This document shows, piece after piece, positions 1 to 64,000 of a stretch of DNA of 64,000 nt. Numbering within the stretch: position 1 is the stretch's first letter; each line of letters begins with the position of its first letter. This DNA comes from Kordiimonadales bacterium IMCC3096 (GTDB lineage Bacteria; Pseudomonadota; Alphaproteobacteria; Minwuiales; Minwuiaceae). Made by a program: the position numbers and the translations under genes. Under the pieces are notes generated by a model that did not search any database, was not told where the DNA came from, and saw only the letters and a list, made by a program, of their open reading frames with translations. The stretch lies in contig CP018227.1 in assembly GCA_016865035.1 (NCBI GenBank), positions 466,001-530,000 on the forward strand. Reading direction: 5' to 3'.

Positions 1-1189
1 GGACCGCGAAGGACGCCCCGGGGCCGTAGCGCAGCGCAAGGTCCCGCGCCTGAGCCACCTTGGGAACCGCTTCCGACGTCAGACTCAGCCTGTTGAAATC
101 GAGCGTGATCTCCCCCGCGCCCAGCTTGCCGTCGGCTGCCAGATCGAGCGCAATGTCACCGAAGTCCGCCCCTGCGGAATGAGCGGAGGCGGGCAGGCGG
201 AGATCGCCCTCCAGCCTTACCTCCCCCACTGATGTCCTGATCAGACCGGCAATGTCGGGAATGGTCACATCGGCATCTGCAGTGGCCACCAGCGCGAACG
301 AGAGATCGGCGGAACCGCCACTCACCGGCAGGTCTCCTGCGACGTCGGAGATCAGCGGCAGGGTCTGGGCCAGATCGCCAAGGCTGGCCTGGACGCCGAG
401 ATCGATCGTCGGCTGGTCGAACGGCGCGGCGAGCAGCAGGCTGCCGGTCAGATCGCCCCCGGGAAGGGCGGCAGTCAGATCGGCGGAGATCAGGTCGGGC
501 TGTCGGCCCAGTGTGAGATCGAGCGACGCGACGGCCAGACTGGTGCGCAGACCGGGCACGTTGAGGGACACATCGCGGGCGGACAGGATGACACCGCCTG
601 TCAGGTCCGAAGCCAGATCGACCCGCAGTTCGCCTTCAACCAGGCCCAATGCGCCGGAGACCCTGATAGGTCCCGACCCGTCAAGCTGACCCTCATGCAG
701 CCTATAGTCGCCACCCAGGGTCAGCCCGTGCAGCGCGTTCTCCTTGGTGATCAGCACCTGCACGCCATGCAGACCGAGCGTCGGCAAGTCTGCAGGCAAC
801 GCAAGCGGCACGGAGGCATCGGCGGGCGATCCTTCAGCAGACTCCGCCAGACGCATGACCGGTCCCGCGTCCAGCCCGTCCGGCCCATGCGCAACACGAA
901 CGCCGAGACCGTGGACGTCCACTGACCCGATGCTCATGCCGTCAAATCCGACGATGATCCGTCTGGCCGAAACGTGCGGCGCTTTCAGGTCACCGATGGC
1001 AACGGCGCGCAGTTCGATTCCATCGGGCCCCAGCGCCGAGACCGTCAGTTCGACCGGCGCGACCCCCTTGCCTTCCAGGTAGGCGACCGCCAGCGACTCG
1101 ACCACGAAATGGCGGAAAAGCACCAGCCCGCCCAGCATGACAAGCAGGACAACCGCCAGAATGCCGAGGATTCGGAGCGGCCACGCCAC
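1..1189 (-). CDS. YdbH-like AsmA-fold intermembrane lipid-transport protein (N-terminal part)
   Basis: The frame is open from a GTG at 1189 to the window edge (396 codons, no stop), so only the N-terminal part is present. The protein begins with a short basic stretch and one hydrophobic segment (residues about 5-25), then a long run of alternating beta-type sequence rich in G, D, L and V. This fits an inner-membrane anchor followed by a periplasmic groove, as in AsmA/TamB/YdbH proteins. The phrase around residues 45-70, with the ELRAVAIGDL motif, is the kind seen at the start of YdbH proteins. YdbH, TamB and YhdP are known to carry phospholipids between membranes redundantly. It lies 10 bases after the auxiliary lipoprotein gene and closes an Mce-type transporter operon. 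The start is uncertain because in-frame codons continue upstream; the family assignment is from pattern recognition only. Confidence 0.7.
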   Translation of the reverse strand, partial: MAWPLRILGILAVVLLVMLGGLVLFRHFVVESLAVAYLEGKGVAPVELTVSALGPDGIELRAVAIGDLKAPHVSARRIIVGFDGMSIGSVDVHGLGVRVAHGPDGLDAGPVMRLAESAEGSPADASVPLALPADLPTLGLHGVQVLITKENALHGLTLGGDYRLHEGQLDGSGPIRVSGALGLVEGELRVDLASDLTGGVILSARDVSLNVPGLRTSLAVASLDLTLGRQPDLISADLTAALPGGDLTGSLLLAAPFDQPTIDLGVQASLGDLAQTLPLISDVAGDLPVSGGSADLSFALVATADADVTIPDIAGLIRTSVGEVRLEGDLRLPASAHSAGADFGDIALDLAADGKLGAGEITLDFNRLSLTSEAVPKVAQARDLALRYGPGASFAV

Positions 1190-1199
1190 GGTTGCGGGC

Positions 1200-1838
1200 C
1201 TAGCGCCGTCCTGCGGCATGGGCCGCCTGGCCTTCCAGGATCGACCATTCGACGATGTCCCGCAGCACAGCACCCAGCGCCTCATCGAACGCGCGGATAT
1301 TGGCAAGCATGCCCGTGCCCGCTGGCTGGGCGGTGGCTTCGAAACTCGCTGAGTTGATGATCAGCTGGCGCGGCTGGCGGATCAGCTTCGCATTCACCCG
1401 AACCCGGACCAGGCCGCCACGATAGGGCTCCACCTGGAACTCCCGCAGTTCGGTCTTGAGACTGAAATCGGAGCGCAGGCCGATGGCCTGCCGGCCGACC
1501 GCGACGATGGTGCCGCTGTTCTCGAAGCTCTCCACCAGCAGGGTCTGGATCATCTTCGGTGCCCGTTCGGTCCAGCGGCTGTCAGAGAAATACTTCAGCT
1601 CGATCTCGTTGGGCTTCACGGCAATGCGCGAACTGTCCAGCCCACCGGCGGCCAGCGGCTCCTCGATCACCAACTGCCAGGCGACGGCAGGCAGACCCGC
1701 CTGGAAGGTGCTCTTGGGCGTCAGGGTGAAGATGTTGGACGCGGCCTTCGGCACCCCCAGGAAGTTGCCACAGGCTGCCAGTGACAGCGCCGCGACCAGC
1801 GACAGTGCGACCAGGGTCAGTCGGGTCATCTGTTTCAT
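1200..1838 (-). CDS. ABC-type transport auxiliary lipoprotein (PqiC/DUF330-like)
   Basis: This 212-residue protein has a lipoprotein signal peptide: a positive N-terminus, a hydrophobic core and a lipobox LAAC with the lipidated cysteine at about residue 23. The mature part matches the ABC_trans_aux family by its YTL-like opening (FTLTPKS), the RIAVKPNEIELKYF region and the conserved 'W...P..IQTLLVESFENSG' pattern. Such lipoproteins sit in the outer or inner membrane and partner MCE proteins in lipid transport. Its ATG overlaps the stop of the MCE gene by four bases (ATGA), so the two are translationally coupled. The YdbH-like gene follows directly. Confidence 0.88.
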   Translation of the reverse strand: MKQMTRLTLVALSLVAALSLAACGNFLGVPKAASNIFTLTPKSTFQAGLPAVAWQLVIEEPLAAGGLDSSRIAVKPNEIELKYFSDSRWTERAPKMIQTLLVESFENSGTIVAVGRQAIGLRSDFSLKTELREFQVEPYRGGLVRVRVNAKLIRQPRQLIINSASFEATAQPAGTGMLANIRAFDEALGAVLRDIVEWSILEGQAAHAAGRR

Positions 1839-2824
1839 TCCGCATCGACCTCCGCCGCTTCAACACCCAGCAGGGTCTGTGCCCCACCTGCTTCCAACCG
1901 TTCCGTCAGGCGGGAGATTGCCGCCACCATCAGACGTGCCTCCGTGATGAAACGCTGCGCCTCCGACAGCCCGTCATGGGTGAAATCGACCAGCGGCTGC
2001 TCACTGCCCTGCACGATCCGGTTGACCGCTCCCATCGTCGCAGCCAGGTCTCGGTTCGTGGCGCGCAGTTCGTTCACCAGCGCGCCGAAATCCACTGACA
2101 CGGCCTGATCGATCCCGATCATGGTGCCGCGCGCCACGGCCATGGTCTCCGACAGGTCATCGACCAGGGCATCGGCCTTGCCCGCCGCCGAGGCGACGCT
2201 GGCCGCGCTCCGCTCCATCGCGATCAGGGTATTCTCGATACCGGACTGCTGATTGGCCAGCGTCCCGGTCAGCAGTTTCAGATCGGAAAGAATTCCGGCG
2301 AACTGGGCCTGATTGTCTTCCCCCAGCAGGTCGGCCAGACGTTCGGAGACGATGATCGCACGGCCCAGCAGCTCGGGCGCGCCGGAGAACAGGCGTTCCA
2401 GTTCCGATGGCGCGGACGGGATGATCGGTCGCTCCGCCAGCGGCGGGGTGGTCAGCAACGGGCTGCGGGCAACCGCACCCTCGATGTTCACATAGGCGAC
2501 ACCGGTGATGCCCTGCAGCTTCAGCTTGGCGACATCGCCTTCGCGGATGGGGGTCGCCTCGTCCACCTCGACCGCGGCGCGAACCTGGCTCGGATCTTCC
2601 TGGTCGATGACGATCTCCAGCACCCGCCCGATCCGGATACCGCGGTAGCGGACATCGCCACCGACGGCGAGGCCCGCTACGGATCCCCTGAAGAAGATGT
2701 CGTAGGTCTTTGTCTTGCTGTCGATATCAGCGCTCGACAACCAAACGACCATGCCCATGAACAGCAGGGTGAACAGCAGTACCGCACTGCCGATGAGCAC
2801 ATGGCTGGCACGGGTTTCCATCAT
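1835..2824 (-). CDS. MlaD family protein (MCE domain), substrate-binding part of a lipid ABC transporter
   Basis: The protein has 329 residues. A single membrane segment (about residues 10-28) is followed by an MCE domain (about residues 38-115) with the typical YDIFF...V.GL.VGG.VRYRGI.IGRV phrase. The remaining two thirds is a helical, coiled-coil-like tail that in longer MCE proteins forms a tunnel or needle across the periplasm. The chosen start is the ATG that overlaps the TGA of the upstream ATPase gene (ATGA at 2821-2824); a longer reading extending to 2962 would run inside the ATPase gene and is not credible. It acts with the ATPase and permease encoded upstream and the lipoprotein downstream. 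Confidence 0.92.
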   Translation of the reverse strand: MMETRASHVLIGSAVLLFTLLFMGMVVWLSSADIDSKTKTYDIFFRGSVAGLAVGGDVRYRGIRIGRVLEIVIDQEDPSQVRAAVEVDEATPIREGDVAKLKLQGITGVAYVNIEGAVARSPLLTTPPLAERPIIPSAPSELERLFSGAPELLGRAIIVSERLADLLGEDNQAQFAGILSDLKLLTGTLANQQSGIENTLIAMERSAASVASAAGKADALVDDLSETMAVARGTMIGIDQAVSVDFGALVNELRATNRDLAATMGAVNRIVQGSEQPLVDFTHDGLSEAQRFITEARLMVAAISRLTERLEAGGAQTLLGVEAAEVDAE

Positions 2825-3603
2825 TGCCTCGCTTTTCGGGCCGCACGCGCCCTCGGGCCGTGAAAATAGGATTGCAGCCAGGGATGCGGATGCTCTTCCA
2901 GTTCCGCAATCGGCGCGACAGCCAGGACCCTTCGCTCCGCCAGAACCGCCACACGGTCGCAAATCGCATACAGGCTGTCCAGATCGTGGGTCACCATGAA
3001 AACGGTCAGTCCGAGCGTGTCGGACAGTTCCCTGATCAGCAGGTCGAAATCCGCCGCCCCGACGGGGTCGAGACCGGCCGTTGGCTCATCGAGGAACACG
3101 ATCTCCGGATCCAGCGCCAGCGCCCGCGCCAGGCCGGCCCGCTTCCGCATGCCGCCCGACAGTTCGGAAGGGAACTTGGCACAGGCTTCGTGCGGCAGGC
3201 CGACCATGGCGATCTTCAGCCCCGCCAGTTCGTCCATCAGGGCCGCAGGCAGATCCGCATGCTCGCGCATCGGGGCCTCGACATTCTCCGCAACCGTGAG
3301 CGAACTGAACAGCGCACCGTTCTGGAACAGCACCCCCCAGCGACGCTCCAGTGCCTGCCGGTCGGCGGGCTCCAGCCGGGCGAGTTCCTGGCCGAAGACC
3401 TCGATCTTGCCCGCCGCCGGGCGGTTCAGGCCGATGATGGTCCGCAGCAGGACGGACTTGCCGGTGCCGGACCCCCCAACGACGCCCAGCACCTCCCCCT
3501 TGCGGACCTCGAGATCCAGTCCCTCATGCACCACCTGTGGTCCGAAACGGTTGAGCAGTCCCGTCACACGGATGATCGGCGCATTCTCTTCCTCAAGCAC
3601 CAT
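2821..3603 (-). CDS. MlaF-type ABC transporter ATP-binding protein
   Basis: This is a 260-residue cytoplasmic ATPase that powers lipid movement by the MlaE-type permease encoded just upstream. All catalytic motifs are visible: Walker A GGSGTGKS (residues 43-50), signature LSGGM (148-152), Walker B EIVFLDEP (167-174) and the switch histidine at about 206 in VTHDL. The 'GGMRKRAGLARALALDPEI' region and the D-loop AGLDPVGA are typical of the MlaF/Ttg2A/MKL branch. It follows the permease gene after six bases and overlaps the MCE gene by four. Confidence 0.95.
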   Translation of the reverse strand: MVLEEENAPIIRVTGLLNRFGPQVVHEGLDLEVRKGEVLGVVGGSGTGKSVLLRTIIGLNRPAAGKIEVFGQELARLEPADRQALERRWGVLFQNGALFSSLTVAENVEAPMREHADLPAALMDELAGLKIAMVGLPHEACAKFPSELSGGMRKRAGLARALALDPEIVFLDEPTAGLDPVGAADFDLLIRELSDTLGLTVFMVTHDLDSLYAICDRVAVLAERRVLAVAPIAELEEHPHPWLQSYFHGPRARAARKARQ

Positions 3604-3609
3604 CCCAGG

Positions 3610-4782
3610 TCAGACTCCGACAATGTTGAAGAATATCGAGAAAATGGCATCGACGACGATGACGATGAAGATCGCCTGAACCACGGCGATCGTCGTCTGG
3701 CGTCCCAGCGAGTCCGCGCTGCCACCGGTCTGCAGCCCGGCGTAGCACCCCACCAGCCCGATCAGGGCGCCGAACACCGGGGCCTTCGCCAGCCCGACCA
3801 GCAGGGTCCAGAGCGAGACCGCATTCGTCAGCCGGTCGACATAGAGCGTCGGCGGAATATCCAGTGCCACCGAGGCCATCAGCCCGCCACCGATCAGACC
3901 CATCAGATCGGCGAACAGGGCCAGCGGCCCCATCATCAGGAACAGGGCGAGCACCCTCGGCAGCACCAGCACCTGTACCGGATCAAGCCCCAGCGCGCGC
4001 AGTGCGTCCACTTCCTCGTTCACCTTCATGGAACCAAGCTGGGCCGCGTAGGAACTGCCGGATCGTCCGGCCACGACAATCGCCGTCAACAGGATCCCGA
4101 TCTCCCGCAGCACCGACACGCCGATCAGGTTGACCACGAAGATCTCCGCACCGAACCGCTGCAACTGTGCCGCGCCCTGAAAGGCCAGCACGACACCGAC
4201 GAGGAAGGAGATCAGGCCAACGATGGGCAGGGCATTCAGTCCTGCCCGCTCCATGTGATGCACTGTCGCCGTCAGACGCAGTCGGCCCGGTCGACGCAGT
4301 GCCCCCATCGCCGCCGCCACCGTCGCCCCCATGAAGCCGAGCATCGCCCCGGCTTCCCGCCCCGCCTCCAGCGTTGCATTGCCCAGCCGCGCCAGGATGA
4401 CGACAAACGGATTGCCGCCCCGCGACGGTTCCGCAGGCTCCGCCCGTGCGGCGGACACGCGCTGCACAAGCGCCGACACACCATGTGGCGCGGCAATCAT
4501 CGCCTCGGGCAGGGCGACCGACAGGCGGTCCGCGAGTCTCAGCAACAGCCAGGCGCCCGTGGTGTCGAAGCCGGTGATGCCCCCCAGATCAAGCTGGCGG
4601 AGGGAACCGGGCTCGATCCGCACCTGCCGGATCAGACTGTCGATCCTGCGTGCATGCGCGACCGTCCAGTCGCCTTTCAGATGCAGCACACCGCCCTGCC
4701 CCTGCGCCAGCCAGGTCGTGTCGGTGGGCTGGTTGCCTTTGGCACTGGCAGTGGAAATAGTGGCCACCTCGGAAATCACCAT
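3610..4782 (-). CDS. MlaE-type ABC permease with N-terminal STAS domain
   Basis: The protein is a fusion of a STAS domain (about residues 30-110, with the DTTGAWLLLRLADRL phrase) and an MlaE permease (about 130-390). In E. coli these two parts are the separate proteins MlaB and MlaE. The signature REIGILLTAIVVAGRSGSS, then MKVNEEVDALRALG, identifies the MlaE family; five or so hydrophobic segments follow. I use the ATG at 4782, which leaves 16 bases before the divergent gene. Alternative starts at 4821 (preceded by AAGAGG) and 4836 would overlap the divergent gene and cannot be excluded. First gene of the lipid-transport operon. Confidence 0.9.
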   Translation of the reverse strand: MVISEVATISTASAKGNQPTDTTWLAQGQGGVLHLKGDWTVAHARRIDSLIRQVRIEPGSLRQLDLGGITGFDTTGAWLLLRLADRLSVALPEAMIAAPHGVSALVQRVSAARAEPAEPSRGGNPFVVILARLGNATLEAGREAGAMLGFMGATVAAAMGALRRPGRLRLTATVHHMERAGLNALPIVGLISFLVGVVLAFQGAAQLQRFGAEIFVVNLIGVSVLREIGILLTAIVVAGRSGSSYAAQLGSMKVNEEVDALRALGLDPVQVLVLPRVLALFLMMGPLALFADLMGLIGGGLMASVALDIPPTLYVDRLTNAVSLWTLLVGLAKAPVFGALIGLVGCYAGLQTGGSADSLGRQTTIAVVQAIFIVIVVDAIFSIFFNIVGV

Positions 4783-4798
4783 CTCGGGAAGGACTGAA

Positions 4799-5575
4799 AT
4801 GCCCCGGTTCGATGCAAACATAGACCTCTTGTTCACCGAACGGCCATTCCTTTCCCGGTTCCAGGCGGCGCGCGATGCCGGAATCGATGCGGTCGAGATC
4901 CTGTTCCCCTACGCCCACGACGCGGACGAGATCGCCGACGCGGCCCGCGCCGCAAACGTGGACATTGCCCTGATCAACACGCCAATGCCGAATGCGCAAG
5001 CGGGCGACGTCGGCTGCGCGACGCAACCCGAGCGGCGCGGTGAGTTCGAGCGGCTGATGGCGCGGGCGCTCGCCATGGCAACCAGCATTGGCGCGGCGGG
5101 CATTCATGTCATGGCCGGACATGGGGACGCCACGGACAAGGCGGCCAACGACTGCCTGGTCGCCAACCTGAAGCAGGCGGCGATCGAGGCGGCCCCGGGC
5201 GGCGTCAGACTGATGCTGGAGCCGCTGAACACGGTCGACCGGCCCGGATACTTCCTGACCACCAACGACCACGCCTGTCGGCTGCTGGACCGGATCGGGG
5301 CGGCGAACGTGCGCTTGCAGTTCGATGCCTATCACACCCAGATCATGACCGGCGATCTGACCCGGGCCTTTCGCGACCTGTTCGACCGTATCGGCCATGT
5401 CCAGATCGCCAACCCGCCGGACCGTCATGAACCCGGCATGGGTGAGGTTGATTTCGACTGGTTCCTGCGCCTGGTGGACACCATGGCCTACACCGGCCCT
5501 GTCGGGCTGGAATACATCCCTTCAACCACGACGGAGGCCAGCCTGGTCTGGTTTCGCGATCATGGATTCCTGTGA
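4799..5575 (+). CDS. hyi: hydroxypyruvate isomerase family protein (TIM barrel)
   Basis: The 258-residue protein matches the Hyi/OtnI branch of the xylose-isomerase-like TIM barrels. It opens with FDANIDLLFTERPFLSRF, and has the HVMAGHG, LEPLNTVDRPGYFL, LQFDAYHTQIM and HVQIANPPDRHEPG phrases, which carry the metal-binding glutamate, aspartate and histidine. The known reaction is hydroxypyruvate to tartronate semialdehyde in glyoxylate metabolism; some relatives act on 2-oxo-tetronate phosphates, so the substrate is inferred. The start is set by GGAAGGA eight bases upstream of ATG. No glyoxylate carboligase or tartronate semialdehyde reductase gene lies nearby. Confidence 0.85.
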   Translation: MPRFDANIDLLFTERPFLSRFQAARDAGIDAVEILFPYAHDADEIADAARAANVDIALINTPMPNAQAGDVGCATQPERRGEFERLMARALAMATSIGAAGIHVMAGHGDATDKAANDCLVANLKQAAIEAAPGGVRLMLEPLNTVDRPGYFLTTNDHACRLLDRIGAANVRLQFDAYHTQIMTGDLTRAFRDLFDRIGHVQIANPPDRHEPGMGEVDFDWFLRLVDTMAYTGPVGLEYIPSTTTEASLVWFRDHGFL

Positions 5576-5636
5576 ACCGGCACCTCACGCGCCCTTGAAT
5601 TGCGCGGCGCGATCACATGCGGTTCTGCTGCGTGGC

Positions 5637-6056
5637 ATGAGACACCTTCGCCTGCACCTGTTGATCCTCTTGCTGCTGATGCCCCTCACGGCGCGCGCGG
5701 ACGCGGCGTTGCTGTCCCCGGACCAGGCCTGGGAGGAAGCAAGCGCGGGTCGGATGCTGATCATCGACGTACGCAATGCGGCCGAATGGGCATGGACCGG
5801 GGTGCCAAGGGGGGCGGCACGGGCAAGCTGGTGGCAGATCGGCGGGGAAAGCGGTTTTCTGGAGGACGTGCTTGCCATCGTCGGCCATGAGCGCGACCGC
5901 GCCATCGCGCTGATCTGCGCCCGTGGTGTCCGCTCCAGCGACGCGGCGGCCTTCCTGCGGGCAAACGGATTCAGCAATGTGCGCGACATCGGCGAGGGCA
6001 TGCTCGGCAGCGCCGCCGGTCCCGGCTGGCAGAAGCGCCAATTGCCGCTGGAGTGA
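5637..6056 (+). CDS. periplasmic rhodanese-like protein
   Basis: The 139-residue protein starts with a signal peptide (a basic MRHLRLH, a leucine-rich core, then a likely cleavage after residues TARA or ADA). A single rhodanese domain follows: LIIDVRNAAEW at about 41-51 and the active-site loop CARGVRSS with the nucleophilic cysteine at about 94. Rhodaneses move sulfane sulfur between donors and thiol acceptors; the periplasmic location and the cytochrome c gene next door suggest a redox or sulfur-oxidation role, which is inference. It lies 61 bases after hyi. Confidence 0.82.
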   Translation: MRHLRLHLLILLLLMPLTARADAALLSPDQAWEEASAGRMLIIDVRNAAEWAWTGVPRGAARASWWQIGGESGFLEDVLAIVGHERDRAIALICARGVRSSDAAAFLRANGFSNVRDIGEGMLGSAAGPGWQKRQLPLE

Positions 6057-6133
6057 CGATGGCCATTGAACCGTGCCGACTGATCGCCAGATTGAACGCA
6101 GGAGCGGACACAACGGCACTGGAGACAGACGGC

Positions 6134-6526
6134 ATGCGCGCAATCCTCAGGCACCTGGCAAGGACCATGTTCTTCGTTCTGGCCCTTCCGGCCGGATCAG
6201 CTCTCGGTGCCGGCGATGTCGAGAAGGGCGAAGCGGCATTCCGCAAGTATTGCGCCCAGTGCCATATCCCGCTGCCGGGTGATCCCCTCGCTGCACCGAA
6301 ACTGAACGGTGTTGTCGGTCGGCCCATCGCCGCCGCCCCCAATTACCGCTATTCCGACCCGTTCCTCGCCCGCAAGGCGGAAGGGATGATCTGGACGGAA
6401 GAAAATCTTCGGGAGTTCATCCGGGGGCCGAGGGAATTCATCCCCGGCACCGTGATGCAGTTCGTCGGCATCAAGCGCGGCAGCATGCGCGATGACCTGA
6501 TTGCCTATCTCAAGTCCATCGACTGA
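6134..6526 (+). CDS. class I cytochrome c, periplasmic
   Basis: A 130-residue mono-haem cytochrome. The first 25 residues are a signal peptide ending near SALGAG. The haem site CAQCH is at residues 40-44 and a likely distal methionine lies in the PGTVMQFVGI phrase near the C-terminus, as in small soluble c-type cytochromes (cytochrome c2/c550 type). It probably shuttles electrons in the periplasm. An in-frame GTG at 6053 would overlap the rhodanese stop, but the signal peptide starts properly only from the ATG at 6134. It lies between the rhodanese and the PLP-enzyme genes on the same strand. Confidence 0.9.
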   Translation: MRAILRHLARTMFFVLALPAGSALGAGDVEKGEAAFRKYCAQCHIPLPGDPLAAPKLNGVVGRPIAAAPNYRYSDPFLARKAEGMIWTEENLREFIRGPREFIPGTVMQFVGIKRGSMRDDLIAYLKSID

Positions 6527-6541
6527 CCTATCCTGTCAGGC

Positions 6542-7798
6542 ATGAAACGCATCACACTGCCTGAACAGGGAACGGAATGGCCTGAGCTTTCCCGGCAGAT
6601 GTCGGAGATGGCGAGGGGTGACACGGACTGGCGCGGCGGCAAGGTGCCCCTGTTCGTGTTCAAGGCGACCGACAGCGTGCAGGAAGTCGGGCAGGCCGCC
6701 TTCAATCAGTTCTTCGCCGAGAATGCGCTGGGGGCCAAGCGCGCCTTTCAGAGCCTGAAGAGAATGGAAGACGACGTCATTGCCATGGCGCTCGACCTGT
6801 TCCGCGCGCCCGGCCAGGCCACGGGCCACATGACCAGCGGCGGCAGCGAGAGCATCTTCCTGGCGGTGAAGGCGGCACGGGAACACCACCGCGCCCTGCA
6901 TGGCCGTGGCCGGACGCTGAACATGGTGCTGCCGGAGAGCGCGCACCCGGCCTTCGAGAAGGCGGCGATCACCATGGATATCGACGTGCGCCGCCGTCCC
7001 CTGCGGCCCGACCGTCGGGCGGATCCGGCGACTATCGCCAGTGCGGTGGATCAGGACACGATGCTGATCGCCGGCTCCGCCCCCTGCTTCCCCTTCGGCG
7101 TTGTCGATCCGATTGCCGAACTGTCCGAACTGGCGCTGGCGCAGAACCTGTGGCTGCATGTGGATGCCTGTGTCGGCGGCTATGTCCTGCCCTTCGCCCG
7201 CGCCAACGGCGTCGCCCTGCCGGTCTTTGACATGTCCCTGGCCGGCGTCCGATCCCTGTCTGCCGACCTGCACAAGTTCGGTTTCTGCCCCAAGCCCGCT
7301 TCCACGGTTTTCTTCCGCGATCCGGAGGACATGGCGCGCAACGCCTTCGACCTGGATGTCTGGGCCAACGGCCGGTTCGTCACGCAGACACTGGTCGGCA
7401 CCCGACCCGGCGGTGGCGTTGCGGGCGCCTGGGCGGTCATGAACCACCTCGGCCATGCCGGATACCGGGCCATCGCGGCGGACCTGATTTCAAACGCCCG
7501 GGCCTATCGGGATGGTATCTGCGCGATCCCCGGTCTGAAGCTGCACGCGGAACCCGATCTGACGATCATCAGCTTCGGCAGTGATGACGTCGACATCTTC
7601 AGGGTCGCCGAAGGCATGGCGGAAAAGGGATGGCTACCGGGACTGACCCAGCAGCCGAAGGGCATGCATCTGATGCTGTCGATGCTGCACGCGCCAGCAC
7701 GCCCTGCCTGGTTGTCGGACCTGGCGGGCGTGATGGATATGGCGCGCGATTCACGTGACGCCGACGCGGCGCCCAGTGAGCTGAAAGCCAGTTACTGA
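6542..7798 (+). CDS. PLP-dependent decarboxylase/aldolase of the sphingosine-1-phosphate lyase type
   Basis: A 418-residue group II PLP enzyme. The GHMTSGGSES phosphate-binding turn (about 95-104), HVDACVGGYVLPF (206-218, Asp208 contacting the PLP ring nitrogen) and SADLHKFGFCPK (240-251, Lys245 the PLP lysine) match sphingosine-1-phosphate lyase rather than glutamate decarboxylase. Known relatives cleave long-chain base phosphates to an aldehyde and phosphoethanolamine. No membrane segment is obvious at the N-terminus, unlike the eukaryotic enzyme. It starts 15 bases after the cytochrome gene. The real substrate in this organism is not shown by the sequence. Confidence 0.82.
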   Translation: MKRITLPEQGTEWPELSRQMSEMARGDTDWRGGKVPLFVFKATDSVQEVGQAAFNQFFAENALGAKRAFQSLKRMEDDVIAMALDLFRAPGQATGHMTSGGSESIFLAVKAAREHHRALHGRGRTLNMVLPESAHPAFEKAAITMDIDVRRRPLRPDRRADPATIASAVDQDTMLIAGSAPCFPFGVVDPIAELSELALAQNLWLHVDACVGGYVLPFARANGVALPVFDMSLAGVRSLSADLHKFGFCPKPASTVFFRDPEDMARNAFDLDVWANGRFVTQTLVGTRPGGGVAGAWAVMNHLGHAGYRAIAADLISNARAYRDGICAIPGLKLHAEPDLTIISFGSDDVDIFRVAEGMAEKGWLPGLTQQPKGMHLMLSMLHAPARPAWLSDLAGVMDMARDSRDADAAPSELKASY

Positions 7799-7818
7799 GA
7801 AGCAGACAGAGCGGTCCG

Positions 7819-8202
7819 TCAGACCTCGCTGTCGATCCCCAGGCCCTGGACCTTTGCCATGCGCTCCAGCCGTTCGAGCACGTCAGCGGCCGGAAACTGC
7901 TTCACGACTTCACCTGAATCACGATCGACAGCCTTGTAGACAAAGCTGCCCGTTTCGTCGGCGATATCGATCTGCAGGTTGGTGTTGGCCGGAAAGTCGT
8001 TGCGCAGGGCGGCGGTGATCGTGTCGGTGATCCGCTGACGGTCCACCTTGGGATCCTCTTCCGCCTGCGCGGCTTCCCGCTCGGCCTTGTAGTCCTTGGT
8101 ATCGACCGATTTATCAGGCTCGGTCTCACGATCAGAAACAGCCCGTGCAGGCGGTGTCCGACCGATTGCCTGGGACAGATCCGTCACCAGGTTGGTTATC
8201 AT
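7819..8202 (-). CDS. flaG: FlaG family flagellar protein
   Basis: A 127-residue protein. The N-terminal half is charged and low in complexity; the C-terminal half (about residues 72-120) carries the FlaG pattern of a beta-strand pair followed by 'DRDSGEVVKQFPAADVLERLERM', the usual 'D..TGEVI.QIP.EE.L' signature. FlaG proteins affect filament length or flagellin handling. It lies downstream of the flagellin gene on the same strand, beyond a hairpin. It converges on the PLP-lyase gene with only 20 bases between them. Confidence 0.82.
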   Translation of the reverse strand: MITNLVTDLSQAIGRTPPARAVSDRETEPDKSVDTKDYKAEREAAQAEEDPKVDRQRITDTITAALRNDFPANTNLQIDIADETGSFVYKAVDRDSGEVVKQFPAADVLERLERMAKVQGLGIDSEV

Positions 8203-8303
8203 AGTGCCATCCCCCGATGGGCGAGCCCCGGTTCAGGATGCAACACGGACGACTTTCTGTGCTTGTGTCGTTCTCGACGCCGCAACCGTTGCGGAGCGCG
8301 CGG

Positions 8304-8333
8304 GGGATATGGGAGCCGAAGCTCCCATATCCC
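8304..8333 (-). terminator. hairpin 3' of flagellin, likely transcription terminator or mRNA-stabilising stem
   Basis: A perfect 13-base-pair inverted repeat (arms 8304-8316 and 8321-8333, loop CGAA) begins 17 bases after the flagellin stop. There is no T-tract after it on the minus strand, so it may protect the abundant flagellin mRNA from decay or terminate inefficiently ahead of flaG. A second small palindrome (CGCAAC-C-GTTGCG, 8281-8293) follows. Confidence 0.7.
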
Positions 8334-8350
8334 GGTTACGCGGTCCCGAC

Positions 8351-9163
8351 TTAGAAGAGACCGAGGATCGACTGCGGCGCCTGGTTCGCGATGGACAGGG
8401 CCTGCGTACCCAGCTGCTGCTTGATCTGCAACGACTGGAGGCGAGCACTTTCCTTCGCCAGGTCGGCATCGACGAGGTTGCCGATACCAGCAGTCAGCGT
8501 ATCCTGGACCTGACCCACGAAATCCTTGTGGATCTCGAGGCTCTTCGCATCCGTGCCCAGCGAGGCAAGACGCGAGTTGGCGGTCTGGATGGCCGCTTCG
8601 ACTGCACTGCGGGCCGCCGCAGCATTCGTTGCTGTGGTCAGATCGACCGATGCAACACCAAGACCCGTGTTGGCGGACAACTGCTGAGCAGAAACCGTGA
8701 TCGTGGAACCTTCGTCGTTCGCCAGGACGGCGATCGAGGACAGGGAACCGTCAATCAGGTTCACGCCATCGAATTCAGCATTGCTGACGATGGTCGAGAT
8801 CTGATCACGCAGTGCCGCGAAATCGTTGTTCAGGGCGGTCCGGCTGGCCGTGTCCAGGCTCGCATCGGTCGCCGCCACCGACTTCTCCTTCATTTCGATG
8901 AGGAGATCGGAGATCGACTGACCAGCCGCGATGGCTGTATCGGCAGAAGAAACACCGCGATCAAGGCTTCCCTTAACTGCGTCCAGGCCGGCAACGGTGG
9001 AACGAATGTTCTGGGCTATGGCGAACGTGGCACCATCGTCCTTCGCGGTCGCAACCTTCAGGCCCGTGTTGATGCGGGACTGAACTTCGTTCAGCTGCTT
9101 GTTGGTCTGGTTCAGATTCTGCAGCGCGGTCATCGCGCCGTTGTTGGTGTTCACTGACAGCAT
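8351..9163 (-). CDS. flagellin
   Basis: A 270-residue flagellin. The N-terminal D0/D1 helices (MLSVNTNNGAMTALQNLN, then RINTGLKVATAKDDGATFAIAQ) and the C-terminal D0 helix (LQIKQQLGTQALSIANQAPQSILGLF) are intact, while the variable surface domains are minimal. This gives the short form common in alphaproteobacteria such as Caulobacter. The start is the ATG with GGAGA eight bases upstream; the longer reading to 9226 would include the promoter region. It is exported by the flagellar type III apparatus, but no other structural flagellar gene lies in the window. It is probably sigma-54 controlled (see 9222-9237). Confidence 0.95.
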   Translation of the reverse strand: MLSVNTNNGAMTALQNLNQTNKQLNEVQSRINTGLKVATAKDDGATFAIAQNIRSTVAGLDAVKGSLDRGVSSADTAIAAGQSISDLLIEMKEKSVAATDASLDTASRTALNNDFAALRDQISTIVSNAEFDGVNLIDGSLSSIAVLANDEGSTITVSAQQLSANTGLGVASVDLTTATNAAAARSAVEAAIQTANSRLASLGTDAKSLEIHKDFVGQVQDTLTAGIGNLVDADLAKESARLQSLQIKQQLGTQALSIANQAPQSILGLF

Positions 9164-9221
9164 TTCAATTCTCCATTCTGGATCATTTGGGTTCACTGGG
9201 CTTTTTGCCCGGTTCCCTAGG

Positions 9222-9237
9222 AGCAACCGTCAGGCCA
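9222..9237 (-). promoter_or_regulatory. sigma-54-type promoter of flagellin
   Basis: On the minus strand the sequence TGGCCTGACGGTTGCT has the invariant GG and GC dinucleotides exactly 10 bases apart, as in the -24/-12 consensus TGGCACG-N4-TTGC. Transcription would start near 9211, giving a leader of about 50 bases that contains a small GGGC/GCCC hairpin (9198-9210). Late flagellar genes of alphaproteobacteria are known sigma-54 targets. Two GGTTAAC copies (about 9238-9244 and 9290-9296) flank the AT-rich upstream region. Confidence 0.72.
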
Positions 9238-9297
9238 GTTAACCAAACCGAATAACCAATTGAAGAATATGTATTTTTTCTAAAATCATGTTAACCA

Positions 9298-9358
9298 GGG
9301 CAATTCTTGCCGGGTAAATCCTGCCGACCCGGCAGCAATGCCCCGGCAGATATTGCCC
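9298..9358. repeat. nested inverted repeat between thioesterase and flagellin genes
   Basis: Outer arms GGGCAAT/ATTGCCC (9298-9304 and 9352-9358) enclose a second pair TGCCGGGT/ACCCGGCA (9308-9315 and 9327-9334). It lies 33 bases past the thioesterase stop, so it can serve as the terminator of the korAB-thioesterase transcript and insulate the flagellin promoter. There is no clear T-tract. The TGCCGGG word occurs repeatedly inside it. Confidence 0.55.
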
Positions 9359-9390
9359 ACTGGACCCAATCTGATCCCGCCACCGGGCCG

Positions 9391-9819
9391 TCAGCCCAGC
9401 AGGAGACTCTCCGCCATCGCGCGCAGTGGTTCGGTCAGGGGTTTGGGGGTGGAACCGTCCAGCAACACGACCGTGCCCAGTGCCGTCGCGACACAGAGGT
9501 CATCCTTGAAGATGCCCTGCCCCACGGTGATGGAGGTCCGCCCGATGCGGGCGACGCCGGTGCCGATGCGCACCTCCCCCGGATAATGGGACTCGCGCAG
9601 GTAGTTGACGGTGATCGAGGCCGCGATGAAACGCAGCCCCTCCGGCATCTGCGGACGAATGACGCCATGCATCAGGTCAAGCCGCCCGGTCTCGGCATAG
9701 GCAGCATAGGCGACGTTGTTCACATGGCCGGCCTGGTCGGTATCGCAATAGCGGATGCGATCCGTGATCCAGCGCCGGTAGTTCGCCGCGCGTGCCAGGT
9801 CAGGCAGGGAGTCCGACAA
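9391..9819 (-). CDS. hotdog-fold acyl-CoA thioesterase
   Basis: A 142-residue 4HBT-type protein. The RIRYCDTDQAGHVNNVAYAAYAETGR segment (residues about 22-47) holds the conserved Asp and the HVNN turn of YbgC/FcbC-like thioesterases. It hydrolyses acyl-CoA thioesters; the substrate is unknown. The best start is a TTG at 9819, six bases after the korB stop and preceded by AGGTGG inside korB, which implies co-transcription with the 2-oxoacid oxidoreductase. Confidence 0.85.
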   Translation of the reverse strand: MSDSLPDLARAANYRRWITDRIRYCDTDQAGHVNNVAYAAYAETGRLDLMHGVIRPQMPEGLRFIAASITVNYLRESHYPGEVRIGTGVARIGRTSITVGQGIFKDDLCVATALGTVVLLDGSTPKPLTEPLRAMAESLLLG

Positions 9820-9825
9820 CTTCGG

Positions 9826-10851
9826 TCAATCCACCTGCCAGGTTGCGCCGGAGCGGAGCAACTGGTCGATGCTGGTGATCTTCGCATCGGCCTTCGCGCT
9901 CTCGTTCTGCGCCTTCACGGCCTGATCGTATGTCACGTCGGCGGGATTGTCGTAGATCACGCCCACGGCGACAGGGAAGTCCGGGCGATCCATCGCAGCC
10001 AGCATCTGCGCCAGCGCGAGATTGGTCTGGTCGTGCACGATGATGTCGTCTTCGCTGACGCCGTCCTCGCCGACCGTCACCACCTCCAGCCGCATGGCCT
10101 TCGCATTGAAGCGCAGTCCCTTGGCATTGTCGGCACCGAAGCGCAGCGGCTCCCCGTGCTTGACGTGAATCTGGGCTTCGCCCGCAACGCTCTTGTCAAC
10201 GACACCGTCAAAGACACCGTCGTTGTAGACGATGCAGTTCTGCAGGATCTCGACGAAGGATGCGCCCTTGTGGGCATGGGCACGCTGCAGGATACCCGGC
10301 AGTTCCTTCTGGCCACGGTCGATGCCGCGGGCCACGAACCGGCCGCCGGCACCCAGCGCCAGTCCACAGGCCGAGACCGGCGCGTCAATGGAACCGGCGG
10401 GTGTGGAGGGTGAGCGCGTACCCAGCCGCGAGGTGGGCGAATACTGCCCCTTGGTCAGGCCGTAGATCTCGTTGTTGAAGATCAGGTAGTTCACATCGAT
10501 GTTGCGCCGCAACAGGTGCATCATGTGGTTGCCGCCGATCGACATGGCGTCGCCGTCACCCGACACCAGCCAGACATCCAGGTCCGGATTGGCCAGCTTC
10601 ACCCCCGTTGCCACCGCCGGTGCCCGGCCATGGATGGTGTGGAAGCCATAGGTCTCGATGTAATAGGGAAAGCGCGCGGCGCAGCCGATGCCGGACACGA
10701 AGACAACGTTCTCCGGCGCGGTGCCAATGTCGGCCAGGGCCTTCTGCACACCTTTCAGGATCGCGTAGTCACCGCAACCGGGGCACCAGCGGACTTCCTG
10801 ATCCGTGGCGAAATCCTTCGGCTTGTAGGCGATGGGTGCCTGCTGGTTCAT
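9826..10851 (-). CDS. korB: 2-oxoglutarate (2-oxoacid):ferredoxin oxidoreductase, beta subunit
   Basis: A 341-residue thiamine-diphosphate subunit. WCPGCGDY near residue 22 supplies two of the cysteines for the [4Fe-4S] cluster, GIGCAARFPYY a third, and GDGDAMSIGGNH with FNNEIYGLTKGQ is the ThDP/magnesium motif. With KorA it oxidatively decarboxylates a 2-oxoacid (most likely 2-oxoglutarate) to the acyl-CoA and reduces ferredoxin. It follows korA after 14 bases. No ferredoxin or delta subunit gene is adjacent. Confidence 0.93.
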   Translation of the reverse strand: MNQQAPIAYKPKDFATDQEVRWCPGCGDYAILKGVQKALADIGTAPENVVFVSGIGCAARFPYYIETYGFHTIHGRAPAVATGVKLANPDLDVWLVSGDGDAMSIGGNHMMHLLRRNIDVNYLIFNNEIYGLTKGQYSPTSRLGTRSPSTPAGSIDAPVSACGLALGAGGRFVARGIDRGQKELPGILQRAHAHKGASFVEILQNCIVYNDGVFDGVVDKSVAGEAQIHVKHGEPLRFGADNAKGLRFNAKAMRLEVVTVGEDGVSEDDIIVHDQTNLALAQMLAAMDRPDFPVAVGVIYDNPADVTYDQAVKAQNESAKADAKITSIDQLLRSGATWQVD

Positions 10852-10865
10852 GGTTCTCTCTCCCC

Positions 10866-12737
10866 TCAGGCGCCGAGCACGGCTTCGATGGCCGCCTCGA
10901 TTTCCCTGATCTTGAAGGGCATGCCCTCCACCTTCGTCAGCGGCTTCACATCAATCAGATATTCGGCACGCAGGACGGTGGAAAGCTGTCCATTGTTCAT
11001 TTCCGGGCAGATCACGGTGTCGTAGGACGACAGCAGATCGCCGAGGTTGCGCGGCAATGGCCAGATGTGGCGCAGATGGATGTGCGCGACGTCCTTGCCC
11101 TGCTCCCGCATGTTGGAAACCGCGCGGCTGATCGGGCCATAGGTCGAACCCCAGCCGATGATCGCGAGCTTGCCACCGGCCTCGCCCTGATCGACCGTCT
11201 GCTCCGGAATGAAGTTCGCGACACCATTGATCTTGGCATGGCGCACGTCGGTCATCCGCTGGTGATTGTCCGCGTCATAGGAGATGTGGCCAGAGGTGAA
11301 GTCCTTCTCGATGCCACCAACGCGATGCTGCAGCCCCGGCGTTCCCGGAACGGCCCAGACCCGCGCCAGCGTGTCCGCGTCACGGTTGTAGGGCTCGAAA
11401 CCCTCCGCCTCCGTGTGCTGCTTCACGGGGAACTTCTCGAAACTGGAGAAGTCCGGGATCATCCATGGTTCCGAAGCGTTGGCGATATAGCCGTCTGTCA
11501 GCAGCATCACCGGGGTCATGAACTTCGTGGCCAGCCGCACCGCCTCGATTGCGGTGTAGAAACAGTCACCGGGTCCGTTCGCCGCCAGCACCACCAGGGG
11601 ACTGTCGGCATTGCGGCCATAGACGGCCTGATAGAGATCCGACTGCTCCGTCTTCGTCGGCATGCCCGTGGACGGCCCCGCACGCTGCGAGTTCACGATC
11701 ACCAGCGGCAGTTCCACCATGATGGCAAGGCCGATGGCTTCCGTCTTCAGGGCGATGCCCGGGCCGGAACTGGACGTCACACCGATCTGGCCGGCATAGG
11801 ATGCACCGATTGCGGCACAGACCGCCGCGATCTCGTCCTCGGCCTGGAACGTGGTGATGCCGAACTGCTTCAGCCGCGCCAGCGTGTGCAGCAGCGATGA
11901 GGCCGGGGTGATGGGGTAGGAGCCGAAGAACATCGGCAGTTCCGCAAGCTGCGTGCCCGCAGCCAGCCCCCAGGCCAGCGCCTCCGCCCCCGCCACGTTG
12001 CGGTAGAGGCCGCTGTCGATCTTCGCGGGGCCGACCGTGTAGCCCAGGATCTCACCGGGCAGTTCGACGGTTTCACCATAGGCATGACCGGCGTTCAGCG
12101 CGGCCACATTGGCAGCGGCCACCTCCGGCTTCGACTTGAACTTGGCATTCAGCCAGTCGATGGACGGCTGGCGATCGCGGCCATAGAGCCAGTAGACCAG
12201 CCCCAGCAGCCACATGTTCTTGCAGCGCAGGGCGTCACGGGTGCCGAGGCCGAATTCCTTGACCGACTCGACAACCATCTTGGAGACGTCGATCTCGACC
12301 ACCTGATAGGGGTCGAGCGTGCCGTCCTCCAGCGGGTTAGTGTCATACCCGGCCTTGCGCAGGTCACGTTCCTTGAAGGTGCCGCTGTCCAGGATGATCA
12401 GGCCACCGCGACGCAGGTTGCCGATGTTCACCTTCAGCGCCGCCGAGTTCATGGCCACCAGCACGTCCGGCTGGTCGCCCGCCGTCATCACGCGGCGCGC
12501 CCCGAAATTGATCTGGAATGCCGACACGCCGAAGGTCGTGCCGGTAGGTGCGCGAATCTCGGCCGGAAAGTCCGGGAACGTGGCCAGGTCGTTGCCCGCC
12601 AGCGCAGTGGACTGGGTGAACTGACTCCCCGTCAGCTGCATCCCGTCACCGGAGTCGCCCGCAAAGCGCACGACAACCGATTCCAGAACCTCGCGATGCC
12701 CCTCGCGCGGTTCGATAATCTCAGCAGTATTGGTCAT
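10866..12737 (-). CDS. korA: 2-oxoglutarate (2-oxoacid):ferredoxin oxidoreductase, fused gamma-alpha subunit
   Basis: A 623-residue fusion. The N-terminal gamma-type domain (about residues 20-200, with VVRFAGDSGDGMQLTG) is followed by the alpha pyrimidine-binding domain (from about 215, with the FFGSYPITPASSLLHTLARL phrase) and a C-terminal transketolase-like domain. This arrangement is typical of two-subunit KorAB enzymes found also in aerobic and microaerobic bacteria, where they can replace or assist the 2-oxoglutarate dehydrogenase complex. The ATG at 12737 has no strong ribosome-binding site. The 275 bases between it and the divergent methyltransferase gene contain no clear promoter that I can defend. 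Confidence 0.94.
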   Translation of the reverse strand: MTNTAEIIEPREGHREVLESVVVRFAGDSGDGMQLTGSQFTQSTALAGNDLATFPDFPAEIRAPTGTTFGVSAFQINFGARRVMTAGDQPDVLVAMNSAALKVNIGNLRRGGLIILDSGTFKERDLRKAGYDTNPLEDGTLDPYQVVEIDVSKMVVESVKEFGLGTRDALRCKNMWLLGLVYWLYGRDRQPSIDWLNAKFKSKPEVAAANVAALNAGHAYGETVELPGEILGYTVGPAKIDSGLYRNVAGAEALAWGLAAGTQLAELPMFFGSYPITPASSLLHTLARLKQFGITTFQAEDEIAAVCAAIGASYAGQIGVTSSSGPGIALKTEAIGLAIMVELPLVIVNSQRAGPSTGMPTKTEQSDLYQAVYGRNADSPLVVLAANGPGDCFYTAIEAVRLATKFMTPVMLLTDGYIANASEPWMIPDFSSFEKFPVKQHTEAEGFEPYNRDADTLARVWAVPGTPGLQHRVGGIEKDFTSGHISYDADNHQRMTDVRHAKINGVANFIPEQTVDQGEAGGKLAIIGWGSTYGPISRAVSNMREQGKDVAHIHLRHIWPLPRNLGDLLSSYDTVICPEMNNGQLSTVLRAEYLIDVKPLTKVEGMPFKIREIEAAIEAVLGA

Positions 12738-13012
12738 TTAATCTGATACCTGGTTCCGCAAGTTTTTCTTCGTGCCGTCGGCGCCGAACTCCCCAAAAAA
12801 ACGATTGCCGCACGCTGGCCGGATTCAACATAAGCTTGGACAGGGTCCTCGGCAACGGCACTTGACGGGAAACCGCCGTGCGTGGCGACGGGAGCGATCA
12901 CATTTCCGGGGTCGCGGCCAATTCACGACGGCTTGGCACACGGGTTTACGGGGGATTAACCGGCCCGCTCCTAATCTACCGCTGGTTTCATTCAGGTACG
13001 GAGTCGGATGCA

Positions 13013-13969
13013 GTGCCACTGACGGCTGACAAGAGATTGGCATCTCCAGGCGGCGGATCGCGCAACGGATTGTTCGGAAAGCTGGCCGCGTGGTGGGATT
13101 CCGATTCGCTGTCCGGCCCCGCATCCAGGGGCAGCGAGGTGCATCGGCAATCCAAACCTGCAGTCGATGATGCCATCTGGCCCGCCGCACGGGTGGAGCT
13201 GGTCCAGCGGCTGTTCGGCGACGGCCTGGTATGGCCGGGCGGTGAGGCGATGGTGAACCGGATGTTCCGGGCACTGGAACAGGACAGCGATCTGCCGCTT
13301 GAAAAGGATTCACGCGTCGTCGAACTGGGGGCCGGTCTTGGCGGCATCGGTGCACGGCTGGCGCAGCAGACCGGCGCCACGGTCACCGCGTTCGAGGATC
13401 ACATGGGCCTGATCGATCACGGCACCGCGTGGATCGAGAAGACCGGCGCCAGCGTGAAGCTGGACCGGCGCGAACTCAACGACACCGGGCTGCGCCTTGG
13501 CTATGCCGACGCGGTGATCGCCCGCGACAGCTTCATGGCGGTCCGCCGCAAGAAGCACCTGTTCGATCACGTGTTTCATCTGCTCAAGCCGACCGGTCGT
13601 CTGGTCTTCACCGACATGTTCCTGACCGGTGACGACCCGGAATGCCCCGAAGTTGCGGTCTGGTCGGCGATGGAGCCGCGACCGATGTATCTGCTGAACC
13701 CCCAGACCGCCCGTGACTGGCTGTATGAGATCGGATTCACGATGCCGGACTTCACCGACATCACGGATGCCTATCTGGCGGGCATTCGCGACGCCTTCAG
13801 CCAGGTCGGCACGATCCTGAAGGAAGCCGGTCCCGACGCCCCGACCCTGCAGCCCCTGCTGGTGGCGGAGGCCGAATACTGGGCCCGACGCAGTACCCTG
13901 CTGGAGAGCGGCGAGGTGCGCGCGTTCTGTGTCTCTGCCGGTGTGTTCCAGGGCGGTGACGTCTATTGA
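13013..13969 (+). CDS. class I SAM-dependent methyltransferase
   Basis: About 318 residues from the GTG at 13013. The SAM-binding motif I VVELGAGLGGIG sits near residue 105, followed by an acidic post-I residue (TAFEDH) and the LLKPTGRLVFTDMFLTGDD strand typical of small-molecule methyltransferases of the UbiE/COQ5 type. The C-terminal part (about 200-310) is not characteristic. The substrate is unknown. The start is uncertain: an in-frame ATG at 12878 would give 363 residues, but that extension reads as low-quality coding sequence. An EamA transporter gene follows after 114 bases. Confidence 0.78.
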   Translation: MPLTADKRLASPGGGSRNGLFGKLAAWWDSDSLSGPASRGSEVHRQSKPAVDDAIWPAARVELVQRLFGDGLVWPGGEAMVNRMFRALEQDSDLPLEKDSRVVELGAGLGGIGARLAQQTGATVTAFEDHMGLIDHGTAWIEKTGASVKLDRRELNDTGLRLGYADAVIARDSFMAVRRKKHLFDHVFHLLKPTGRLVFTDMFLTGDDPECPEVAVWSAMEPRPMYLLNPQTARDWLYEIGFTMPDFTDITDAYLAGIRDAFSQVGTILKEAGPDAPTLQPLLVAEAEYWARRSTLLESGEVRAFCVSAGVFQGGDVY

Positions 13970-14083
13970 CGCCCGTCAACGGTCCCGCACAGCGTTTGTG
14001 ACGCCTGCGATATGCGCATGCTTGCTGACGCCGAGAACGCGTTATCACTGGCCGATGCGTGATATTGAATCCGGTTCACACCA

Positions 14084-15001
14084 ATGACCATCGCCAACGA
14101 CGAGTCGACGGGGAAGTCAGCGCGGACTGTCATCTGGCAGCCGAGCGCCATGACAGGCATCCTGTTCATGTGCCTGGCCATTTCCATGTTCCCGCCGATG
14201 AATGCGACAGTGAAGTACCTGGGGGAGCAGGGCTACCCCTACGGCCAGATCGTCTGGGCGCGATACGCCGGCCATTTCATCTTCATGGTGCTGGCCTTCG
14301 CCCCGCGCTTCGGCATGTCCCTGTTCATCACCCACCGGCCAGGGGTGCAGGGCATCCGCTCGCTGCTGCTGTTTTCCTGCACGGCGCTGTATTTCTTCGC
14401 GCTGCAGTACGTTGACCTTACCCTCGCCGCATCGATCAGTTTCACGAGCCCGATCCTGCTGACGGCGCTGTCCGTACCCTTCCTGGGCGAGAAGGTGGGT
14501 GCGCGCAGATGGGTTGCGGTATGCGTCGGTTTCGCCGGCGCGCTGATCATCATCCGGCCCGGCCATGCGGAGTTCCACTGGGCCACGCTGCTGCTGATCG
14601 GCAATACCATCTGCTACGCCTTCTATCAGGTGCTGACACGCAAGATCTCGGCGGAGGATACGCCCGAGACCACGATCACCTACACCGCGCTGGTGGGCTG
14701 CATCATCGCCAGCTTCCTGCTGATCAACGGGATGGAGGTGCCGCGCTCCACCTGGCACTGGATCCTGTTCATCTCGATGGGCGCGCTGGGTGGCTTCGGG
14801 CACTATTTCGTGGTGAAGGCGTTCCAGCATGCCCGTGCCTCCGTCGTGGCCCCCTTCGGCTATGGCCAGCTCATCGGGGCGACATTGCTGGGCTACTTCG
14901 TCTTCGGCACCTTCCCCGACCACTGGACCTGGATCGGGGCCGGGATCATCGTCTGCAGCGGCCTCTACATCGTCTATCGCGAACAGAAGGTCACTTCGTA
15001 G
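14084..15001 (+). CDS. EamA/DMT family transporter, ten transmembrane segments
   Basis: A 305-residue integral membrane protein with two EamA repeats, five helices each. Repeat 1 contains the ARYAGHFIFM phrase and ends with TSPILLTALSVPFLGEKVGARRW, the classic end-of-repeat EamA signature; repeat 2 begins after about residue 155. Members export amino acids, nucleobases or other metabolites, or pull in purines; the cargo cannot be read from the sequence. A short inverted repeat TATCAC/GTGATA (14043-14064) lies just upstream. Confidence 0.9.
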   Translation: MTIANDESTGKSARTVIWQPSAMTGILFMCLAISMFPPMNATVKYLGEQGYPYGQIVWARYAGHFIFMVLAFAPRFGMSLFITHRPGVQGIRSLLLFSCTALYFFALQYVDLTLAASISFTSPILLTALSVPFLGEKVGARRWVAVCVGFAGALIIIRPGHAEFHWATLLLIGNTICYAFYQVLTRKISAEDTPETTITYTALVGCIIASFLLINGMEVPRSTWHWILFISMGALGGFGHYFVVKAFQHARASVVAPFGYGQLIGATLLGYFVFGTFPDHWTWIGAGIIVCSGLYIVYREQKVTS

Positions 15002-15074
15002 ACACCAGGCGGCACACCGGTTGGCGGCGCCGACTGACGCGTGCTAATTTCAGTGTCTTCCGGGGGAGGAATTC

Positions 15075-16895
15075 ATGACTGACAAGATCATCCGTATCGG
15101 CGGCGCATCCGGCTTCTGGGGCGATTCCGGCGTTGCGGCACCGCAGCTGGTACGCCGTGCCGAGGTCGATTATCTCGTCTTCGACTATCTGGCCGAGATC
15201 ACCATGTCGATCATGGCCCGGATGCGCGCCAAGGACGCGAACGCCGGTTATGCGGTGGATTTCGTTGCCGTGGCCCTGAAACAGGTGATCCGGGAAATCG
15301 CGGAGAAGAAGATCCGTGTCGTTTCCAACGCCGGCGGCGTCAACCCGGCCGCCTGCGCCGAGGCCATCCGCCAGTTGGCGGCGGAGGCCGGGGTGCAGAT
15401 CAAGGTTGCGCACGTGGAAGGCGACGACCTGCTGCCGCAGGAGGAAGCCCTGCGTGCCGCTGGCGTGACGGAGATGTTCTCCGGTGCCGCGTTCCCCGAC
15501 AAGTGCTGGTCGATCAACGCCTATCTCGGTGCCATCCCCATCGCGCGGGCGCTGGACGCCGGGGCCCAGATCGTGGTCACCGGGCGGGCCGTGGATTCCG
15601 CCGTGACACTGGGTCCGCTGATGCACGAATTCGGCTGGGCCGATGACGACTACGACCTGCTGGCCGCAGGCAGCCTGTGCGGCCATATCCTGGAATGCGG
15701 CGCGCAGGCCACCGGTGGCCTGTTCACCGACTATCAGGACGTGCCGGACTGGGATGACATCGGCTATCCCATCGCCGAATGTGCCGCCGACGGCAGCTTT
15801 GTCGTTACCAAGCCCGATGGCACCGGCGGGATCGTCGTGCCGGGCACGGTGAAGGAACAGTTGCTCTACGAGATCGGCGATCCGGCGGCCTACATGCTGC
15901 CCGACGTGACCTGCGACTTCACCCGGGTCGAGGTGACGGAGGTCGGGCAGAACCGGGTCCGGGTCACCGGCACGAAGGGCCTGCCGCCCACCCCGCACTA
16001 CAAGGTCTCGGCCACGTTCCAGGATGGCTTCAAGGCCGTGGCGACCATGGTCATCGGCGGCTGGGATGCCGTCGGCAAGTGCCGCAAGACAGCCGAAGCG
16101 ATCCTGAAACGCACCCGCCGCATGCTGGCGGAGCGCAATATGGGCGACTACACCGAAACCAGTGTCGAGGTCCTGGGTGGCGAGTCCATGTATGGCGCCA
16201 ACTCCCGCGCACTCGCTGCCCGTGAAGCCATCATGAAACTGGCCGTGAAACACCCGGACGCCAAGGCGCTGTCGATGTTCGCCAAGGAAATCGCGCCGGC
16301 CGGCACTTCCTTCAGCCAGGGCACCACCGGTTTCGGCGGCGGTCGCCCCAAGGCCCAGCCGGTGATCCGCCTGTTCTCCTGTCTCGTGCCCAAGGCCGAC
16401 CTGGACGTGAAGGTGCTGCTGGACGGGGAAGAGATCGGGGTCTCCATTCCCACGGATGGCGCCTTCGACCCGTCCCTGATCGCGCGCCCGGAACCGGTCG
16501 CGGCCGCGGCTGCCGACGGCCCGACGGTGGAAGTGCCCCTTCTCGCCATCGCGCATGGCCGCTCCGGCGACAAGGGCTCCCACGCCAACATCGGTATCGT
16601 GGCCCGCGCGCCGGAGTACCTGCCGCTGCTGCGGGAGGTGCTGACGCCGGAGATCGTCGGGTCCTATTTCGCGCATGTCTTCGACGGCGAGATCCGTGTC
16701 GACCGCTATGACCTGCCCGGCATCGGGGCGATGAACTTCTTCCTGCATGACGCGCTGGGTGGCGGCGGCATCGCCAGCCTGCGCACCGACAACCAGGGCA
16801 AGGCCTACGCCCAGATCATGATGGATCTGCCGGTGAACGTGCCTGTCGCATGGGGCGTGCACCGCCGGGAGGTCGAAGGCTCGGCGGCAGCCTGA
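15075..16895 (+). CDS. AtuA-like protein (DUF1446 plus C-terminal AtuA-like domain)
   Basis: A 606-residue protein. The N-terminal DUF1446 region opens IRIGGASGFWGDS and contains DYLVFDYLAEITMSI and VVTGRAVDSAVTLGP, all characteristic. The C-terminal 110 residues form the second domain seen in AtuA, with AHGRSGDKGSHANIGI and the terminal NFFLHDALGGGG phrase. AtuA is required for growth on citronellol and geraniol in Pseudomonas, but its reaction is not settled. Here none of the other atu genes (geranyl-CoA carboxylase) are present, so a terpene role is only a family-level guess. The start is supported by GGGGGAGGA six bases upstream. Confidence 0.9.
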   Translation: MTDKIIRIGGASGFWGDSGVAAPQLVRRAEVDYLVFDYLAEITMSIMARMRAKDANAGYAVDFVAVALKQVIREIAEKKIRVVSNAGGVNPAACAEAIRQLAAEAGVQIKVAHVEGDDLLPQEEALRAAGVTEMFSGAAFPDKCWSINAYLGAIPIARALDAGAQIVVTGRAVDSAVTLGPLMHEFGWADDDYDLLAAGSLCGHILECGAQATGGLFTDYQDVPDWDDIGYPIAECAADGSFVVTKPDGTGGIVVPGTVKEQLLYEIGDPAAYMLPDVTCDFTRVEVTEVGQNRVRVTGTKGLPPTPHYKVSATFQDGFKAVATMVIGGWDAVGKCRKTAEAILKRTRRMLAERNMGDYTETSVEVLGGESMYGANSRALAAREAIMKLAVKHPDAKALSMFAKEIAPAGTSFSQGTTGFGGGRPKAQPVIRLFSCLVPKADLDVKVLLDGEEIGVSIPTDGAFDPSLIARPEPVAAAAADGPTVEVPLLAIAHGRSGDKGSHANIGIVARAPEYLPLLREVLTPEIVGSYFAHVFDGEIRVDRYDLPGIGAMNFFLHDALGGGGIASLRTDNQGKAYAQIMMDLPVNVPVAWGVHRREVEGSAAA

Positions 16896-16969
16896 CATTG
16901 GCCACAAGCGGCGGATAGAGCGCCAGCGCAGGGAGGATCATGGTGTCTGACACAACCGAGGAGGACAGC

Positions 16970-18025
16970 ATGACCGAACAGGACCGCTGGACCGCCGTCT
17001 GCGAGCGCAATGCGCAGATGGATGGCCGTTTCGTCTTTGCCGTGAAGACCACCGGCGTCTATTGCCGTCCCGGCTGCGCCGCACGCCGCCCCAAGCGGGA
17101 GAACGTCAGCTTCTACGATGTGCCTGCCGCTGCAGAGCGTGCCGGGTTCCGGCCCTGCCGCCGCTGCCACCCGGAGCGGCTGGACATGGTGGATCCGATG
17201 ATGGCGGCGGTGGAGGATGCGGCGCGCCGCATCGACCGCAGCCTGGAGCAGGACGCCGCCGTCCCCGAGCTGACCGCCCTCGCCGACCGTGCCGGGTTCA
17301 ACCCGCAGCATTTCCAGAAGTCGTTCAAGCGCGCCCTCGGTGTCTCGCCCCGTGACTATGCGGACGCCCGGCGCACGGCGCGGCTGAAGGCCGGACTGCG
17401 GGCCGGGAATGGCGTGGCGGATGCGGTCTACGGGGCCGGATTCGGCTCCCCCAGCCGGGTCTATGAGCGTGCTGACCGCACCCTGGGCATGTCACCCGGT
17501 GCCTATGCCAGGGGTGCGACCGGCATCGCCATGAACTATGCCTTTGCCGAAAGCCATCTTGGCCTCGTGCTCGCCGCCGCGACGCCGAAGGGCGTCTCCG
17601 CCGTCTATCTGGGTGACGACACGGCAAGGCTGGCCCGTGATCTGGAGATCGAATATCCCGGTGCCCTGCTGACGGAGGACCGGACGGGACTGGAGGACGC
17701 CCTGAAACACCTGGTCGCCTATCTGGACCAGCGCGGCCCCAACCCGTCGCTGCCGCTCGATGTCCGCGCCACCGCGTTTCAGTGGCAGGTCTGGCAGGCG
17801 CTGATGCGCATCCCCTACGGCGAGACCCGCAGCTACGCGCAGGTGGCGGAGATGATGGGCAGGCCCAAGGCCTCCCGCGCCGTCGGGCGCGCCTGCGGCC
17901 TCAACCCCGTCTCCATCGCCATCCCCTGCCATCGTGCCATCGGCGCGGACGGCAAGCTGCACGGCTACCGCTGGGGACTGGAACGCAAGCAGGCGCTGCT
18001 GGACATGGAACGCAAGGCGGGGTGA
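16970..18025 (+). CDS. ada: Ada: methylphosphotriester sensor, AraC-type regulator and O6-methylguanine-DNA methyltransferase
   Basis: A 351-residue full-length Ada. The N-terminal zinc domain has cysteines at about 32, 36, 63 and 66 (GVYCRPGC, PCRRCHPE); the first is the methyl acceptor from phosphotriesters. An AraC-type helix-turn-helix region (about 85-165) follows, then the Ogt domain with the suicide cysteine at about 320 in IAIPCHRAIG. It repairs alkylated DNA and, once methylated, activates its own regulon. The ATG at 16970 is used because it is close to the domain start; a start at 16940, preceded by GGGAGGATC, is equally possible and would add ten residues. Confidence 0.95.
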   Translation: MTEQDRWTAVCERNAQMDGRFVFAVKTTGVYCRPGCAARRPKRENVSFYDVPAAAERAGFRPCRRCHPERLDMVDPMMAAVEDAARRIDRSLEQDAAVPELTALADRAGFNPQHFQKSFKRALGVSPRDYADARRTARLKAGLRAGNGVADAVYGAGFGSPSRVYERADRTLGMSPGAYARGATGIAMNYAFAESHLGLVLAAATPKGVSAVYLGDDTARLARDLEIEYPGALLTEDRTGLEDALKHLVAYLDQRGPNPSLPLDVRATAFQWQVWQALMRIPYGETRSYAQVAEMMGRPKASRAVGRACGLNPVSIAIPCHRAIGADGKLHGYRWGLERKQALLDMERKAG

Positions 18026-18118
18026 GGCAAGACCCTGCACAGCGATCAGACGTGAGACCGGGTTCCCTTTCCCCGCAAGGGGGGAAGAGAGCATTCCGCA
18101 ATCTGGTCTGACCTTGCC
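18026..18118. terminator. nested inverted repeat between convergent genes, candidate bidirectional terminator
   Basis: Three nested arm pairs lie between the convergent ada and phosphotransferase genes: GGCAAG/CTTGCC (18026-18031, 18113-18118), TCAGAC/GTCTGA (18046-18051, 18106-18111) and TTCCCC/GGGGAA around 18069-18086. There are no long T-tracts. The inner arm (CCCTTTCCCCGCAAGGGG) resembles GC-rich intergenic hairpins that are often dispersed in such genomes. Confidence 0.45.
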
Positions 18119-18119
18119 G

Positions 18120-19184
18120 TCAGGCGAGACCGGCCTTCCTGACCACATCCCAGGCCCACTTGGCGCGCTGTTCGGCATATCCGGCGAACTTCATCGCCGA
18201 GTCCGAACTGGCGTTGCCATCCAGCCCGCGCTTGTAGACGCCCTGCACGATGGCCGCCGAACGGAACAGCGTATAGGCGATATAGAAGGGCCAGTTGGTG
18301 ATCTCGCCCTGCCCGGTCAGCTCCGAATAGCGCGCGACGAACTCGTCCTCCGTCGGTATGCCGATCTCCCGCGGGTCGTCGAGGTGGGCAAATCCGCCAG
18401 CCGCCGCGTGGCCGTAATATTCCTGACAGCAGTAGGCAAGGTCGGCCAGCGGGTGGCCCAGTGTCGACAACTCCCAGTCGAGCACCGCCACCACCTTCGG
18501 CTCCGTCGGATGCAGGACACAATTGCCGATACGGTAGTCGCCATGAACGATGGAGACCTCCTCGGCCTCCGGCGTATTGGCCGGCAGCCACTCCATCAGC
18601 GCATCCATCTCCGGGATCTCCTCGGTGACGGAGGCGACATACTGCTTCGACCAGCGGGAAATCTGGCGGGAGTAGTAGTTGCCGGGGCGCCCGAAGTCGG
18701 CCAGTCCCACCGCTTCATGATCCACCATGTGCAGCGCGGCCAGCACCCGCAGCCAGTCGTCATAGAGGGCGACACGTTCCTCCTTGCTGAACGACGGCAC
18801 GGCCGGGTCGATCAGCACGCGCCCCTCGACATGCTCCATGATGTAGAACGCCTGGCCGATCACCGCGTCATCCATGCACAGGCAATAGACCTCCGGCACC
18901 GGCACGTCGGCGCCCTTCAGGGCCTTCATCACGTTGTATTCGCGGTCGACCTGATGCGCCGACTTCAACAGTTCGCCCGGCGGCTTCTTGCGCATGACAT
19001 AGCGCTTGGTGGGTGTCTCCAGGATGTATGTCGGGTTCGACATGCCCCCCTGGAACTGCCGCACGGTCAGCGGCCCCCTGAAGCCGTCCACATGTTCCGC
19101 CATGTAGGCGGCCAGCGCACCGTCGTCGAACTTGTGATGTGGCCTGACGTCGATGATCTCCACATCGGTCGCGTTGCTGCTCAA
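18120..19184 (-). CDS. phosphotransferase (APH family, ACAD10/11-like)
   Basis: A 354-residue protein with the aminoglycoside-phosphotransferase fold. The catalytic loop VHGDYRIGNCVLHP (around 205-218) and the metal-binding VAVLDWELSTLGHPLADLAY (around 225-244) are clear, as is the GGMSNPTYIL nucleotide loop near residue 47. In the ACAD10/ACAD11 branch this domain phosphorylates 4-hydroxyacyl-CoAs so an acyl-CoA dehydrogenase can eliminate the group. No dehydrogenase gene is adjacent, but an enoyl-CoA hydratase gene precedes it by 55 bases on the same strand, which supports a role in beta-oxidation. The start codon is TTG, with a strong GGGGGAGGA upstream. Confidence 0.88.
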   Translation of the reverse strand: MSSNATDVEIIDVRPHHKFDDGALAAYMAEHVDGFRGPLTVRQFQGGMSNPTYILETPTKRYVMRKKPPGELLKSAHQVDREYNVMKALKGADVPVPEVYCLCMDDAVIGQAFYIMEHVEGRVLIDPAVPSFSKEERVALYDDWLRVLAALHMVDHEAVGLADFGRPGNYYSRQISRWSKQYVASVTEEIPEMDALMEWLPANTPEAEEVSIVHGDYRIGNCVLHPTEPKVVAVLDWELSTLGHPLADLAYCCQEYYGHAAAGGFAHLDDPREIGIPTEDEFVARYSELTGQGEITNWPFYIAYTLFRSAAIVQGVYKRGLDGNASSDSAMKFAGYAEQRAKWAWDVVRKAGLA

Positions 19185-19239
19185 ACTCTCTTCCTCCCCC
19201 TTGGCGCGTGCGCGAAAGCTGCCCGGATCGCGAAACGGA

Positions 19240-20055
19240 TCAGCCGGACTTGCTCATGCGGTCCCAGTCATACAGCGAAGGTTCCTTGGACACGAAGCGA
19301 CGTGTGGCCTCCTGGTGGAACTCCGTCGTGAACAGCAGCGGCTGCCCGGTGGACTCCGCCGTCACGGTCTCGGCATAGGACGCCTCGAACGTCTTGTTCA
19401 CCGCCCGCTTGGTCACCGACATGGCCGCCTTCGACCCCTGGGCCAGCCGCCCGGCAAAGGTCTCGACCTCATCCATCAGCGTTTCGGAGGGATGGACCGC
19501 ATAGACGATCCCCATCGACTTCGCCTCCTCCACATCGATGGAGCGGCAGGTGTACATCAGATCCTTGGCCGCCTGCATGCCGACCACGCGCGGCAGCGTG
19601 TAGACCAGACCCAGGTCCGGCATCAGGCCGATCCGGCCGAAGACCGAACAGAAGCGTGCCTTCGGACCGGCGAAGACGAAGTCCGCCAGCAGGGCAAAGG
19701 CGAAACCGCCGCCGTAGGCCAGACCATCCACCACAGCGATCACCGGGCAGTCCAGGTTCCACAGCCGCTCAAGCCAGGTGTGCGTCGAATACATCCGCTG
19801 CTGCGCCACGGAAGGATCAGCGAACTCCCGCTTCGCCATGCCCTTCACGTCACCGCCGGCGGAAAATGCACGCCCCTCCCCCGCGATGATCAGTGCCTTC
19901 ACGTCCATGTTGCCCTGCACCTGATCCAGCATCGCGACGAAGTCGTTGCGCAGGTCCTGGGTCAGCGGATTGAGAATGTCACCACGCGTCATCGTGAACC
20001 GCGCGATACCGTCATCGCCGATGGCAAAGCTGGTTGCCTTGAATTCGTGTGTCAT
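19240..20055 (-). CDS. enoyl-CoA hydratase/isomerase family protein
   Basis: A 271-residue crotonase-fold protein. The oxyanion-hole segments are FSAGGDVKG (about 67-75) and GLAYGGGFAFALLADF (about 111-126). The usual hydratase glutamate at the position after LGLVYTLPRV is not obvious, so isomerase or hydrolase activity is possible. The start ATG at 20055 has GGGGAGGA seven bases upstream; longer readings would cross the divergent promoter region. It is the first gene of a two-gene unit with the acyl-related phosphotransferase. Confidence 0.88.
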   Translation of the reverse strand: MTHEFKATSFAIGDDGIARFTMTRGDILNPLTQDLRNDFVAMLDQVQGNMDVKALIIAGEGRAFSAGGDVKGMAKREFADPSVAQQRMYSTHTWLERLWNLDCPVIAVVDGLAYGGGFAFALLADFVFAGPKARFCSVFGRIGLMPDLGLVYTLPRVVGMQAAKDLMYTCRSIDVEEAKSMGIVYAVHPSETLMDEVETFAGRLAQGSKAAMSVTKRAVNKTFEASYAETVTAESTGQPLLFTTEFHQEATRRFVSKEPSLYDWDRMSKSG

Positions 20056-20155
20056 CTGGATGTCCTCCCCATTAGCATCCCTCCATTCTGCCCGTGTTGC
20101 GGGGGAGGTGTCACCCGCCGCGTTGCGCATGGCCGACAAGGGGAAAATGGCGATC

Positions 20156-21265
20156 ATGACCGAGACCGAAACCGAAGTGCTTCTGAACCCCTGGCGCGGA
20201 CAGGGCCTGCCGCCGGAGATCCAGACAGGCGGAAGCATGGCGGATGGCGAGGTCGTAACCGATGCACGCGCCGCACAGCAGCTCTTCACGCTCTGCCCCG
20301 CAGCACACCGGACACCCCTGCTGGACCGGCATGACCTGGCGCGCGACCTCGGGATCGGCAGCCTGTGGCTGAAGGACGAGCGCACGCGCATGGGTCTGGG
20401 CAGCTTCAAGGCGCTGGGGGCCGCCTTCGCCATTGCGCGCGCAGCGGACAACGCGGTTCGGGCAGGCAAGGCCGCGGCGCATGACACCGCGCTTTCCGGC
20501 ACCACCTATGTCTGTGCCAGCGCGGGCAATCACGGGCTGTCCATGGCGGCGGGCGCGGCGCTGTTCGGTGCGGCGGCCGTGGTCCTGCTGGCCGAGACAG
20601 TACCGGAGGGGTTCGCCGACCGGCTGCGGGCCAAGGGGGCCAGGGTGATCCGCCATGGCGCGGTCTATGAGGACAGCATGGCGGAGGCGATGCGCCTGGC
20701 GGAGACGGAGGGCTGGAACCTGCTCTCCGACAGCAGTTGGGTCGGCTACAGCACCCCCGCCCGTGATGTCATGGAGGGCTATCTGATCATGGGGGCAGAG
20801 GCGGCGGATGACGTGCCTGCGCCACCCACGCACATCTTCCTGCAGGCCGGGGTCGGGGGCATGGCCGCGGCGGCAGCCGCCGCCGCGCGTGCGGCATGGG
20901 GTGATGACCCGCGGATCATCGTGGTGGAACCGTCGCGGGCACCGGCGCTGATCGAGAGCATTCGCGACGGGCGCCCGGTGACCACCAGCGGCGCGGCGTC
21001 CTGCATGGGCAGGCTGGACTGCAAGGAGCCGTCCCACCTCGCCCTGAAGTATCTGGCGGAGGCGGCGGACAACTTCATGACCGTGACCGATGCACAGGCA
21101 GATGAAACGACGGCCTGGCTGGCGGCGAAGGGGCTCGCTTCCAGCCCCTCCGGCACCGGCGGTCTGACCGGTTTGCGGCAGGCTCTGGCGCAGCCCGAAA
21201 CATTCGGTCTCGATGCCGGATCACGGGTCCTGCTCTATGTCTCGGAAGGGGCGGCGGATGACTGA
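20156..21265 (+). CDS. PLP-dependent ammonia-lyase, diaminopropionate ammonia-lyase/threonine dehydratase-like
   Basis: A fold-type II PLP enzyme of about 369 residues. The DERTRMGLGSFKALGA phrase (near residue 80) contains the PLP lysine and matches the 'DES.RFGL.AFK.LGG' signature of DpaL-type lyases. CASAGNHGLSMA is the asparagine loop, and QAGVGGMAAA with SSPSGTGGLTG are phosphate-binding glycine loops. It should remove ammonia from a 2,3-diamino or beta-hydroxy amino acid. Starts at 20147 and 20129 are alternatives. Its stop overlaps the next gene by eight bases, so this gene, the M24 peptidase and the racemase-family gene form one operon. Confidence 0.85.
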   Translation: MTETETEVLLNPWRGQGLPPEIQTGGSMADGEVVTDARAAQQLFTLCPAAHRTPLLDRHDLARDLGIGSLWLKDERTRMGLGSFKALGAAFAIARAADNAVRAGKAAAHDTALSGTTYVCASAGNHGLSMAAGAALFGAAAVVLLAETVPEGFADRLRAKGARVIRHGAVYEDSMAEAMRLAETEGWNLLSDSSWVGYSTPARDVMEGYLIMGAEAADDVPAPPTHIFLQAGVGGMAAAAAAAARAAWGDDPRIIVVEPSRAPALIESIRDGRPVTTSGAASCMGRLDCKEPSHLALKYLAEAADNFMTVTDAQADETTAWLAAKGLASSPSGTGGLTGLRQALAQPETFGLDAGSRVLLYVSEGAADD

Positions 21266-22406
21266 AGCCGACTTCCCGAAGCAGGAGTTCGAGGGGCGTC
21301 TGGTCCGCGCCCAGCGCGCCATGCGCGCAACCGGTCTGGACGCCATGTTCTTCACGACAGAGGCGGAGGTGCGCTACTTCACAGGCTTCCGCACCCTGTT
21401 CTGGCAAAGCCCGACGCGCCCCTGGTTCTTGGTGGTCCCCGGCGAGGGTCAACCGATCGCCATCGTGCCGGAGATCGGAGCGGCCCTGATGGCCGAGACC
21501 TGGATCGACGACATTCGGACCTGGTCGTCACCTCACGCAACCGATGACGGGATCAGCCTGCTCGGCGATGTCCTGAAACGCTTTGCCGTGGTCGGCATGC
21601 CGATGGGGCGGGAGAGCAGCCTGCGCATGGCGCTGACGGATTTCGAGCGGCTTCGGAACAGCCTGCCCGGCACCCGTTTCACCGACTGCACGCCGCTGGT
21701 CCGGGACCTGCGGATGGTGAAGTCGGAAGCCGAGATCGATGTGCTGCGGCACATCTGCGCCATTGCCTCCGATGCCTTCGACAAGGCCCCGGAGCTGTTT
21801 CATATCGGCCAGCCCCTGTCGGAGGCGTTCCGCGCGTTTCGCGTCGCACTGCTGCGTGCCGGAGCCGACGACGTGCCCTATCTGGTCGGCGGGGCCGGTC
21901 CGGGCGGCTATCCGGACGTGATCTCGCCCCCCGGTGCGCGCCCGCTGCAGCCGGGTGACGTGCTGATGCTGGACACTGGCGCGACACTGCGCGGCTATCA
22001 CTGCGACTTCGACCGGAACTTTGCCTTTGGCGACGCAGACGAGACCGCCCGGGCGGGCTACCGCACCCTGCACCGCGCCACCGATGCGGCACTTGCTGTC
22101 GCGCGGCCGGGCGTGACCTGCGCCGAGCTGCACCGCACCATGCAGGCCGTCATCGGACAGGATACCGGCGATGTCGGGCGCTATGGCCACGGCCTGGGCA
22201 TGCAGCTGACGGAATCGCCGTCGATCATCGGCTTCGACGATACGGTCATGCAGCCCGGCATGGTCATGACCCTGGAACCCAGCATGGTCCTGGCGGAGGG
22301 ACGGATCATGGTGCATGAGGAGAATCTGGTGATTCGCGACGGTGAACCCGAACTGCTGTCGCGCCGTGCGCCAGCCGAGCTGCCGGTCCTGGAGGCTGCG
22401 ACATGA
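21258..22406 (+). CDS. M24 family metallopeptidase (Xaa-Pro peptidase/ectoine hydrolase-like)
   Basis: A 382-residue protein with an N-terminal creatinase-like domain (about 1-150) and a C-terminal pita-bread catalytic domain. All five dinuclear-metal ligands can be placed: Asp in MLDTGA, Asp in HCDFDRNF, His in YGHGLGMQ, Glu in MTLEPSM and Glu in MVHEENLV. Family members cleave Xaa-Pro peptides, creatine, or the ring of ectoine (DoeA/EutD). Given the PLP lyase and Asp/Glu-racemase neighbours, hydrolysis of a cyclic or N-acylated diamino acid is a reasonable inference. Gene overlaps bind it to both neighbours. Confidence 0.88.
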   Translation: MTEADFPKQEFEGRLVRAQRAMRATGLDAMFFTTEAEVRYFTGFRTLFWQSPTRPWFLVVPGEGQPIAIVPEIGAALMAETWIDDIRTWSSPHATDDGISLLGDVLKRFAVVGMPMGRESSLRMALTDFERLRNSLPGTRFTDCTPLVRDLRMVKSEAEIDVLRHICAIASDAFDKAPELFHIGQPLSEAFRAFRVALLRAGADDVPYLVGGAGPGGYPDVISPPGARPLQPGDVLMLDTGATLRGYHCDFDRNFAFGDADETARAGYRTLHRATDAALAVARPGVTCAELHRTMQAVIGQDTGDVGRYGHGLGMQLTESPSIIGFDDTVMQPGMVMTLEPSMVLAEGRIMVHEENLVIRDGEPELLSRRAPAELPVLEAAT

Positions 22407-23146
22407 GCCTTTCCTATCAGCTTGACGGTGGCGCGGGTGCCGCAGCGCGGTTCGGTCTGATCGTGCTGCAGAACGATGAAACCATGGAACCGGAACTGGG
22501 GCCGATGTTCAGCCAGCCCGGTGTCGCGCTGTATCACAGCCGCATCCCGAGCGGCCTCGCCGTCACCCGTGAAACACTGATGCAGATGAAGGCGGAGCTG
22601 CCTCAGGTGGCCGCCCTGCTGCCGTCGGCCAGTCCGCTGACCGTGGTCGGCTATGGCTGCACCTCGGGGGCCACGATCATCGGCCAGCAGCTTGTCAGCG
22701 TGCTGATCCGGCAGGTCCACCCCAACACGCTGACCACCGACCCGATCACCGCCGTGCTGGCCGCCGCCGCGCACCTGGGCGTCCGGCGCATCGGCTTCAT
22801 CACGCCCTATGTGGCAGAGGTTTCGGAAGCCATGCGCAACCTGCTGCAGCAGAACGGACTGGAGATCAGTGCCTTCGCGTCCTTCGAACAGGCAGAGGAG
22901 GCAACCGTCGCCCGCATCACCTCGGACAGCCTGTTGCAGGCCATCCGCGAGATGGACGCCGGGGCGGAAATGGATGCCGTGTTCGTGTCCTGCACCAACC
23001 TGCGCAGCCTTTCGATCATTGCCGAGGCGGAGGCGCTGATCGGCAAGCCGGTGCTGAGCAGCAATCTGGTACTGGGCTGGCACATGCTGCACCTCGCCGG
23101 CCTGACAGCCGCAGGAAACCGGACCGGTGTCCTGTTCAATGGTTGA
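22403..23146 (+). CDS. Asp/Glu racemase superfamily protein (maleate isomerase/arylmalonate decarboxylase/EutA-like)
   Basis: A 247-residue protein with the two-cysteine catalytic pair of the family: Cys86 in GYGCTSG and Cys197 in FVSCTNL. The pattern and length fit maleate cis-trans isomerase, arylmalonate decarboxylase and EutA of ectoine utilisation. The ATG overlaps the peptidase stop (ATGA). Its function here is unassigned; it may isomerise or racemise a product made by the upstream lyase or hydrolase. Confidence 0.87.
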   Translation: MSLSYQLDGGAGAAARFGLIVLQNDETMEPELGPMFSQPGVALYHSRIPSGLAVTRETLMQMKAELPQVAALLPSASPLTVVGYGCTSGATIIGQQLVSVLIRQVHPNTLTTDPITAVLAAAAHLGVRRIGFITPYVAEVSEAMRNLLQQNGLEISAFASFEQAEEATVARITSDSLLQAIREMDAGAEMDAVFVSCTNLRSLSIIAEAEALIGKPVLSSNLVLGWHMLHLAGLTAAGNRTGVLFNG

Positions 23147-23237
23147 GCAGTCCGTCGGCAGGGGCATTTGTCGCATTGGTCCGGCACTTCGGGCTATGTA
23201 GGAGACAGCTTCTTTCCGAAACGGGACCGGTCAGCCG

Positions 23238-24029
23238 ATGGAACAGGTCAATATCGTCACCCTGAAGTGGGGCGACCGCTATCCGGCGCTGTTCGTGAAC
23301 CGCCTGCACCGGGCCGTGGCGCGCAACCTCAACCGACCCTTCCGGTTCCTGTGCTTCACCGAGGACCCGAAGGGTCTGGACGCGGGGATCGAGGCCTTTC
23401 CCCTGCCCGACATCCGCATGCCGGAGAAATACTACTACACGCCGTGGATGAAGCTCGGCCTGTTCCAGACCGGCATGGGCAACATGCAGGGTGAATGCCT
23501 GTTCCTGGACCTCGACCTGTTGATCATCGACAATATCGACTGCTTCTTCGAATACATGCCGGGCAAGCGCTGCATCATCCACAACTGGATCCAGGGTCAT
23601 CAGGTGTTCAAGAAGCGCCCGGACGTCGGAAATTCCTCGGTGTTCCGCTGGACCGCAGGCACGACGCAGTTCATCGTCGACAAGTTCTATGCGGAGGCCG
23701 AGTGGGCCATGGCGAACTTCCGCCCGCCGCAGACCTACCTGACCTACGGGCTGGGGGAGAAGTACTACTGGCCCGCCGAATGGGCCACCAGCTTCAAGCG
23801 TCACGCCATTCCCGCCTTCCCGCTGAACCTGATGAAGACGCCACAGATCCCGCCGGGCACCCGCATTCTGGTGTTTCACGGCTTCCCCGACCCGGATCAG
23901 GCCCTGGACGGCTACCGGCCGAAGGGGCGACCGCACCGGCACTGCCTGCCGACCCCCTGGATCGCCGACTACTGGGACGATGGCCCGGAGCCCGTGTCCG
24001 ACGGACCGGATGCCAGCGACGCATCATGA
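23238..24029 (+). CDS. glycosyltransferase-like protein (GT-A type, GT8-like)
   Basis: A 263-residue soluble protein. The start NIVTLKWGDRY, the FLDLDLLIIDNID stretch (about 89-101, a DxD motif at Asp91 and Asp93 for the nucleotide sugar and metal) and the conserved WMKLGLF segment fit a GT-A fold, closest to glycogenin/GT8-like proteins. The sugar and acceptor are unknown. The gene overlaps the following FkbM methyltransferase by four bases, suggesting a pair that modifies a surface glycan. The 91 bases upstream separate it from the previous operon. Confidence 0.72.
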   Translation: MEQVNIVTLKWGDRYPALFVNRLHRAVARNLNRPFRFLCFTEDPKGLDAGIEAFPLPDIRMPEKYYYTPWMKLGLFQTGMGNMQGECLFLDLDLLIIDNIDCFFEYMPGKRCIIHNWIQGHQVFKKRPDVGNSSVFRWTAGTTQFIVDKFYAEAEWAMANFRPPQTYLTYGLGEKYYWPAEWATSFKRHAIPAFPLNLMKTPQIPPGTRILVFHGFPDPDQALDGYRPKGRPHRHCLPTPWIADYWDDGPEPVSDGPDASDAS

Positions 24030-24799
24030 TCAGGAAGATCAAGCGCACCCTGGGAATCAGGTTCTCCCTGAAGGCGCTCATCCGCAACCCCGCGATCTAT
24101 CTGCGTCAGTGGCGCCTGCCAGATGTCGGTTTCGCCGATCTGGTGCGCGACGCGATGGCCTCCGACGAACTGCTGACACTGGTCCAGGTCGGTGCCAACG
24201 ACGGTGCGACCAACGACCCCGTGGGCAAGCTGCTGCATGGCAATCCGGAGCGGTTCACGGCGGCCCTGCTGATCGAACCCCAGGGCCCCGCCTTCGCCCG
24301 CCTCGCCGCCCGATATGCCGACGTGCCGCAGGTGACATGCCTGCAGGCGGCCATCGACCGCGAATCCGGTGAACGATCCCTGTTCACGCTGGACCGCGAC
24401 ACTGCTTCCGAACGACTTGGCCGCACGGTCTCCGATGGCATCGCCTCCTTCGACCGGGACCACCTTGTCCGGATTCTGAGGACATATGATCCGTCGATTT
24501 CCCAGGCGGAGATTTCCGGGCTGATCCAGATGACGCACGTCCCGGTGATGCCGATCGGGCAGGCGCTGGAAACGGCTGGAATCGCCAAGCCGCCGACCAT
24601 CGTGCTGATCGATACGGAAGGCTATGACGGGGCCATCATCCACATGTTGGCCGAAGCCGGTATCTGGCCGCGCCTGATCCAGTACGAGCACAAGCATCTG
24701 GACGCACCCGAGCGCCGCACCGTCGCCTGGCTGCTGCTGGACAAGGGGTATCGCCTGCGCGCCGATCATGCGGATGCCTGGGGCTGGCGCGAGGTCTGA
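24026..24799 (+). CDS. FkbM family SAM-dependent methyltransferase
   Basis: A 257-residue protein. Motif I is LVQVGANDGATNDP (about 52-65), with the acidic LIEPQG that binds SAM and the late VLIDTEGYDGAII motif that defines FkbM proteins. Such enzymes O-methylate sugars of capsules, O-antigens or secondary metabolites. The true start is the ATG overlapping the glycosyltransferase stop (ATGA); a longer frame upstream lies inside that gene. Together the two genes look like a small glycan-decoration unit. Confidence 0.87.
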   Translation: MIRKIKRTLGIRFSLKALIRNPAIYLRQWRLPDVGFADLVRDAMASDELLTLVQVGANDGATNDPVGKLLHGNPERFTAALLIEPQGPAFARLAARYADVPQVTCLQAAIDRESGERSLFTLDRDTASERLGRTVSDGIASFDRDHLVRILRTYDPSISQAEISGLIQMTHVPVMPIGQALETAGIAKPPTIVLIDTEGYDGAIIHMLAEAGIWPRLIQYEHKHLDAPERRTVAWLLLDKGYRLRADHADAWGWREV

Positions 24800-24811
24800 G
24801 CACCGACACGC

Positions 24812-24839
24812 TTGCCAGCCATCTCCCGTGCGTTAGGCT
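24812..24839 (+). promoter_or_regulatory. candidate sigma-70 promoter of the luciferase-like oxidoreductase gene
   Basis: TTGCCA (24812-24817) and TAGGCT (24834-24839) are 16 bases apart; initiation near 24846 would give a leader of about 20 bases carrying GGGGAGGA. A near-identical arrangement lies before the acyl-CoA ligase gene at 31113. Confidence 0.4.
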
Positions 24840-24865
24840 TTCGCAGACGCATTGGGGAGGAAACC

Positions 24866-25705
24866 ATGAAATTCGGCGTGATGATGTTCGCGACGGACTA
24901 TTCGATCAGTCCGGCGAAACTGGCTGTAGAGGCGGAAGCCCGCGGCTTCGATTCCATGTGGATGCCGGAGCATTCGCACATACCGGCCTCGCGCCTGTCA
25001 CCCTGGCCCGGCGGCGCTGAGCTGCCGAAGCAGTATTACGACGTCATCGACCCTTTCGTTGCCCTGGCCTCCGCCGCGTCGGTGACCACCAAGCTGCTGC
25101 TCGGTACCGGCATCTGCCTCGTGGTTCAGCGTGACCCGCTGCAGCTGGCAAAGGAGGTCGCATCGCTGGACATGATTTCCAACGGGCGCTTCATGCTGGG
25201 CATCGGCGGTGGCTGGAACGCCGAGGAAATGGCCAATCACGGCACCGACTTCAAGACCCGCTTCAGGCTGATGCGAGAGAAGGTCGAGGCGATGAAGCTG
25301 ATCTGGACCCAGGACAAGGCCGAGTACCACGGGGAGTTCGTCGACTTCGATCCCGTGATGACCTGGCCGAAGCCGGTGCAGAAGCCGCATCCGCCCATCA
25401 TCCTCGGAGGCGGCTTCCCTGTGGGGGCGAAACGCGCCATCCGCTACGGCAACGGCTGGATGCCGATCGACGGTCGTGGCTGGGACATCATGGAAAGCCT
25501 GTCGCAGTTCCGGCAGATGGCCGCAGCGGAGGGCCGCGAGCCGGACGACCTGCCCGTCAGCATCTTCGCAGCCTCCCAGAAGCCCGAACGCATCGCCACC
25601 TATCGCGATGCAGGCGTCGAGCGTCTGGTCTTCGGCCTGCCCTCGGAAGGCGAGGACAGGATCATCCCGATGCTCGACGACCTGGCAAAGCTGATGACGG
25701 TGTAA
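24866..25705 (+). CDS. LLM class (luciferase-like) flavin/F420-dependent oxidoreductase
   Basis: A 279-residue TIM-barrel enzyme. The MKFGVMMFATDYSISP opening, the EARGFDSMWMPEH phrase, LLLGTGICLVVQRDPLQLAKEVASLD and the GIGGGWNAEEM loop are typical of the TIGR03619-like group. In actinobacteria these use F420; in alphaproteobacteria FMN is more likely. The substrate is unknown. The start has GGGGAGGAAACC immediately upstream. It converges on the DUF1150 gene with 13 bases between stops. Confidence 0.88.
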   Translation: MKFGVMMFATDYSISPAKLAVEAEARGFDSMWMPEHSHIPASRLSPWPGGAELPKQYYDVIDPFVALASAASVTTKLLLGTGICLVVQRDPLQLAKEVASLDMISNGRFMLGIGGGWNAEEMANHGTDFKTRFRLMREKVEAMKLIWTQDKAEYHGEFVDFDPVMTWPKPVQKPHPPIILGGGFPVGAKRAIRYGNGWMPIDGRGWDIMESLSQFRQMAAAEGREPDDLPVSIFAASQKPERIATYRDAGVERLVFGLPSEGEDRIIPMLDDLAKLMTV

Positions 25706-25718
25706 GGCGCGCGAAGCC

Positions 25719-25940
25719 TCAGTGCACGTGGACCGGCTGCATCTCGTGCTGACGCACGGCGATGAAGGCGGTCTCGCGGGTGGGGGCGACGCCGACCTGC
25801 TGGCCGCTGGCGGAGAAGATGCCAAAGCCCTTGAGGCCCTGTTCGGTCTCGACAGGCTTCACATAGGCGATCTGCGGCTGGCCGAGCATGGCCAGTGCCT
25901 CCGGCGTGATCTGGCGGACGGCTTCGAACGGGTCAGTCAT
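25719..25940 (-). CDS. DUF1150 family small protein
   Basis: A 73-residue protein matching the DUF1150 family: ALAMLGQPQIAYVKPV, then a GFGIFSASGQQVGVA strand and a C-terminal AVRQHEMQPVHVH. Alphaproteobacteria nearly always encode it directly after a small heat-shock protein gene, as here, where its ATG overlaps the Hsp20 stop by eight bases. It has a good GGAGG site. The function is not known; co-regulation with Hsp20 suggests a stress role. Confidence 0.88.
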   Translation of the reverse strand: MTDPFEAVRQITPEALAMLGQPQIAYVKPVETEQGLKGFGIFSASGQQVGVAPTRETAFIAVRQHEMQPVHVH

Positions 25941-26403
25941 CTGCAGCCTCCTTCTCCGGCGCATTGTCGATCACGGAACGGGAACCGGACTTGCCGGCCC
26001 TGATCTGGATTGTCTTCACCAGGGTCTCGGGCACCGGGCGCTGCAGGTCGATGTGCAGCAGACCGTTGTCGAGCTGTGCATCATGCACCTCGATCCCCTC
26101 GGCCAGCACGAAGGCCCGCTGGAACTGGCGGGTAGCGATGCCGCGATGCAGGAAGATGCGCTCATCCTCCTCCTCGGTCCGGCGGCCCCGGATCACGAGC
26201 TGGTTTTCCTCGACCGTGACGCTGAGGTCACCGTCGCCAAAACCTGCGACCGCCAGCGTGATGCGCAGCGCATTCTCGCCGGTCTGTTCGATGTTGTAGG
26301 GCGGATAGCCGTCATTCGCGGACTTCGCGACCCTGTCGAGCACACGCTCCACATGATCGAAGCCCAGCAGGTGCGGACTGTTGAACAGGGACATCCTGGA
26401 CAT
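25933..26403 (-). CDS. Hsp20 family small heat-shock protein
   Basis: A 156-residue protein with a short N-terminal arm, an alpha-crystallin domain (about 38-135, YNIEQTGENALRITLAVAGF to LLHIDLQRPVPE) and a C-terminal tail that lacks an obvious I-X-I oligomerisation motif apart from TIQI. It is a holdase that binds unfolding proteins. A candidate sigma-32 promoter and a hairpin over the ribosome-binding site (26409-26439) predict heat induction at both transcription and translation. An alternative internal ATG lies three codons in. Confidence 0.92.
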   Translation of the reverse strand: MSRMSLFNSPHLLGFDHVERVLDRVAKSANDGYPPYNIEQTGENALRITLAVAGFGDGDLSVTVEENQLVIRGRRTEEEDERIFLHRGIATRQFQRAFVLAEGIEVHDAQLDNGLLHIDLQRPVPETLVKTIQIRAGKSGSRSVIDNAPEKEAADD

Positions 26404-26408
26404 GTACC

Positions 26409-26439
26409 GTCATCTCCTTGTCGGTTAAGCGAGCATGAC
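26409..26439 (-). promoter_or_regulatory. candidate ROSE-like RNA thermometer over the hsp20 ribosome-binding site
   Basis: In the leader RNA, GUCAU-G-CUC (26439 down to 26431) can pair with GAG-AUGAC (26416 down to 26409), an eight-pair stem with one bulged G. The GAG half belongs to the AAGGAG Shine-Dalgarno, so the stem would hide it at low temperature. ROSE elements in alpha- and gammaproteobacterial small heat-shock genes use such an imperfect stem with a key G. The pairing is visible; the regulation is inference. Confidence 0.5.
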
Positions 26440-26473
26440 CGGAGACCTCTCGGCCTCCACAGACGGGCCCAGC

Positions 26474-26502
26474 GATAGGCACCCGTCACACATGAAAATA
26501 AG
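26474..26502 (-). promoter_or_regulatory. candidate sigma-32 (RpoH) promoter of hsp20
   Basis: CTTATT (26502-26497) and CCTATC (26479-26474) are 17 bases apart on the minus strand, close to the alphaproteobacterial RpoH pattern CTTG-N17-CYTAT. Initiation near 26467 gives a leader of about 64 bases that contains the proposed thermometer. Confidence 0.55.
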
Positions 26503-26603
26503 TCTTCATTTCAGCCATTCAAGTCAGCAGTCGTGGCAAGGTGCCTGCGGCTGTGCTATCGCGCTGCCAGCCCCCGATACCTGAAGTACAAGGCCCACCC
26601 TCC

Positions 26604-27929
26604 GTGACCAGTCTGACAGCCCATCCCCTGAATGAAACCACCCTCGGCGGCGACCTCACCGCGCCGGGGGACAAGTCGATCTCCCACCGCGCCCTGATGT
26701 TCGGTGCCCTCGCCGTGGGGCGTACCCGCATCACCGGACTGCTGGAGGGGGAGGATGTCCGCGCGACCGCCGCCGCCGTGGCCACGCTGGGTGCAAGGGT
26801 CGAGCGGCTGGGACCCGGCGAATGGCAGGTCGACGGTGTCGGTGTCGGTGGACTGGCGGAACCGGAGACCGTGCTGGACCTCGGCAACTCCGGCACCGGT
26901 GCGCGCCTGCTGATGGGCCTGGTCGCAGGGCATCCGATCAGCGCCACCTTCACCGGTGACGCATCCCTGTCCGGACGGCCCATGGGGCGCGTGACGAAGC
27001 CCCTGCAGCAGATGGGCGCACGGTTCCAGGGTCGGGAGGGGGATCGCCTGCCGATGACGGTCACCGGCCCGGAAACAGTCATGCCGATCACCTATGACTC
27101 GCCTGTGGCCTCCGCGCAGGTGAAATCGGCCATCCTGCTGGCCGGACTGAACGCACCGGGTGTCACGACAGTCCGGGAGCCGAAGCCGTCCCGTGACCAC
27201 ACGGAAAACATGCTGCGCCAGTTCGGGGCGGAGGTCGTCAGCGAACCGGATGGCGCGGGCCGCACCGTGCGCCTGACCGGACAGCCGGAACTGTCACCAC
27301 AGCAGATCGTGGTGCCGGGAGACCCGTCGTCGGCCGCCTTCGCGACCGTGGCCGCCCTGCTTTCCCCCGGCAGCAACGTGACAATCCGCAATGTCGGCAT
27401 CAATCCGCTGCGCGCCGGGCTGTTCGATGTACTCAAGGCGATGGGGGGCAGGATCACCTTCACGGACCAGCGCAGCCAGGGTGGCGAGCCGGTGGCCGAT
27501 CTGGTGATCCGGGGCGACCATCTGAACGGCACCACCGCACCGCCCGACAATGCCGCTGCCATGATCGACGAGTACCCGATCCTCTGCGTCGCCGCGGCCC
27601 TGGCGGAGGGGCAGACGGTCATGCGCGGGATCGAGGAACTGCGCGTCAAGGAAAGCGACCGCATCGCGCGCATGGTCGAGGGGCTGCGGGCGACGGGTGT
27701 CGCGGTGGAGGAGCATGAGGACGGCATGACCGTCACCGGGTCCGGCGGCAGGGCCCCGGCTGGCGGCTGCACCATCGACGCCGGACACGACCACCGCATC
27801 GGCATGTCGTTCCTGATACTCGGCCTGTTCTGCGAGAAGCCCATCACCGTGACCGGCGCGGAAACGATTGCCACCAGCTACCCGGATTTTGTCGGTCACA
27901 TGACGGGGCTGGGTGCCAGGATCGGCTGA
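26604..27929 (+). CDS. aroA: 3-phosphoshikimate 1-carboxyvinyltransferase (EPSP synthase, CP4-like class)
   Basis: A 441-residue enzyme making EPSP from shikimate-3-phosphate and phosphoenolpyruvate in the chorismate pathway. Key segments: APGDKSISHRALMFGAL (about 20-36, Lys24), GDASLSGRPMGRV, PVASAQVKSAILLAGLN, the catalytic aspartate in MIDEYPIL and the RVKESDR loop. The overall phrasing matches the class II enzyme of Agrobacterium CP4. However, the PEP-site loop reads LGNSGTG (Gly97) where CP4 has an alanine. The start is a GTG; an earlier in-frame GTG at 26541 would add a poorly conserved 21 residues. A gene converges on it after ten bases. Confidence 0.95.
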   Translation: MTSLTAHPLNETTLGGDLTAPGDKSISHRALMFGALAVGRTRITGLLEGEDVRATAAAVATLGARVERLGPGEWQVDGVGVGGLAEPETVLDLGNSGTGARLLMGLVAGHPISATFTGDASLSGRPMGRVTKPLQQMGARFQGREGDRLPMTVTGPETVMPITYDSPVASAQVKSAILLAGLNAPGVTTVREPKPSRDHTENMLRQFGAEVVSEPDGAGRTVRLTGQPELSPQQIVVPGDPSSAAFATVAALLSPGSNVTIRNVGINPLRAGLFDVLKAMGGRITFTDQRSQGGEPVADLVIRGDHLNGTTAPPDNAAAMIDEYPILCVAAALAEGQTVMRGIEELRVKESDRIARMVEGLRATGVAVEEHEDGMTVTGSGGRAPAGGCTIDAGHDHRIGMSFLILGLFCEKPITVTGAETIATSYPDFVGHMTGLGARIG

Positions 27930-27939
27930 CCGCCCCGCG

Positions 27940-28449
27940 CTATTCGGCAGACAGACGCGCCTGGCGGACGAACTGCCGCCAGTCGCCCTTGGGCGAGGAG
28001 CACAGGCGGTCGCTGCCGGACATGGCCATCAGGGCCAGCGCGCCGGCACGCCAGAGGCTGTCGAACAGTTCCGCATCGCTCGTCACGACCTCATGCAGCA
28101 GGCGTCCCTGCAGCGGACGGACAAAGCGCCGGCCGGCAAGGACAAGCGCCAGCAGCAGGGCGAAGAAGGTGATCGACCCCAGCGACATCTCGGAGCCCGC
28201 CACCGGCAGCATGATGGTGTTCAGTTCCAGGGCCTCGGCAAAGCCGAACCAGACCAGCAACAGGGCGAAGGACCCGAACAGGAACCGGTCCCTGATCTTC
28301 ACCGCCCGGGGACCCACCCGCGCGACCAGCGCCTGATGGAAGGCGCCGTTGCGCCGGGCCTTGCGGTAGTTGACATGCATGCGCAGCACGCCGGTCTGCA
28401 CCGCCGATTGCAGCCAGGAGACCAGGTCCGCGTCTTCACTGACAGTCAT
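27940..28449 (-). CDS. uncharacterised membrane protein, third gene of the lutAB operon
   Basis: A 169-residue protein I do not recognise. Residues 1-55 are soluble and basic; hydrophobic segments at about 55-75 and 88-108 form a helical hairpin, and the C-terminal 60 residues are soluble with a C-terminal SPKGDWRQFVRQARLS stretch. The topology predicts both ends on the same side, most likely cytoplasmic. The ATG overlaps the lutB stop (ATGA), so it is translated with LutAB. It has no similarity to the LUD domain of LutC, which normally fills this place. It may tether the complex to the membrane, but that is inference. Confidence 0.72.
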   Translation of the reverse strand: MTVSEDADLVSWLQSAVQTGVLRMHVNYRKARRNGAFHQALVARVGPRAVKIRDRFLFGSFALLLVWFGFAEALELNTIMLPVAGSEMSLGSITFFALLLALVLAGRRFVRPLQGRLLHEVVTSDAELFDSLWRAGALALMAMSGSDRLCSSPKGDWRQFVRQARLSAE

Positions 28450-29867
28450 CAGCGCTCGCCAGCCGCCCAGCGGTCCATGAAGGTCCGCCCCTCCGGTGCC
28501 GGCATGTCGCGGCCACGGGTCCAGCCGGATGCGAGCGGCAGGCTCTCGAAGCGGCCGCCGCACACCGAACCTGCACGGCCCATCAGGCGCATCGCGATCC
28601 GGGTGGCGAAGCGGTAGAGCCTCGGGCGGCGGGCGAAGAAGGCCCAGGTCTTCACGCCGTAGCGTTCGGACTTCGCGCTGATCTTCTTCTCGAAAGCTTC
28701 CTCCCGCCAGTGCCGCATGATCGAGGGCAACGGGATGCGCATGGGGCAGACTTCCTGGCAGCGCCCGCAGAAGGTGGAGGCATTCGGCAGGTGATGCGCG
28801 TCCTCGATCCCGAGGAAATGCGGGTCCAGCGCCGCACCGATCGGGCCGGGATAGACCCAGCCGTAGGTGTGCCCGCCAACCGCCAGATAGACCGGGCAAT
28901 GGTTCATGCAGGCACCGCAGCGGATGCAGCGCAGCATCTCCTGCTTCTTCGTGCCCAGCAGGTCGGAGCGGCCATTGTCCAGCAGCACCACATGGAAGCC
29001 ACCCGGTCCGTCCAGGTCCCCGTCCCGCTTCGGCCCCGTCGAGAGGGTCGTGTAGGCCGACATCTCCTGCCCGGTCGCTGACCGCGCCAGCACGCGCAGG
29101 ATCGTCGAGACGTCCTCCAGCGTCGGCACCACCTTGTCGATGGAGGAAATGACGACATGGGCCGGGGTCAGCATCTGGGTCAGGTCACCATTGCCCTCGT
29201 TGGTGACAATGATCGTCGACCCGGTCTCCGCGATCAGGAAGTTCGCGCCGGTGATCCCGACGTCGGCGTCGAAATACTTCTGTCGCAGGATCTCCCGCGC
29301 CTCGTTCACCAGATCCTCAGGCTCGGTCAGCCGTTCGGTCTTGCCGTACTTGCCGTGATGCTCGTGAAACAGGTCCGAGACCTGGTCCTTGGTCTTGTGC
29401 ACGGCGGGACCGATGATGTGGCTCGGCGGTTCCTCCGCCAACTGGATGATGTACTCGCCGAGGTCGGTCTCGATGGGTTCGACGCCATTGGCCTCCAGGA
29501 AGGGATTGAGGGCGATTTCCTCCGCCACCATCGACTTGCCCTTGGTGACCGTCTTGGCGCCATAGTCCTTGCAGAGACCCAGGATGGTCTGGCGCGCCTC
29601 CTCCGCCGTGGCGCAGAAATGCACCGTGCCGCCCTGCGCCACCACCCGTTCCTCGAACCGTGCCAGATAGAAATCGAGGTTGGCCAGGATGTGGTTCTTC
29701 AGATCCACCGCCGCATCGCGCATGGCCTCGAACTCGTCCAGCCCCGCGGCTGCCCGGGAACGTGCGGCGACGAAACCGGTTTCCAGATTGCTGAGGGCCT
29801 GCCGCAGGTTCGGGTCCGCGATGGCCCCCTTCGCTGCATTCTTGAAGTTGAGCGCTTCGGACTGCAT
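28449..29867 (-). CDS. lutB: LutB-type iron-sulfur protein of L-lactate oxidation
   Basis: A 472-residue protein. The N-terminal LUD-like domain (about 60-300, with AKTVTKGKSMVAEEI and GANFLIAETGSTIIVTNEGN) is followed by a ferredoxin region with cysteines 314/317/320/324 (CIRCGACMNHCP) and 367/370/374 (CGRCQEVCP) for two 4Fe-4S clusters. With LutA, and LutC where present, it oxidises L-lactate to pyruvate and passes electrons onward. The gene overlaps lutA by one base and the membrane-protein gene by one base. Confidence 0.93.
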   Translation of the reverse strand: MQSEALNFKNAAKGAIADPNLRQALSNLETGFVAARSRAAAGLDEFEAMRDAAVDLKNHILANLDFYLARFEERVVAQGGTVHFCATAEEARQTILGLCKDYGAKTVTKGKSMVAEEIALNPFLEANGVEPIETDLGEYIIQLAEEPPSHIIGPAVHKTKDQVSDLFHEHHGKYGKTERLTEPEDLVNEAREILRQKYFDADVGITGANFLIAETGSTIIVTNEGNGDLTQMLTPAHVVISSIDKVVPTLEDVSTILRVLARSATGQEMSAYTTLSTGPKRDGDLDGPGGFHVVLLDNGRSDLLGTKKQEMLRCIRCGACMNHCPVYLAVGGHTYGWVYPGPIGAALDPHFLGIEDAHHLPNASTFCGRCQEVCPMRIPLPSIMRHWREEAFEKKISAKSERYGVKTWAFFARRPRLYRFATRIAMRLMGRAGSVCGGRFESLPLASGWTRGRDMPAPEGRTFMDRWAAGER

Positions 29868-30646
29868 CAGATCTGCTCCGTTTCACCGATGGCGGGACGA
29901 TCCGTCATGCCGGCCAGAACCTCGGCGACATGCCGCACCTGGATCTCGGAACCCTCCCGCTTCAGCCGACCGGCCATGTTCAGCAGGCACCCCATGTCCC
30001 CGGCCAGCAGCAGGTCTGCCTCCGTCGCCCGGATATCCTCCGCCTTGCGGGAGACCATCTCGACCGAGACATCCGCATACTTGATGCAGAAGGTGCCGCC
30101 GAAGCCGCAGCAGGTCTCGGCGGTCGGCAGTTCCTTCAGCGACAGGCCCTCGACCGTGCCAAGCAGACGGCGCGGCTGTTCCTTGATCTTCAGTTCACGC
30201 AGGCCGGAGCAGCTGTCGTGATAGGTGACGCTGCCCTGCAGCGCGGCATCCACCTCCGTCACTCCGGCGATATCGGTCAGGAAGGACACCAGTTCATGTG
30301 TCTTCGCCGCCAGTGCCTTCGCCCGCAGTTCCCAGTCCGCATCCCCCTCGAACAGGCGCGGATAATGGTGTTTCAGCATCCCGGCGCAGGAACCGGAGGG
30401 CGCGACCACATAGTCGAAATCCTCGAAGGCCGCGATTGTATTCCGCGCGATGGCCTTCGTATCCGCCCGGTCACCTGAATTGTAGGCGGGCTGACCGCAG
30501 CAGGTCTGCGATTCCGGTACCTCGACCGTGCAACCGGCATCCCGCAGCAGTTTCACGGCAGCGAAGCCCACCGTTGGTCGATAGAGATCAACCAGGCAGG
30601 TCACGAACAGGCCGACATTGGCCCGATGGGCGGATTTTGTGTTCAT
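29867..30646 (-). CDS. lutA: LutA/GlpC-type (Fe-S)-binding oxidoreductase
   Basis: A 259-residue protein with two CCG cysteine-rich motifs: QTCCGQPAYNSGD (Cys49-50) and AETCCGFGGTF (Cys179-180), as in LutA, GlcF and heterodisulfide reductase subunit B, which bind a non-cubane Fe-S cluster. It starts the operon with lutB and the membrane-protein gene. There is no Shine-Dalgarno before the ATG, and the predicted -10 box lies only seven bases upstream, so the mRNA may be leaderless. No GntR or LutR regulator gene lies nearby. Confidence 0.92.
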   Translation of the reverse strand: MNTKSAHRANVGLFVTCLVDLYRPTVGFAAVKLLRDAGCTVEVPESQTCCGQPAYNSGDRADTKAIARNTIAAFEDFDYVVAPSGSCAGMLKHHYPRLFEGDADWELRAKALAAKTHELVSFLTDIAGVTEVDAALQGSVTYHDSCSGLRELKIKEQPRRLLGTVEGLSLKELPTAETCCGFGGTFCIKYADVSVEMVSRKAEDIRATEADLLLAGDMGCLLNMAGRLKREGSEIQVRHVAEVLAGMTDRPAIGETEQI

Positions 30647-30653
30647 GCAGAAC

Positions 30654-30681
30654 GTTATAGAGGGGTTCGGGGGCAGCGCAA
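30654..30681 (-). promoter_or_regulatory. sigma-70-like promoter of the lutAB operon, probably leaderless
   Basis: On the minus strand TTGCGC (30681-30676) and TATAAC (30659-30654) are 16 bases apart. The expected start site, seven to eight bases past the -10 box, falls on or next to the A of the lutA ATG at 30646. Confidence 0.55.
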
Positions 30682-31112
30682 ATCGTGTCCTGAATCTCCC
30701 GGAATACGGTCGCAACGGGCGGCGCCATGTGTGATGGCCACTTCACCTTGGCGTGTGCCCTGAAATTGCCCCAATTCCGCCCCTTGGCGGGCTTTGCACG
30801 AGTTCACATATCAGGCTCAGGGACGGGCAGTCCGAACAGCACCACGCGTACGGCGTCCCCCTCCGCCGGTGATGCGGACGGGCTGCCCCGAACCGGCAAG
30901 AAGGACGACATGCGTTCCGGCGGGACCCTCAATCCCTCCTGCGACCCGATCTCGCCGGGACCATGACCCGTCCGCCGGTTCTGAAAACCCGGCCCGCTGC
31001 CTCGGTCGTACCCCCTCACGCACCGCTGGCAGCGGGCCACTTTCTTTCCCGGAAGCAATTCGCGATCACAAATCCCCAAGCCGCGGACAAACCAGCACCC
31101 CGCGCTTTCCCA
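30682..31112. other. non-coding divergent intergenic region between lutA and the acyl-CoA ligase gene
   Basis: This stretch of over 400 bases has no convincing gene: the short open frames have poor residue composition and no ribosome-binding sites. It holds an imperfect inverted repeat (GGGCAGTCCG near 30827 with CGGAC-GGGC-TGCCC near 30880) and several CCGG-rich blocks. It may contain operators for the flanking genes or a small RNA; I cannot show either. Confidence 0.5.
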
Positions 31113-31140
31113 TTGCCAGCCGAAACCCTGCCAGCATAGG
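31113..31140 (+). promoter_or_regulatory. candidate promoter of the acyl-CoA ligase gene
   Basis: TTGCCA (31113-31118) and CATAGG (31135-31140) are 16 bases apart, followed by a 33-base leader with GGGGAGGG. It shares the word TTGCCAGCC with the promoter at 24812. Confidence 0.38.
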
Positions 31141-31172
31141 TTCTGCGGGTCTTCGGGGAGGGATTTGGGATC

Positions 31173-32654
31173 ATGGTCGAACTGTCATTCGGAGCCAATC
31201 TGGCACGCTGGGCGAAGGAAGAGCCGGAGGCGCCGCTGGTCACGCACAACGGGCAGACCTGGACGGTGGCCGCATTTCATCGCTGGACCAACCGGCTGGC
31301 GCGGAAATATGTCGAACTGGGTGTGCGCCGCAACGACATGGTCACCATCGCCCTGCCCAATGGCGCCGAGTTCCTGGCCGCTGCCTTCGCGACGTGGAAG
31401 GCTGGCGGCATTCCCCAGCCGGTTTCCGCCCGGCTGCCGAAGATGGAGCGGGATGCGATCATCGACCTGGCGAAATCTGCGCTGGTGGTTGGCACAAGCG
31501 AGCCGACGCCCAATGGCGCTCCCACGCTGCCTACCGGTTTCATGCCCGATGACAATGCCGACGACAGCGACCTGCCCGACATCATCGCCGACTACTGGAA
31601 GGCGCCGACATCCGGTGGCAGCACCGGTCGTCCGAAGCTGATCGTCGCGGCTTCGCCGCCGCTGTGGGATTTCGATGCCGGTCTGCTGGCCGGGGGAGAC
31701 AACAGCTGGCTGCTGCAACAGGACCACGACAATCACCTGGTCGTCGGGCCGCTGTATCACAACGGCCCCTTCATCTTCTGCATCCAGGCGCTGCTGAAAC
31801 GCTCCCACGTCGTGGTCGCCGACCGCTTCGACGCGGAGCAGACACTGGCCCTGATCGAGCAGTACCGCATCAACTGGATGATGATGGTGCCGACGATGAT
31901 GCAGCGCATCTGGCGGCTGGATGAGGCGGTGCGCAACCGCTACGACCTGTCCAGCCTGCGGGTCCTGCTGCATCTGGCGGCCCCCTGCCCCGTGTGGCTG
32001 AAGGATGTCTTCATCGAATGGCTGGGCCCCGACCGCATCTTCGAGCTGATGGGCGGCACCGAAGGCACCGGCACGACCTGGATCACCGGTCATGAGTCCA
32101 TGCTGCGCAAGGGCTCCGTCGGGCGGCTGCGCGAGGGCTCGTCGATGCGGGTGGTGCGCGAGGACGGCACCGACTGCGAACCGAACGAGGTGGGGGAGGT
32201 CTTCCTGCGCCCCGATACCGGGCGCGGCACGACCTATCACTATCTCGGCGCGGAGAGCAAAGCCATCGAGGGAGGTTGGGAGAGCCTGGGCGACATGGGC
32301 TACGTCGATGCCGACGGCTACCTCTATCTGACCGACCGGCGCAAGGACATGATCCTGGCCGGTGGCGCCAACATCTATCCGGCGGAGGTGGAGGCGGCGA
32401 TCGACCAGTTCCCCGGCGTCCGCTCCTCGGTGGTGATCGGCCTGCCGGACGAGGATCTGGGCAACCGCATCCATGGCATTGTCGATGCGCCCGGCGGAAT
32501 TTCCCAGGACGAACTGGTGGCGTTCCTGGCGGAGCGGCTGGTGCGCTACAAGATTCCACGCAGCTTCGAGTTCGTGAACGAGCCCCTGCGCGACGATGCG
32601 GGCAAGGTGCGCCGCAGCGAGATGCAGCAGGCCAGGCTGGACGGCAAGGCATGA
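31173..32654 (+). CDS. acyl-CoA synthetase (class I adenylate-forming, bile-acid-CoA-ligase-like)
   Basis: A 493-residue ligase. The nucleotide loop TSGGSTGRPKLI (about 148-159), the ELMGGTEGTG adenine-binding turn, the LGDMGYVDADGYLYLTDRRKDMIL hinge and the C-terminal catalytic lysine in DDAGKVRRSE are present. It converts a carboxylic acid to the acyl-CoA through the acyl-adenylate. The HLVVGPLYHNGPF segment and overall length resemble BaiB-type and related carboxylate ligases; the natural acid is unknown. Its stop overlaps cmk by four bases, an odd pairing of catabolic and housekeeping genes. Confidence 0.9.
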   Translation: MVELSFGANLARWAKEEPEAPLVTHNGQTWTVAAFHRWTNRLARKYVELGVRRNDMVTIALPNGAEFLAAAFATWKAGGIPQPVSARLPKMERDAIIDLAKSALVVGTSEPTPNGAPTLPTGFMPDDNADDSDLPDIIADYWKAPTSGGSTGRPKLIVAASPPLWDFDAGLLAGGDNSWLLQQDHDNHLVVGPLYHNGPFIFCIQALLKRSHVVVADRFDAEQTLALIEQYRINWMMMVPTMMQRIWRLDEAVRNRYDLSSLRVLLHLAAPCPVWLKDVFIEWLGPDRIFELMGGTEGTGTTWITGHESMLRKGSVGRLREGSSMRVVREDGTDCEPNEVGEVFLRPDTGRGTTYHYLGAESKAIEGGWESLGDMGYVDADGYLYLTDRRKDMILAGGANIYPAEVEAAIDQFPGVRSSVVIGLPDEDLGNRIHGIVDAPGGISQDELVAFLAERLVRYKIPRSFEFVNEPLRDDAGKVRRSEMQQARLDGKA

Positions 32655-33301
32655 CACCTGTGGTGGCCGTCGATGGACCGACCGCTTCCGGCAAGGGGAC
32701 GCTGGCGCGGCGGCTGGCGGCGGATCTCGGCTTCGCCTATCTGGATACCGGCGGTCTCTATCGCGCGACCGCCCTGCGGCTGATCCGCGCCGGTGAAGAT
32801 GGCAGCGATGTCGACGCGGCAGTGGCTGCGGCGCAGGGCATCACGCCCGGCGATCTCTCCGACCCCGCCCTGCGCGAGGAAGCGACCGGCAACATGGCAT
32901 CGAAGGTTGCGGCCCTGCAGCCCGTGCGCGATGCCCTGTTCGCGTTCCAGCAGGCCTTCGCCCTGACACCGCCCGACGGGGCAGCAGGCGCGGTGCTGGA
33001 TGGGCGAGACATCGGCACGGTGGTCTGCCCGGACGCGACGGCAAAGCTGTTCGTGACCGCAACGGCGGCCGCGCGCGCGGCGCGGCGCCATGCCGAACTG
33101 GTGGCCCGCGGAACCGACGTGACGCTGGAGAATGTGCTGCAGGATCTGCGCGCGCGGGACGAACGCGACACGAACCGCGCCACGTCTCCGCTGAAACCCG
33201 CAGCAGATGCGGACTTGCTCGATACAACGGAATTGGATATAGAGGCCGCGTTCTTCGCAGCCCGTAAGCTGGTTACGGCGCGGTTGGAGCGTCAGGCCTG
33301 A
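32651..33301 (+). CDS. cmk: cytidylate kinase
   Basis: A 216-residue nucleotide kinase that phosphorylates CMP/dCMP. The P-loop DGPTASGKGTLA (about 8-19), the YLDTGGLYRATALRL substrate loop (usually YLDTGAMYR), VLDGRDIGTVV and the lid-region RDERDTNRATSPL are all characteristic. The gene position just before rpsA is conserved in many proteobacteria. The ATG overlaps the stop of the acyl-CoA ligase gene (ATGA). Confidence 0.95.
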   Translation: MTPVVAVDGPTASGKGTLARRLAADLGFAYLDTGGLYRATALRLIRAGEDGSDVDAAVAAAQGITPGDLSDPALREEATGNMASKVAALQPVRDALFAFQQAFALTPPDGAAGAVLDGRDIGTVVCPDATAKLFVTATAAARAARRHAELVARGTDVTLENVLQDLRARDERDTNRATSPLKPAADADLLDTTELDIEAAFFAARKLVTARLERQA

Positions 33302-33396
33302 GGTCTGAATGTCCCGCCTGCAGAGTGCGAACGGCCCGATCGTAGCCAGGCAACTGGCAAATCCCAGCGAAGGGCCGCGAGAAAGGAAATCACTAT

Positions 33397-35130
33397 ATGA
33401 GCGACGTATCCGTCGGAGCTGCCGAGCAGTTCCCGGGACGGGAGGACTTTGCCGCCCTCCTGGACGAAACCTATGGCTCCGAAAGCAATCTTGAGGGCTC
33501 CGTCATTCGCGGAACCATCCTGGCCGTCGAGCACGACTTTGTCGTTGTTGACGTCGGCCTGAAGACCGAAGGCCGGGTTCCGCTGAAGGAATTCCAGGTC
33601 GGTGGCCGTCCCGCCGAAGTCAAGGTCGGTGACGAGGTCGAGGTCTATCTGGAGCGGATCGAGAACGGCATGCACGAAGCCGTCATCAGCCGCGACAAGG
33701 CCCGCCGCGAGGAAGCCTGGGCCAAGCTGGAGAAATCCTACGAGGTCAACGAGCGTGTCGAGGGCATGATCTTCGGCCGCGTCAAGGGTGGCTTCACGGT
33801 CGACCTGTCCGGCGCCGTGGCGTTCCTGCCCGGCAGCCAGGTGGACATTCGCCCGATCCGCGACGTGACCCCGCTGATGGGCACGCCGCAGCCGTTCCAG
33901 ATCCTGAAGATGGATCGCCGCCGCGGCAACATCGTGGTGTCGCGCCGCGCCGTTCTGGAAGAGACCCGCGCGGAAGCCCGCAGCGAGCTGATCCAGCGCC
34001 TGGAAGAGGGCATGGTCTGCGACGGCGTGGTCAAGAACATCACCGATTACGGTGCGTTCGTTGACCTGGGCGGTATCGACGGCCTGCTGCATGTCACCGA
34101 CATTTCCTGGCGTCGCGTCAACCACCCGAGCGAGGTGCTGACGATCGGCGAGACCATTAAGGTCCAGGTGATCAAGGTGAACAAGGAAACCCAGCGCATC
34201 AGCCTGGGCATGAAGCAGCTGCAGACGGATCCGTGGGACGGCGTTGCCGCCAAGTATCCGGTCAACGTCCGCTTCGACGGTCGCGTCACGAACATCACCG
34301 ACTATGGTGCGTTCGTGGAGCTGGAGCCGGGTGTCGAAGGTCTGATCCACATCTCCGAGATGTCCTGGACCAAGAAGAACATCCATCCGGGCAAGATCGT
34401 CTCCACCAGCCAGGAAGTCTCCGTGCAGGTGCTGGAGGTCGATCCGGACAAGCGCCGTATCAGCCTTGGCCTGAAGCAGACCATGGACAATCCGTGGGAT
34501 GCCTTTGCCGCCAGCCACCCGAAGGGCACGATCGTCGAGGGCGAGATCAAGAACAAGACCGAGTTCGGTCTGTTCGTCGGCCTGGAAGAAGAGATCGATG
34601 GCATGGTCCACATGTCCGACCTGTCCTGGGATGTCCCGGGCGAGCAGGCCATGAACGAATACGACAAGGGCGACATGGTCCGTGCCGTGGTTCTGGACGT
34701 GGACATCGACAAGGAGCGCATCAGCCTGGGCGTCAAGCAGATCGACAACGATCCGTTTGCCGATGCCAAGTCGATGAAGCGTGGCGAGACCGTCACCTGT
34801 TCCGTCGTGCGTGTCATGGAAGCCGGGCTGGAGGTCGAGACCTCGACCGGTCTGCCGGGCTTCATCCGCAAGAACGACCTCAGCCGTGATCGCTCCGAGC
34901 AGCGTCCCGACCGCTATGCGGTGGGCGACAAGATCGATGCGAACATCATCAGCGTCGACAACAAGACCCGCCGGGTCAACCTGTCGGTCAAGGCGCTGGA
35001 GTTCGCGGAAGAGAAGGAAGCCGTTGCCAACTTCGGTTCCTCCGATTCCGGCGCGAGCCTCGGCGACATCCTCGGTGCGGCCCTGAAGGCCCGCATGGAA
35101 GGTGGCGAGAACGAAGGCGACCAGTCGTAA
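33397..35130 (+). CDS. rpsA: 30S ribosomal protein S1
   Basis: A 577-residue protein with six S1/OB-fold repeats at roughly 36-103, 118-184, 205-273, 290-360, 377-447 and 464-530. The repeats show the KNITDYGAFVDLGG, TNITDYGAFVELE and ISLGMKQL phrases of the RNA-binding copies. S1 docks mRNA onto the small subunit. The ribosome-binding site GAAAGGAA lies eight bases before the ATG. A strong terminator follows (35189-35229). No ihfB gene follows, unlike the usual cmk-rpsA-ihfB order. Confidence 0.98.
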   Translation: MSDVSVGAAEQFPGREDFAALLDETYGSESNLEGSVIRGTILAVEHDFVVVDVGLKTEGRVPLKEFQVGGRPAEVKVGDEVEVYLERIENGMHEAVISRDKARREEAWAKLEKSYEVNERVEGMIFGRVKGGFTVDLSGAVAFLPGSQVDIRPIRDVTPLMGTPQPFQILKMDRRRGNIVVSRRAVLEETRAEARSELIQRLEEGMVCDGVVKNITDYGAFVDLGGIDGLLHVTDISWRRVNHPSEVLTIGETIKVQVIKVNKETQRISLGMKQLQTDPWDGVAAKYPVNVRFDGRVTNITDYGAFVELEPGVEGLIHISEMSWTKKNIHPGKIVSTSQEVSVQVLEVDPDKRRISLGLKQTMDNPWDAFAASHPKGTIVEGEIKNKTEFGLFVGLEEEIDGMVHMSDLSWDVPGEQAMNEYDKGDMVRAVVLDVDIDKERISLGVKQIDNDPFADAKSMKRGETVTCSVVRVMEAGLEVETSTGLPGFIRKNDLSRDRSEQRPDRYAVGDKIDANIISVDNKTRRVNLSVKALEFAEEKEAVANFGSSDSGASLGDILGAALKARMEGGENEGDQS

Positions 35131-35188
35131 GGGATTTCCCTGCGATCACATCGCTGACGAAGATCCCGGCGCTTCGGCGTCGGTGGAG

Positions 35189-35229
35189 CGCCGGGGCCAG
35201 CCATGCTGGCTCCGGCGTTTCCGTTTTTG
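35189..35229 (+). terminator. rho-independent terminator of rpsA
   Basis: A 13-base-pair stem (35189-35201 with 35205-35217, one G-U pair) with a CAT loop is followed by TTTCCGTTTTT. It lies 59 bases after the rpsA stop and ends within a few bases of the next gene's start. Confidence 0.9.
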
Positions 35230-35242
35230 GATGAATGCCAGG

Positions 35243-36223
35243 ATGACACGCGACGATACCGACCTCCGGCCGACGACCTGGGCGCTGTGCGACGGCAAGC
35301 AGGGCATGGTGAACCAGTGTCTCGGCCTGGCTGAGGCGCTGGGCGTCACGCCATCGCTCCGCCAGCTCTCGATCCGGCAGCCATGGCGCAGCCTGCCGCC
35401 GCAACTGTGGCTCGCGCCGCTGAAGTCGCTGGCTGCGGATTCCGACCCCCTCACCCCGCCCTGGCCGGACCTGCTGATCGCGACCGGGCGTCAGACCGTG
35501 GCCCCGGCCATGGCCATCCGACGGCTTTCGGGCGGCGCGACATTCTGCGTCCAGCTCCAGAACCCAGGCGTCTCGCCGGCGCGTTTCGACCTGGTCGTGG
35601 CCCCGCGTCATGACCGCCTGACCGGCCCCAACGTGATCCAGACCTACGGTGCGCTCGGACGTGTGAGCCCGGCCCGGCTTGCCGAGGAAGCGGAACGGTT
35701 CAGGGCCGGCATCGGCGACCTGCCCCGGCCGCATGTGATGGTCTCTCTCGGCGGGGACAACAGCGTCTTCCGCATGACGGAGGCCGTGATCGACCGGCTC
35801 GCGGCGGATCTGCGGCAGCTTGTGGCAGAGACCGGTGCCGGACTGCTGCTCACCCCCTCCCGCCGGACCGACACGGCACTGGGGCAGAGGTTGCGAGCGG
35901 CGCTGCATGACCTGCCGTACCTCTGGCACGACGGCAAGGGCGACAACCCCTACCTCGGCTGGCTGGGACTGGCGGATGCGGTGGTCGTGACCGGCGACTC
36001 CGTCAATATGGTCTCGGAGGCCTGCGCCACCGGAAAGCCGGTCTTCGTGGTCGATCTGGAAGGCGGCAACGCCAAGTTCGCCCGTTTTCACGATGCCCTC
36101 AGCCGCGACGGACTGACCCGCCCCTTCCGGGGAAGGCTGGAAAACTGGACTTACTCTCCGCTGGATGATACCGCGATGGTCGCCAAGGCCGTGCGGGACA
36201 GGCTCGCTGATCGGCCGGCATGA
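35243..36223 (+). CDS. ELM1-family (mitochondrial fission ELM1/DUF1022) protein, predicted GT-B fold
   Basis: About 326 residues. The TTWALCDGKQGMVNQCLGLAEALG opening and the later VMVSLGGDNSVFRMTEAVIDRL and VVTGDSVNMVSEACATGKPVFVVDLEG segments are diagnostic for the family; the last resembles the sugar-nucleotide pocket of GT-B glycosyltransferases. Bacterial members often lie near envelope-glycan genes, and their reaction is not known. The start could also be the ATG at 35231. A strong terminator ends immediately upstream, leaving no separate promoter region. The oxygenase and 648-residue genes follow on the same strand. Confidence 0.85.
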   Translation: MTRDDTDLRPTTWALCDGKQGMVNQCLGLAEALGVTPSLRQLSIRQPWRSLPPQLWLAPLKSLAADSDPLTPPWPDLLIATGRQTVAPAMAIRRLSGGATFCVQLQNPGVSPARFDLVVAPRHDRLTGPNVIQTYGALGRVSPARLAEEAERFRAGIGDLPRPHVMVSLGGDNSVFRMTEAVIDRLAADLRQLVAETGAGLLLTPSRRTDTALGQRLRAALHDLPYLWHDGKGDNPYLGWLGLADAVVVTGDSVNMVSEACATGKPVFVVDLEGGNAKFARFHDALSRDGLTRPFRGRLENWTYSPLDDTAMVAKAVRDRLADRPA

Positions 36224-36242
36224 GCCAGGAGGACAGGGTCCG

Positions 36243-36887
36243 ATGACCCGGATCGAGATGGAGAGGTTGCGGGAAACCCCGCTGAAGACCGACCCTTACA
36301 GCTATGTGATGGTGGAGAACTTCGTCCCCGTCGACACACTCGAATCAATCGCCGAAGACTTTCCCGATCTGAATCTGCCGGGGTCGTTCCCCATCGAGGA
36401 ACTGGAATATGGTCCCCGGTTCGCCGAACTGCTGGAGCGGCTGGCGCAGGATGACTTCCGCGATGCCGTCGCGGAGAAGTTCGACATCGACCTGACCGGC
36501 CGTCCGATGACCTGCACCGTGCGCGGTGCGGCCCAGCGCAAGGACGGGCAGATCCACACGGATTCGAAGACCAAGCTGATCACGGTCCTGATCTACCTCA
36601 ATCCGCCCTGGCAGGCGGAAGGCGGGCGGTTGCGCGTGCTCCGCTCCGGCACCGACCTGAATGACTTCGCGGAGGAGATCGAGCCTTCGTCCGGCAACCT
36701 GCTGATCTTCAAGCGTTCGGATTCCTCCTGGCACGGCCATGAACCGTTCGAGGGCACCCGGCGCTCCATCCAGATCAACTGGGTGACCAGCCAGGCGGTA
36801 GCGGACAAGGAGAAGGCGCGGCACCGCGTCTCCGCCAAGCTGAAGCGTTTCAACCCGTTTGCCAGTCGCGCAAGCAGCATGCGATAG
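36243..36887 (+). CDS. 2-oxoglutarate/Fe(II)-dependent oxygenase (prolyl 4-hydroxylase-like)
   Basis: A 214-residue protein. The iron site is a plausible H-x-D...H triad: His105 and Asp107 in QIHTDSKTK, and a histidine at 164 or 166 in WHGHEPF; Arg173/174 in EGTRRSIQINW would bind the 2-oxoglutarate carboxylate. The double-stranded beta-helix runs from about residue 85 to 185. The substrate may be a protein side chain or a small molecule. It lies 19 bases after the ELM1-family gene and eight bases before the 648-residue gene, so the three are probably co-transcribed. Confidence 0.85.
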   Translation: MTRIEMERLRETPLKTDPYSYVMVENFVPVDTLESIAEDFPDLNLPGSFPIEELEYGPRFAELLERLAQDDFRDAVAEKFDIDLTGRPMTCTVRGAAQRKDGQIHTDSKTKLITVLIYLNPPWQAEGGRLRVLRSGTDLNDFAEEIEPSSGNLLIFKRSDSSWHGHEPFEGTRRSIQINWVTSQAVADKEKARHRVSAKLKRFNPFASRASSMR

Positions 36888-36895
36888 GTCCGACC

Positions 36896-38842
36896 ATGAC
36901 CCTCAATATCCAGACGTTCCGCAATGCCGACCACCGCGCGGGCTGGCGTCCCGGCAACAACTCCGGCGGCCTGACCCTGTTCAAGGCGCTGGGCCACCCG
37001 ATCACCGCCGATCTTGCGAAAGGCTGGCGTGCCGCCCTGGCCGATGCGGGCCGGATCGCGATCTATGATCCGCTGGGCGACGCGGAGACGGTGGACGTGT
37101 TTCATGATCTGGCCGGGCTGTCGCCTGTCGCCTATCTGGTGCAGCAGATCGAGCATGTGGGCCGGGAAGCCTTTGGCCTGACCGCGCGTCCGGTGACCGA
37201 GATCGGTGACGATTTCGATACGCTGCTGATCACCGCCTTCGATGGCGGCAGCTTCCTGCAGCACCTGAAACACATCCTGCCCACCGGCAAGCGCATCGAG
37301 ACGCTGGACCCGCTGCGGCTGCCCGAGACCATGCTGTCACAGCCGAAGGCCTACGTGGATGCGCTGAACTTCGCCACCAACTTCGGCTTCCTGCGCGACG
37401 GCGACGGCCTGCACACCCGCATCGTCACAGCCAACTACTGGTCCGGCTACGGGGCCGAGGATCCGGCACTCTGGTGCCGTCTGATCAGCGGCGACGGCGT
37501 GACGCTGGCGGAGTGGGAAGAGCCTCTGACCCGCCCGTTCGAGACCATCACCATCGACAGCGCCGAGGTACGGCAGCGCTTTGGCCTCGACGATTTCGCG
37601 GGCACCCTCTTCATGCATGCGGTGCGCATCAGGGGGCACGAGATCGTCAAATATGCGCTGGACGTCTATGGCGACGCGGCGGAGCAGTTGAGCTGTACCC
37701 ATGACGCCAATGCCTGGCCCGCCGACCTCTATTCCGGCGTGCCTGCGCCCGACGAGAACGAGGACCTGATCCTCTGGGTGCAGAACAGCCATCCGATCGA
37801 GATTCCCGCCGGGGTGATCGGTTTCAACCTGGTCGGTGGCCAGGATGTCACCACCTACGACGAGAGCGTGCCCCCGTTCGGAACCGTCGCGGTCGATGTC
37901 GGCGCCATGCTGCCCGATGCCCGCTTCCCCGATCAGATCGAACTGCAGGCCGGGCGCTATTTCGTCCGTCCGCGTTATGAGGTGATCCAGCGTGCCTCGG
38001 GCCGCCGCCGCATCGCGCACGCGAACGTGGAACGGGTTGACCTGAAACCGGACCCCGATATCCGGGAGAACGCCCCCCTGTTCGGGAAGGGCTACATCAT
38101 GCCCCTGCCGGTGCTGCCGGTGGATGAGTTCCGGACCTTCTGCCTGCCGACGCCGATGGCGGATACCCAGATGGAACTGCCGATCCGGGCCGACCTGATC
38201 GACGCCAACGGTACCTGCGTTGCCGAGAAGTTCCTCGGCCGGGTCGCGCGCCGCGACTCCATCGCCATCGATGTCGATGCCTGGATGAAGGAAGCCGCCG
38301 CCGAACTGCCCTCCGGCACCGGTCACGTGGAATTCCTCTATGACTTCCGCGATGGTGGCGAGGCGGACGGCTGGCTGCATGCCCTCGCCCGGGTCGAGCA
38401 GCGGGCCAGCGGCCATCGCGCCGAGACCATCTTCGGCGCGCACATGTTCAACATGCCGCTGGTCTTCCGCGACGAGCCGCAGTCCTATTCCGGTCGCCCG
38501 CCGGGCCTCTCCACCCGCCTGTTCCTGCGGCTGGGCGGCGAGACGGCGGATGCCATGTGTCACCTGCTCTACCCGGCGTCCCTGCCCTGGGCGCCGGAGT
38601 CCAGCACCGACCTGAACCTGTTCAGCGGCGCGGGCGAAATGGTGGTGACGAAGCGCATCGCGATTCCCTGCGGTGGCTCCCGCCACTGGCGCGTGTCAGA
38701 GACCTTCGACGCCGCTGACCTGAAGGCCGCCGGTCCGGACGCCTACGTCCAGATCCGCGACACCACCTGTCGCCTGTTCGGCTTCCACGGCCTGCTTCGC
38801 CCCGGCATCGCCTTCAGCCTGGACCACATGTTCGGCTATTGA
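36896..38842 (+). CDS. uncharacterised 648-residue protein
   Basis: I do not recognise this protein. It has no signal peptide, membrane helix or clear catalytic motif. Residues 1-200 look alpha/beta; they contain a GW-rich start (HRAGWRPGNNSGGLTLF), a KALGHPITADLAKGW helix and an IAIYDPLGDAE strand. Residues 200-648 are mostly beta and contain repeated phrases such as DDFAGTLFMHAVRIRGHEIVKYA, PAGVIGFNLVGG and MHLF-type strands. The last 250 residues have paired beta-strand modules that suggest carbohydrate-binding or lipocalin-like sheets. It lies eight bases after the oxygenase gene, so a shared pathway is likely. Coding quality (codon bias, no stop codons) is good. Confidence 0.8.
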   Translation: MTLNIQTFRNADHRAGWRPGNNSGGLTLFKALGHPITADLAKGWRAALADAGRIAIYDPLGDAETVDVFHDLAGLSPVAYLVQQIEHVGREAFGLTARPVTEIGDDFDTLLITAFDGGSFLQHLKHILPTGKRIETLDPLRLPETMLSQPKAYVDALNFATNFGFLRDGDGLHTRIVTANYWSGYGAEDPALWCRLISGDGVTLAEWEEPLTRPFETITIDSAEVRQRFGLDDFAGTLFMHAVRIRGHEIVKYALDVYGDAAEQLSCTHDANAWPADLYSGVPAPDENEDLILWVQNSHPIEIPAGVIGFNLVGGQDVTTYDESVPPFGTVAVDVGAMLPDARFPDQIELQAGRYFVRPRYEVIQRASGRRRIAHANVERVDLKPDPDIRENAPLFGKGYIMPLPVLPVDEFRTFCLPTPMADTQMELPIRADLIDANGTCVAEKFLGRVARRDSIAIDVDAWMKEAAAELPSGTGHVEFLYDFRDGGEADGWLHALARVEQRASGHRAETIFGAHMFNMPLVFRDEPQSYSGRPPGLSTRLFLRLGGETADAMCHLLYPASLPWAPESSTDLNLFSGAGEMVVTKRIAIPCGGSRHWRVSETFDAADLKAAGPDAYVQIRDTTCRLFGFHGLLRPGIAFSLDHMFGY

Positions 38843-38861
38843 CCGGTCACAACCCGGCTGT

Positions 38862-40454
38862 TCAATCGAAGCGTCTGAACTCGACCAGTCCGTCGCGATT
38901 GACCTGCTCGACCAGACCGACTTCCCAGGTCAGGTAGTCTTCCATCGCCTGCCGGACGCCGCCCTGGTGGTCATAGGGTTTCCACCAGACGTCATCGGTG
39001 TCGGTCAGGGCGCGGTCGAGGCCGGGTTCCATGGGCTGACCGGCAGCGACCCAGGCGGCGGTTCCGCCTTCGAGGACGCGGACGACCAGATCCGGCCGCG
39101 CGGCGCGCAGTTCATGCGCCGCATAGTGGGCCAATCGGCCATCGGGGGAAGTCAGCAGGATCAGCCCGACATGCGCCAGCGCCACCATGCTCTCCGTCAG
39201 GCGTGAACGCACGGTCCAGTAGGCGTCCGGAATGTGTCCCTTGCGGAAGGTCAGGCTCTCCGTCAGGTCAACGACCGCTGCCGGTTCGCCCGAGTCGATG
39301 ACGGCCTGCATCTCGGCGACCGAGAGTGTCTCCGCCGGTCGGAACAGGGCCGGTTCCACATCCACCGGGCCGACTTCCGGCGCGGTCGGCTGTTCGGCCA
39401 GCACATGCACGTCCGTCCAGCCAAGCTGGATCAGCCACGAAGCGGTCATGGTGGCGCGCACGCCATCCTCCGCATCCGCCAGCACGATCCGGGCATTGCG
39501 GGTGGCGACATATTCATCAGTCGCCTGCACCAGTTGTCCGCCCGGTGCGTGATGCGCGCCGGGCCAGTGACCGGCCTCGAACTCCTGCACCGTGCGCACG
39601 TCCAGCAGGCAGGTGGTGCGGTCCGTCTCGGCCTGCCAGCGGGCCACCGTGGCGCTGTCCGTCCGGCGCACACCAAAGCGGTCGGCGACATGCGCGGCAC
39701 GGTCCTTCGCGGCCTGCAGCGCCTCCCCTTCCGGCTCAGGCGCATGTTCGGTCTCCCCGCTGGCGCAGGTCAGTCCCGCCAGTTGCCAGCCCATGGTGCC
39801 ATCCTTCAGCGCCATGACCGGATTGGGAATGCCGGCATTGATCAGCGACTGGCTGCCGATGATGGAACGGGTGCGACCGGCGCAATTGACCACCACGGTG
39901 GTGTTCGGATCAGGGGCGAGCGTATGGACACGATAGACCAGCTCCGCCCCCGGACAGTCCACACCGCCGGGGATCGACATGCGGTTGAATTCGGGCATCG
40001 GACGGCTGTCGAGAATGACGAGGTCCATGCCGCTGTCCTTCATCCGCTGAAGTTCCGCCGCCTCGATACGTGGTGTGTCGTAGTGATGTTCGACGAATTC
40101 ACCGAAAGCCTTCGAGGGGACATTGACGCCGGAGAAGACCTCGTATCCCTCCGCCCGCCAGCCCGCCGTTCCGCCGACCAGCACGGAAACATCCGAATAG
40201 CCCATATCCGCCAGCCGGGTAGCGGCGCGTTCCGCCAGTCCCTTGTCCGACGGGCCATGGTCCGTCACCACCACGGGCACCGTCCGACGCGGCACCATGC
40301 GCGGCGCGCGGAATTCCAGATGGCTCAACGGGATGCAGGCGGCGAGGAACAGATGCTCCCTGGAGAAGGCGCCTTCCTCCCGCACGTCGATCAGGGCGAT
40401 TTCCTGCCCGTCGGTCAGACGGGCGCGCAACGCCGGGGCTGTCAGGCTCTTCAT
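38862..40454 (-). CDS. four-domain rhodanese-like protein with one catalytic cysteine
   Basis: A 530-residue protein with four tandem rhodanese domains. Only domain 2 has a cysteine in the active loop (VVVNCAGRTRS, Cys191). The equivalent positions are Asp65 in domain 1 (VVVTDHGP), Asp327 in domain 3 (VLADAEDGVRA) and Ser436 in domain 4 (LLTSPDGRLA). Conserved structural phrases LIDVREEGAF, LILDSRPMPEF, LLDVRTVQEF and VVDLTESLTF mark each domain. It should transfer sulfane sulfur through Cys191, the others serving as scaffold. The ATG overlaps the cysteine dioxygenase stop, so both genes serve one pathway. Confidence 0.9.
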   Translation of the reverse strand: MKSLTAPALRARLTDGQEIALIDVREEGAFSREHLFLAACIPLSHLEFRAPRMVPRRTVPVVVTDHGPSDKGLAERAATRLADMGYSDVSVLVGGTAGWRAEGYEVFSGVNVPSKAFGEFVEHHYDTPRIEAAELQRMKDSGMDLVILDSRPMPEFNRMSIPGGVDCPGAELVYRVHTLAPDPNTTVVVNCAGRTRSIIGSQSLINAGIPNPVMALKDGTMGWQLAGLTCASGETEHAPEPEGEALQAAKDRAAHVADRFGVRRTDSATVARWQAETDRTTCLLDVRTVQEFEAGHWPGAHHAPGGQLVQATDEYVATRNARIVLADAEDGVRATMTASWLIQLGWTDVHVLAEQPTAPEVGPVDVEPALFRPAETLSVAEMQAVIDSGEPAAVVDLTESLTFRKGHIPDAYWTVRSRLTESMVALAHVGLILLTSPDGRLAHYAAHELRAARPDLVVRVLEGGTAAWVAAGQPMEPGLDRALTDTDDVWWKPYDHQGGVRQAMEDYLTWEVGLVEQVNRDGLVEFRRFD

Positions 40455-41050
40455 GCCGGCATCGGCAGATCGCGAATGCCTTCGGAGGCGGGGAAATGCT
40501 TCCATTCACCGGTCTCGGGCTTGTAGTAGCGGCGATGCTCCAGCTGCTCCAGCGCCAGCCCGTACATGTGGAAATTCAGCACCGGTTCGGAGCCGTCGAT
40601 ATGGATCGAGTGCAGATCGTCCGGCATCAGCGCCAGCCCGGTCCCGGCCTCGACGACGAACTGGTCCTTCTCCGCCACACCGCCATCATCGGCAGGATCA
40701 TAGAGACGGTTCAGTTCCTTGCCTTCCATGCCCACGATCACCGCCCAGGTGGTGTGATCATGCGCCGGGGAGTTGGTGCCGCCCATGGAGAGCTGTGCAT
40801 AGAGCGCGAAACGGTGGTCTGCATCCTCCGACAGGCGATAAAGCGCGTTCTTGCGCTCCGTCGTTGCCTCCGGTGGCGGAAAGTCCTCCAGCGGGAACAG
40901 GTCCCGGCGCTTGGCCAGTTCGATCAGCACATCGCGCATGTCGGCGATGGACTGGCGGGTGACCCCTTGCGCGACCTCGATCGCACGTACCTGCATCATG
41001 GCCGCCTTGACGGCGTTGTCGCGTGCCGCTGCCCGTTCCTTGGGTGTCAT
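40451..41050 (-). CDS. thiol dioxygenase (cysteine dioxygenase family)
   Basis: A 199-residue cupin. The Fe(II) ligands fit His97 and His99 (SPAHDHTTW) and His147 (DDLHSIHI), and the YRLSEDADHRFALYAQ strand supplies the carboxylate-binding arginine. Cysteine dioxygenases turn cysteine into cysteine sulfinate; related bacterial enzymes prefer 3-mercaptopropionate, which cannot be ruled out here. Four-base overlaps couple it with the class-V PLP gene upstream and the rhodanese gene downstream. Confidence 0.9.
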   Translation of the reverse strand: MTPKERAAARDNAVKAAMMQVRAIEVAQGVTRQSIADMRDVLIELAKRRDLFPLEDFPPPEATTERKNALYRLSEDADHRFALYAQLSMGGTNSPAHDHTTWAVIVGMEGKELNRLYDPADDGGVAEKDQFVVEAGTGLALMPDDLHSIHIDGSEPVLNFHMYGLALEQLEHRRYYKPETGEWKHFPASEGIRDLPMPA

Positions 41051-42240
41051 TGTTGCCTCCCAGCTTCCTCCGCGACCGCTTCGACGAAGCGGTCAATCTC
41101 CACTTCAGTATTGTAGTAGTGAACGGAGGCGCGGACGAGTCCGCTGATCCGTCGCCGTTCCATGTCGATCCGCGTGCTGCTCGGTGTGCTGGTGGTGACG
41201 TTCATCTGTCGGGCGAAGAGTGCCTGTTTCACCGCCAGCGGCTCCATGCCGTCAACCGTGAAGGTCGTGATTCCGCAGCGGTCCCGCCCCAGATCGTGCA
41301 CCCGCACACCGGCAGTCTCGGCCAGTCGCGCGCGGAGTTGTTCGGCCAGCCCTGTCACACGTGCCTCGATCTCCGCAATACCCACATCCAGCATGTAATG
41401 GACAGCGACACCCAGTCCGATGCGCCCGGCCTCGTTGAACTCCCAGTTCTCGAACCGCCGGGCACCGGATTGCCACTCCAGCGATTCGCGGGCGGTCCAG
41501 GTGGCCGAGTGCAGGTCGATCACCGGTGGCTCGAACCGCGCGGCGACTTCCGGCCGGGCATAGAGGAAGCCGGTCCCCCTGGGGCCGCGCAGGTACTTCC
41601 GCCCTGTCGCCGTCAGGAAATCACAGCCGATCTGCTGCACATCCAGCACCCGCTGCCCCGCCGACTGGCAGGCATCCAGCAGATAGGGAACACCTGCCGC
41701 ACGGGTCAGCTTTCCTATCTCCGCCGCCGGATTGACCAGCCCGCCGTTGGTCGGGACATGCGTCACCGCAACCAGCGCAACCCCGCCGCCGTCCAGCATC
41801 CGCGACAGCGCCGCCACGTCCAGCACCCCATCCGCATCGCTCGGCACCACCTCGACGGAGACACCCTTCTGCGCCGCGACCTTCAAGTAGGTCAGATAGT
41901 TGGAGGCATATTCCGCCTCCGCCGTCAGGATGCGGTCACCGGGCTTCATGCGGTCGGCCACGGCGAAGAACGCCTGGTTCCACGCCACGGTCGCATTCTC
42001 CATGACGGCCACATCGCCTGCGTCACAGTTCAGGTACCGGGCGATGGCGCTGTAGGTCCGGTCAATGGAGGAACGTGCCCGGTCCGCCGCCTCGTAACCG
42101 CCGATCGCGGCCTCCAGATCCAGATGGTCCTTCACCGACTGCAACACGGGCGCGGGCATCAGCCCGGCGCCCGCATTGTTGAAGTGCAGCACGTTGGCCA
42201 CGCCCGGCGTCTCCGCCCGGCAGCGGTCGATGTCGATCAC
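41047..42240 (-). CDS. class V-fold PLP-dependent enzyme (cysteine desulfurase/C-S lyase/epimerase-like)
   Basis: A 397-residue fold-type I enzyme. LLDACQSAGQ (Asp189) contacts the PLP ring, and the lysine is Lys215 in TATGRKYLRGPRGTG. The HFNNAGAGLMP start and WQSGARRFENWEFN region resemble isopenicillin-N-epimerase-like and C-S lyase members of the class rather than housekeeping IscS. Given a thiol dioxygenase and a rhodanese in the operon, a role in sulfur release or transfer from a cysteine-type substrate is a fair inference. It starts with GTG, overlapping the aldo/keto reductase stop. Confidence 0.86.
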   Translation of the reverse strand: MIDIDRCRAETPGVANVLHFNNAGAGLMPAPVLQSVKDHLDLEAAIGGYEAADRARSSIDRTYSAIARYLNCDAGDVAVMENATVAWNQAFFAVADRMKPGDRILTAEAEYASNYLTYLKVAAQKGVSVEVVPSDADGVLDVAALSRMLDGGGVALVAVTHVPTNGGLVNPAAEIGKLTRAAGVPYLLDACQSAGQRVLDVQQIGCDFLTATGRKYLRGPRGTGFLYARPEVAARFEPPVIDLHSATWTARESLEWQSGARRFENWEFNEAGRIGLGVAVHYMLDVGIAEIEARVTGLAEQLRARLAETAGVRVHDLGRDRCGITTFTVDGMEPLAVKQALFARQMNVTTSTPSSTRIDMERRRISGLVRASVHYYNTEVEIDRFVEAVAEEAGRQQ

Positions 42241-43223
42241 TGGTGCCCCTTCACGTCATTGGGGCGATAGGCGTCCCGGATCACCTGCATTTCCTCATCG
42301 GTCAGTTCCAGAGAGAGCGCCGCCAGGGCATCCGCCATGTGGCCGGGCTTGGAGGCACCGATGATCGGGGACGTGATCGCCGGATTGGCCAGCACGAAGG
42401 CCAGCGCCACCTGCGCCATGGGCACTCCGCGCGCGTCTGCAACGTCTCCGACCGCGTCGGCCACGGCAAAGTCCTCGTCACGTCCGAAGACACGGGCCGC
42501 GACCGGATCAGACGTCGCACGCGCCGTGTCACCGATGGTCTTCTCCGCGTGCCGCCGGGTCAGGAAACCACGTCCCATCGGGCTCCAGGGGATAAGGCCG
42601 ACACCGGTTTCATGGCAGAACGGAATCATCTCCCGCTCCTCCTCCCGATAGACCGCATTGTAGAAGTTCTGCATCGACACGAACTTCGTCCAGCCGTTCA
42701 TCTCCGCCACATGCTGCATCTGGATGAACTGCCGCGCCCACATGGACGAGGCACCGATGTAGCGGACCTTGCCCGCCTTCACGCAGTCGTGCAGCGCCTC
42801 CATCGTCTCCTCGATGGGGCTCTGATAGTCGAAGCGGTGGATCTGGTAGAGATCGACATGATCGGTGCCAAGCCGTTTCAGGCTGCCGTCGATGCTCTTC
42901 ATGATGTGCTTGCGCGAGAGACCGCGGTCATTGCGGTCGTCGCTCATAGGGTTGAAGACCTTGGTCGCGATCACCTGGGTATCGCGGGAGCCGAGCTGCT
43001 TCAGCGCCCGCCCGGTCACTTCCTCCGACGCGCCGAGCGAGTACATGTCGGCGGTGTCGAAGAAGTTGATGCCGGCTTCCCAGGCCTCCCGGAAGAAGGG
43101 CATCGATTCATCTTCACGCAGCACCCAGCTGTGATTGCCCTTCGAGGGATCGCCATAGGTCATGCAGCCGAGACAGAGGCGACTGACCTTCAGACCCGTG
43201 TTACCCAGACGTACGTATTTCAT
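42237..43223 (-). CDS. aldo/keto reductase
   Basis: A 328-residue NADPH-dependent reductase of the TIM-barrel family. The catalytic tetrad can be placed: Asp and Tyr in FFDTADMYSLGASEE, Lys in VIATKVFNP and His in DLYQIHRFD; IIGASKPGHMADALAAL is the NADP-binding tail. It matches the YajO/YhdN-like subgroup. It opens the operon that continues into the class-V PLP enzyme, thiol dioxygenase and tetra-rhodanese genes. The ATG at 43223 has AGGGGAAAAGAATC upstream; an earlier frame start at 43364 is not supported. Confidence 0.92.
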   Translation of the reverse strand: MKYVRLGNTGLKVSRLCLGCMTYGDPSKGNHSWVLREDESMPFFREAWEAGINFFDTADMYSLGASEEVTGRALKQLGSRDTQVIATKVFNPMSDDRNDRGLSRKHIMKSIDGSLKRLGTDHVDLYQIHRFDYQSPIEETMEALHDCVKAGKVRYIGASSMWARQFIQMQHVAEMNGWTKFVSMQNFYNAVYREEEREMIPFCHETGVGLIPWSPMGRGFLTRRHAEKTIGDTARATSDPVAARVFGRDEDFAVADAVGDVADARGVPMAQVALAFVLANPAITSPIIGASKPGHMADALAALSLELTDEEMQVIRDAYRPNDVKGHQ

Positions 43224-43319
43224 GATTCTTTTCCCCTGCCCCAAGAGACTGACTGATCGGGCCATCATCGCGCGCGGGCGGTGTCGGGTCCAGTTCCGGG
43301 AGGGAATTTCGAAAGGGGG

Positions 43320-43361
43320 CGGGGGACATGTCGCGAGGGGGAGGGAGTGACATGCCCCCCG
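43320..43361 (-). terminator. hairpin downstream of tamB, candidate terminator
   Basis: Arms 43320-43332 and 43349-43361 pair over 12 of 13 positions (CGGGGG/CCCCCG and CATGTC/GACATG, with one A-C mismatch) around a 16-base purine-rich loop. A shorter perfect hairpin (GACCGG/CCGGTC, 43445-43460) lies nearer the tamB stop. Neither has a T-tract on the minus strand. Together they fill the 270-base gap before the aldo/keto reductase operon. Confidence 0.45.
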
Positions 43362-43493
43362 CACCAGTCATGGTCTTGGGGGAGACCGGATGCCTGATGA
43401 ACTGAACCACAGGCAACTCTGAGACTGTTACGCCCCGTGGCAGGGACCGGATCACCGGTCTCAGGAAAAGCAGGAACTTTTTTTCCGGATGGC

Positions 43494-46400
43494 TCAGTAA
43501 CGCCGTTCCCATGTCAGGCCGGTGCTGCCACCGCCGCCGCGACCGACCTCCGCATCGACCTTCAGGTTGGGCAGCACGTCGATCTCCACGACAACGCTGC
43601 CGGCCTCCGAGTCCAGCGACTGCTTCGCCCCGACATAGACCCCTTCCCGCACGTACCGGCCGACCGCGACGGAGCCGGAGGAGTCCGGGTCGGCGCCTTC
43701 CTCCACACGCAGGACGTCGAGGCCCACGGCCTCCCGCAGCTTGTCGGTTGCCCCGTCACCGCCGTTGGTCAGGGTATTGATGCTCTGCGCAAGCTGGATT
43801 GCCTCCAGCGGGCTCATGGATTGGGCCGACTTGTCGAACAGCAGACGCGGCAGCACCTCATCCTCCGGCAGTTCGGGGGTCGAGGAGAAGGCAATCTCGG
43901 GCTTCGCCGGGCTGCCGGAGATGCTGATCGTGCCTTCCATGTCACCGCTCTGGCGGGTCAGCGCGATGTTGAAGCGCGGTTGCATGTCCCCGGTCAGCCC
44001 GATCTCCCCGGTCGAGACCTGAAAGTCCTTGCCCAGCAGGGAGAGATGACCGCGCACGACGCCGATGTTCACATCCACCTGCGGTTCCGGCAGGTGGCCC
44101 ATTACCGTGACCTTGCCGCTCCATTCACTGTCGAGGCCCCGACCGCGCACGAACAGCCGCGCGGGGGCATCGACCACCACATCCAGCGCCACGGGCAGTT
44201 CATCCACCGGTTCCTCGCCGGAATCACCGGTTGGCGCGGCATCGCTGTCCCGCGCCAGTTCGATATCGACAACACTGGGCGGCAGGTTATCGGTTATGAG
44301 GCGGATCTCGCCCTCGTCAATCGTCGTCCGGTTCACCACCTGCACCAGACTGCCGTCCCAGGTGACATCGGTATTGCCGGAAACCAGGATCGTCGCCTCC
44401 TCCCGACTGACCGCGCGCAGCCTGTCGAGTGTGACCTTCACGCTGGCCCGCCGATCTGCGCCCAGCAACCGCGCCGTGCCACTGCCGCTCACGCTTCCGC
44501 CCGCCGGATCGACAGCGGACAGTTCAAGTTCTCCCACACCGCTGTCGGCGAAGGCCGTGGTCAGTGTGAGGCGTTCCAGGATCGTGCCGGTCATCAGGTT
44601 CTCGTAGCGGCCATCGGAGATCGCGACGTTACCCTGCATGACGGGAGCCCCGATGGTGCCGGAAACATCCACGGCAACACTGGCCGTGCCTTCAAGCAGG
44701 TGATCCCCCTCCGGCAGCAACTGCATCAGCTTTGCCAGGCTTCCGGTCCAGTCGATGCTGCCCTGCAATGCGCCGCCCGGTGCGGGTTCCGGCAGGAATG
44801 TCCCCTGCCCCTGTCGGACCTCCGCACTGACTTCTGCCACCAGGGGGGATTCGAATGGACCTGTAATGCGGGTACCGGCCCGCGCGGTCTGCCCGTTCCA
44901 GTTGGCATCGAGCGCGATGTCGAAGCTTGCACCGATCTCGTCGCCGGGGGGGTGCAGGTCATCAACCTGCACCGACAGCCTGGCCTTCTCATCCGCCGCC
45001 GTGCTGTCAAAGCGCACATCGGCTGCCAGCATGCCCTGCAGACCGCCAACGCCGCCAATCGCGGCCAGCGGTCCCAGCGGCAGAGCACTGATCCGGGCCG
45101 TGGCGTCCAGCAGGTCAGGCGCGTAGCGCGCATCTGCAATCACTTCACCGCCAAAGGAGGTGCCCAGCCGCAGCCCTGAAAGCACGATGGTCTCACCCAC
45201 CCGGACACTGAATGGCTGCACGGCCTCGATGGCCGCTTCATTGCCTTCGAGACGCAGGTTCTCGACATCGATCAATGGGCCTTCCGCACCGGCAAGATCA
45301 GCCACGATACGGGTGGTCAGGCGCGCTGGTTCAGGTTCGGTCGCAGACACGCTGAGGTCGATGGTCGGGCGTGAGAAGGTACCTCCGATCCGGGCCTCCG
45401 TCTTCCCGATCCGTGCCCCATCTGCCCGAATGTCCTGCACGGTCAGATCACCCTGCATGGTCGGCGTCGGAGAGAGCAATGCCGCGAGGTGCATTGCCAG
45501 ACGCACCTCCGCCACGGTCGCGCCCGCGTCGGTGGCTTCCAGACGCTGCAGCGTCACATCGATGTCCGCGCCGTGATCCTGTCCTTCGGGCTGCACCGTC
45601 ACGGTCGCATTCAGGGCACCGGCAAGCGGGACGTCGAACAGGGCGGCGATACGCGAAAGCTCGTCACTTGCCGCCGTCAGATTGGCGCGATAGCCCGGTG
45701 TGCTCAGGTCAGCGGAGGCGTTGCCCTCCAGCGTCAGCCCGGCGAGCGAGACGGAGAGCGACGGCACGTCAGCCTGCTGGAACGCATTGCGCATGGCGAG
45801 CCGCAGATCGACATCCAGCACCTCCTCACCCCACTGGCCGTCCAGGCTCAGGTTGCCGGACGGATCGGTGGCCAGATCACTGAAGTCATAGGCCAGCACA
45901 GGCCCGGCGAGTCTGATTTCGTCACTGCCGACGGCGGCCAGTTCCAGGCGGCCCTGGGTGCGCGGGGCGTCCGCCGTGCCGGAGACCCTGCCGCGCAGGC
46001 GGATGGGGCCTTCGATCAGCACCCCTTCCGGCACCAGACCGCCCGGGACCGCCGCCATGTCCAGCCCGTACTCACCCTTCACCGAACCGGCGGCATCCAG
46101 GCCCGCATCAATGGTCAGGGCAGGCCCGGACGCGGTGGCAACCGAGAGATCGAGCATCGCCGCACCTGCCGCAAGCGGCCGTGCAGTAGCTGTCAGCTTC
46201 ACATTCGGCCCGACGGCCGACTGGATCACGTCGTCGATGAACGAGAGACCGGTGAGACCGCCTGCCAGACGTATCTCACCGCCACCTTCCGGGACAACAC
46301 CATCCGCGGTGACGACCAGCCGGGCACTGCCCTGACGGAGGGCCGCATCAGCGCCGGGCAGCTTCGACAGCTCCGGCACCAGCAGCACGAGTTCCCCATC

Positions 46401-47861
46401 GATCTTCGGCTCCGGCAGGGGCGTCGAGACGTCGCCGGACAGGCCAAACGCCGCCGCCGTCAGATCCAGGGCCGTGACACGGGCCTGTGCGGCGCCTGCC
46501 GTCACATGCGCCGTCAGACGGGGCGACGGCCCAAGCAGGACATCCAGTCCGGGATCGCCGAGCGATGGTTCGGTCAGATCGACGGCGACATCCCCGTCGA
46601 AGTCGGCGTCCTTCAGGCCCCCGGTGACCTTCAGGCTGATGGCTCGTGCGCCCATGTCACCGAACGCGGGCTCGCGAAGGTCTGCCGCAACCGAAAGATC
46701 AGGACTGTCCAGCGCGCCACTGACCTGGGCCTCGATCCGCGCGGCACCGAATGTTGCACCGGCCAGCAGCGCGTCCAGCGCAGGATGGCGATGCACATCC
46801 ACGGTGCTGCCAAGATTGACCGTCCCGGCATCGAGATCGACTGAACCGCTGGCACTGAGGGAGGCAGAAGCCGTCGAGACTTCCAGACGGGCAAGCTGCA
46901 GTTCGGTTTCATCGGCCCCGTGCGCCGCCAGTCGGAACGGGATCGTCTCCCCGGTCAGGTCGGTCGGCACGGGTGCCGCCGCCAGCAGATTGGCAACACC
47001 ATCCGCATCCAGTGCCCAGCCCGTCGCCGGGTCGGCGCTGAGTCGCAGGCCCAGCAGCAGGTCGGCAACACGCTCCACCGTCAGCGAGAGGTCTATGGTG
47101 GCGGAACCGAAGGGACCGCCCCCCTCCACATTCAGATACAGGCGTTCATCGGTGGTGATCCCCAGCGGCTCCGACAAGGGCGCAAGGACAGGCAGGTCGG
47201 CGGCCATGGTGATCCGCGACTGCCGCGTGCCGAAGTCCAGCGCCACGTCCACGCGGGCGAAGCTCGCCTTCAGATCCAGTGGCTCGACATTCAGGGTGAC
47301 GCGCTGATCGGTGCCGGCATCACGTACCGAACCTTTGACCGAGAAACGGGCGCCGCCCGGCACCAGGTCATCGCCCAGCGACAGGGCATCGACGCGCAGC
47401 AGGTCAAGCCTTACGGGCAGCGGCGCACGCGGCCATTCAAAGGATTCCAGCAGGGGTGTCGGATCGTCCGGTTCCGGCTCCACCGGCACGGAACCAACCG
47501 GCGCGCGACTGACATCGACGCGCGCGACAGTCAGGCTCTCGACCGTCAGGGCACCGCCGAGCAGCGCACCCAGATCCCAGTCCAGCGCCAGGTCATCCAG
47601 CGTCAGCCAGACGCCCTCCCCGTCGGCCATCTGCAGACGGCCCAGATGGATCACACCTGCATCGTCACGGCGAAAGCCGCTGGCCGCGATCTCCATTTCG
47701 CCCGGTGTGCTCGCCGCCGCCAGCCCCTGATCCAGCGCCGCGGTCCAGCTATCCTCCCCCGCCACCTCCAGAAACCAGAACAGGCCGACCAGAAGCAGCA
47801 GGACCGGTGTCAGCAGCACCGCCAGCGACCAGAGCAGTATCTTGCGCAGACGACGCCACAT
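43494..47861 (-). CDS. tamB: TamB: inner-membrane anchored translocation/assembly and lipid-transport protein
   Basis: A 1455-residue protein. An N-terminal membrane helix (about 8-33) anchors it to the inner membrane; the rest is a long alternating beta pattern rich in G, D, L and V that forms a hydrophobic groove across the periplasm. The C-terminal 350 residues are the DUF490 domain, ending in the LTWERRY motif close to the outer membrane. TamB works with TamA in outer-membrane protein assembly and also in phospholipid transport. Its ATG overlaps the tamA stop by one base. Confidence 0.92.
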   Translation of the reverse strand: MWRRLRKILLWSLAVLLTPVLLLLVGLFWFLEVAGEDSWTAALDQGLAAASTPGEMEIAASGFRRDDAGVIHLGRLQMADGEGVWLTLDDLALDWDLGALLGGALTVESLTVARVDVSRAPVGSVPVEPEPDDPTPLLESFEWPRAPLPVRLDLLRVDALSLGDDLVPGGARFSVKGSVRDAGTDQRVTLNVEPLDLKASFARVDVALDFGTRQSRITMAADLPVLAPLSEPLGITTDERLYLNVEGGGPFGSATIDLSLTVERVADLLLGLRLSADPATGWALDADGVANLLAAAPVPTDLTGETIPFRLAAHGADETELQLARLEVSTASASLSASGSVDLDAGTVNLGSTVDVHRHPALDALLAGATFGAARIEAQVSGALDSPDLSVAADLREPAFGDMGARAISLKVTGGLKDADFDGDVAVDLTEPSLGDPGLDVLLGPSPRLTAHVTAGAAQARVTALDLTAAAFGLSGDVSTPLPEPKIDGELVLLVPELSKLPGADAALRQGSARLVVTADGVVPEGGGEIRLAGGLTGLSFIDDVIQSAVGPNVKLTATARPLAAGAAMLDLSVATASGPALTIDAGLDAAGSVKGEYGLDMAAVPGGLVPEGVLIEGPIRLRGRVSGTADAPRTQGRLELAAVGSDEIRLAGPVLAYDFSDLATDPSGNLSLDGQWGEEVLDVDLRLAMRNAFQQADVPSLSVSLAGLTLEGNASADLSTPGYRANLTAASDELSRIAALFDVPLAGALNATVTVQPEGQDHGADIDVTLQRLEATDAGATVAEVRLAMHLAALLSPTPTMQGDLTVQDIRADGARIGKTEARIGGTFSRPTIDLSVSATEPEPARLTTRIVADLAGAEGPLIDVENLRLEGNEAAIEAVQPFSVRVGETIVLSGLRLGTSFGGEVIADARYAPDLLDATARISALPLGPLAAIGGVGGLQGMLAADVRFDSTAADEKARLSVQVDDLHPPGDEIGASFDIALDANWNGQTARAGTRITGPFESPLVAEVSAEVRQGQGTFLPEPAPGGALQGSIDWTGSLAKLMQLLPEGDHLLEGTASVAVDVSGTIGAPVMQGNVAISDGRYENLMTGTILERLTLTTAFADSGVGELELSAVDPAGGSVSGSGTARLLGADRRASVKVTLDRLRAVSREEATILVSGNTDVTWDGSLVQVVNRTTIDEGEIRLITDNLPPSVVDIELARDSDAAPTGDSGEEPVDELPVALDVVVDAPARLFVRGRGLDSEWSGKVTVMGHLPEPQVDVNIGVVRGHLSLLGKDFQVSTGEIGLTGDMQPRFNIALTRQSGDMEGTISISGSPAKPEIAFSSTPELPEDEVLPRLLFDKSAQSMSPLEAIQLAQSINTLTNGGDGATDKLREAVGLDVLRVEEGADPDSSGSVAVGRYVREGVYVGAKQSLDSEAGSVVVEIDVLPNLKVDAEVGRGGGGSTGLTWERRY

Positions 47862-49705
47862 CAGAACGCCTGTCCGAGGCTGATGTAGAACTCGAACAGA
47901 CTGTCACCCGCGCGCCGATGCAGCGGGAAGGCCAGATCGAAACGGATCGGTCCGACGGGGCTGTAGTACCGCAGACCACCCCCCACGCCGACGTTCACCC
48001 GCTCCTTGAAGTTCGGAAACGGCTCTTCCTCGACAACGCCCGCGTCCACGAACGTGACGAAGCCGAAACTGTCCGTGACCTTGATCCGTGTCTCCAGCCC
48101 GGTCTCGGCCAGGAACCGGCCACCGGTCTCGTCGCCGAGATCAACCGGAGAGATGGAGCGGAAACCGAAGCCGCGTACCGAACTGCCGCCACCTGCGAAC
48201 AGAAGCTGGTTGACCGGCACATCCTGCAGATCACCGCTGAGGATGGAGGAGACCCGTGCGCGGGTGGCGAGCACCAGACTGTCCTTGCCGATGACCGGCA
48301 GGTAGTAGGAACCACCGGCGGAGACCGATCCGAAATAGGTCGGCGAGCCGTCATTCAGGCCCATGTAGGGCGTGGCGGAAAGGAACAGCTTGTGCCCCCT
48401 CGTCGCGTTCAGGGGATCATCGGTACGTACCTGCCGCGCGGTGAGTGGCAGGCCGACCAGATAGGCCGTGTCGCTCTCGACATCGGTCTCGGTCAGGGAG
48501 ACACTGCCCTTGATCGCACCACTGACGGTCCAGCCGTCCTCCAGACCCGTGCGCATGCCGACCTGCACCTCGGCGGCCTGTTCGTCAAAGGCGTCGTCGA
48601 AGGTATTGCGCACCTCCGCGCCCTCGAAGACCGTCCAGCGTGCCGAAGGGTAGCGCGGGCGCGATAACTCGGCGGAGAGCTTCTGCTCGTCCAGCGACAG
48701 GTCCAGTTCGGTGCGCAGATCCTCCGCCCGGCCAAACAGGTTGCGGTGCCGCCATCCGGCCCGGAGACCGGGACCCCGATCGGTGTCATAGCGGACACTG
48801 CCGCTGATGGACTTCGCCTTGGCCTCGCTTGCCTTCACGGTCACGGGCTGTGCGCCGTCCGCCACGTTCTCGCCCGGCTCGTACGCTGGCAGCCGCACGC
48901 TGACCGTCTTGAACAGGCCAGTGCTCGCCATCCGTTCCTGCAACTGATTGAGCTGGGAGCGGGCGACCGGTGCATCCCTGTCCCAGGTGATCATTTCCCG
49001 CAGGTAATCCTGTTCTACGCCCGTCTCGCCTTCGATGATCAGGTCGCCGTAGGTGATGTAGGGGCCACTGCGGAAGGTTGCCGTGACGTCCAGTGTGCCG
49101 GCTTCGCTGTTGGCGCGGGCGACACGGGAATCAAATGCCGCATGCGGGAAACCATGTTCCTGCAGATAGGTGACGATACGGGCTTCCGCTTCCACGATGC
49201 TCTCACCGTCCGCCACGATCCCGGCGGGCATTTCCGCGGTCGCGTCAAGTACTGCTGCTTCTGGCAGGGTCGGGCGCGTCTTGCGGAACGCAATGCTGTA
49301 GCTGCCGATCGTGAACAGCGCGCCGGGTTCCGCCCGGAAGGTGACATCGGGTGATGGGCCGTCCGCAACCTCGGTCGTGACCTTGGCGTCATAGTACCCG
49401 CTGGCCCGCAGGATGCGCTGCAACTCGCTGATGTCCCCGTCGGCACGGCGCTGCAGCGCAGCCGTGCTGCGCACGCCACGGGACTGCAGCGTGAAGGTCT
49501 TCAGGACCCCGCGCGCGACCGCGTCAAGGTCCTTGTCACCGGGCAGCCCCACGATCTCCGCTGTGTAGGTGATGTCGCCCAGACGGGTCTGCTGCGCCGA
49601 CTCTTCGCCGCCCGTGATCTGATCCAGGCCAACCGTTTCACAGCCCGCGAGCGCAAGAAGGGCCAGACAGAGGCCCAGGATGCGTGCACGACCTGGCAGG
49701 TTCAA
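47861..49705 (-). CDS. tamA: TamA: outer-membrane Omp85 protein with POTRA domains, probably lipidated
   Basis: A 614-residue Omp85-family protein. Three POTRA-like modules (about residues 40-300) precede a beta-barrel (about 310-614) with the SSVRGFGFRSISPVD lid-loop motif and a C-terminal phenylalanine. The unusual point is a lipoprotein-type signal peptide with lipobox LAGC (Cys22); most TamA proteins have an ordinary signal peptide. With TamB it exports and assembles outer-membrane proteins. The best start is a TTG at 49705 with no good ribosome-binding site, so the start is uncertain. Confidence 0.9.
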   Translation of the reverse strand: MNLPGRARILGLCLALLALAGCETVGLDQITGGEESAQQTRLGDITYTAEIVGLPGDKDLDAVARGVLKTFTLQSRGVRSTAALQRRADGDISELQRILRASGYYDAKVTTEVADGPSPDVTFRAEPGALFTIGSYSIAFRKTRPTLPEAAVLDATAEMPAGIVADGESIVEAEARIVTYLQEHGFPHAAFDSRVARANSEAGTLDVTATFRSGPYITYGDLIIEGETGVEQDYLREMITWDRDAPVARSQLNQLQERMASTGLFKTVSVRLPAYEPGENVADGAQPVTVKASEAKAKSISGSVRYDTDRGPGLRAGWRHRNLFGRAEDLRTELDLSLDEQKLSAELSRPRYPSARWTVFEGAEVRNTFDDAFDEQAAEVQVGMRTGLEDGWTVSGAIKGSVSLTETDVESDTAYLVGLPLTARQVRTDDPLNATRGHKLFLSATPYMGLNDGSPTYFGSVSAGGSYYLPVIGKDSLVLATRARVSSILSGDLQDVPVNQLLFAGGGSSVRGFGFRSISPVDLGDETGGRFLAETGLETRIKVTDSFGFVTFVDAGVVEEEPFPNFKERVNVGVGGGLRYYSPVGPIRFDLAFPLHRRAGDSLFEFYISLGQAF

Positions 49706-49883
49706 TGTCAGGCAGTTGAGCGAAATCGGGAAAATCTCCAGTCAATCGGACGGCAGACAGTCTGCCGGAAAGCTCAAAGCACAAGGCGACGACACATCGT
49801 CATCATATACCTACGTCGCAAGGGCTTGTGCGGATGCAGCGACCGAACGCCTCAGAAGTCACAGCCCTGCAACAGGCGCCGGT

Positions 49884-50354
49884 TCAGAATACCCCGGCCT
49901 CCAGCCCTGCCGCGACCAGCATTCCGAGATCGTGACACCTGTCGACGAAGGCTTCGTCCCAGTCACCGCGGCAGACCAGCGGTTCCTGCACCGCTTTCCA
50001 GCGCAGGCCCGTGGTGATGGTCTCCACAGCCCTGCAGGTGCCGGTTCCGTCATGCCCGGCACGGACCAGAAGCGCGAAGGGCCGACCCTGGGTTTCCTCC
50101 AGACAGGGATAGTAGCACCGGTCGAAGAAATCCTTCAGCGCGCCACTCATGTAGCCCAGGTTCTCGGTGGTCATCAGGATGATCGCACCCGCCCGCAGCA
50201 CATGCTCCGGTTCCGTGTCAAACGGTGAGCGGCAGTCCACCGCCACGCCATCGATGTCCTGATGCGACGCCCCTGAAACCAGTGCGTCGCGCAGCCGTGC
50301 GGTATTCGGCGACGGCGCGTGGGCGACGATCAGCAGGTTCTTGCTGTCAGCCAT
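49884..50354 (-). CDS. flavodoxin-like NAD(P)H-dependent FMN reductase family protein
   Basis: A 156-residue flavodoxin-fold protein. The LLIVAHAPSPNTARL start forms the FMN phosphate loop, LMTTENLGYMSGALKDFFDRCYYP is the isoalloxazine-side loop, and LLVRAGHDGTGT the second binding loop. Such proteins are flavin reductases or quinone reductases. Its start overlaps the ppdK stop by eight bases, so it belongs to the glyQ-glyS-ppdK transcript. Confidence 0.85.
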   Translation of the reverse strand: MADSKNLLIVAHAPSPNTARLRDALVSGASHQDIDGVAVDCRSPFDTEPEHVLRAGAIILMTTENLGYMSGALKDFFDRCYYPCLEETQGRPFALLVRAGHDGTGTCRAVETITTGLRWKAVQEPLVCRGDWDEAFVDRCHDLGMLVAAGLEAGVF

Positions 50355-53028
50355 CCTTCTCCGGCGCGCTGTTCAGCGTTGCCTGTGCCGCCGCCAGCCG
50401 GGCAATCGGCACACGGAACGGCGAGCAGGAAACATAGTCCAGCGCAACCGCCTCACAGAAATGGATCGATGCCGGGTCACCGCCATGCTCGCCACAGATG
50501 CCGAGCTTGATGTCCGGGCGCGTCTTCCGGCCACGCTCCGAAGCGATCTCGACCAGTTCGCCGACACCCTCCGTATCCAGGCTGACGAAGGGGTCCTTCG
50601 GCAGGATGCCCTGACCGACATAGGCGTCCAGGAAGGACGCGGCGTCGTCGCGGCTGATGCCGAACGTGGTCTGGGTCAGGTCGTTGGTGCCGAAACTGAA
50701 GAAGGCCGCGGACTCCGCAATGTCGGCGGCGCGCAGCGCGGCACGCGGCAGTTCGATCATGGTGCCGACCAGATATTCCACCTCGCGGCCGCCCTGTTCC
50801 GCATGTACGGCGGTCGCCACCGCATCGATGCGGGCCTTCAGGATATCGACCTCCTGCCGTGTCGCCACCAGCGGGATCATGATCTCCGGTGTCACCGCTT
50901 CTCCCAGTTCCTTCGCCACCAGATAGGCGGCTTCGAAGATTGCACGGGCCTGCATCTCGTAGATCTCGGGGAAGGAGATACCGAGACGACAGCCGCGATG
51001 CCCCAGCATGGGGTTGAACTCATGCAGTTCGGCGGCGCGGCGGCGCATCTGCTCCGACTCCACGTTCATGGCGGAGGCCACGCCCTCGATCTCCTCGTCC
51101 GACCGGGGCAGGAACTCGTGCAGCGGCGGGTCCAGCAGCCGGATCGTGACCGGCAGCCCCGCCATGATGCGGAACAGTTCCACGAAGTCCGCCCGCTGCA
51201 TCGGCAGGATGCGCGCCAGCGCGGCCTTCCGCCCCTCCAGCTTCTCCGACAGGATCATCTCCCGCACCGCCAGGATGCGATCATCGTCGAAGAACATGTG
51301 CTCGGTGCGGCAAAGGCCAATGCCCTCCGCGCCGAACTCGCGGGCGGTGCGGGCGTCGTGCGGTGTCTCGGCATTGGCGCGGACCCGCAGCCTGCGGATC
51401 TTGTCGGCCCAGCCCATCAGGATGCCGAAATCACCCGACAGCTCGGGCTGGATCGTCGGCACGGAACCGGCCATGACCTCGCCCGTGGCACCGTCGATGG
51501 TCAGCATGTCGCCGGCATGGAAGGTACGGCCCAGCACCCGCATCTCCCCCACCTTGTGATCGATGCGGATGTGACCGGCACCGGAAACGCAGGGACGCCC
51601 CATGCCGCGCGCAACCACCGCCGCATGGCTGGTCATGCCGCCCCGGCTGGTGAGGATACCCTCTGCCGCATGCATGCCGTGGATGTCTTCCGGGCTCGTC
51701 TCCTCCCGCACCAGCAGCACCTTCTCACCCAGCTTGGACTGACGCTCGGCCTCGTCCGCCGTGAAGACGATCCGGCCCGATGCGGCGCCGGGGCTGGCAG
51801 GCAGCCCCTTGGCGATCACGTCGCGTTCGGCGGACGGATCAAGTGTCGGGTGCAGCAACTGGTCGAGCGATCCGGGCTCGATCCGCTTCACCGCCTCCGT
51901 ATGGTCGATCAGGCCTTCCTCGGCCATGTCCACGGCGATCTTCAGCGCAGCCTTCGCGGTACGCTTGCCGGAGCGGGTCTGCAGCATCCACAGCTTGCCC
52001 TGCTGCACCGTGAACTCGATGTCCTGCATGTCGCGGTAGTGGGCCTCCAGCGACTTGTAGACCCTGACCAGTTCGGCAAAGACCTCGGGCAGGTTCTCCT
52101 CCAGGGACAGGGCCTCTTCGCCCGCCGCCTCCCGCGCCGCCTTCGTGATGAGCTGCGGCGTGCGGATACCGGCCACAACGTCCTCACCCTGCGCATTCAT
52201 CAGGTATTCGCCGAAGAAGATGTTCTCTCCCGTCGAGGGATCGCGGGTGAAGGCGACACCGGTTGCCGACCCCTCACCCATGTTGCCGAACACCATGGCC
52301 TGCACATTGACGGCCGTGCCCCAGGCCGCCGGAATGTCATGCAGGCGGCGATAGGTATTGGCGCGGTCATTCATCCATGACCCGAAGACGGCACCGACAG
52401 CACCCCAGAGCTGGTCTTCAGGGTCCTGCGGGAAGGGCTTGCCCGTGGCCTTCTGCACCTGTTCCTTGAACAGGCTGACGAGCTGTTCCAGATCCGCGAC
52501 CGTCAGTTCATTGTCGAGCCAGACGCCGCGGGTCTCCTTGATGCCTTCAAGCAGATCCTCGAAGTCGCCGTGATCGACCCCCAGAACCACGTCACCGTAC
52601 ATCTGAATGAACCGGCGATAGCTGTCGAAGGCAAAGCGGCGGTCACCGGAACGCTTGGCCAGCCCCTCCACCGTCACATCGTTCAGGCCCAGGTTCAGGA
52701 CCGTGTCCATCATGCCCGGCATCGACGCCCGCGCGCCGGAACGGACGGAAACCAGCAGCGGATTTTCGGCATCGCCGAACCCGGCACCCACGGTCTTCTC
52801 GACCACTGCCATGGCGTCGCGGACCTGATCGGTCAGCTCCGCCGGATAGCTCTGACCGTGGTCGTAATACCAGGTGCAGACCTCTGTCGTGACGGTGAAG
52901 CCCGGCGGCACCGGCAGGCCGAGATTGCTCATTTCCGCCAGATTGGCACCCTTGCCGCCCAGCAGGTTGCGCATGTCCGCCCTGCCCTCGGCCGCGCCGT
53001 CACCGAACGTGTAGACCCACTTGCTCAT
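50347..53028 (-). CDS. ppdK: pyruvate, phosphate dikinase
   Basis: An 893-residue enzyme that interconverts pyruvate, ATP and phosphate with phosphoenolpyruvate, AMP and pyrophosphate. Three domains are seen: the N-terminal ATP-grasp (from WVYTFGDGAAEGRADMRNLLGGKGANL), the phosphohistidine swivel domain with the catalytic His in GGMTSHAAVVARGMGRP, and the C-terminal PEP/pyruvate barrel ending after LTQTTFGISRDDA and CGEHGGDP. The ATG at 53028 lies four bases after the glyS stop. It gives a reversible PEP supply route. Confidence 0.97.
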   Translation of the reverse strand: MSKWVYTFGDGAAEGRADMRNLLGGKGANLAEMSNLGLPVPPGFTVTTEVCTWYYDHGQSYPAELTDQVRDAMAVVEKTVGAGFGDAENPLLVSVRSGARASMPGMMDTVLNLGLNDVTVEGLAKRSGDRRFAFDSYRRFIQMYGDVVLGVDHGDFEDLLEGIKETRGVWLDNELTVADLEQLVSLFKEQVQKATGKPFPQDPEDQLWGAVGAVFGSWMNDRANTYRRLHDIPAAWGTAVNVQAMVFGNMGEGSATGVAFTRDPSTGENIFFGEYLMNAQGEDVVAGIRTPQLITKAAREAAGEEALSLEENLPEVFAELVRVYKSLEAHYRDMQDIEFTVQQGKLWMLQTRSGKRTAKAALKIAVDMAEEGLIDHTEAVKRIEPGSLDQLLHPTLDPSAERDVIAKGLPASPGAASGRIVFTADEAERQSKLGEKVLLVREETSPEDIHGMHAAEGILTSRGGMTSHAAVVARGMGRPCVSGAGHIRIDHKVGEMRVLGRTFHAGDMLTIDGATGEVMAGSVPTIQPELSGDFGILMGWADKIRRLRVRANAETPHDARTAREFGAEGIGLCRTEHMFFDDDRILAVREMILSEKLEGRKAALARILPMQRADFVELFRIMAGLPVTIRLLDPPLHEFLPRSDEEIEGVASAMNVESEQMRRRAAELHEFNPMLGHRGCRLGISFPEIYEMQARAIFEAAYLVAKELGEAVTPEIMIPLVATRQEVDILKARIDAVATAVHAEQGGREVEYLVGTMIELPRAALRAADIAESAAFFSFGTNDLTQTTFGISRDDAASFLDAYVGQGILPKDPFVSLDTEGVGELVEIASERGRKTRPDIKLGICGEHGGDPASIHFCEAVALDYVSCSPFRVPIARLAAAQATLNSAPEKDG

Positions 53029-53032
53029 CGCT

Positions 53033-55108
<2,076 letters not shown>

Positions 55109-55111
55109 GGC

Positions 55112-56014
55112 TCAGCCCTCCCCCGGCAGATGTCCGCGGGCGCGGAGCCATTCCTCCGCCGCGCGCTTGGCCAGCGCCCGGACCCGGCCGATGTAGGCGG
55201 CGCGCTCCGTCACGCTGATGACGCCCCGCGCGTCCAGCAGGTTGAAGACATGGCTCGCCTTGATGCACTGGTCATAGGCAGGCAGGGACAGGCCCTGATC
55301 CGCCAGCGCCATGCATTCCCCCTCCGCATCCGTGAAGTGGCGGAACAGCATCTCGGTATTGGCGTGCTCGAAGTTGTGGGCGGAATATTCGACCTCCGCC
55401 TGATGAAACACCTCCCGGTACTTCACCCCTGGCGTGGTGGCGGTGGGCGCATTGAAAGCCAGGTCGTAGACATTGTCGACGCCCTGCACATACATCGCCA
55501 GCCGCTCCAGTCCATAGGTCAGTTCGCCCGAGACCGGCGTGCAGTCATAGCCGCCGACCTGCTGGAAATAGGTGAACTGGCTGACCTCCATGCCGTCGCA
55601 CCAGACCTCCCAGCCCAGTCCCCAGGCGCCCAGCGTCGGGCTTTCCCAGTCATCCTCGACAAAGCGGATGTCGTGGTTCATCGGGTCGATACCGATCTCC
55701 CGCAGGCTGCCCAGATAGAGCTCCTGAAAGTCCGGCGGGGACGGCTTCATGATCACCTGGTACTGGTAGTAGTGCTGCAGGCGGTTCGGGTTCTCGCCAT
55801 AGCGGCCATCCGTGGGCCGCCGTGACGGCTGCACGTAGGCGGCATTCCAGGGCTCCGGCCCCAGTGCGCGCAGGGTCGTGGCCGGGTGAAATGTGCCCGC
55901 GCCGACTTCCATGTCATAGGGCTGCAGGATCAGGCATCCGCGCGCCGACCAGTAGCTGTGAAGGCGCAGAATGAGGTCCTGAAACGATGGCGCAGCGGCC
56001 TCGCGCTCTGGCAT
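55112..56014 (-). CDS. glyQ: glycyl-tRNA synthetase, alpha subunit
   Basis: A 300-residue class II synthetase subunit. [42 protein letters not shown] (start of the catalytic core) and [27 protein letters not shown] (motif 3 region) are essentially invariant in GlyQ. It forms glycyl-adenylate and charges tRNA-Gly. It is the first gene of the glyQ-glyS-ppdK-flavodoxin operon, and a sigma-70-like promoter lies about 45 bases upstream of the ATG. Confidence 0.98.
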
Positions 56015-56056
56015 GAAACCGATCCCTGATGACTGAAGGCAGAAAGTGTCCGCGTA

Positions 56057-56084
56057 GGTATATGGCTGGCAGTATTGGGGTCAA
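56057..56084 (-). promoter_or_regulatory. sigma-70-like promoter of the glyQ operon
   Basis: TTGACC (56084-56079) and TATACC (56062-56057) are 16 bases apart on the minus strand. Initiation near 56050 gives a leader of about 36 bases before glyQ. Confidence 0.6.
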
Positions 56085-56152
56085 GGGGAACAGGGCCGCA
56101 GGGGGGCATGCAGCGGCGGCCCGATTTGCCCTCGTCCGAGGGACTGGTCCGC

Positions 56153-56216
56153 CCCTCTCCCCCTCCCGAACACCCTTTTTAGGATACTTCCGTGGGTGGT
56201 CGGGATGGGGAGAGGG
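56153..56216. repeat. long GC-rich inverted repeat between DUF1467 gene and glyQ
   Basis: Arms 56153-56175 and 56194-56216 (23 bases each) pair at all but two positions around an 18-base AT-rich loop containing TTTTT. It lies 29 bases past the DUF1467 stop and about 70 bases before the glyQ promoter, so it is placed to terminate the nuo-to-DUF1467 transcript. No T-tract follows on the minus strand. Its size and CCCTCTCCCC arms also suit a dispersed hairpin element. Confidence 0.75.
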
Positions 56217-56244
56217 ACGGAACGGCCAGAGAAAAGGTGCAGCC

Positions 56245-56508
56245 TCACGGCTTGCGGTCGAAGAACTCCCGCCAGGGCACGATGCCATAGTGGTCGCTGG
56301 CCCAGAGCAGCAGGAAGACCACGGTGGTAATGGCGGTCGTCAGGGCGAACTTGAACAGCAGGCGCGGCTTCACCGGCGCGCCGTCCGCCTGCCCCGGCAC
56401 CAGGTCCTCACCCGCTTCCTCCGGCGTGCGCACACCGATGGGCAGGGTGGTGAACAGGATCACCCACCAGAGGATGATGTAGATGACGATGCCGCCGGCG
56501 ATGGACAT
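56245..56508 (-). CDS. DUF1467 family small membrane protein
   Basis: An 87-residue protein with two hydrophobic segments (about 5-25 and 52-70). The WWVILFTTLPIGVRTPEEAGEDLVPGQADGAP region and the terminal VPWREFFDRKP match DUF1467. In alphaproteobacteria it usually follows the methylmalonyl-CoA epimerase gene and precedes proS or lolC; here glyQ follows. The function is unknown. The gap to the epimerase gene is 84 bases. Confidence 0.88.
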   Translation of the reverse strand: MSIAGGIVIYIILWWVILFTTLPIGVRTPEEAGEDLVPGQADGAPVKPRLLFKFALTTAITTVVFLLLWASDHYGIVPWREFFDRKP

Positions 56509-56592
56509 GGTTCGGTTCCGTGGTTGGTTGTGGGCTGTCGTACTCAGGCCGAAGTGTCAGACTGGACCCTCGCCCCCCCGAGACCGCCCCCG

Positions 56593-56997
56593 TCAGGGCT
56601 GTTCCAGTTCCACCAGTGTACCGCAGAAGTCCTTCGGGTGCAGGAACAGCACCGGATTGCCGTGGGCGCCGATCTTCGGCTCCCCGTCGCCCAGCACCCG
56701 GGCGCCTTCGGCCTTCAGCTTGTCGCGCGCGGCAATGATGTCCTCCACGTCGTAGCAGACGTGGTGCATGCCGCCCGACGGGTTGGTCTTCAGGAAGTTG
56801 GCGATGGGCGAATCCTCACCCAGCGGATGCAGCAACTCGATCTTGGTGTTGCCCAGTTCCACGAACACCACCGTCACGCCGTGATCCGGCTCCGGCTGCT
56901 GCTCGGAGACCTTCGCCCCCAGCGTGTCACGATAGGTTGCCGTCGCGGCCTCCAGATCAGGAACCGCAATTGCCACATGATTCAGACGTCCGATCAT
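56593..56997 (-). CDS. mce: methylmalonyl-CoA epimerase
   Basis: A 134-residue vicinal-oxygen-chelate enzyme that interconverts (2R)- and (2S)-methylmalonyl-CoA in propionate degradation. Metal ligands fit His7 (GRLNHVAIAVPD), a histidine in GMHHVCYDV and a glutamate near the C-terminus (LVELEQP); FCGTLVELEQ is the standard ending. Mutase genes are not in the window. Its ATG overlaps the RNase J stop by one base, a conserved arrangement in this group. Confidence 0.94.
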   Translation of the reverse strand: MIGRLNHVAIAVPDLEAATATYRDTLGAKVSEQQPEPDHGVTVVFVELGNTKIELLHPLGEDSPIANFLKTNPSGGMHHVCYDVEDIIAARDKLKAEGARVLGDGEPKIGAHGNPVLFLHPKDFCGTLVELEQP

Positions 56998-58733
56998 CAG
57001 ACAGCCTCCTTCCACTTGCCTGCCGCGACCCGCTCACCCTCTTCCAGGCGCACGACCTCGCATTCCGTTACCGGCCGGCGGCCATTGGCCTGCCGTACCA
57101 CCTTCCTGAGCGCCCGGACCGCAGTCTGGGCCAAAGTGTCATCATCCGCCGGGCGTCGGCCATTGACCTTGCCCATCTCCCGCTCGATCGCGCGTTCCGC
57201 GTCCGCGATCAGGTCGCGATGCTCCGCGCCTTCGGCAATGCCGATCAGGATGATGCGCGGATCCTCGATCAGTTCGCTGTCCTCATCCACCACCAGCACG
57301 ATCATGGCGGCACCATTGTGGCTCAGCCTGCGCCGGTTCAGCAGCATCTCCGCCGCTGTCAGCACCAGTCCGGAGGCATCGACGGCCAGACGCCCGACCG
57401 GCACCTCACCCACCTTCTCCGGTGTGCCCGGCCCCAGTTGCAGGATGTCGCCATTCAGCACCACGTGCGCTTCCGGGACGCCGCATTCCTTCACCGCATA
57501 GCGCGCCTGCTCGATCAGGTGGCGCGCCTCGCCATGGACCGGGATCAGCATTTCCGGCTGCACGATCTCGTACATGCGCCGCAGTTCATCACGGCTCGGG
57601 TGGCCGGAGACATGCACCGGACGATCCTTTTCCGTCACTACCTCGATCTCGTTCAGGGCGAGCTGGTTGTGCAGGCGATAGAGGGTCTTGTCGTTGCCCG
57701 GAATGATCTTGGAGGAGAAGATCACCACGTCGCCCTTGCGCAGGTTGACCTGCGGGTGGTCATCGTTGGCGATGCGCGCCATGGCACCGCGCGCCTCCCC
57801 CTGGCAGCCGGTACAGAGCAGCAGCACCTTGTCCCGCGGCATCGCTGCCGCTTCCTTGTCGTTCAGCGGCTCGTCCATGTCCGCCAGATAGCCGACCTTT
57901 CGCGCCGCCTCGTAGAATTTCCACAGCGACCGGCCCACCAGCGCGAAGTGACGACCGGACTGCTTCGCGGCGTAGGCCACGCTTTCCAGCCGCGCGACGT
58001 TGGAGGCGAAGGTTGTCACCACCACCAGGCCATTGCGCCCCTGTACGGTCCTGACCAGTTCGTCGCGCACATCGCCCTCCGAACCCGACGTGCCGGGACT
58101 GAAGACATTGGTGGAATCGCAGATCAGCGCCCGGATCCCCTTCTTCGCCCATGCCCGCAGCGCCTCCTCGTCGGAGGCCGGGCCCAGCATCGGGGTCGCA
58201 TCGAACTTCCAGTCGCCGGTGTGCAGCAGCGTGCCGTGCGGCGTCTCGATCGCCAGCGCCTGCATCTCCAGCGTCGAGTGGGTCAGGCCGATCATGGTCA
58301 CGCGGAAGGGGCCGAGTTCCAGCGGGCCCTCGTCACGGACGATGCGCAGATCGACGTCGTCCTCGATCCCCGCTTCCCTGAACTTGCCGACAAGCAGTTC
58401 CGCGGCAAAGGGTGTCGCATAGACCGGACACTTGAAACGGTGCCACAGGTGGTGAACCGCACCCAGATGATCCTCATGACCATGCGTGATCACCAGACCG
58501 AGGATATCCTCGGCCTCCGTCTCCGCGTAGGTCGGATCGGGCACGACAATGTCGATGCCGGGCAGGTTGTCGTCGGCGAAGGTCATGCCGCAGTCGACCA
58601 TCAGCCACTTCCCGCCCGTGCCATACATGGTCAGGTTCATGCCGATTTCACCGCAGCCACCCAGCGGCACCATCACCAGTCCGTCACGATAGGCGTGATG
58701 TCCGCCAGCCTTGCTCGATTTCGATTTGCCCAC
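56997..58733 (-). CDS. rnj: ribonuclease J (metallo-beta-lactamase/beta-CASP)
   Basis: A 578-residue 5' exo- and endoribonuclease. The dizinc motif THGHEDHLGA (His84, His86, Asp88, His89) lies in the beta-lactamase domain; the beta-CASP domain follows (about 200-370, with STNVFSPGTSGSE) and the HVSGHPSRDELRRM motif closes the active site. It processes and degrades mRNA and rRNA in alphaproteobacteria alongside RNase E. It starts with GTG and overlaps the coaX stop by one base. Confidence 0.95.
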   Translation of the reverse strand: MGKSKSSKAGGHHAYRDGLVMVPLGGCGEIGMNLTMYGTGGKWLMVDCGMTFADDNLPGIDIVVPDPTYAETEAEDILGLVITHGHEDHLGAVHHLWHRFKCPVYATPFAAELLVGKFREAGIEDDVDLRIVRDEGPLELGPFRVTMIGLTHSTLEMQALAIETPHGTLLHTGDWKFDATPMLGPASDEEALRAWAKKGIRALICDSTNVFSPGTSGSEGDVRDELVRTVQGRNGLVVVTTFASNVARLESVAYAAKQSGRHFALVGRSLWKFYEAARKVGYLADMDEPLNDKEAAAMPRDKVLLLCTGCQGEARGAMARIANDDHPQVNLRKGDVVIFSSKIIPGNDKTLYRLHNQLALNEIEVVTEKDRPVHVSGHPSRDELRRMYEIVQPEMLIPVHGEARHLIEQARYAVKECGVPEAHVVLNGDILQLGPGTPEKVGEVPVGRLAVDASGLVLTAAEMLLNRRRLSHNGAAMIVLVVDEDSELIEDPRIILIGIAEGAEHRDLIADAERAIEREMGKVNGRRPADDDTLAQTAVRALRKVVRQANGRRPVTECEVVRLEEGERVAAGKWKEAV

Positions 58734-59509
58734 TACAGCGTCCTTGGGTTGCGGCGACTGATCTCCAGCAGCCCGTGCATCGTCAGATCACGATCGATCG
58801 CCTCGATGCAGTCCGTACCATCGGCGAACATAGGGGCGAGGCCGCCGGTTGCAATGACTTGTATGCGCTGCCCGTATTCTTCGCGGATGCGACTGATCAG
58901 CCCTTCGATCAGACCGACATAGCCCCAGTAGACCCCTGACAGCATCGCGGACTGCGTATCATTGCCGATCACGCGCTCCGGTCGCTCCACCGCGATACGG
59001 GGCAGCTTCGCCGCCGCCATGTGCAGGGCCTCGAGGCTGAGGTTGATGCCCGGCGCGATCACGCCCCCCAGATAGTCGCCTGCTTCATTGATGATATCGA
59101 ACGTCGTGGCGGTGCCGAAATCGACGATGATCGCCGGGCCGCCATACTTCTTCTTCACACCGACGGCGTTGACGATGCGGTCCGCACCGACCTCCCGCGA
59201 TTTCTCGATCAGCACCTTGATGCCGACATCCACGTCCGGATCACCGACCACGATCGGTTCGCAACGGTAATAGCGGCGGCAGAGTGTGCGCAGGTTGAAC
59301 AGCGCCTGCGGCACCACGGTGGCGATGATGGCGCTGTCGATCTGTTTCGCATCGACTTCCACCAGCCCCATCAGGCTGGCCAGCCAGACGCCATACTCGT
59401 CGGCGGTCCGGGCAGAATTCGTGCTTGTCCGCCACTCGCCGAGAATGTCCTCACCGTCAAACACGGCGAAGGTCGTATTGGTGTTGCCCGCGTCGATCGT
59501 CAGCAGCAT
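58733..59509 (-). CDS. coaX: type III pantothenate kinase
   Basis: A 258-residue ASKHA-fold kinase for the first step of CoA synthesis. The P-loop-like LLTIDAGNTNTTFAVFDG (Asp6), the monovalent-cation motif EVGADRIVNAV, DFGTATTFD (catalytic region) and VIATGGLAPMFA are characteristic. The start is the ATG at 59509, 22 bases after the birA stop; the reading to 59557 would run back into birA. It is fused into the conserved birA-coaX-rnj run. Confidence 0.95.
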   Translation of the reverse strand: MLLTIDAGNTNTTFAVFDGEDILGEWRTSTNSARTADEYGVWLASLMGLVEVDAKQIDSAIIATVVPQALFNLRTLCRRYYRCEPIVVGDPDVDVGIKVLIEKSREVGADRIVNAVGVKKKYGGPAIIVDFGTATTFDIINEAGDYLGGVIAPGINLSLEALHMAAAKLPRIAVERPERVIGNDTQSAMLSGVYWGYVGLIEGLISRIREEYGQRIQVIATGGLAPMFADGTDCIEAIDRDLTMHGLLEISRRNPRTL

Positions 59510-59531
59510 CGACCTCTCCTCGATTCGCGCT

Positions 59532-60275
59532 TCAGTGGGGCGGCGGCCGGAAGACATCCCCCGCCGTGATCCGCCTCAAGGTGTCATCATCCTGTCGCAA
59601 CAACAGGGCACCGTCGTCATCCAGCCCCTCGAACAGGCCATGCAGTTCGCCATCCGCCAGACGGGCAACGACCGGCTTGCCCAGTCCGTCAGCCATGTCC
59701 AGCCAGGCCCGGCGAACAGCCGCAAAGCCCTGCCTCTCCCACGTTTCCGTCCACGCCGTCAAGCGCAGGCTCAACATGGCAAGAACCCGCTGGACCGTGG
59801 TCTCCGGTGCAAGGGTGGACAGGGCAAAGGCCGGATAGGGTGTGCCTGTCGGCGCTGAGGCAATATTGACCCCGATGCCGATTATGACCGCGTCCCGCCC
59901 CGCTGGCGTGCGTGCCGTCTCCAGCAGGATGCCGGACAGTTTCGCACCGTCCGCCAGAACATCGTTCGGCCACTTGCAGCGGACGGCGGCCCGGTCCTGC
60001 AGGACCTCTGTGGCCACCTCAGCCACGCCGAGCGCGGCAATGAAGGAAAGCTCGGCGAAACGGGCCAGCGGCACCGTCGGGCAGAAGCCGAAGGAGGAAT
60101 AGAGATTGCCGGCCGGACTGGTCCACTCCCGACCGCGCCGTCCGCGTCCCTGCATCTGACGCTCTGCCGTGACCACCAGCCCGCCCTGATCAGCCATCTC
60201 CAGCCGCACCTTCACCTCGTCATTGGTGGAACCGACATCGCCCAGCGCCACATGATGAAAGCGGCCGGTCGACAT
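59532..60275 (-). CDS. birA: biotin--[acetyl-CoA carboxylase] ligase (BirA), without regulatory domain
   Basis: A 247-residue single-function ligase that makes biotinyl-5'-AMP and attaches biotin to BCCP. The biotin-binding loop GRGRRGREWTSP (about 43-54), KWPNDVLADGAKLSGILLE (about 100-118) and IGIGVNI are diagnostic. There is no N-terminal helix-turn-helix domain, so it is not a repressor (class I type). The ATG overlaps the stop of the GNAT gene by one base. Confidence 0.95.
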   Translation of the reverse strand: MSTGRFHHVALGDVGSTNDEVKVRLEMADQGGLVVTAERQMQGRGRRGREWTSPAGNLYSSFGFCPTVPLARFAELSFIAALGVAEVATEVLQDRAAVRCKWPNDVLADGAKLSGILLETARTPAGRDAVIIGIGVNIASAPTGTPYPAFALSTLAPETTVQRVLAMLSLRLTAWTETWERQGFAAVRRAWLDMADGLGKPVVARLADGELHGLFEGLDDDGALLLRQDDDTLRRITAGDVFRPPPH

Positions 60276-60739
60276 CAGTCGAGGACAAGCGTCATGAAGA
60301 AGCTTTCCGGGTCATCCGGGTAGAAGGAGAAGGGACCACAGGGCGTGAAGCCGTAGCGGGCGTAGAGTGTCCGCGCCGAACGGAAGCCGTCCGCCGAACC
60401 GGTCTCCAGGCTGAGACGCTGATACCCCCGCTGGCGTGCCACGGCGACGATATGGTCCAGCATGCGGGCGGCAAGTCCCTGCCCGCGCAGCTCACCGATG
60501 GTGTGCATCGACTTGATCTCGCCATGCCCGGTATCGAGTTCCTTCAGCGCGCCGAAACCGATCAGCCGACCGTCGCCCCACATGCTCCAGAACGTCATGC
60601 CGGGCGCGGCGAGTCCGCTGGCATCCAGCGCGTAGATCTTCTCCGGGCTGGTATGGGCCTGCATGTGCGCATGATGCACCTGCAGCAGCGCCAGGCATTC
60701 CGGACGGGTCGGTTCATCTTCCTGGATGCGGATGTCCAT
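60275..60739 (-). CDS. GNAT family N-acetyltransferase
   Basis: A 154-residue acetyltransferase. The acetyl-CoA loop ELRGQGLAARMLDHIVAVA (about 83-101) has the R/Q-x-x-G-x-G/A signature, followed by LSLETGSADGFRSARTLYARYGF, the strand and helix typical of motif B. The substrate is unknown. It sits between nuoN and birA, with a one-base overlap to birA and 18 bases to nuoN. Confidence 0.9.
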   Translation of the reverse strand: MDIRIQEDEPTRPECLALLQVHHAHMQAHTSPEKIYALDASGLAAPGMTFWSMWGDGRLIGFGALKELDTGHGEIKSMHTIGELRGQGLAARMLDHIVAVARQRGYQRLSLETGSADGFRSARTLYARYGFTPCGPFSFYPDDPESFFMTLVLD

Positions 60740-60757
60740 TGGTCACCCCTTCCCCGT

Positions 60758-62191
60758 TCAGGGGAACAGGCTGCCTGCCGCAACAGCCGCACCATTGACC
60801 AGAACACCGGGCACGACGAAGAAGGCGGCGGTTAGGAAGGCGGTGACCGCCATCAGCACGCCAAGCTCCATGCCGATCGGCTTCGACAGCGGCTCGGTCG
60901 GCTCATCGAAATACATGATCTTGATGATCCGCAGGTAGTAGAACGCACCAACCACGCTGGCGAGGACACCGATGACGGCCAGGTAGTACAGGCCCGCATT
61001 GATGGCCGCCATGAAGACGTAGAACTTGCCGAAGAACCCGGCCAGCGGCGGCACGCCCGCCAGCGAGAACATGAAGATCGCCAGCGCCATGGCCATGCCC
61101 TTGTGGGTCTTTCCCAGACCACGCAGGTCGTCGATGCTCTCCACCATCCGGTCGCCGCGCCGCATCGCCAGGATGCAGGCAAAGGTGCCGACGTTCATCA
61201 CCAGATAGATGGTCAGATAGACCAGAACGCCGCGCACACCCTCCGACGTTGCCGCCGTCAGGCCGACCAGTGCGTAACCGACATGGCCGATGGAGGAATA
61301 GGCCATCAGCCGCTTGATGTTGTGCTGCCCGATGGCCGCGAAGGCACCCAGCAGCATCGACAGGACCGAAATCAGCCAGATGATCTGCCGCCAGTCCGCC
61401 TCCATGCCGCCGAAGGGCTCCAGCATGGCGCGCAGGAACATGGCCAGTGCCGCGACCTTGGGTGCCGTGGCAAAGAAGGCGGTGACCGGCGACGGCGCGC
61501 CCTCATAGACGTCAGGCGTCCACATGTGGAACGGCACTGCCGACACCTTGAAGGCCAGACCGGCCGACAGGAAGACGATGCCGATGACGAGACCCAGGCC
61601 CGCCTTTTCCTGCCCCTGCATCACATTGGCAATGTCACCGAACGTGGTGGAGCCGGTGAATCCGTAGATCATGGAACAGCCATAGAGCAGCATGCCCGAC
61701 GACAGCGCGCCGAGAACGAAGTACTTCAGCCCCGCCTCCGTCGTGCGGGTCGAGTCACGCTTGAAGGCCGCCAGCACGTAGAGCGGCAGGCTCTGCAGCT
61801 CGATACCCATGTAGAGCGAGATGAGGTCATTGGCGGAGACCATCATCAGCATGCCCAGCGTGGCGATCATGATCAGCACGGGATATTCGAACCGGTTCAT
61901 CCCCTCCCGCCGGACAAAGCCCTGCGACAGGATGATGGCGGCGGCAGAGCCGATCAGGATCAGCACCTTGGCAAAGCGTGCAAAGGGATCATCGACGAAC
62001 AGGCCGGCGAAGCTGACATTGTCACCTTCCCCCGTCACCACCAGCACCAGCGCAACGGCAAGCGAAAGGATGCCCAGCCAGGACACCAGCCCCATGTCGG
62101 AACCGGGTTTCTGGAACACGCCGATCATCAGCATCGCCATCGCGGCGACAGCCAGGAAGATCTCGGGAAGGGCTATGGCGAAATCATGCAT
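60758..62191 (-). CDS. nuoN: NADH-quinone oxidoreductase subunit N
   Basis: A 477-residue membrane subunit of complex I with about 14 helices. The proton-pumping antiporter-like core is seen in [40 protein letters not shown] and [24 protein letters not shown], including the key Glu and Lys residues of TM5 and TM7. It follows nuoM by 12 bases and ends the nuo part of the operon. Confidence 0.97.
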
Positions 62192-62203
62192 GGTGATCGG
62201 ACC

Positions 62204-63760
62204 TCAATGCTTCGCCGCGCCGAGGGTCTCGGCGCCCGCGGGCTGCATCGCTGCGTCGAGCGCGATGGCCGCGTTGTGGTGTTCGACCAGATAGGTGATC
62301 GACGGTTCCATGATGTCCAGGAACGAGGAGGGATAGACGCCAAGCCAGATCACCGCCACCGCAATGGGCGCGAAGATCAGGATCTCGCGCGGGCTGAGGT
62401 CGGTCATGGCCTTCAGGTCTTCCTTCTCCAGCTTGCCGAAGACGACCCGGCGATAGAGCAGCAGCGCATAGGCCGCCCCCAGGATCACACCGGTGGTCAT
62501 CAGCAGGGCAACCCAGGTATTGGCCTCGAACGCGCCGACGATGGACAGGAACTCGCCGACGAACCCGGCGGTGCCCGGCAGGCCGACAGAGGCCATGGTC
62601 ATCAGCATGAAGACGAAGGCATAGCGCGGCATGCGCTCCACCAGTCCGCCATAGCGCGCGATTTCCCGCGTGTGCAGCCGGTCATAGACGACACCGACGC
62701 AGAGGAACAGCGCGCCGGAGATCAGGCCATGCGCCAGCATGACGAACATCGCGCCCTCGATACCCTGCACATTGAAGGTGAACAGGCCGATGGTGACGAA
62801 GCCCATGTGCGCCACGGAGGAATAGGCAATCAGCTTCTTCATGTCCTCCTGCACCAGCGCGACGAGCGAGGTGTAGATGACCGCGACCACCGACAGGCCG
62901 AAGATCAGCGGCGCAAAGTCCATGGAGGCGACGGGGAACATCGGCAGGCTGAACCGGATGAAGCCGTAGCCGCCCATCTTCAGCAGCACACCGGCCAGGA
63001 TCACGGAACCGGCCGTCGGTGCCTCCACGTGCGCGTCCGGCAGCCAGGTATGGACCGGCCACATCGGCATCTTCACTGCGAAGGAGGCGAAGAAGGCCAG
63101 CCACAGCCAGGTCTGGATATTGGCCGGTATCGCCTTGTCCGGATCGACTGCCTGTGCCGTCAGTGCCGGAATGCTGGTGGTGCCGGCATCAAAGTAGATC
63201 CAAAGGATCGCCAGCAGCATCAGCACGGAGCCGAGCAGCGTGTAGAGGAAGAACTTGAAGGAGGTGTAGATCCTGCGCCCGCCGCCCCAGATGCCGATGA
63301 TCAGGAACATCGGGATCAGACCGGCCTCGAAGAACAGGTAGAACAGCAGCAGGTCCTGCGCGCAGAAGACGCCGATCATCAGCGTTTCCATCAGCAGGAA
63401 CGCGATCATGTACTCCTTCACCCGGACCTTGATCGCCTCCCAGCTCGCCAGGATGCAGAGCGGCATCAGGAACGTGGTCAGCAGCACCAGCGGCAGGGAG
63501 ATCCCGTCGATCCCCATGCGGTAGTCGATGCCGGTGCCGATCCAGTCGACTTCCTCCACCATCTGCAGGTCGGCGGTGCCATATTCGAAACGGCCCCAGA
63601 TGATCAGCGACAGCAGGAAGGTGCCGGTGGTGGCGAACAGCGCGCCCCAGCGGACGTTCTTCTGCGCATCGGCGTCGTCACCACGCACGAACAGCAGGAT
63701 GATCAGCGCACCAACCAGGGGCGCGAAGGTAACGATGCTCAGCAGCGGGAAAGCAAACAT
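62204..63760 (-). CDS. nuoM: NADH-quinone oxidoreductase subunit M
   Basis: A 518-residue membrane subunit of complex I. The Mrp-like core segment [18 protein letters not shown] and [30 protein letters not shown] are invariant in NuoM, with the conserved Glu and Lys of the proton path. It lies between nuoL and nuoN in the usual order, with only seven bases to the nuoL stop. Confidence 0.98.
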
Positions 63761-63767
63761 CTTATCC

Positions 63768-64000
63768 TCAGACCCCGATCGCGTAGAAATAGAAGCTGAC
63801 CAGCACGGCGACGCCGATCAGCATGGCGAAGGCGTAGTGGTAGACGTAGCCGCTCTGCAGCAGGCTCGCCCGGCGGGCCAGCTTCAGAACCGTCGACGAG
63901 ATGCCATCCGGGCCGAAGCCGTCGATGACCTGACCGTCACCACGCTTCCAGAAGATCCGTCCCAGCCCCTTTGCCGGGCGGACGAAGATCCAGTCATACA
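63768..64000 (-). CDS. nuoL: NADH-quinone oxidoreductase subunit L (C-terminal part)
   Basis: Only the last 77 codons are in the window. The deduced end reads about [22 protein letters not shown], then IDGFGPDGI and a final membrane segment that ends FYFYAIGV. This matches the C-terminal lateral helix and last transmembrane helix of NuoL. It leads the nuoL-M-N run. Confidence 0.93.

Follow-up and report, generated by a model that had tools for sequence, protein, structure and literature searches.

A conserved ELM1, 2OG-Fe(II) oxygenase and P648 gene module that probably acts on the LPS inner core

Described relatives and layout of the locus

ELM1-family proteins are also found in plant mitochondria, and, to our knowledge, the reaction of the bacterial members had no known identity before KdoT. 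In Acinetobacter baumannii, an ELM1-like protein is required for the addition of a third Kdo (PMC10936431), and the product of gene 2903 is KdoT, a CMP-Kdo transferase in which R180, part of an SRRT motif on the donor side, is important and which can be complemented by a Rickettsia homologue (PMC12856342). This characterisation dates from 2024–2025. A second described system is KdoO (PF11004), the Kdo 3-hydroxylase, a 2OG-Fe(II) oxygenase acting on a sugar of the inner core. A third is the ASRAH superfamily, including Anabaena sensory rhodopsin transducer (ASRT) and Thermotoga TM1070, for which, ASRT included, sugar binding is a prediction and whose multidomain forms occur as dyads or tetrads (PMC2739507).

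We analyzed a window of 64,000 nucleotides, the whole stretch of DNA considered here, from a host genome that consists of one contig (4.29 Mb), of which it covers positions 466001–530000. Minwuia, in the Alphaproteobacteria, is the closest relative of this genome that has a name. The locus comprises three + strand genes in a row, encoding an ELM1-family protein, an oxygenase, and a 648-residue protein (hereafter, P648), with the following features.

35185–35221, + strand: intrinsic terminator-like hairpin (17-bp stem, T-rich tail), found by consensus scan only
35243–36223, + strand: candidate ELM1/KdoT-like GT-B glycosyltransferase (PF06258), 326 aa, by profile match
35858–35869, + strand: codons of the SRRT motif (S206–T209; R207, R208), invariant in 65/65 proteins and matching the donor-side SRRT of KdoT
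36243–36887, + strand: 2OG-Fe(II) oxygenase (PF13640), 214 aa, by profile match and invariant site residues
36896–38842, + strand: P648, 648 aa, probably cytosolic, an unannotated, highly conserved family
36968–37360, + strand: P648 residues 25–155, predicted Rossmann-like alpha/beta domain (predicted model, weak fold matches)
37361–38443, + strand: P648 residues 156–516, three predicted beta-sandwich domains (secondary structure of the model, weak internal repeat)
38492–38839, + strand: P648 residues 533–648, predicted beta-sandwich of ASRT/TM1070 (ASRAH) fold and predicted sugar-binding type (fold match)

The open reading frame positions bear out the preliminary description of three same-strand genes with intergenic gaps of 19 bases (ELM1/oxygenase) and 8 bases (oxygenase/P648). 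The ELM1 gene starts at ATG 35243, with an alternative in-frame ATG at 35231; the oxygenase gene starts at ATG 36243, preceded by an AGGAGGA ribosome site, and the P648 gene at ATG 36896. Upstream of the trio is rpsA (six S1 domains, 33397–35130), and the hairpin between them suggests that the trio is transcribed separately from rpsA. Directly downstream of P648, on the opposite strand, lies a gene for a four-domain rhodanese protein (38862–40505). None of the three trio proteins has a predicted transmembrane segment. The three are real genes, as conservation shows: identity is 91–97% (for P648) in other Minwuia or Minwuia-like genomes and about 50% over the full length across classes. The host genome encodes waaA, and no LPS genes adjoin the trio within the window.

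Conserved residues of ELM1 and the oxygenase

The ELM1 protein matches PF06258 far above the cut-off (E = 7.6e-106, 354 bits, Pfam cut-off 27). The motif S206-R207-R208-T209 is invariant in all 65 module ELM1s, as is H123-D124. SRRT supports a KdoT-type reaction without proving it, and it also occurs in more distant ELM1s that have no P648 beside them; PF06258 itself is present in 153 of 190 alphaproteobacterial genomes (about 80%), mostly without P648. Therefore, neither the family nor the motif is diagnostic of the module. Module ELM1s share with KdoT the PF06258 family, the SRRT motif, a soluble character and, in some relatives of the module, LPS-core gene neighbours. They differ in their partners: in the available text of the KdoT papers, KdoT is paired with GnaT in the Acinetobacter core locus, and neither a P648 nor an oxygenase partner is reported. 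KdoT makes the earlier label of an ELM1 of ‘unknown reaction’ outdated.

The oxygenase matches PF13640 above the cut-off (E = 8.3e-12), and its only other Pfam match is PF13661. Its iron site (H105-x-D107…H164), of the H-x-D…H type described previously, and the 2OG-binding R173 are invariant in 41/41 relatives. In a profile search, the closest solved relatives were 9blq, a putative hydroxylase (E = 4e-16), and 9ei6, a prolyl 4-hydroxylase alpha subunit domain-containing protein (E = 1e-12); these are the nearest solved sequences, yet they match over only about 120 residues. Identity with KdoO was rejected, given that Pfam returns PF13640/PF13661 and not PF11004. A profile search for PF11004 found it in 4 of 190 alphaproteobacteria and not in the host genome. 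KdoO and the module oxygenase thus differ in family, and what they would share is the hydroxylation of an inner-core sugar by a 2OG-Fe(II) enzyme, a reaction that we propose here from gene context. A reading as a defence system was also rejected, since PADLOC matched only a generic 2OG model.

Recurrence and genomic contexts of the trio

A genome scan confirmed no fewer than 339 P648 relatives, distributed over Alpha-, Beta-, and Gammaproteobacteria. Neighbourhoods were studied in the best 80 of these 339, i.e., those nearest the query; of these loci, 65 have ELM1 near P648 and 40 have the oxygenase there. A less biased sample of 190 alphaproteobacterial genomes spread over families contained P648 in 38 and the oxygenase in 31 (PF06258 ELM1 count as above). 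ELM1 is never missing where P648 is present (38/38; p about 1e-4), and 25 genomes contain P648 together with the oxygenase (Fisher p about 2e-16), both values being uncorrected for phylogeny; the oxygenase is missing from 13 of the 38 (about one third). Within 1 kb and on the same strand as P648 were ELM1 in 28/38 genomes and the oxygenase in 17/38. In a phylum-wide sample, P648 was present in 4 of 398 genomes, all of the window's class, so that no further lineages were gained. The trio recurs in relatives, Alpha- and Betaproteobacteria among them, and the shared pathway proposed in the preliminary description is strongly supported by this recurrent linkage. No description of the trio was found in the literature searched.

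That the genes are unrelated and linked only by inherited gene order is very improbable. It is true that the whole carAB-greA-lrp…trxB block is kept around the trio in many Alphaproteobacteria: many Rhodospirillales-like genomes have carA-carB-greA-lrp upstream and trxB-lysR downstream. In Minwuia, however, the trio adjoins rpsA, and in Betaproteobacteria (Sulfuriferula, Methylophilaceae) it lies in a dnaJ-dnaK-grpE context in the order oxygenase-ELM1-P648. (Neighbouring genes were called with a codon model, and carB, greA, trxB, lrp, dnaK, and grpE were named by sequence reading, not profiles.) Because these surroundings differ among lineages, synteny alone cannot account for the linkage. In addition, every possible pair occurs with the third member more than 3 kb away or absent: ELM1-P648 in 15 genomes, ELM1-oxygenase in G014, G043, and G147, and oxygenase-P648 in G011; in two further loci (L096 and L097), ELM1 and the oxygenase are together and P648 is elsewhere in the genome. 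No fewer than four unrelated neighbourhoods thus contain the genes side by side, their order varies, and each pair is found adjacent without the third gene, for which shared ancestral order is insufficient.

The contexts of some relatives point to LPS. In Gammaproteobacteria, P648 is found inside LPS core clusters, once directly behind waaA. The ELM1-P648 pair of L021 is followed by a methyltransferase, GT4, and GT9 heptosyltransferase, with GT1, GT9, and a lipid A acyltransferase farther away, and that of L068 by a GT4-type gene, an acyltransferase, a GT, an O-antigen ligase, and GT2. ELM1 is therefore located among LPS core genes in these two loci, which is not so in the window. In L041, P648 is preceded at a distance of 99 bp by the Kdo transferase gene waaA in the same orientation, and neither ELM1 nor the module oxygenase was found in that bin.

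Other neighbourhoods bear on a different proposal, in which the target of both glycosylation and hydroxylation by the trio is a protein, e.g., one of the flagellum or the cell surface. Three genomes have flagellar-type genes next to P648, and in the two of these that were examined, ELM1-oxygenase is located elsewhere. L047 combines flagellar-type neighbours of P648 with a PMT_2 glycosyltransferase, and L070 has a related gene next to P648. The prolyl-hydroxylase-like character of the oxygenase's closest solved relatives fits a protein target as well, but members of the 2OG-Fe(II) oxygenase superfamily also act on small molecules. Furthermore, three other genomes place P648 in LPS clusters or next to waaA, and the neighbour analysis revealed no conserved target-protein gene next to the trio. 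Direct biochemistry ties the Acinetobacter ELM1 to LPS. We consider a protein target unlikely. As to the earlier suggestion of glycosylation plus hydroxylation of an envelope or protein target, its envelope part is compatible with a KdoT-type ELM1 and with the LPS-core contexts, whereas protein hydroxylation has gained no direct support.

Predicted structure and proposed role of P648

P648 was unrecognised in the preliminary description, and sequence searches of Pfam, NCBIfam, PADLOC, PHROGs, PDB sequences, and plasmids likewise returned no match, to a known enzyme or otherwise. The family retains about 100 invariant columns at ~52% identity, many of them polar (H248, K252, D256, C267-H269-D270-N272, R358-R360-E362, H375, E379-R380, H477, H495, H516, R621-D622, and D643-H644). 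An AlphaFold2 model based on 53 sequences has a mean pLDDT of 90.5 and a pTM of 0.90. Residues 25–155 gave weak fold matches to methyltransferases (Z 3–4.5) and show neither a SAM nor an NAD glycine motif that can be recognised, so a class I methyltransferase was rejected as their family. From residue 156, the model has four domains, each composed of 4–5 strands, a helix, and 3 strands, the first three spanning 156–272, 273–395, and 396–516. Sequence similarity among them is weak, the third and fourth domains matching with E = 2e-4 over 34 columns.

The last domain, which reaches a pLDDT of 89.1 when predicted alone, resembles TM1070 (1nc7; Z 10.2, 103 residues, 3.3 Å) and ASRT (Z 8.8), the next unrelated entries scoring 6.6. 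Foldseek also ranked TM1070/ASRT first (probability 1.00, E about 0.006). An ASRT-type eight-stranded beta-sandwich fold is thus supported for this domain of the predicted model, and the same fold for the other three sandwiches is suggestive, the four together recalling the ASRAH tetrads. Homology with ASRT is unproven, the likeness being one of fold on a predicted model: a profile comparison, which included only three ASRT sequences, was not significant (probability ~1%), and PF07100 had no match in P648. P648 also differs from ASRT/TM1070 in its additional Rossmann-like head and its LPS contexts. When the whole model was searched, Foldseek returned complement/macroglobulin entries (TM ~0.1, rmsd ~20 Å), which were rejected as generic beta-sandwich matches.

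These features bear on whether P648 has catalytic activity of its own and makes, transfers, or alters a sugar of the core, while ELM1 and the oxygenase work on that glycan at an earlier or a later step. The ~100 invariant residues, many polar, make catalysis possible, and either the head or the invariant His, Arg, Asp, and Cys residues could form an active site; the waaA-P648 pair of L041, in a bin with neither partner, is in line with this idea. Against it stand the lack of a sequence match to any enzyme family in the libraries searched, the weakness of the Rossmann matches, and a nucleotide-binding glycine motif that is not visible. We regard an enzymatic P648 as rather unlikely.

Our preferred reading, which we consider moderately likely, is that the trio forms one functional module that builds or modifies the Kdo-containing LPS inner core; the chemistry, the substrates, the sequence of events, and what P648 does are inferred as follows. 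The module would work at the inner membrane, on its cytosolic side. There, ELM1 would serve as a KdoT-type CMP-Kdo transferase that attaches a Kdo-like residue, following WaaA or alongside it. With Fe(II), O2, and 2-oxoglutarate, the oxygenase would then place a hydroxyl group on the added residue or on a core sugar next to it, and LPS hydroxylation would thereby have a further route in addition to those of KdoO and LpxO. P648 may recognise the nascent Kdo-lipid A glycan through its tandem sugar-binding-type beta-sandwiches and Rossmann-like head, and may hold or regulate ELM1 and the oxygenase. Several results speak against this reading: LPS genes do not adjoin the trio in the window, P648 has flagellar-type neighbours in three genomes, the oxygenase is not KdoO and has prolyl-hydroxylase-like nearest structures, 13 of the 38 P648 genomes lack it, neither PF06258 nor SRRT is specific to the module, and the profile comparison with ASRT is not significant. 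A further step is more tentative: the module may make an undescribed inner-core sugar, in which a KdoT-type octulosonic acid is combined with PF13640 hydroxylation, and P648 may found a new cytosolic family of LPS-core recognition or modification in Alpha-, Beta-, and Gammaproteobacteria.

P648 represents a large protein family without annotation in the libraries searched, and the module offers a further possible means of LPS inner-core hydroxylation. Specialists would find it useful rather than shocking that ELM1/KdoT is linked with a so far uncharacterised oxygenase and with a new family of proteins. Because the module connects ELM1 with two partner genes as well as with LPS genes, it opens the function of ELM1 in Alphaproteobacteria to experimental test.

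Genomic settings of P648 in other genomes

Near P648, the 648-residue protein of the trio, six loci from Azospirillum and relatives (L020, L026, L035, L057, L076 and L077) carry on the upstream side a further oxygenase that shares about 27% identity with its counterpart in the module, mostly lies in tandem with that module oxygenase and retains an H-x-D...H site. In a Gammaproteobacteria bin, the Kdo transferase gene waaA (L041:2114-3385, plus strand) lies directly upstream of P648, and neither ELM1 nor the module oxygenase was found in this bin. Genes of flagellar type, coding for a FliI-like ATPase, an SRP54-type GTPase and a ParA-like ATPase, lie close to P648 in L047, L050 and L070. A PMT_2-type glycosyltransferase gene immediately precedes P648 in L047, and a related gene is present in L070; ELM1-oxygenase is found apart from P648 in both genomes (at L097 and L096, respectively).

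More distant relatives of P648 were identified at two loci:

L102:8551-10509, 43% identity
L103:8317-10266, 49% identity

Upstream of each is a distant ELM1 (30% identity in L102, 40% in L103), and there is no module oxygenase near either relative.

Minus-strand genes downstream of the trio

38862-40505, minus strand, protein with four rhodanese domains
40451-41050, minus strand, 199-residue protein resembling a cysteine-dioxygenase-type cupin by eye (no Pfam match)
41047-42240, minus strand, class V aminotransferase
43494-47861, minus strand, 1455-residue protein

Judged by eye, the 1455-residue protein resembles TamB-like outer-membrane biogenesis proteins. The rhodanese protein, cupin-like protein and aminotransferase possibly constitute a sulfur-metabolism cluster.
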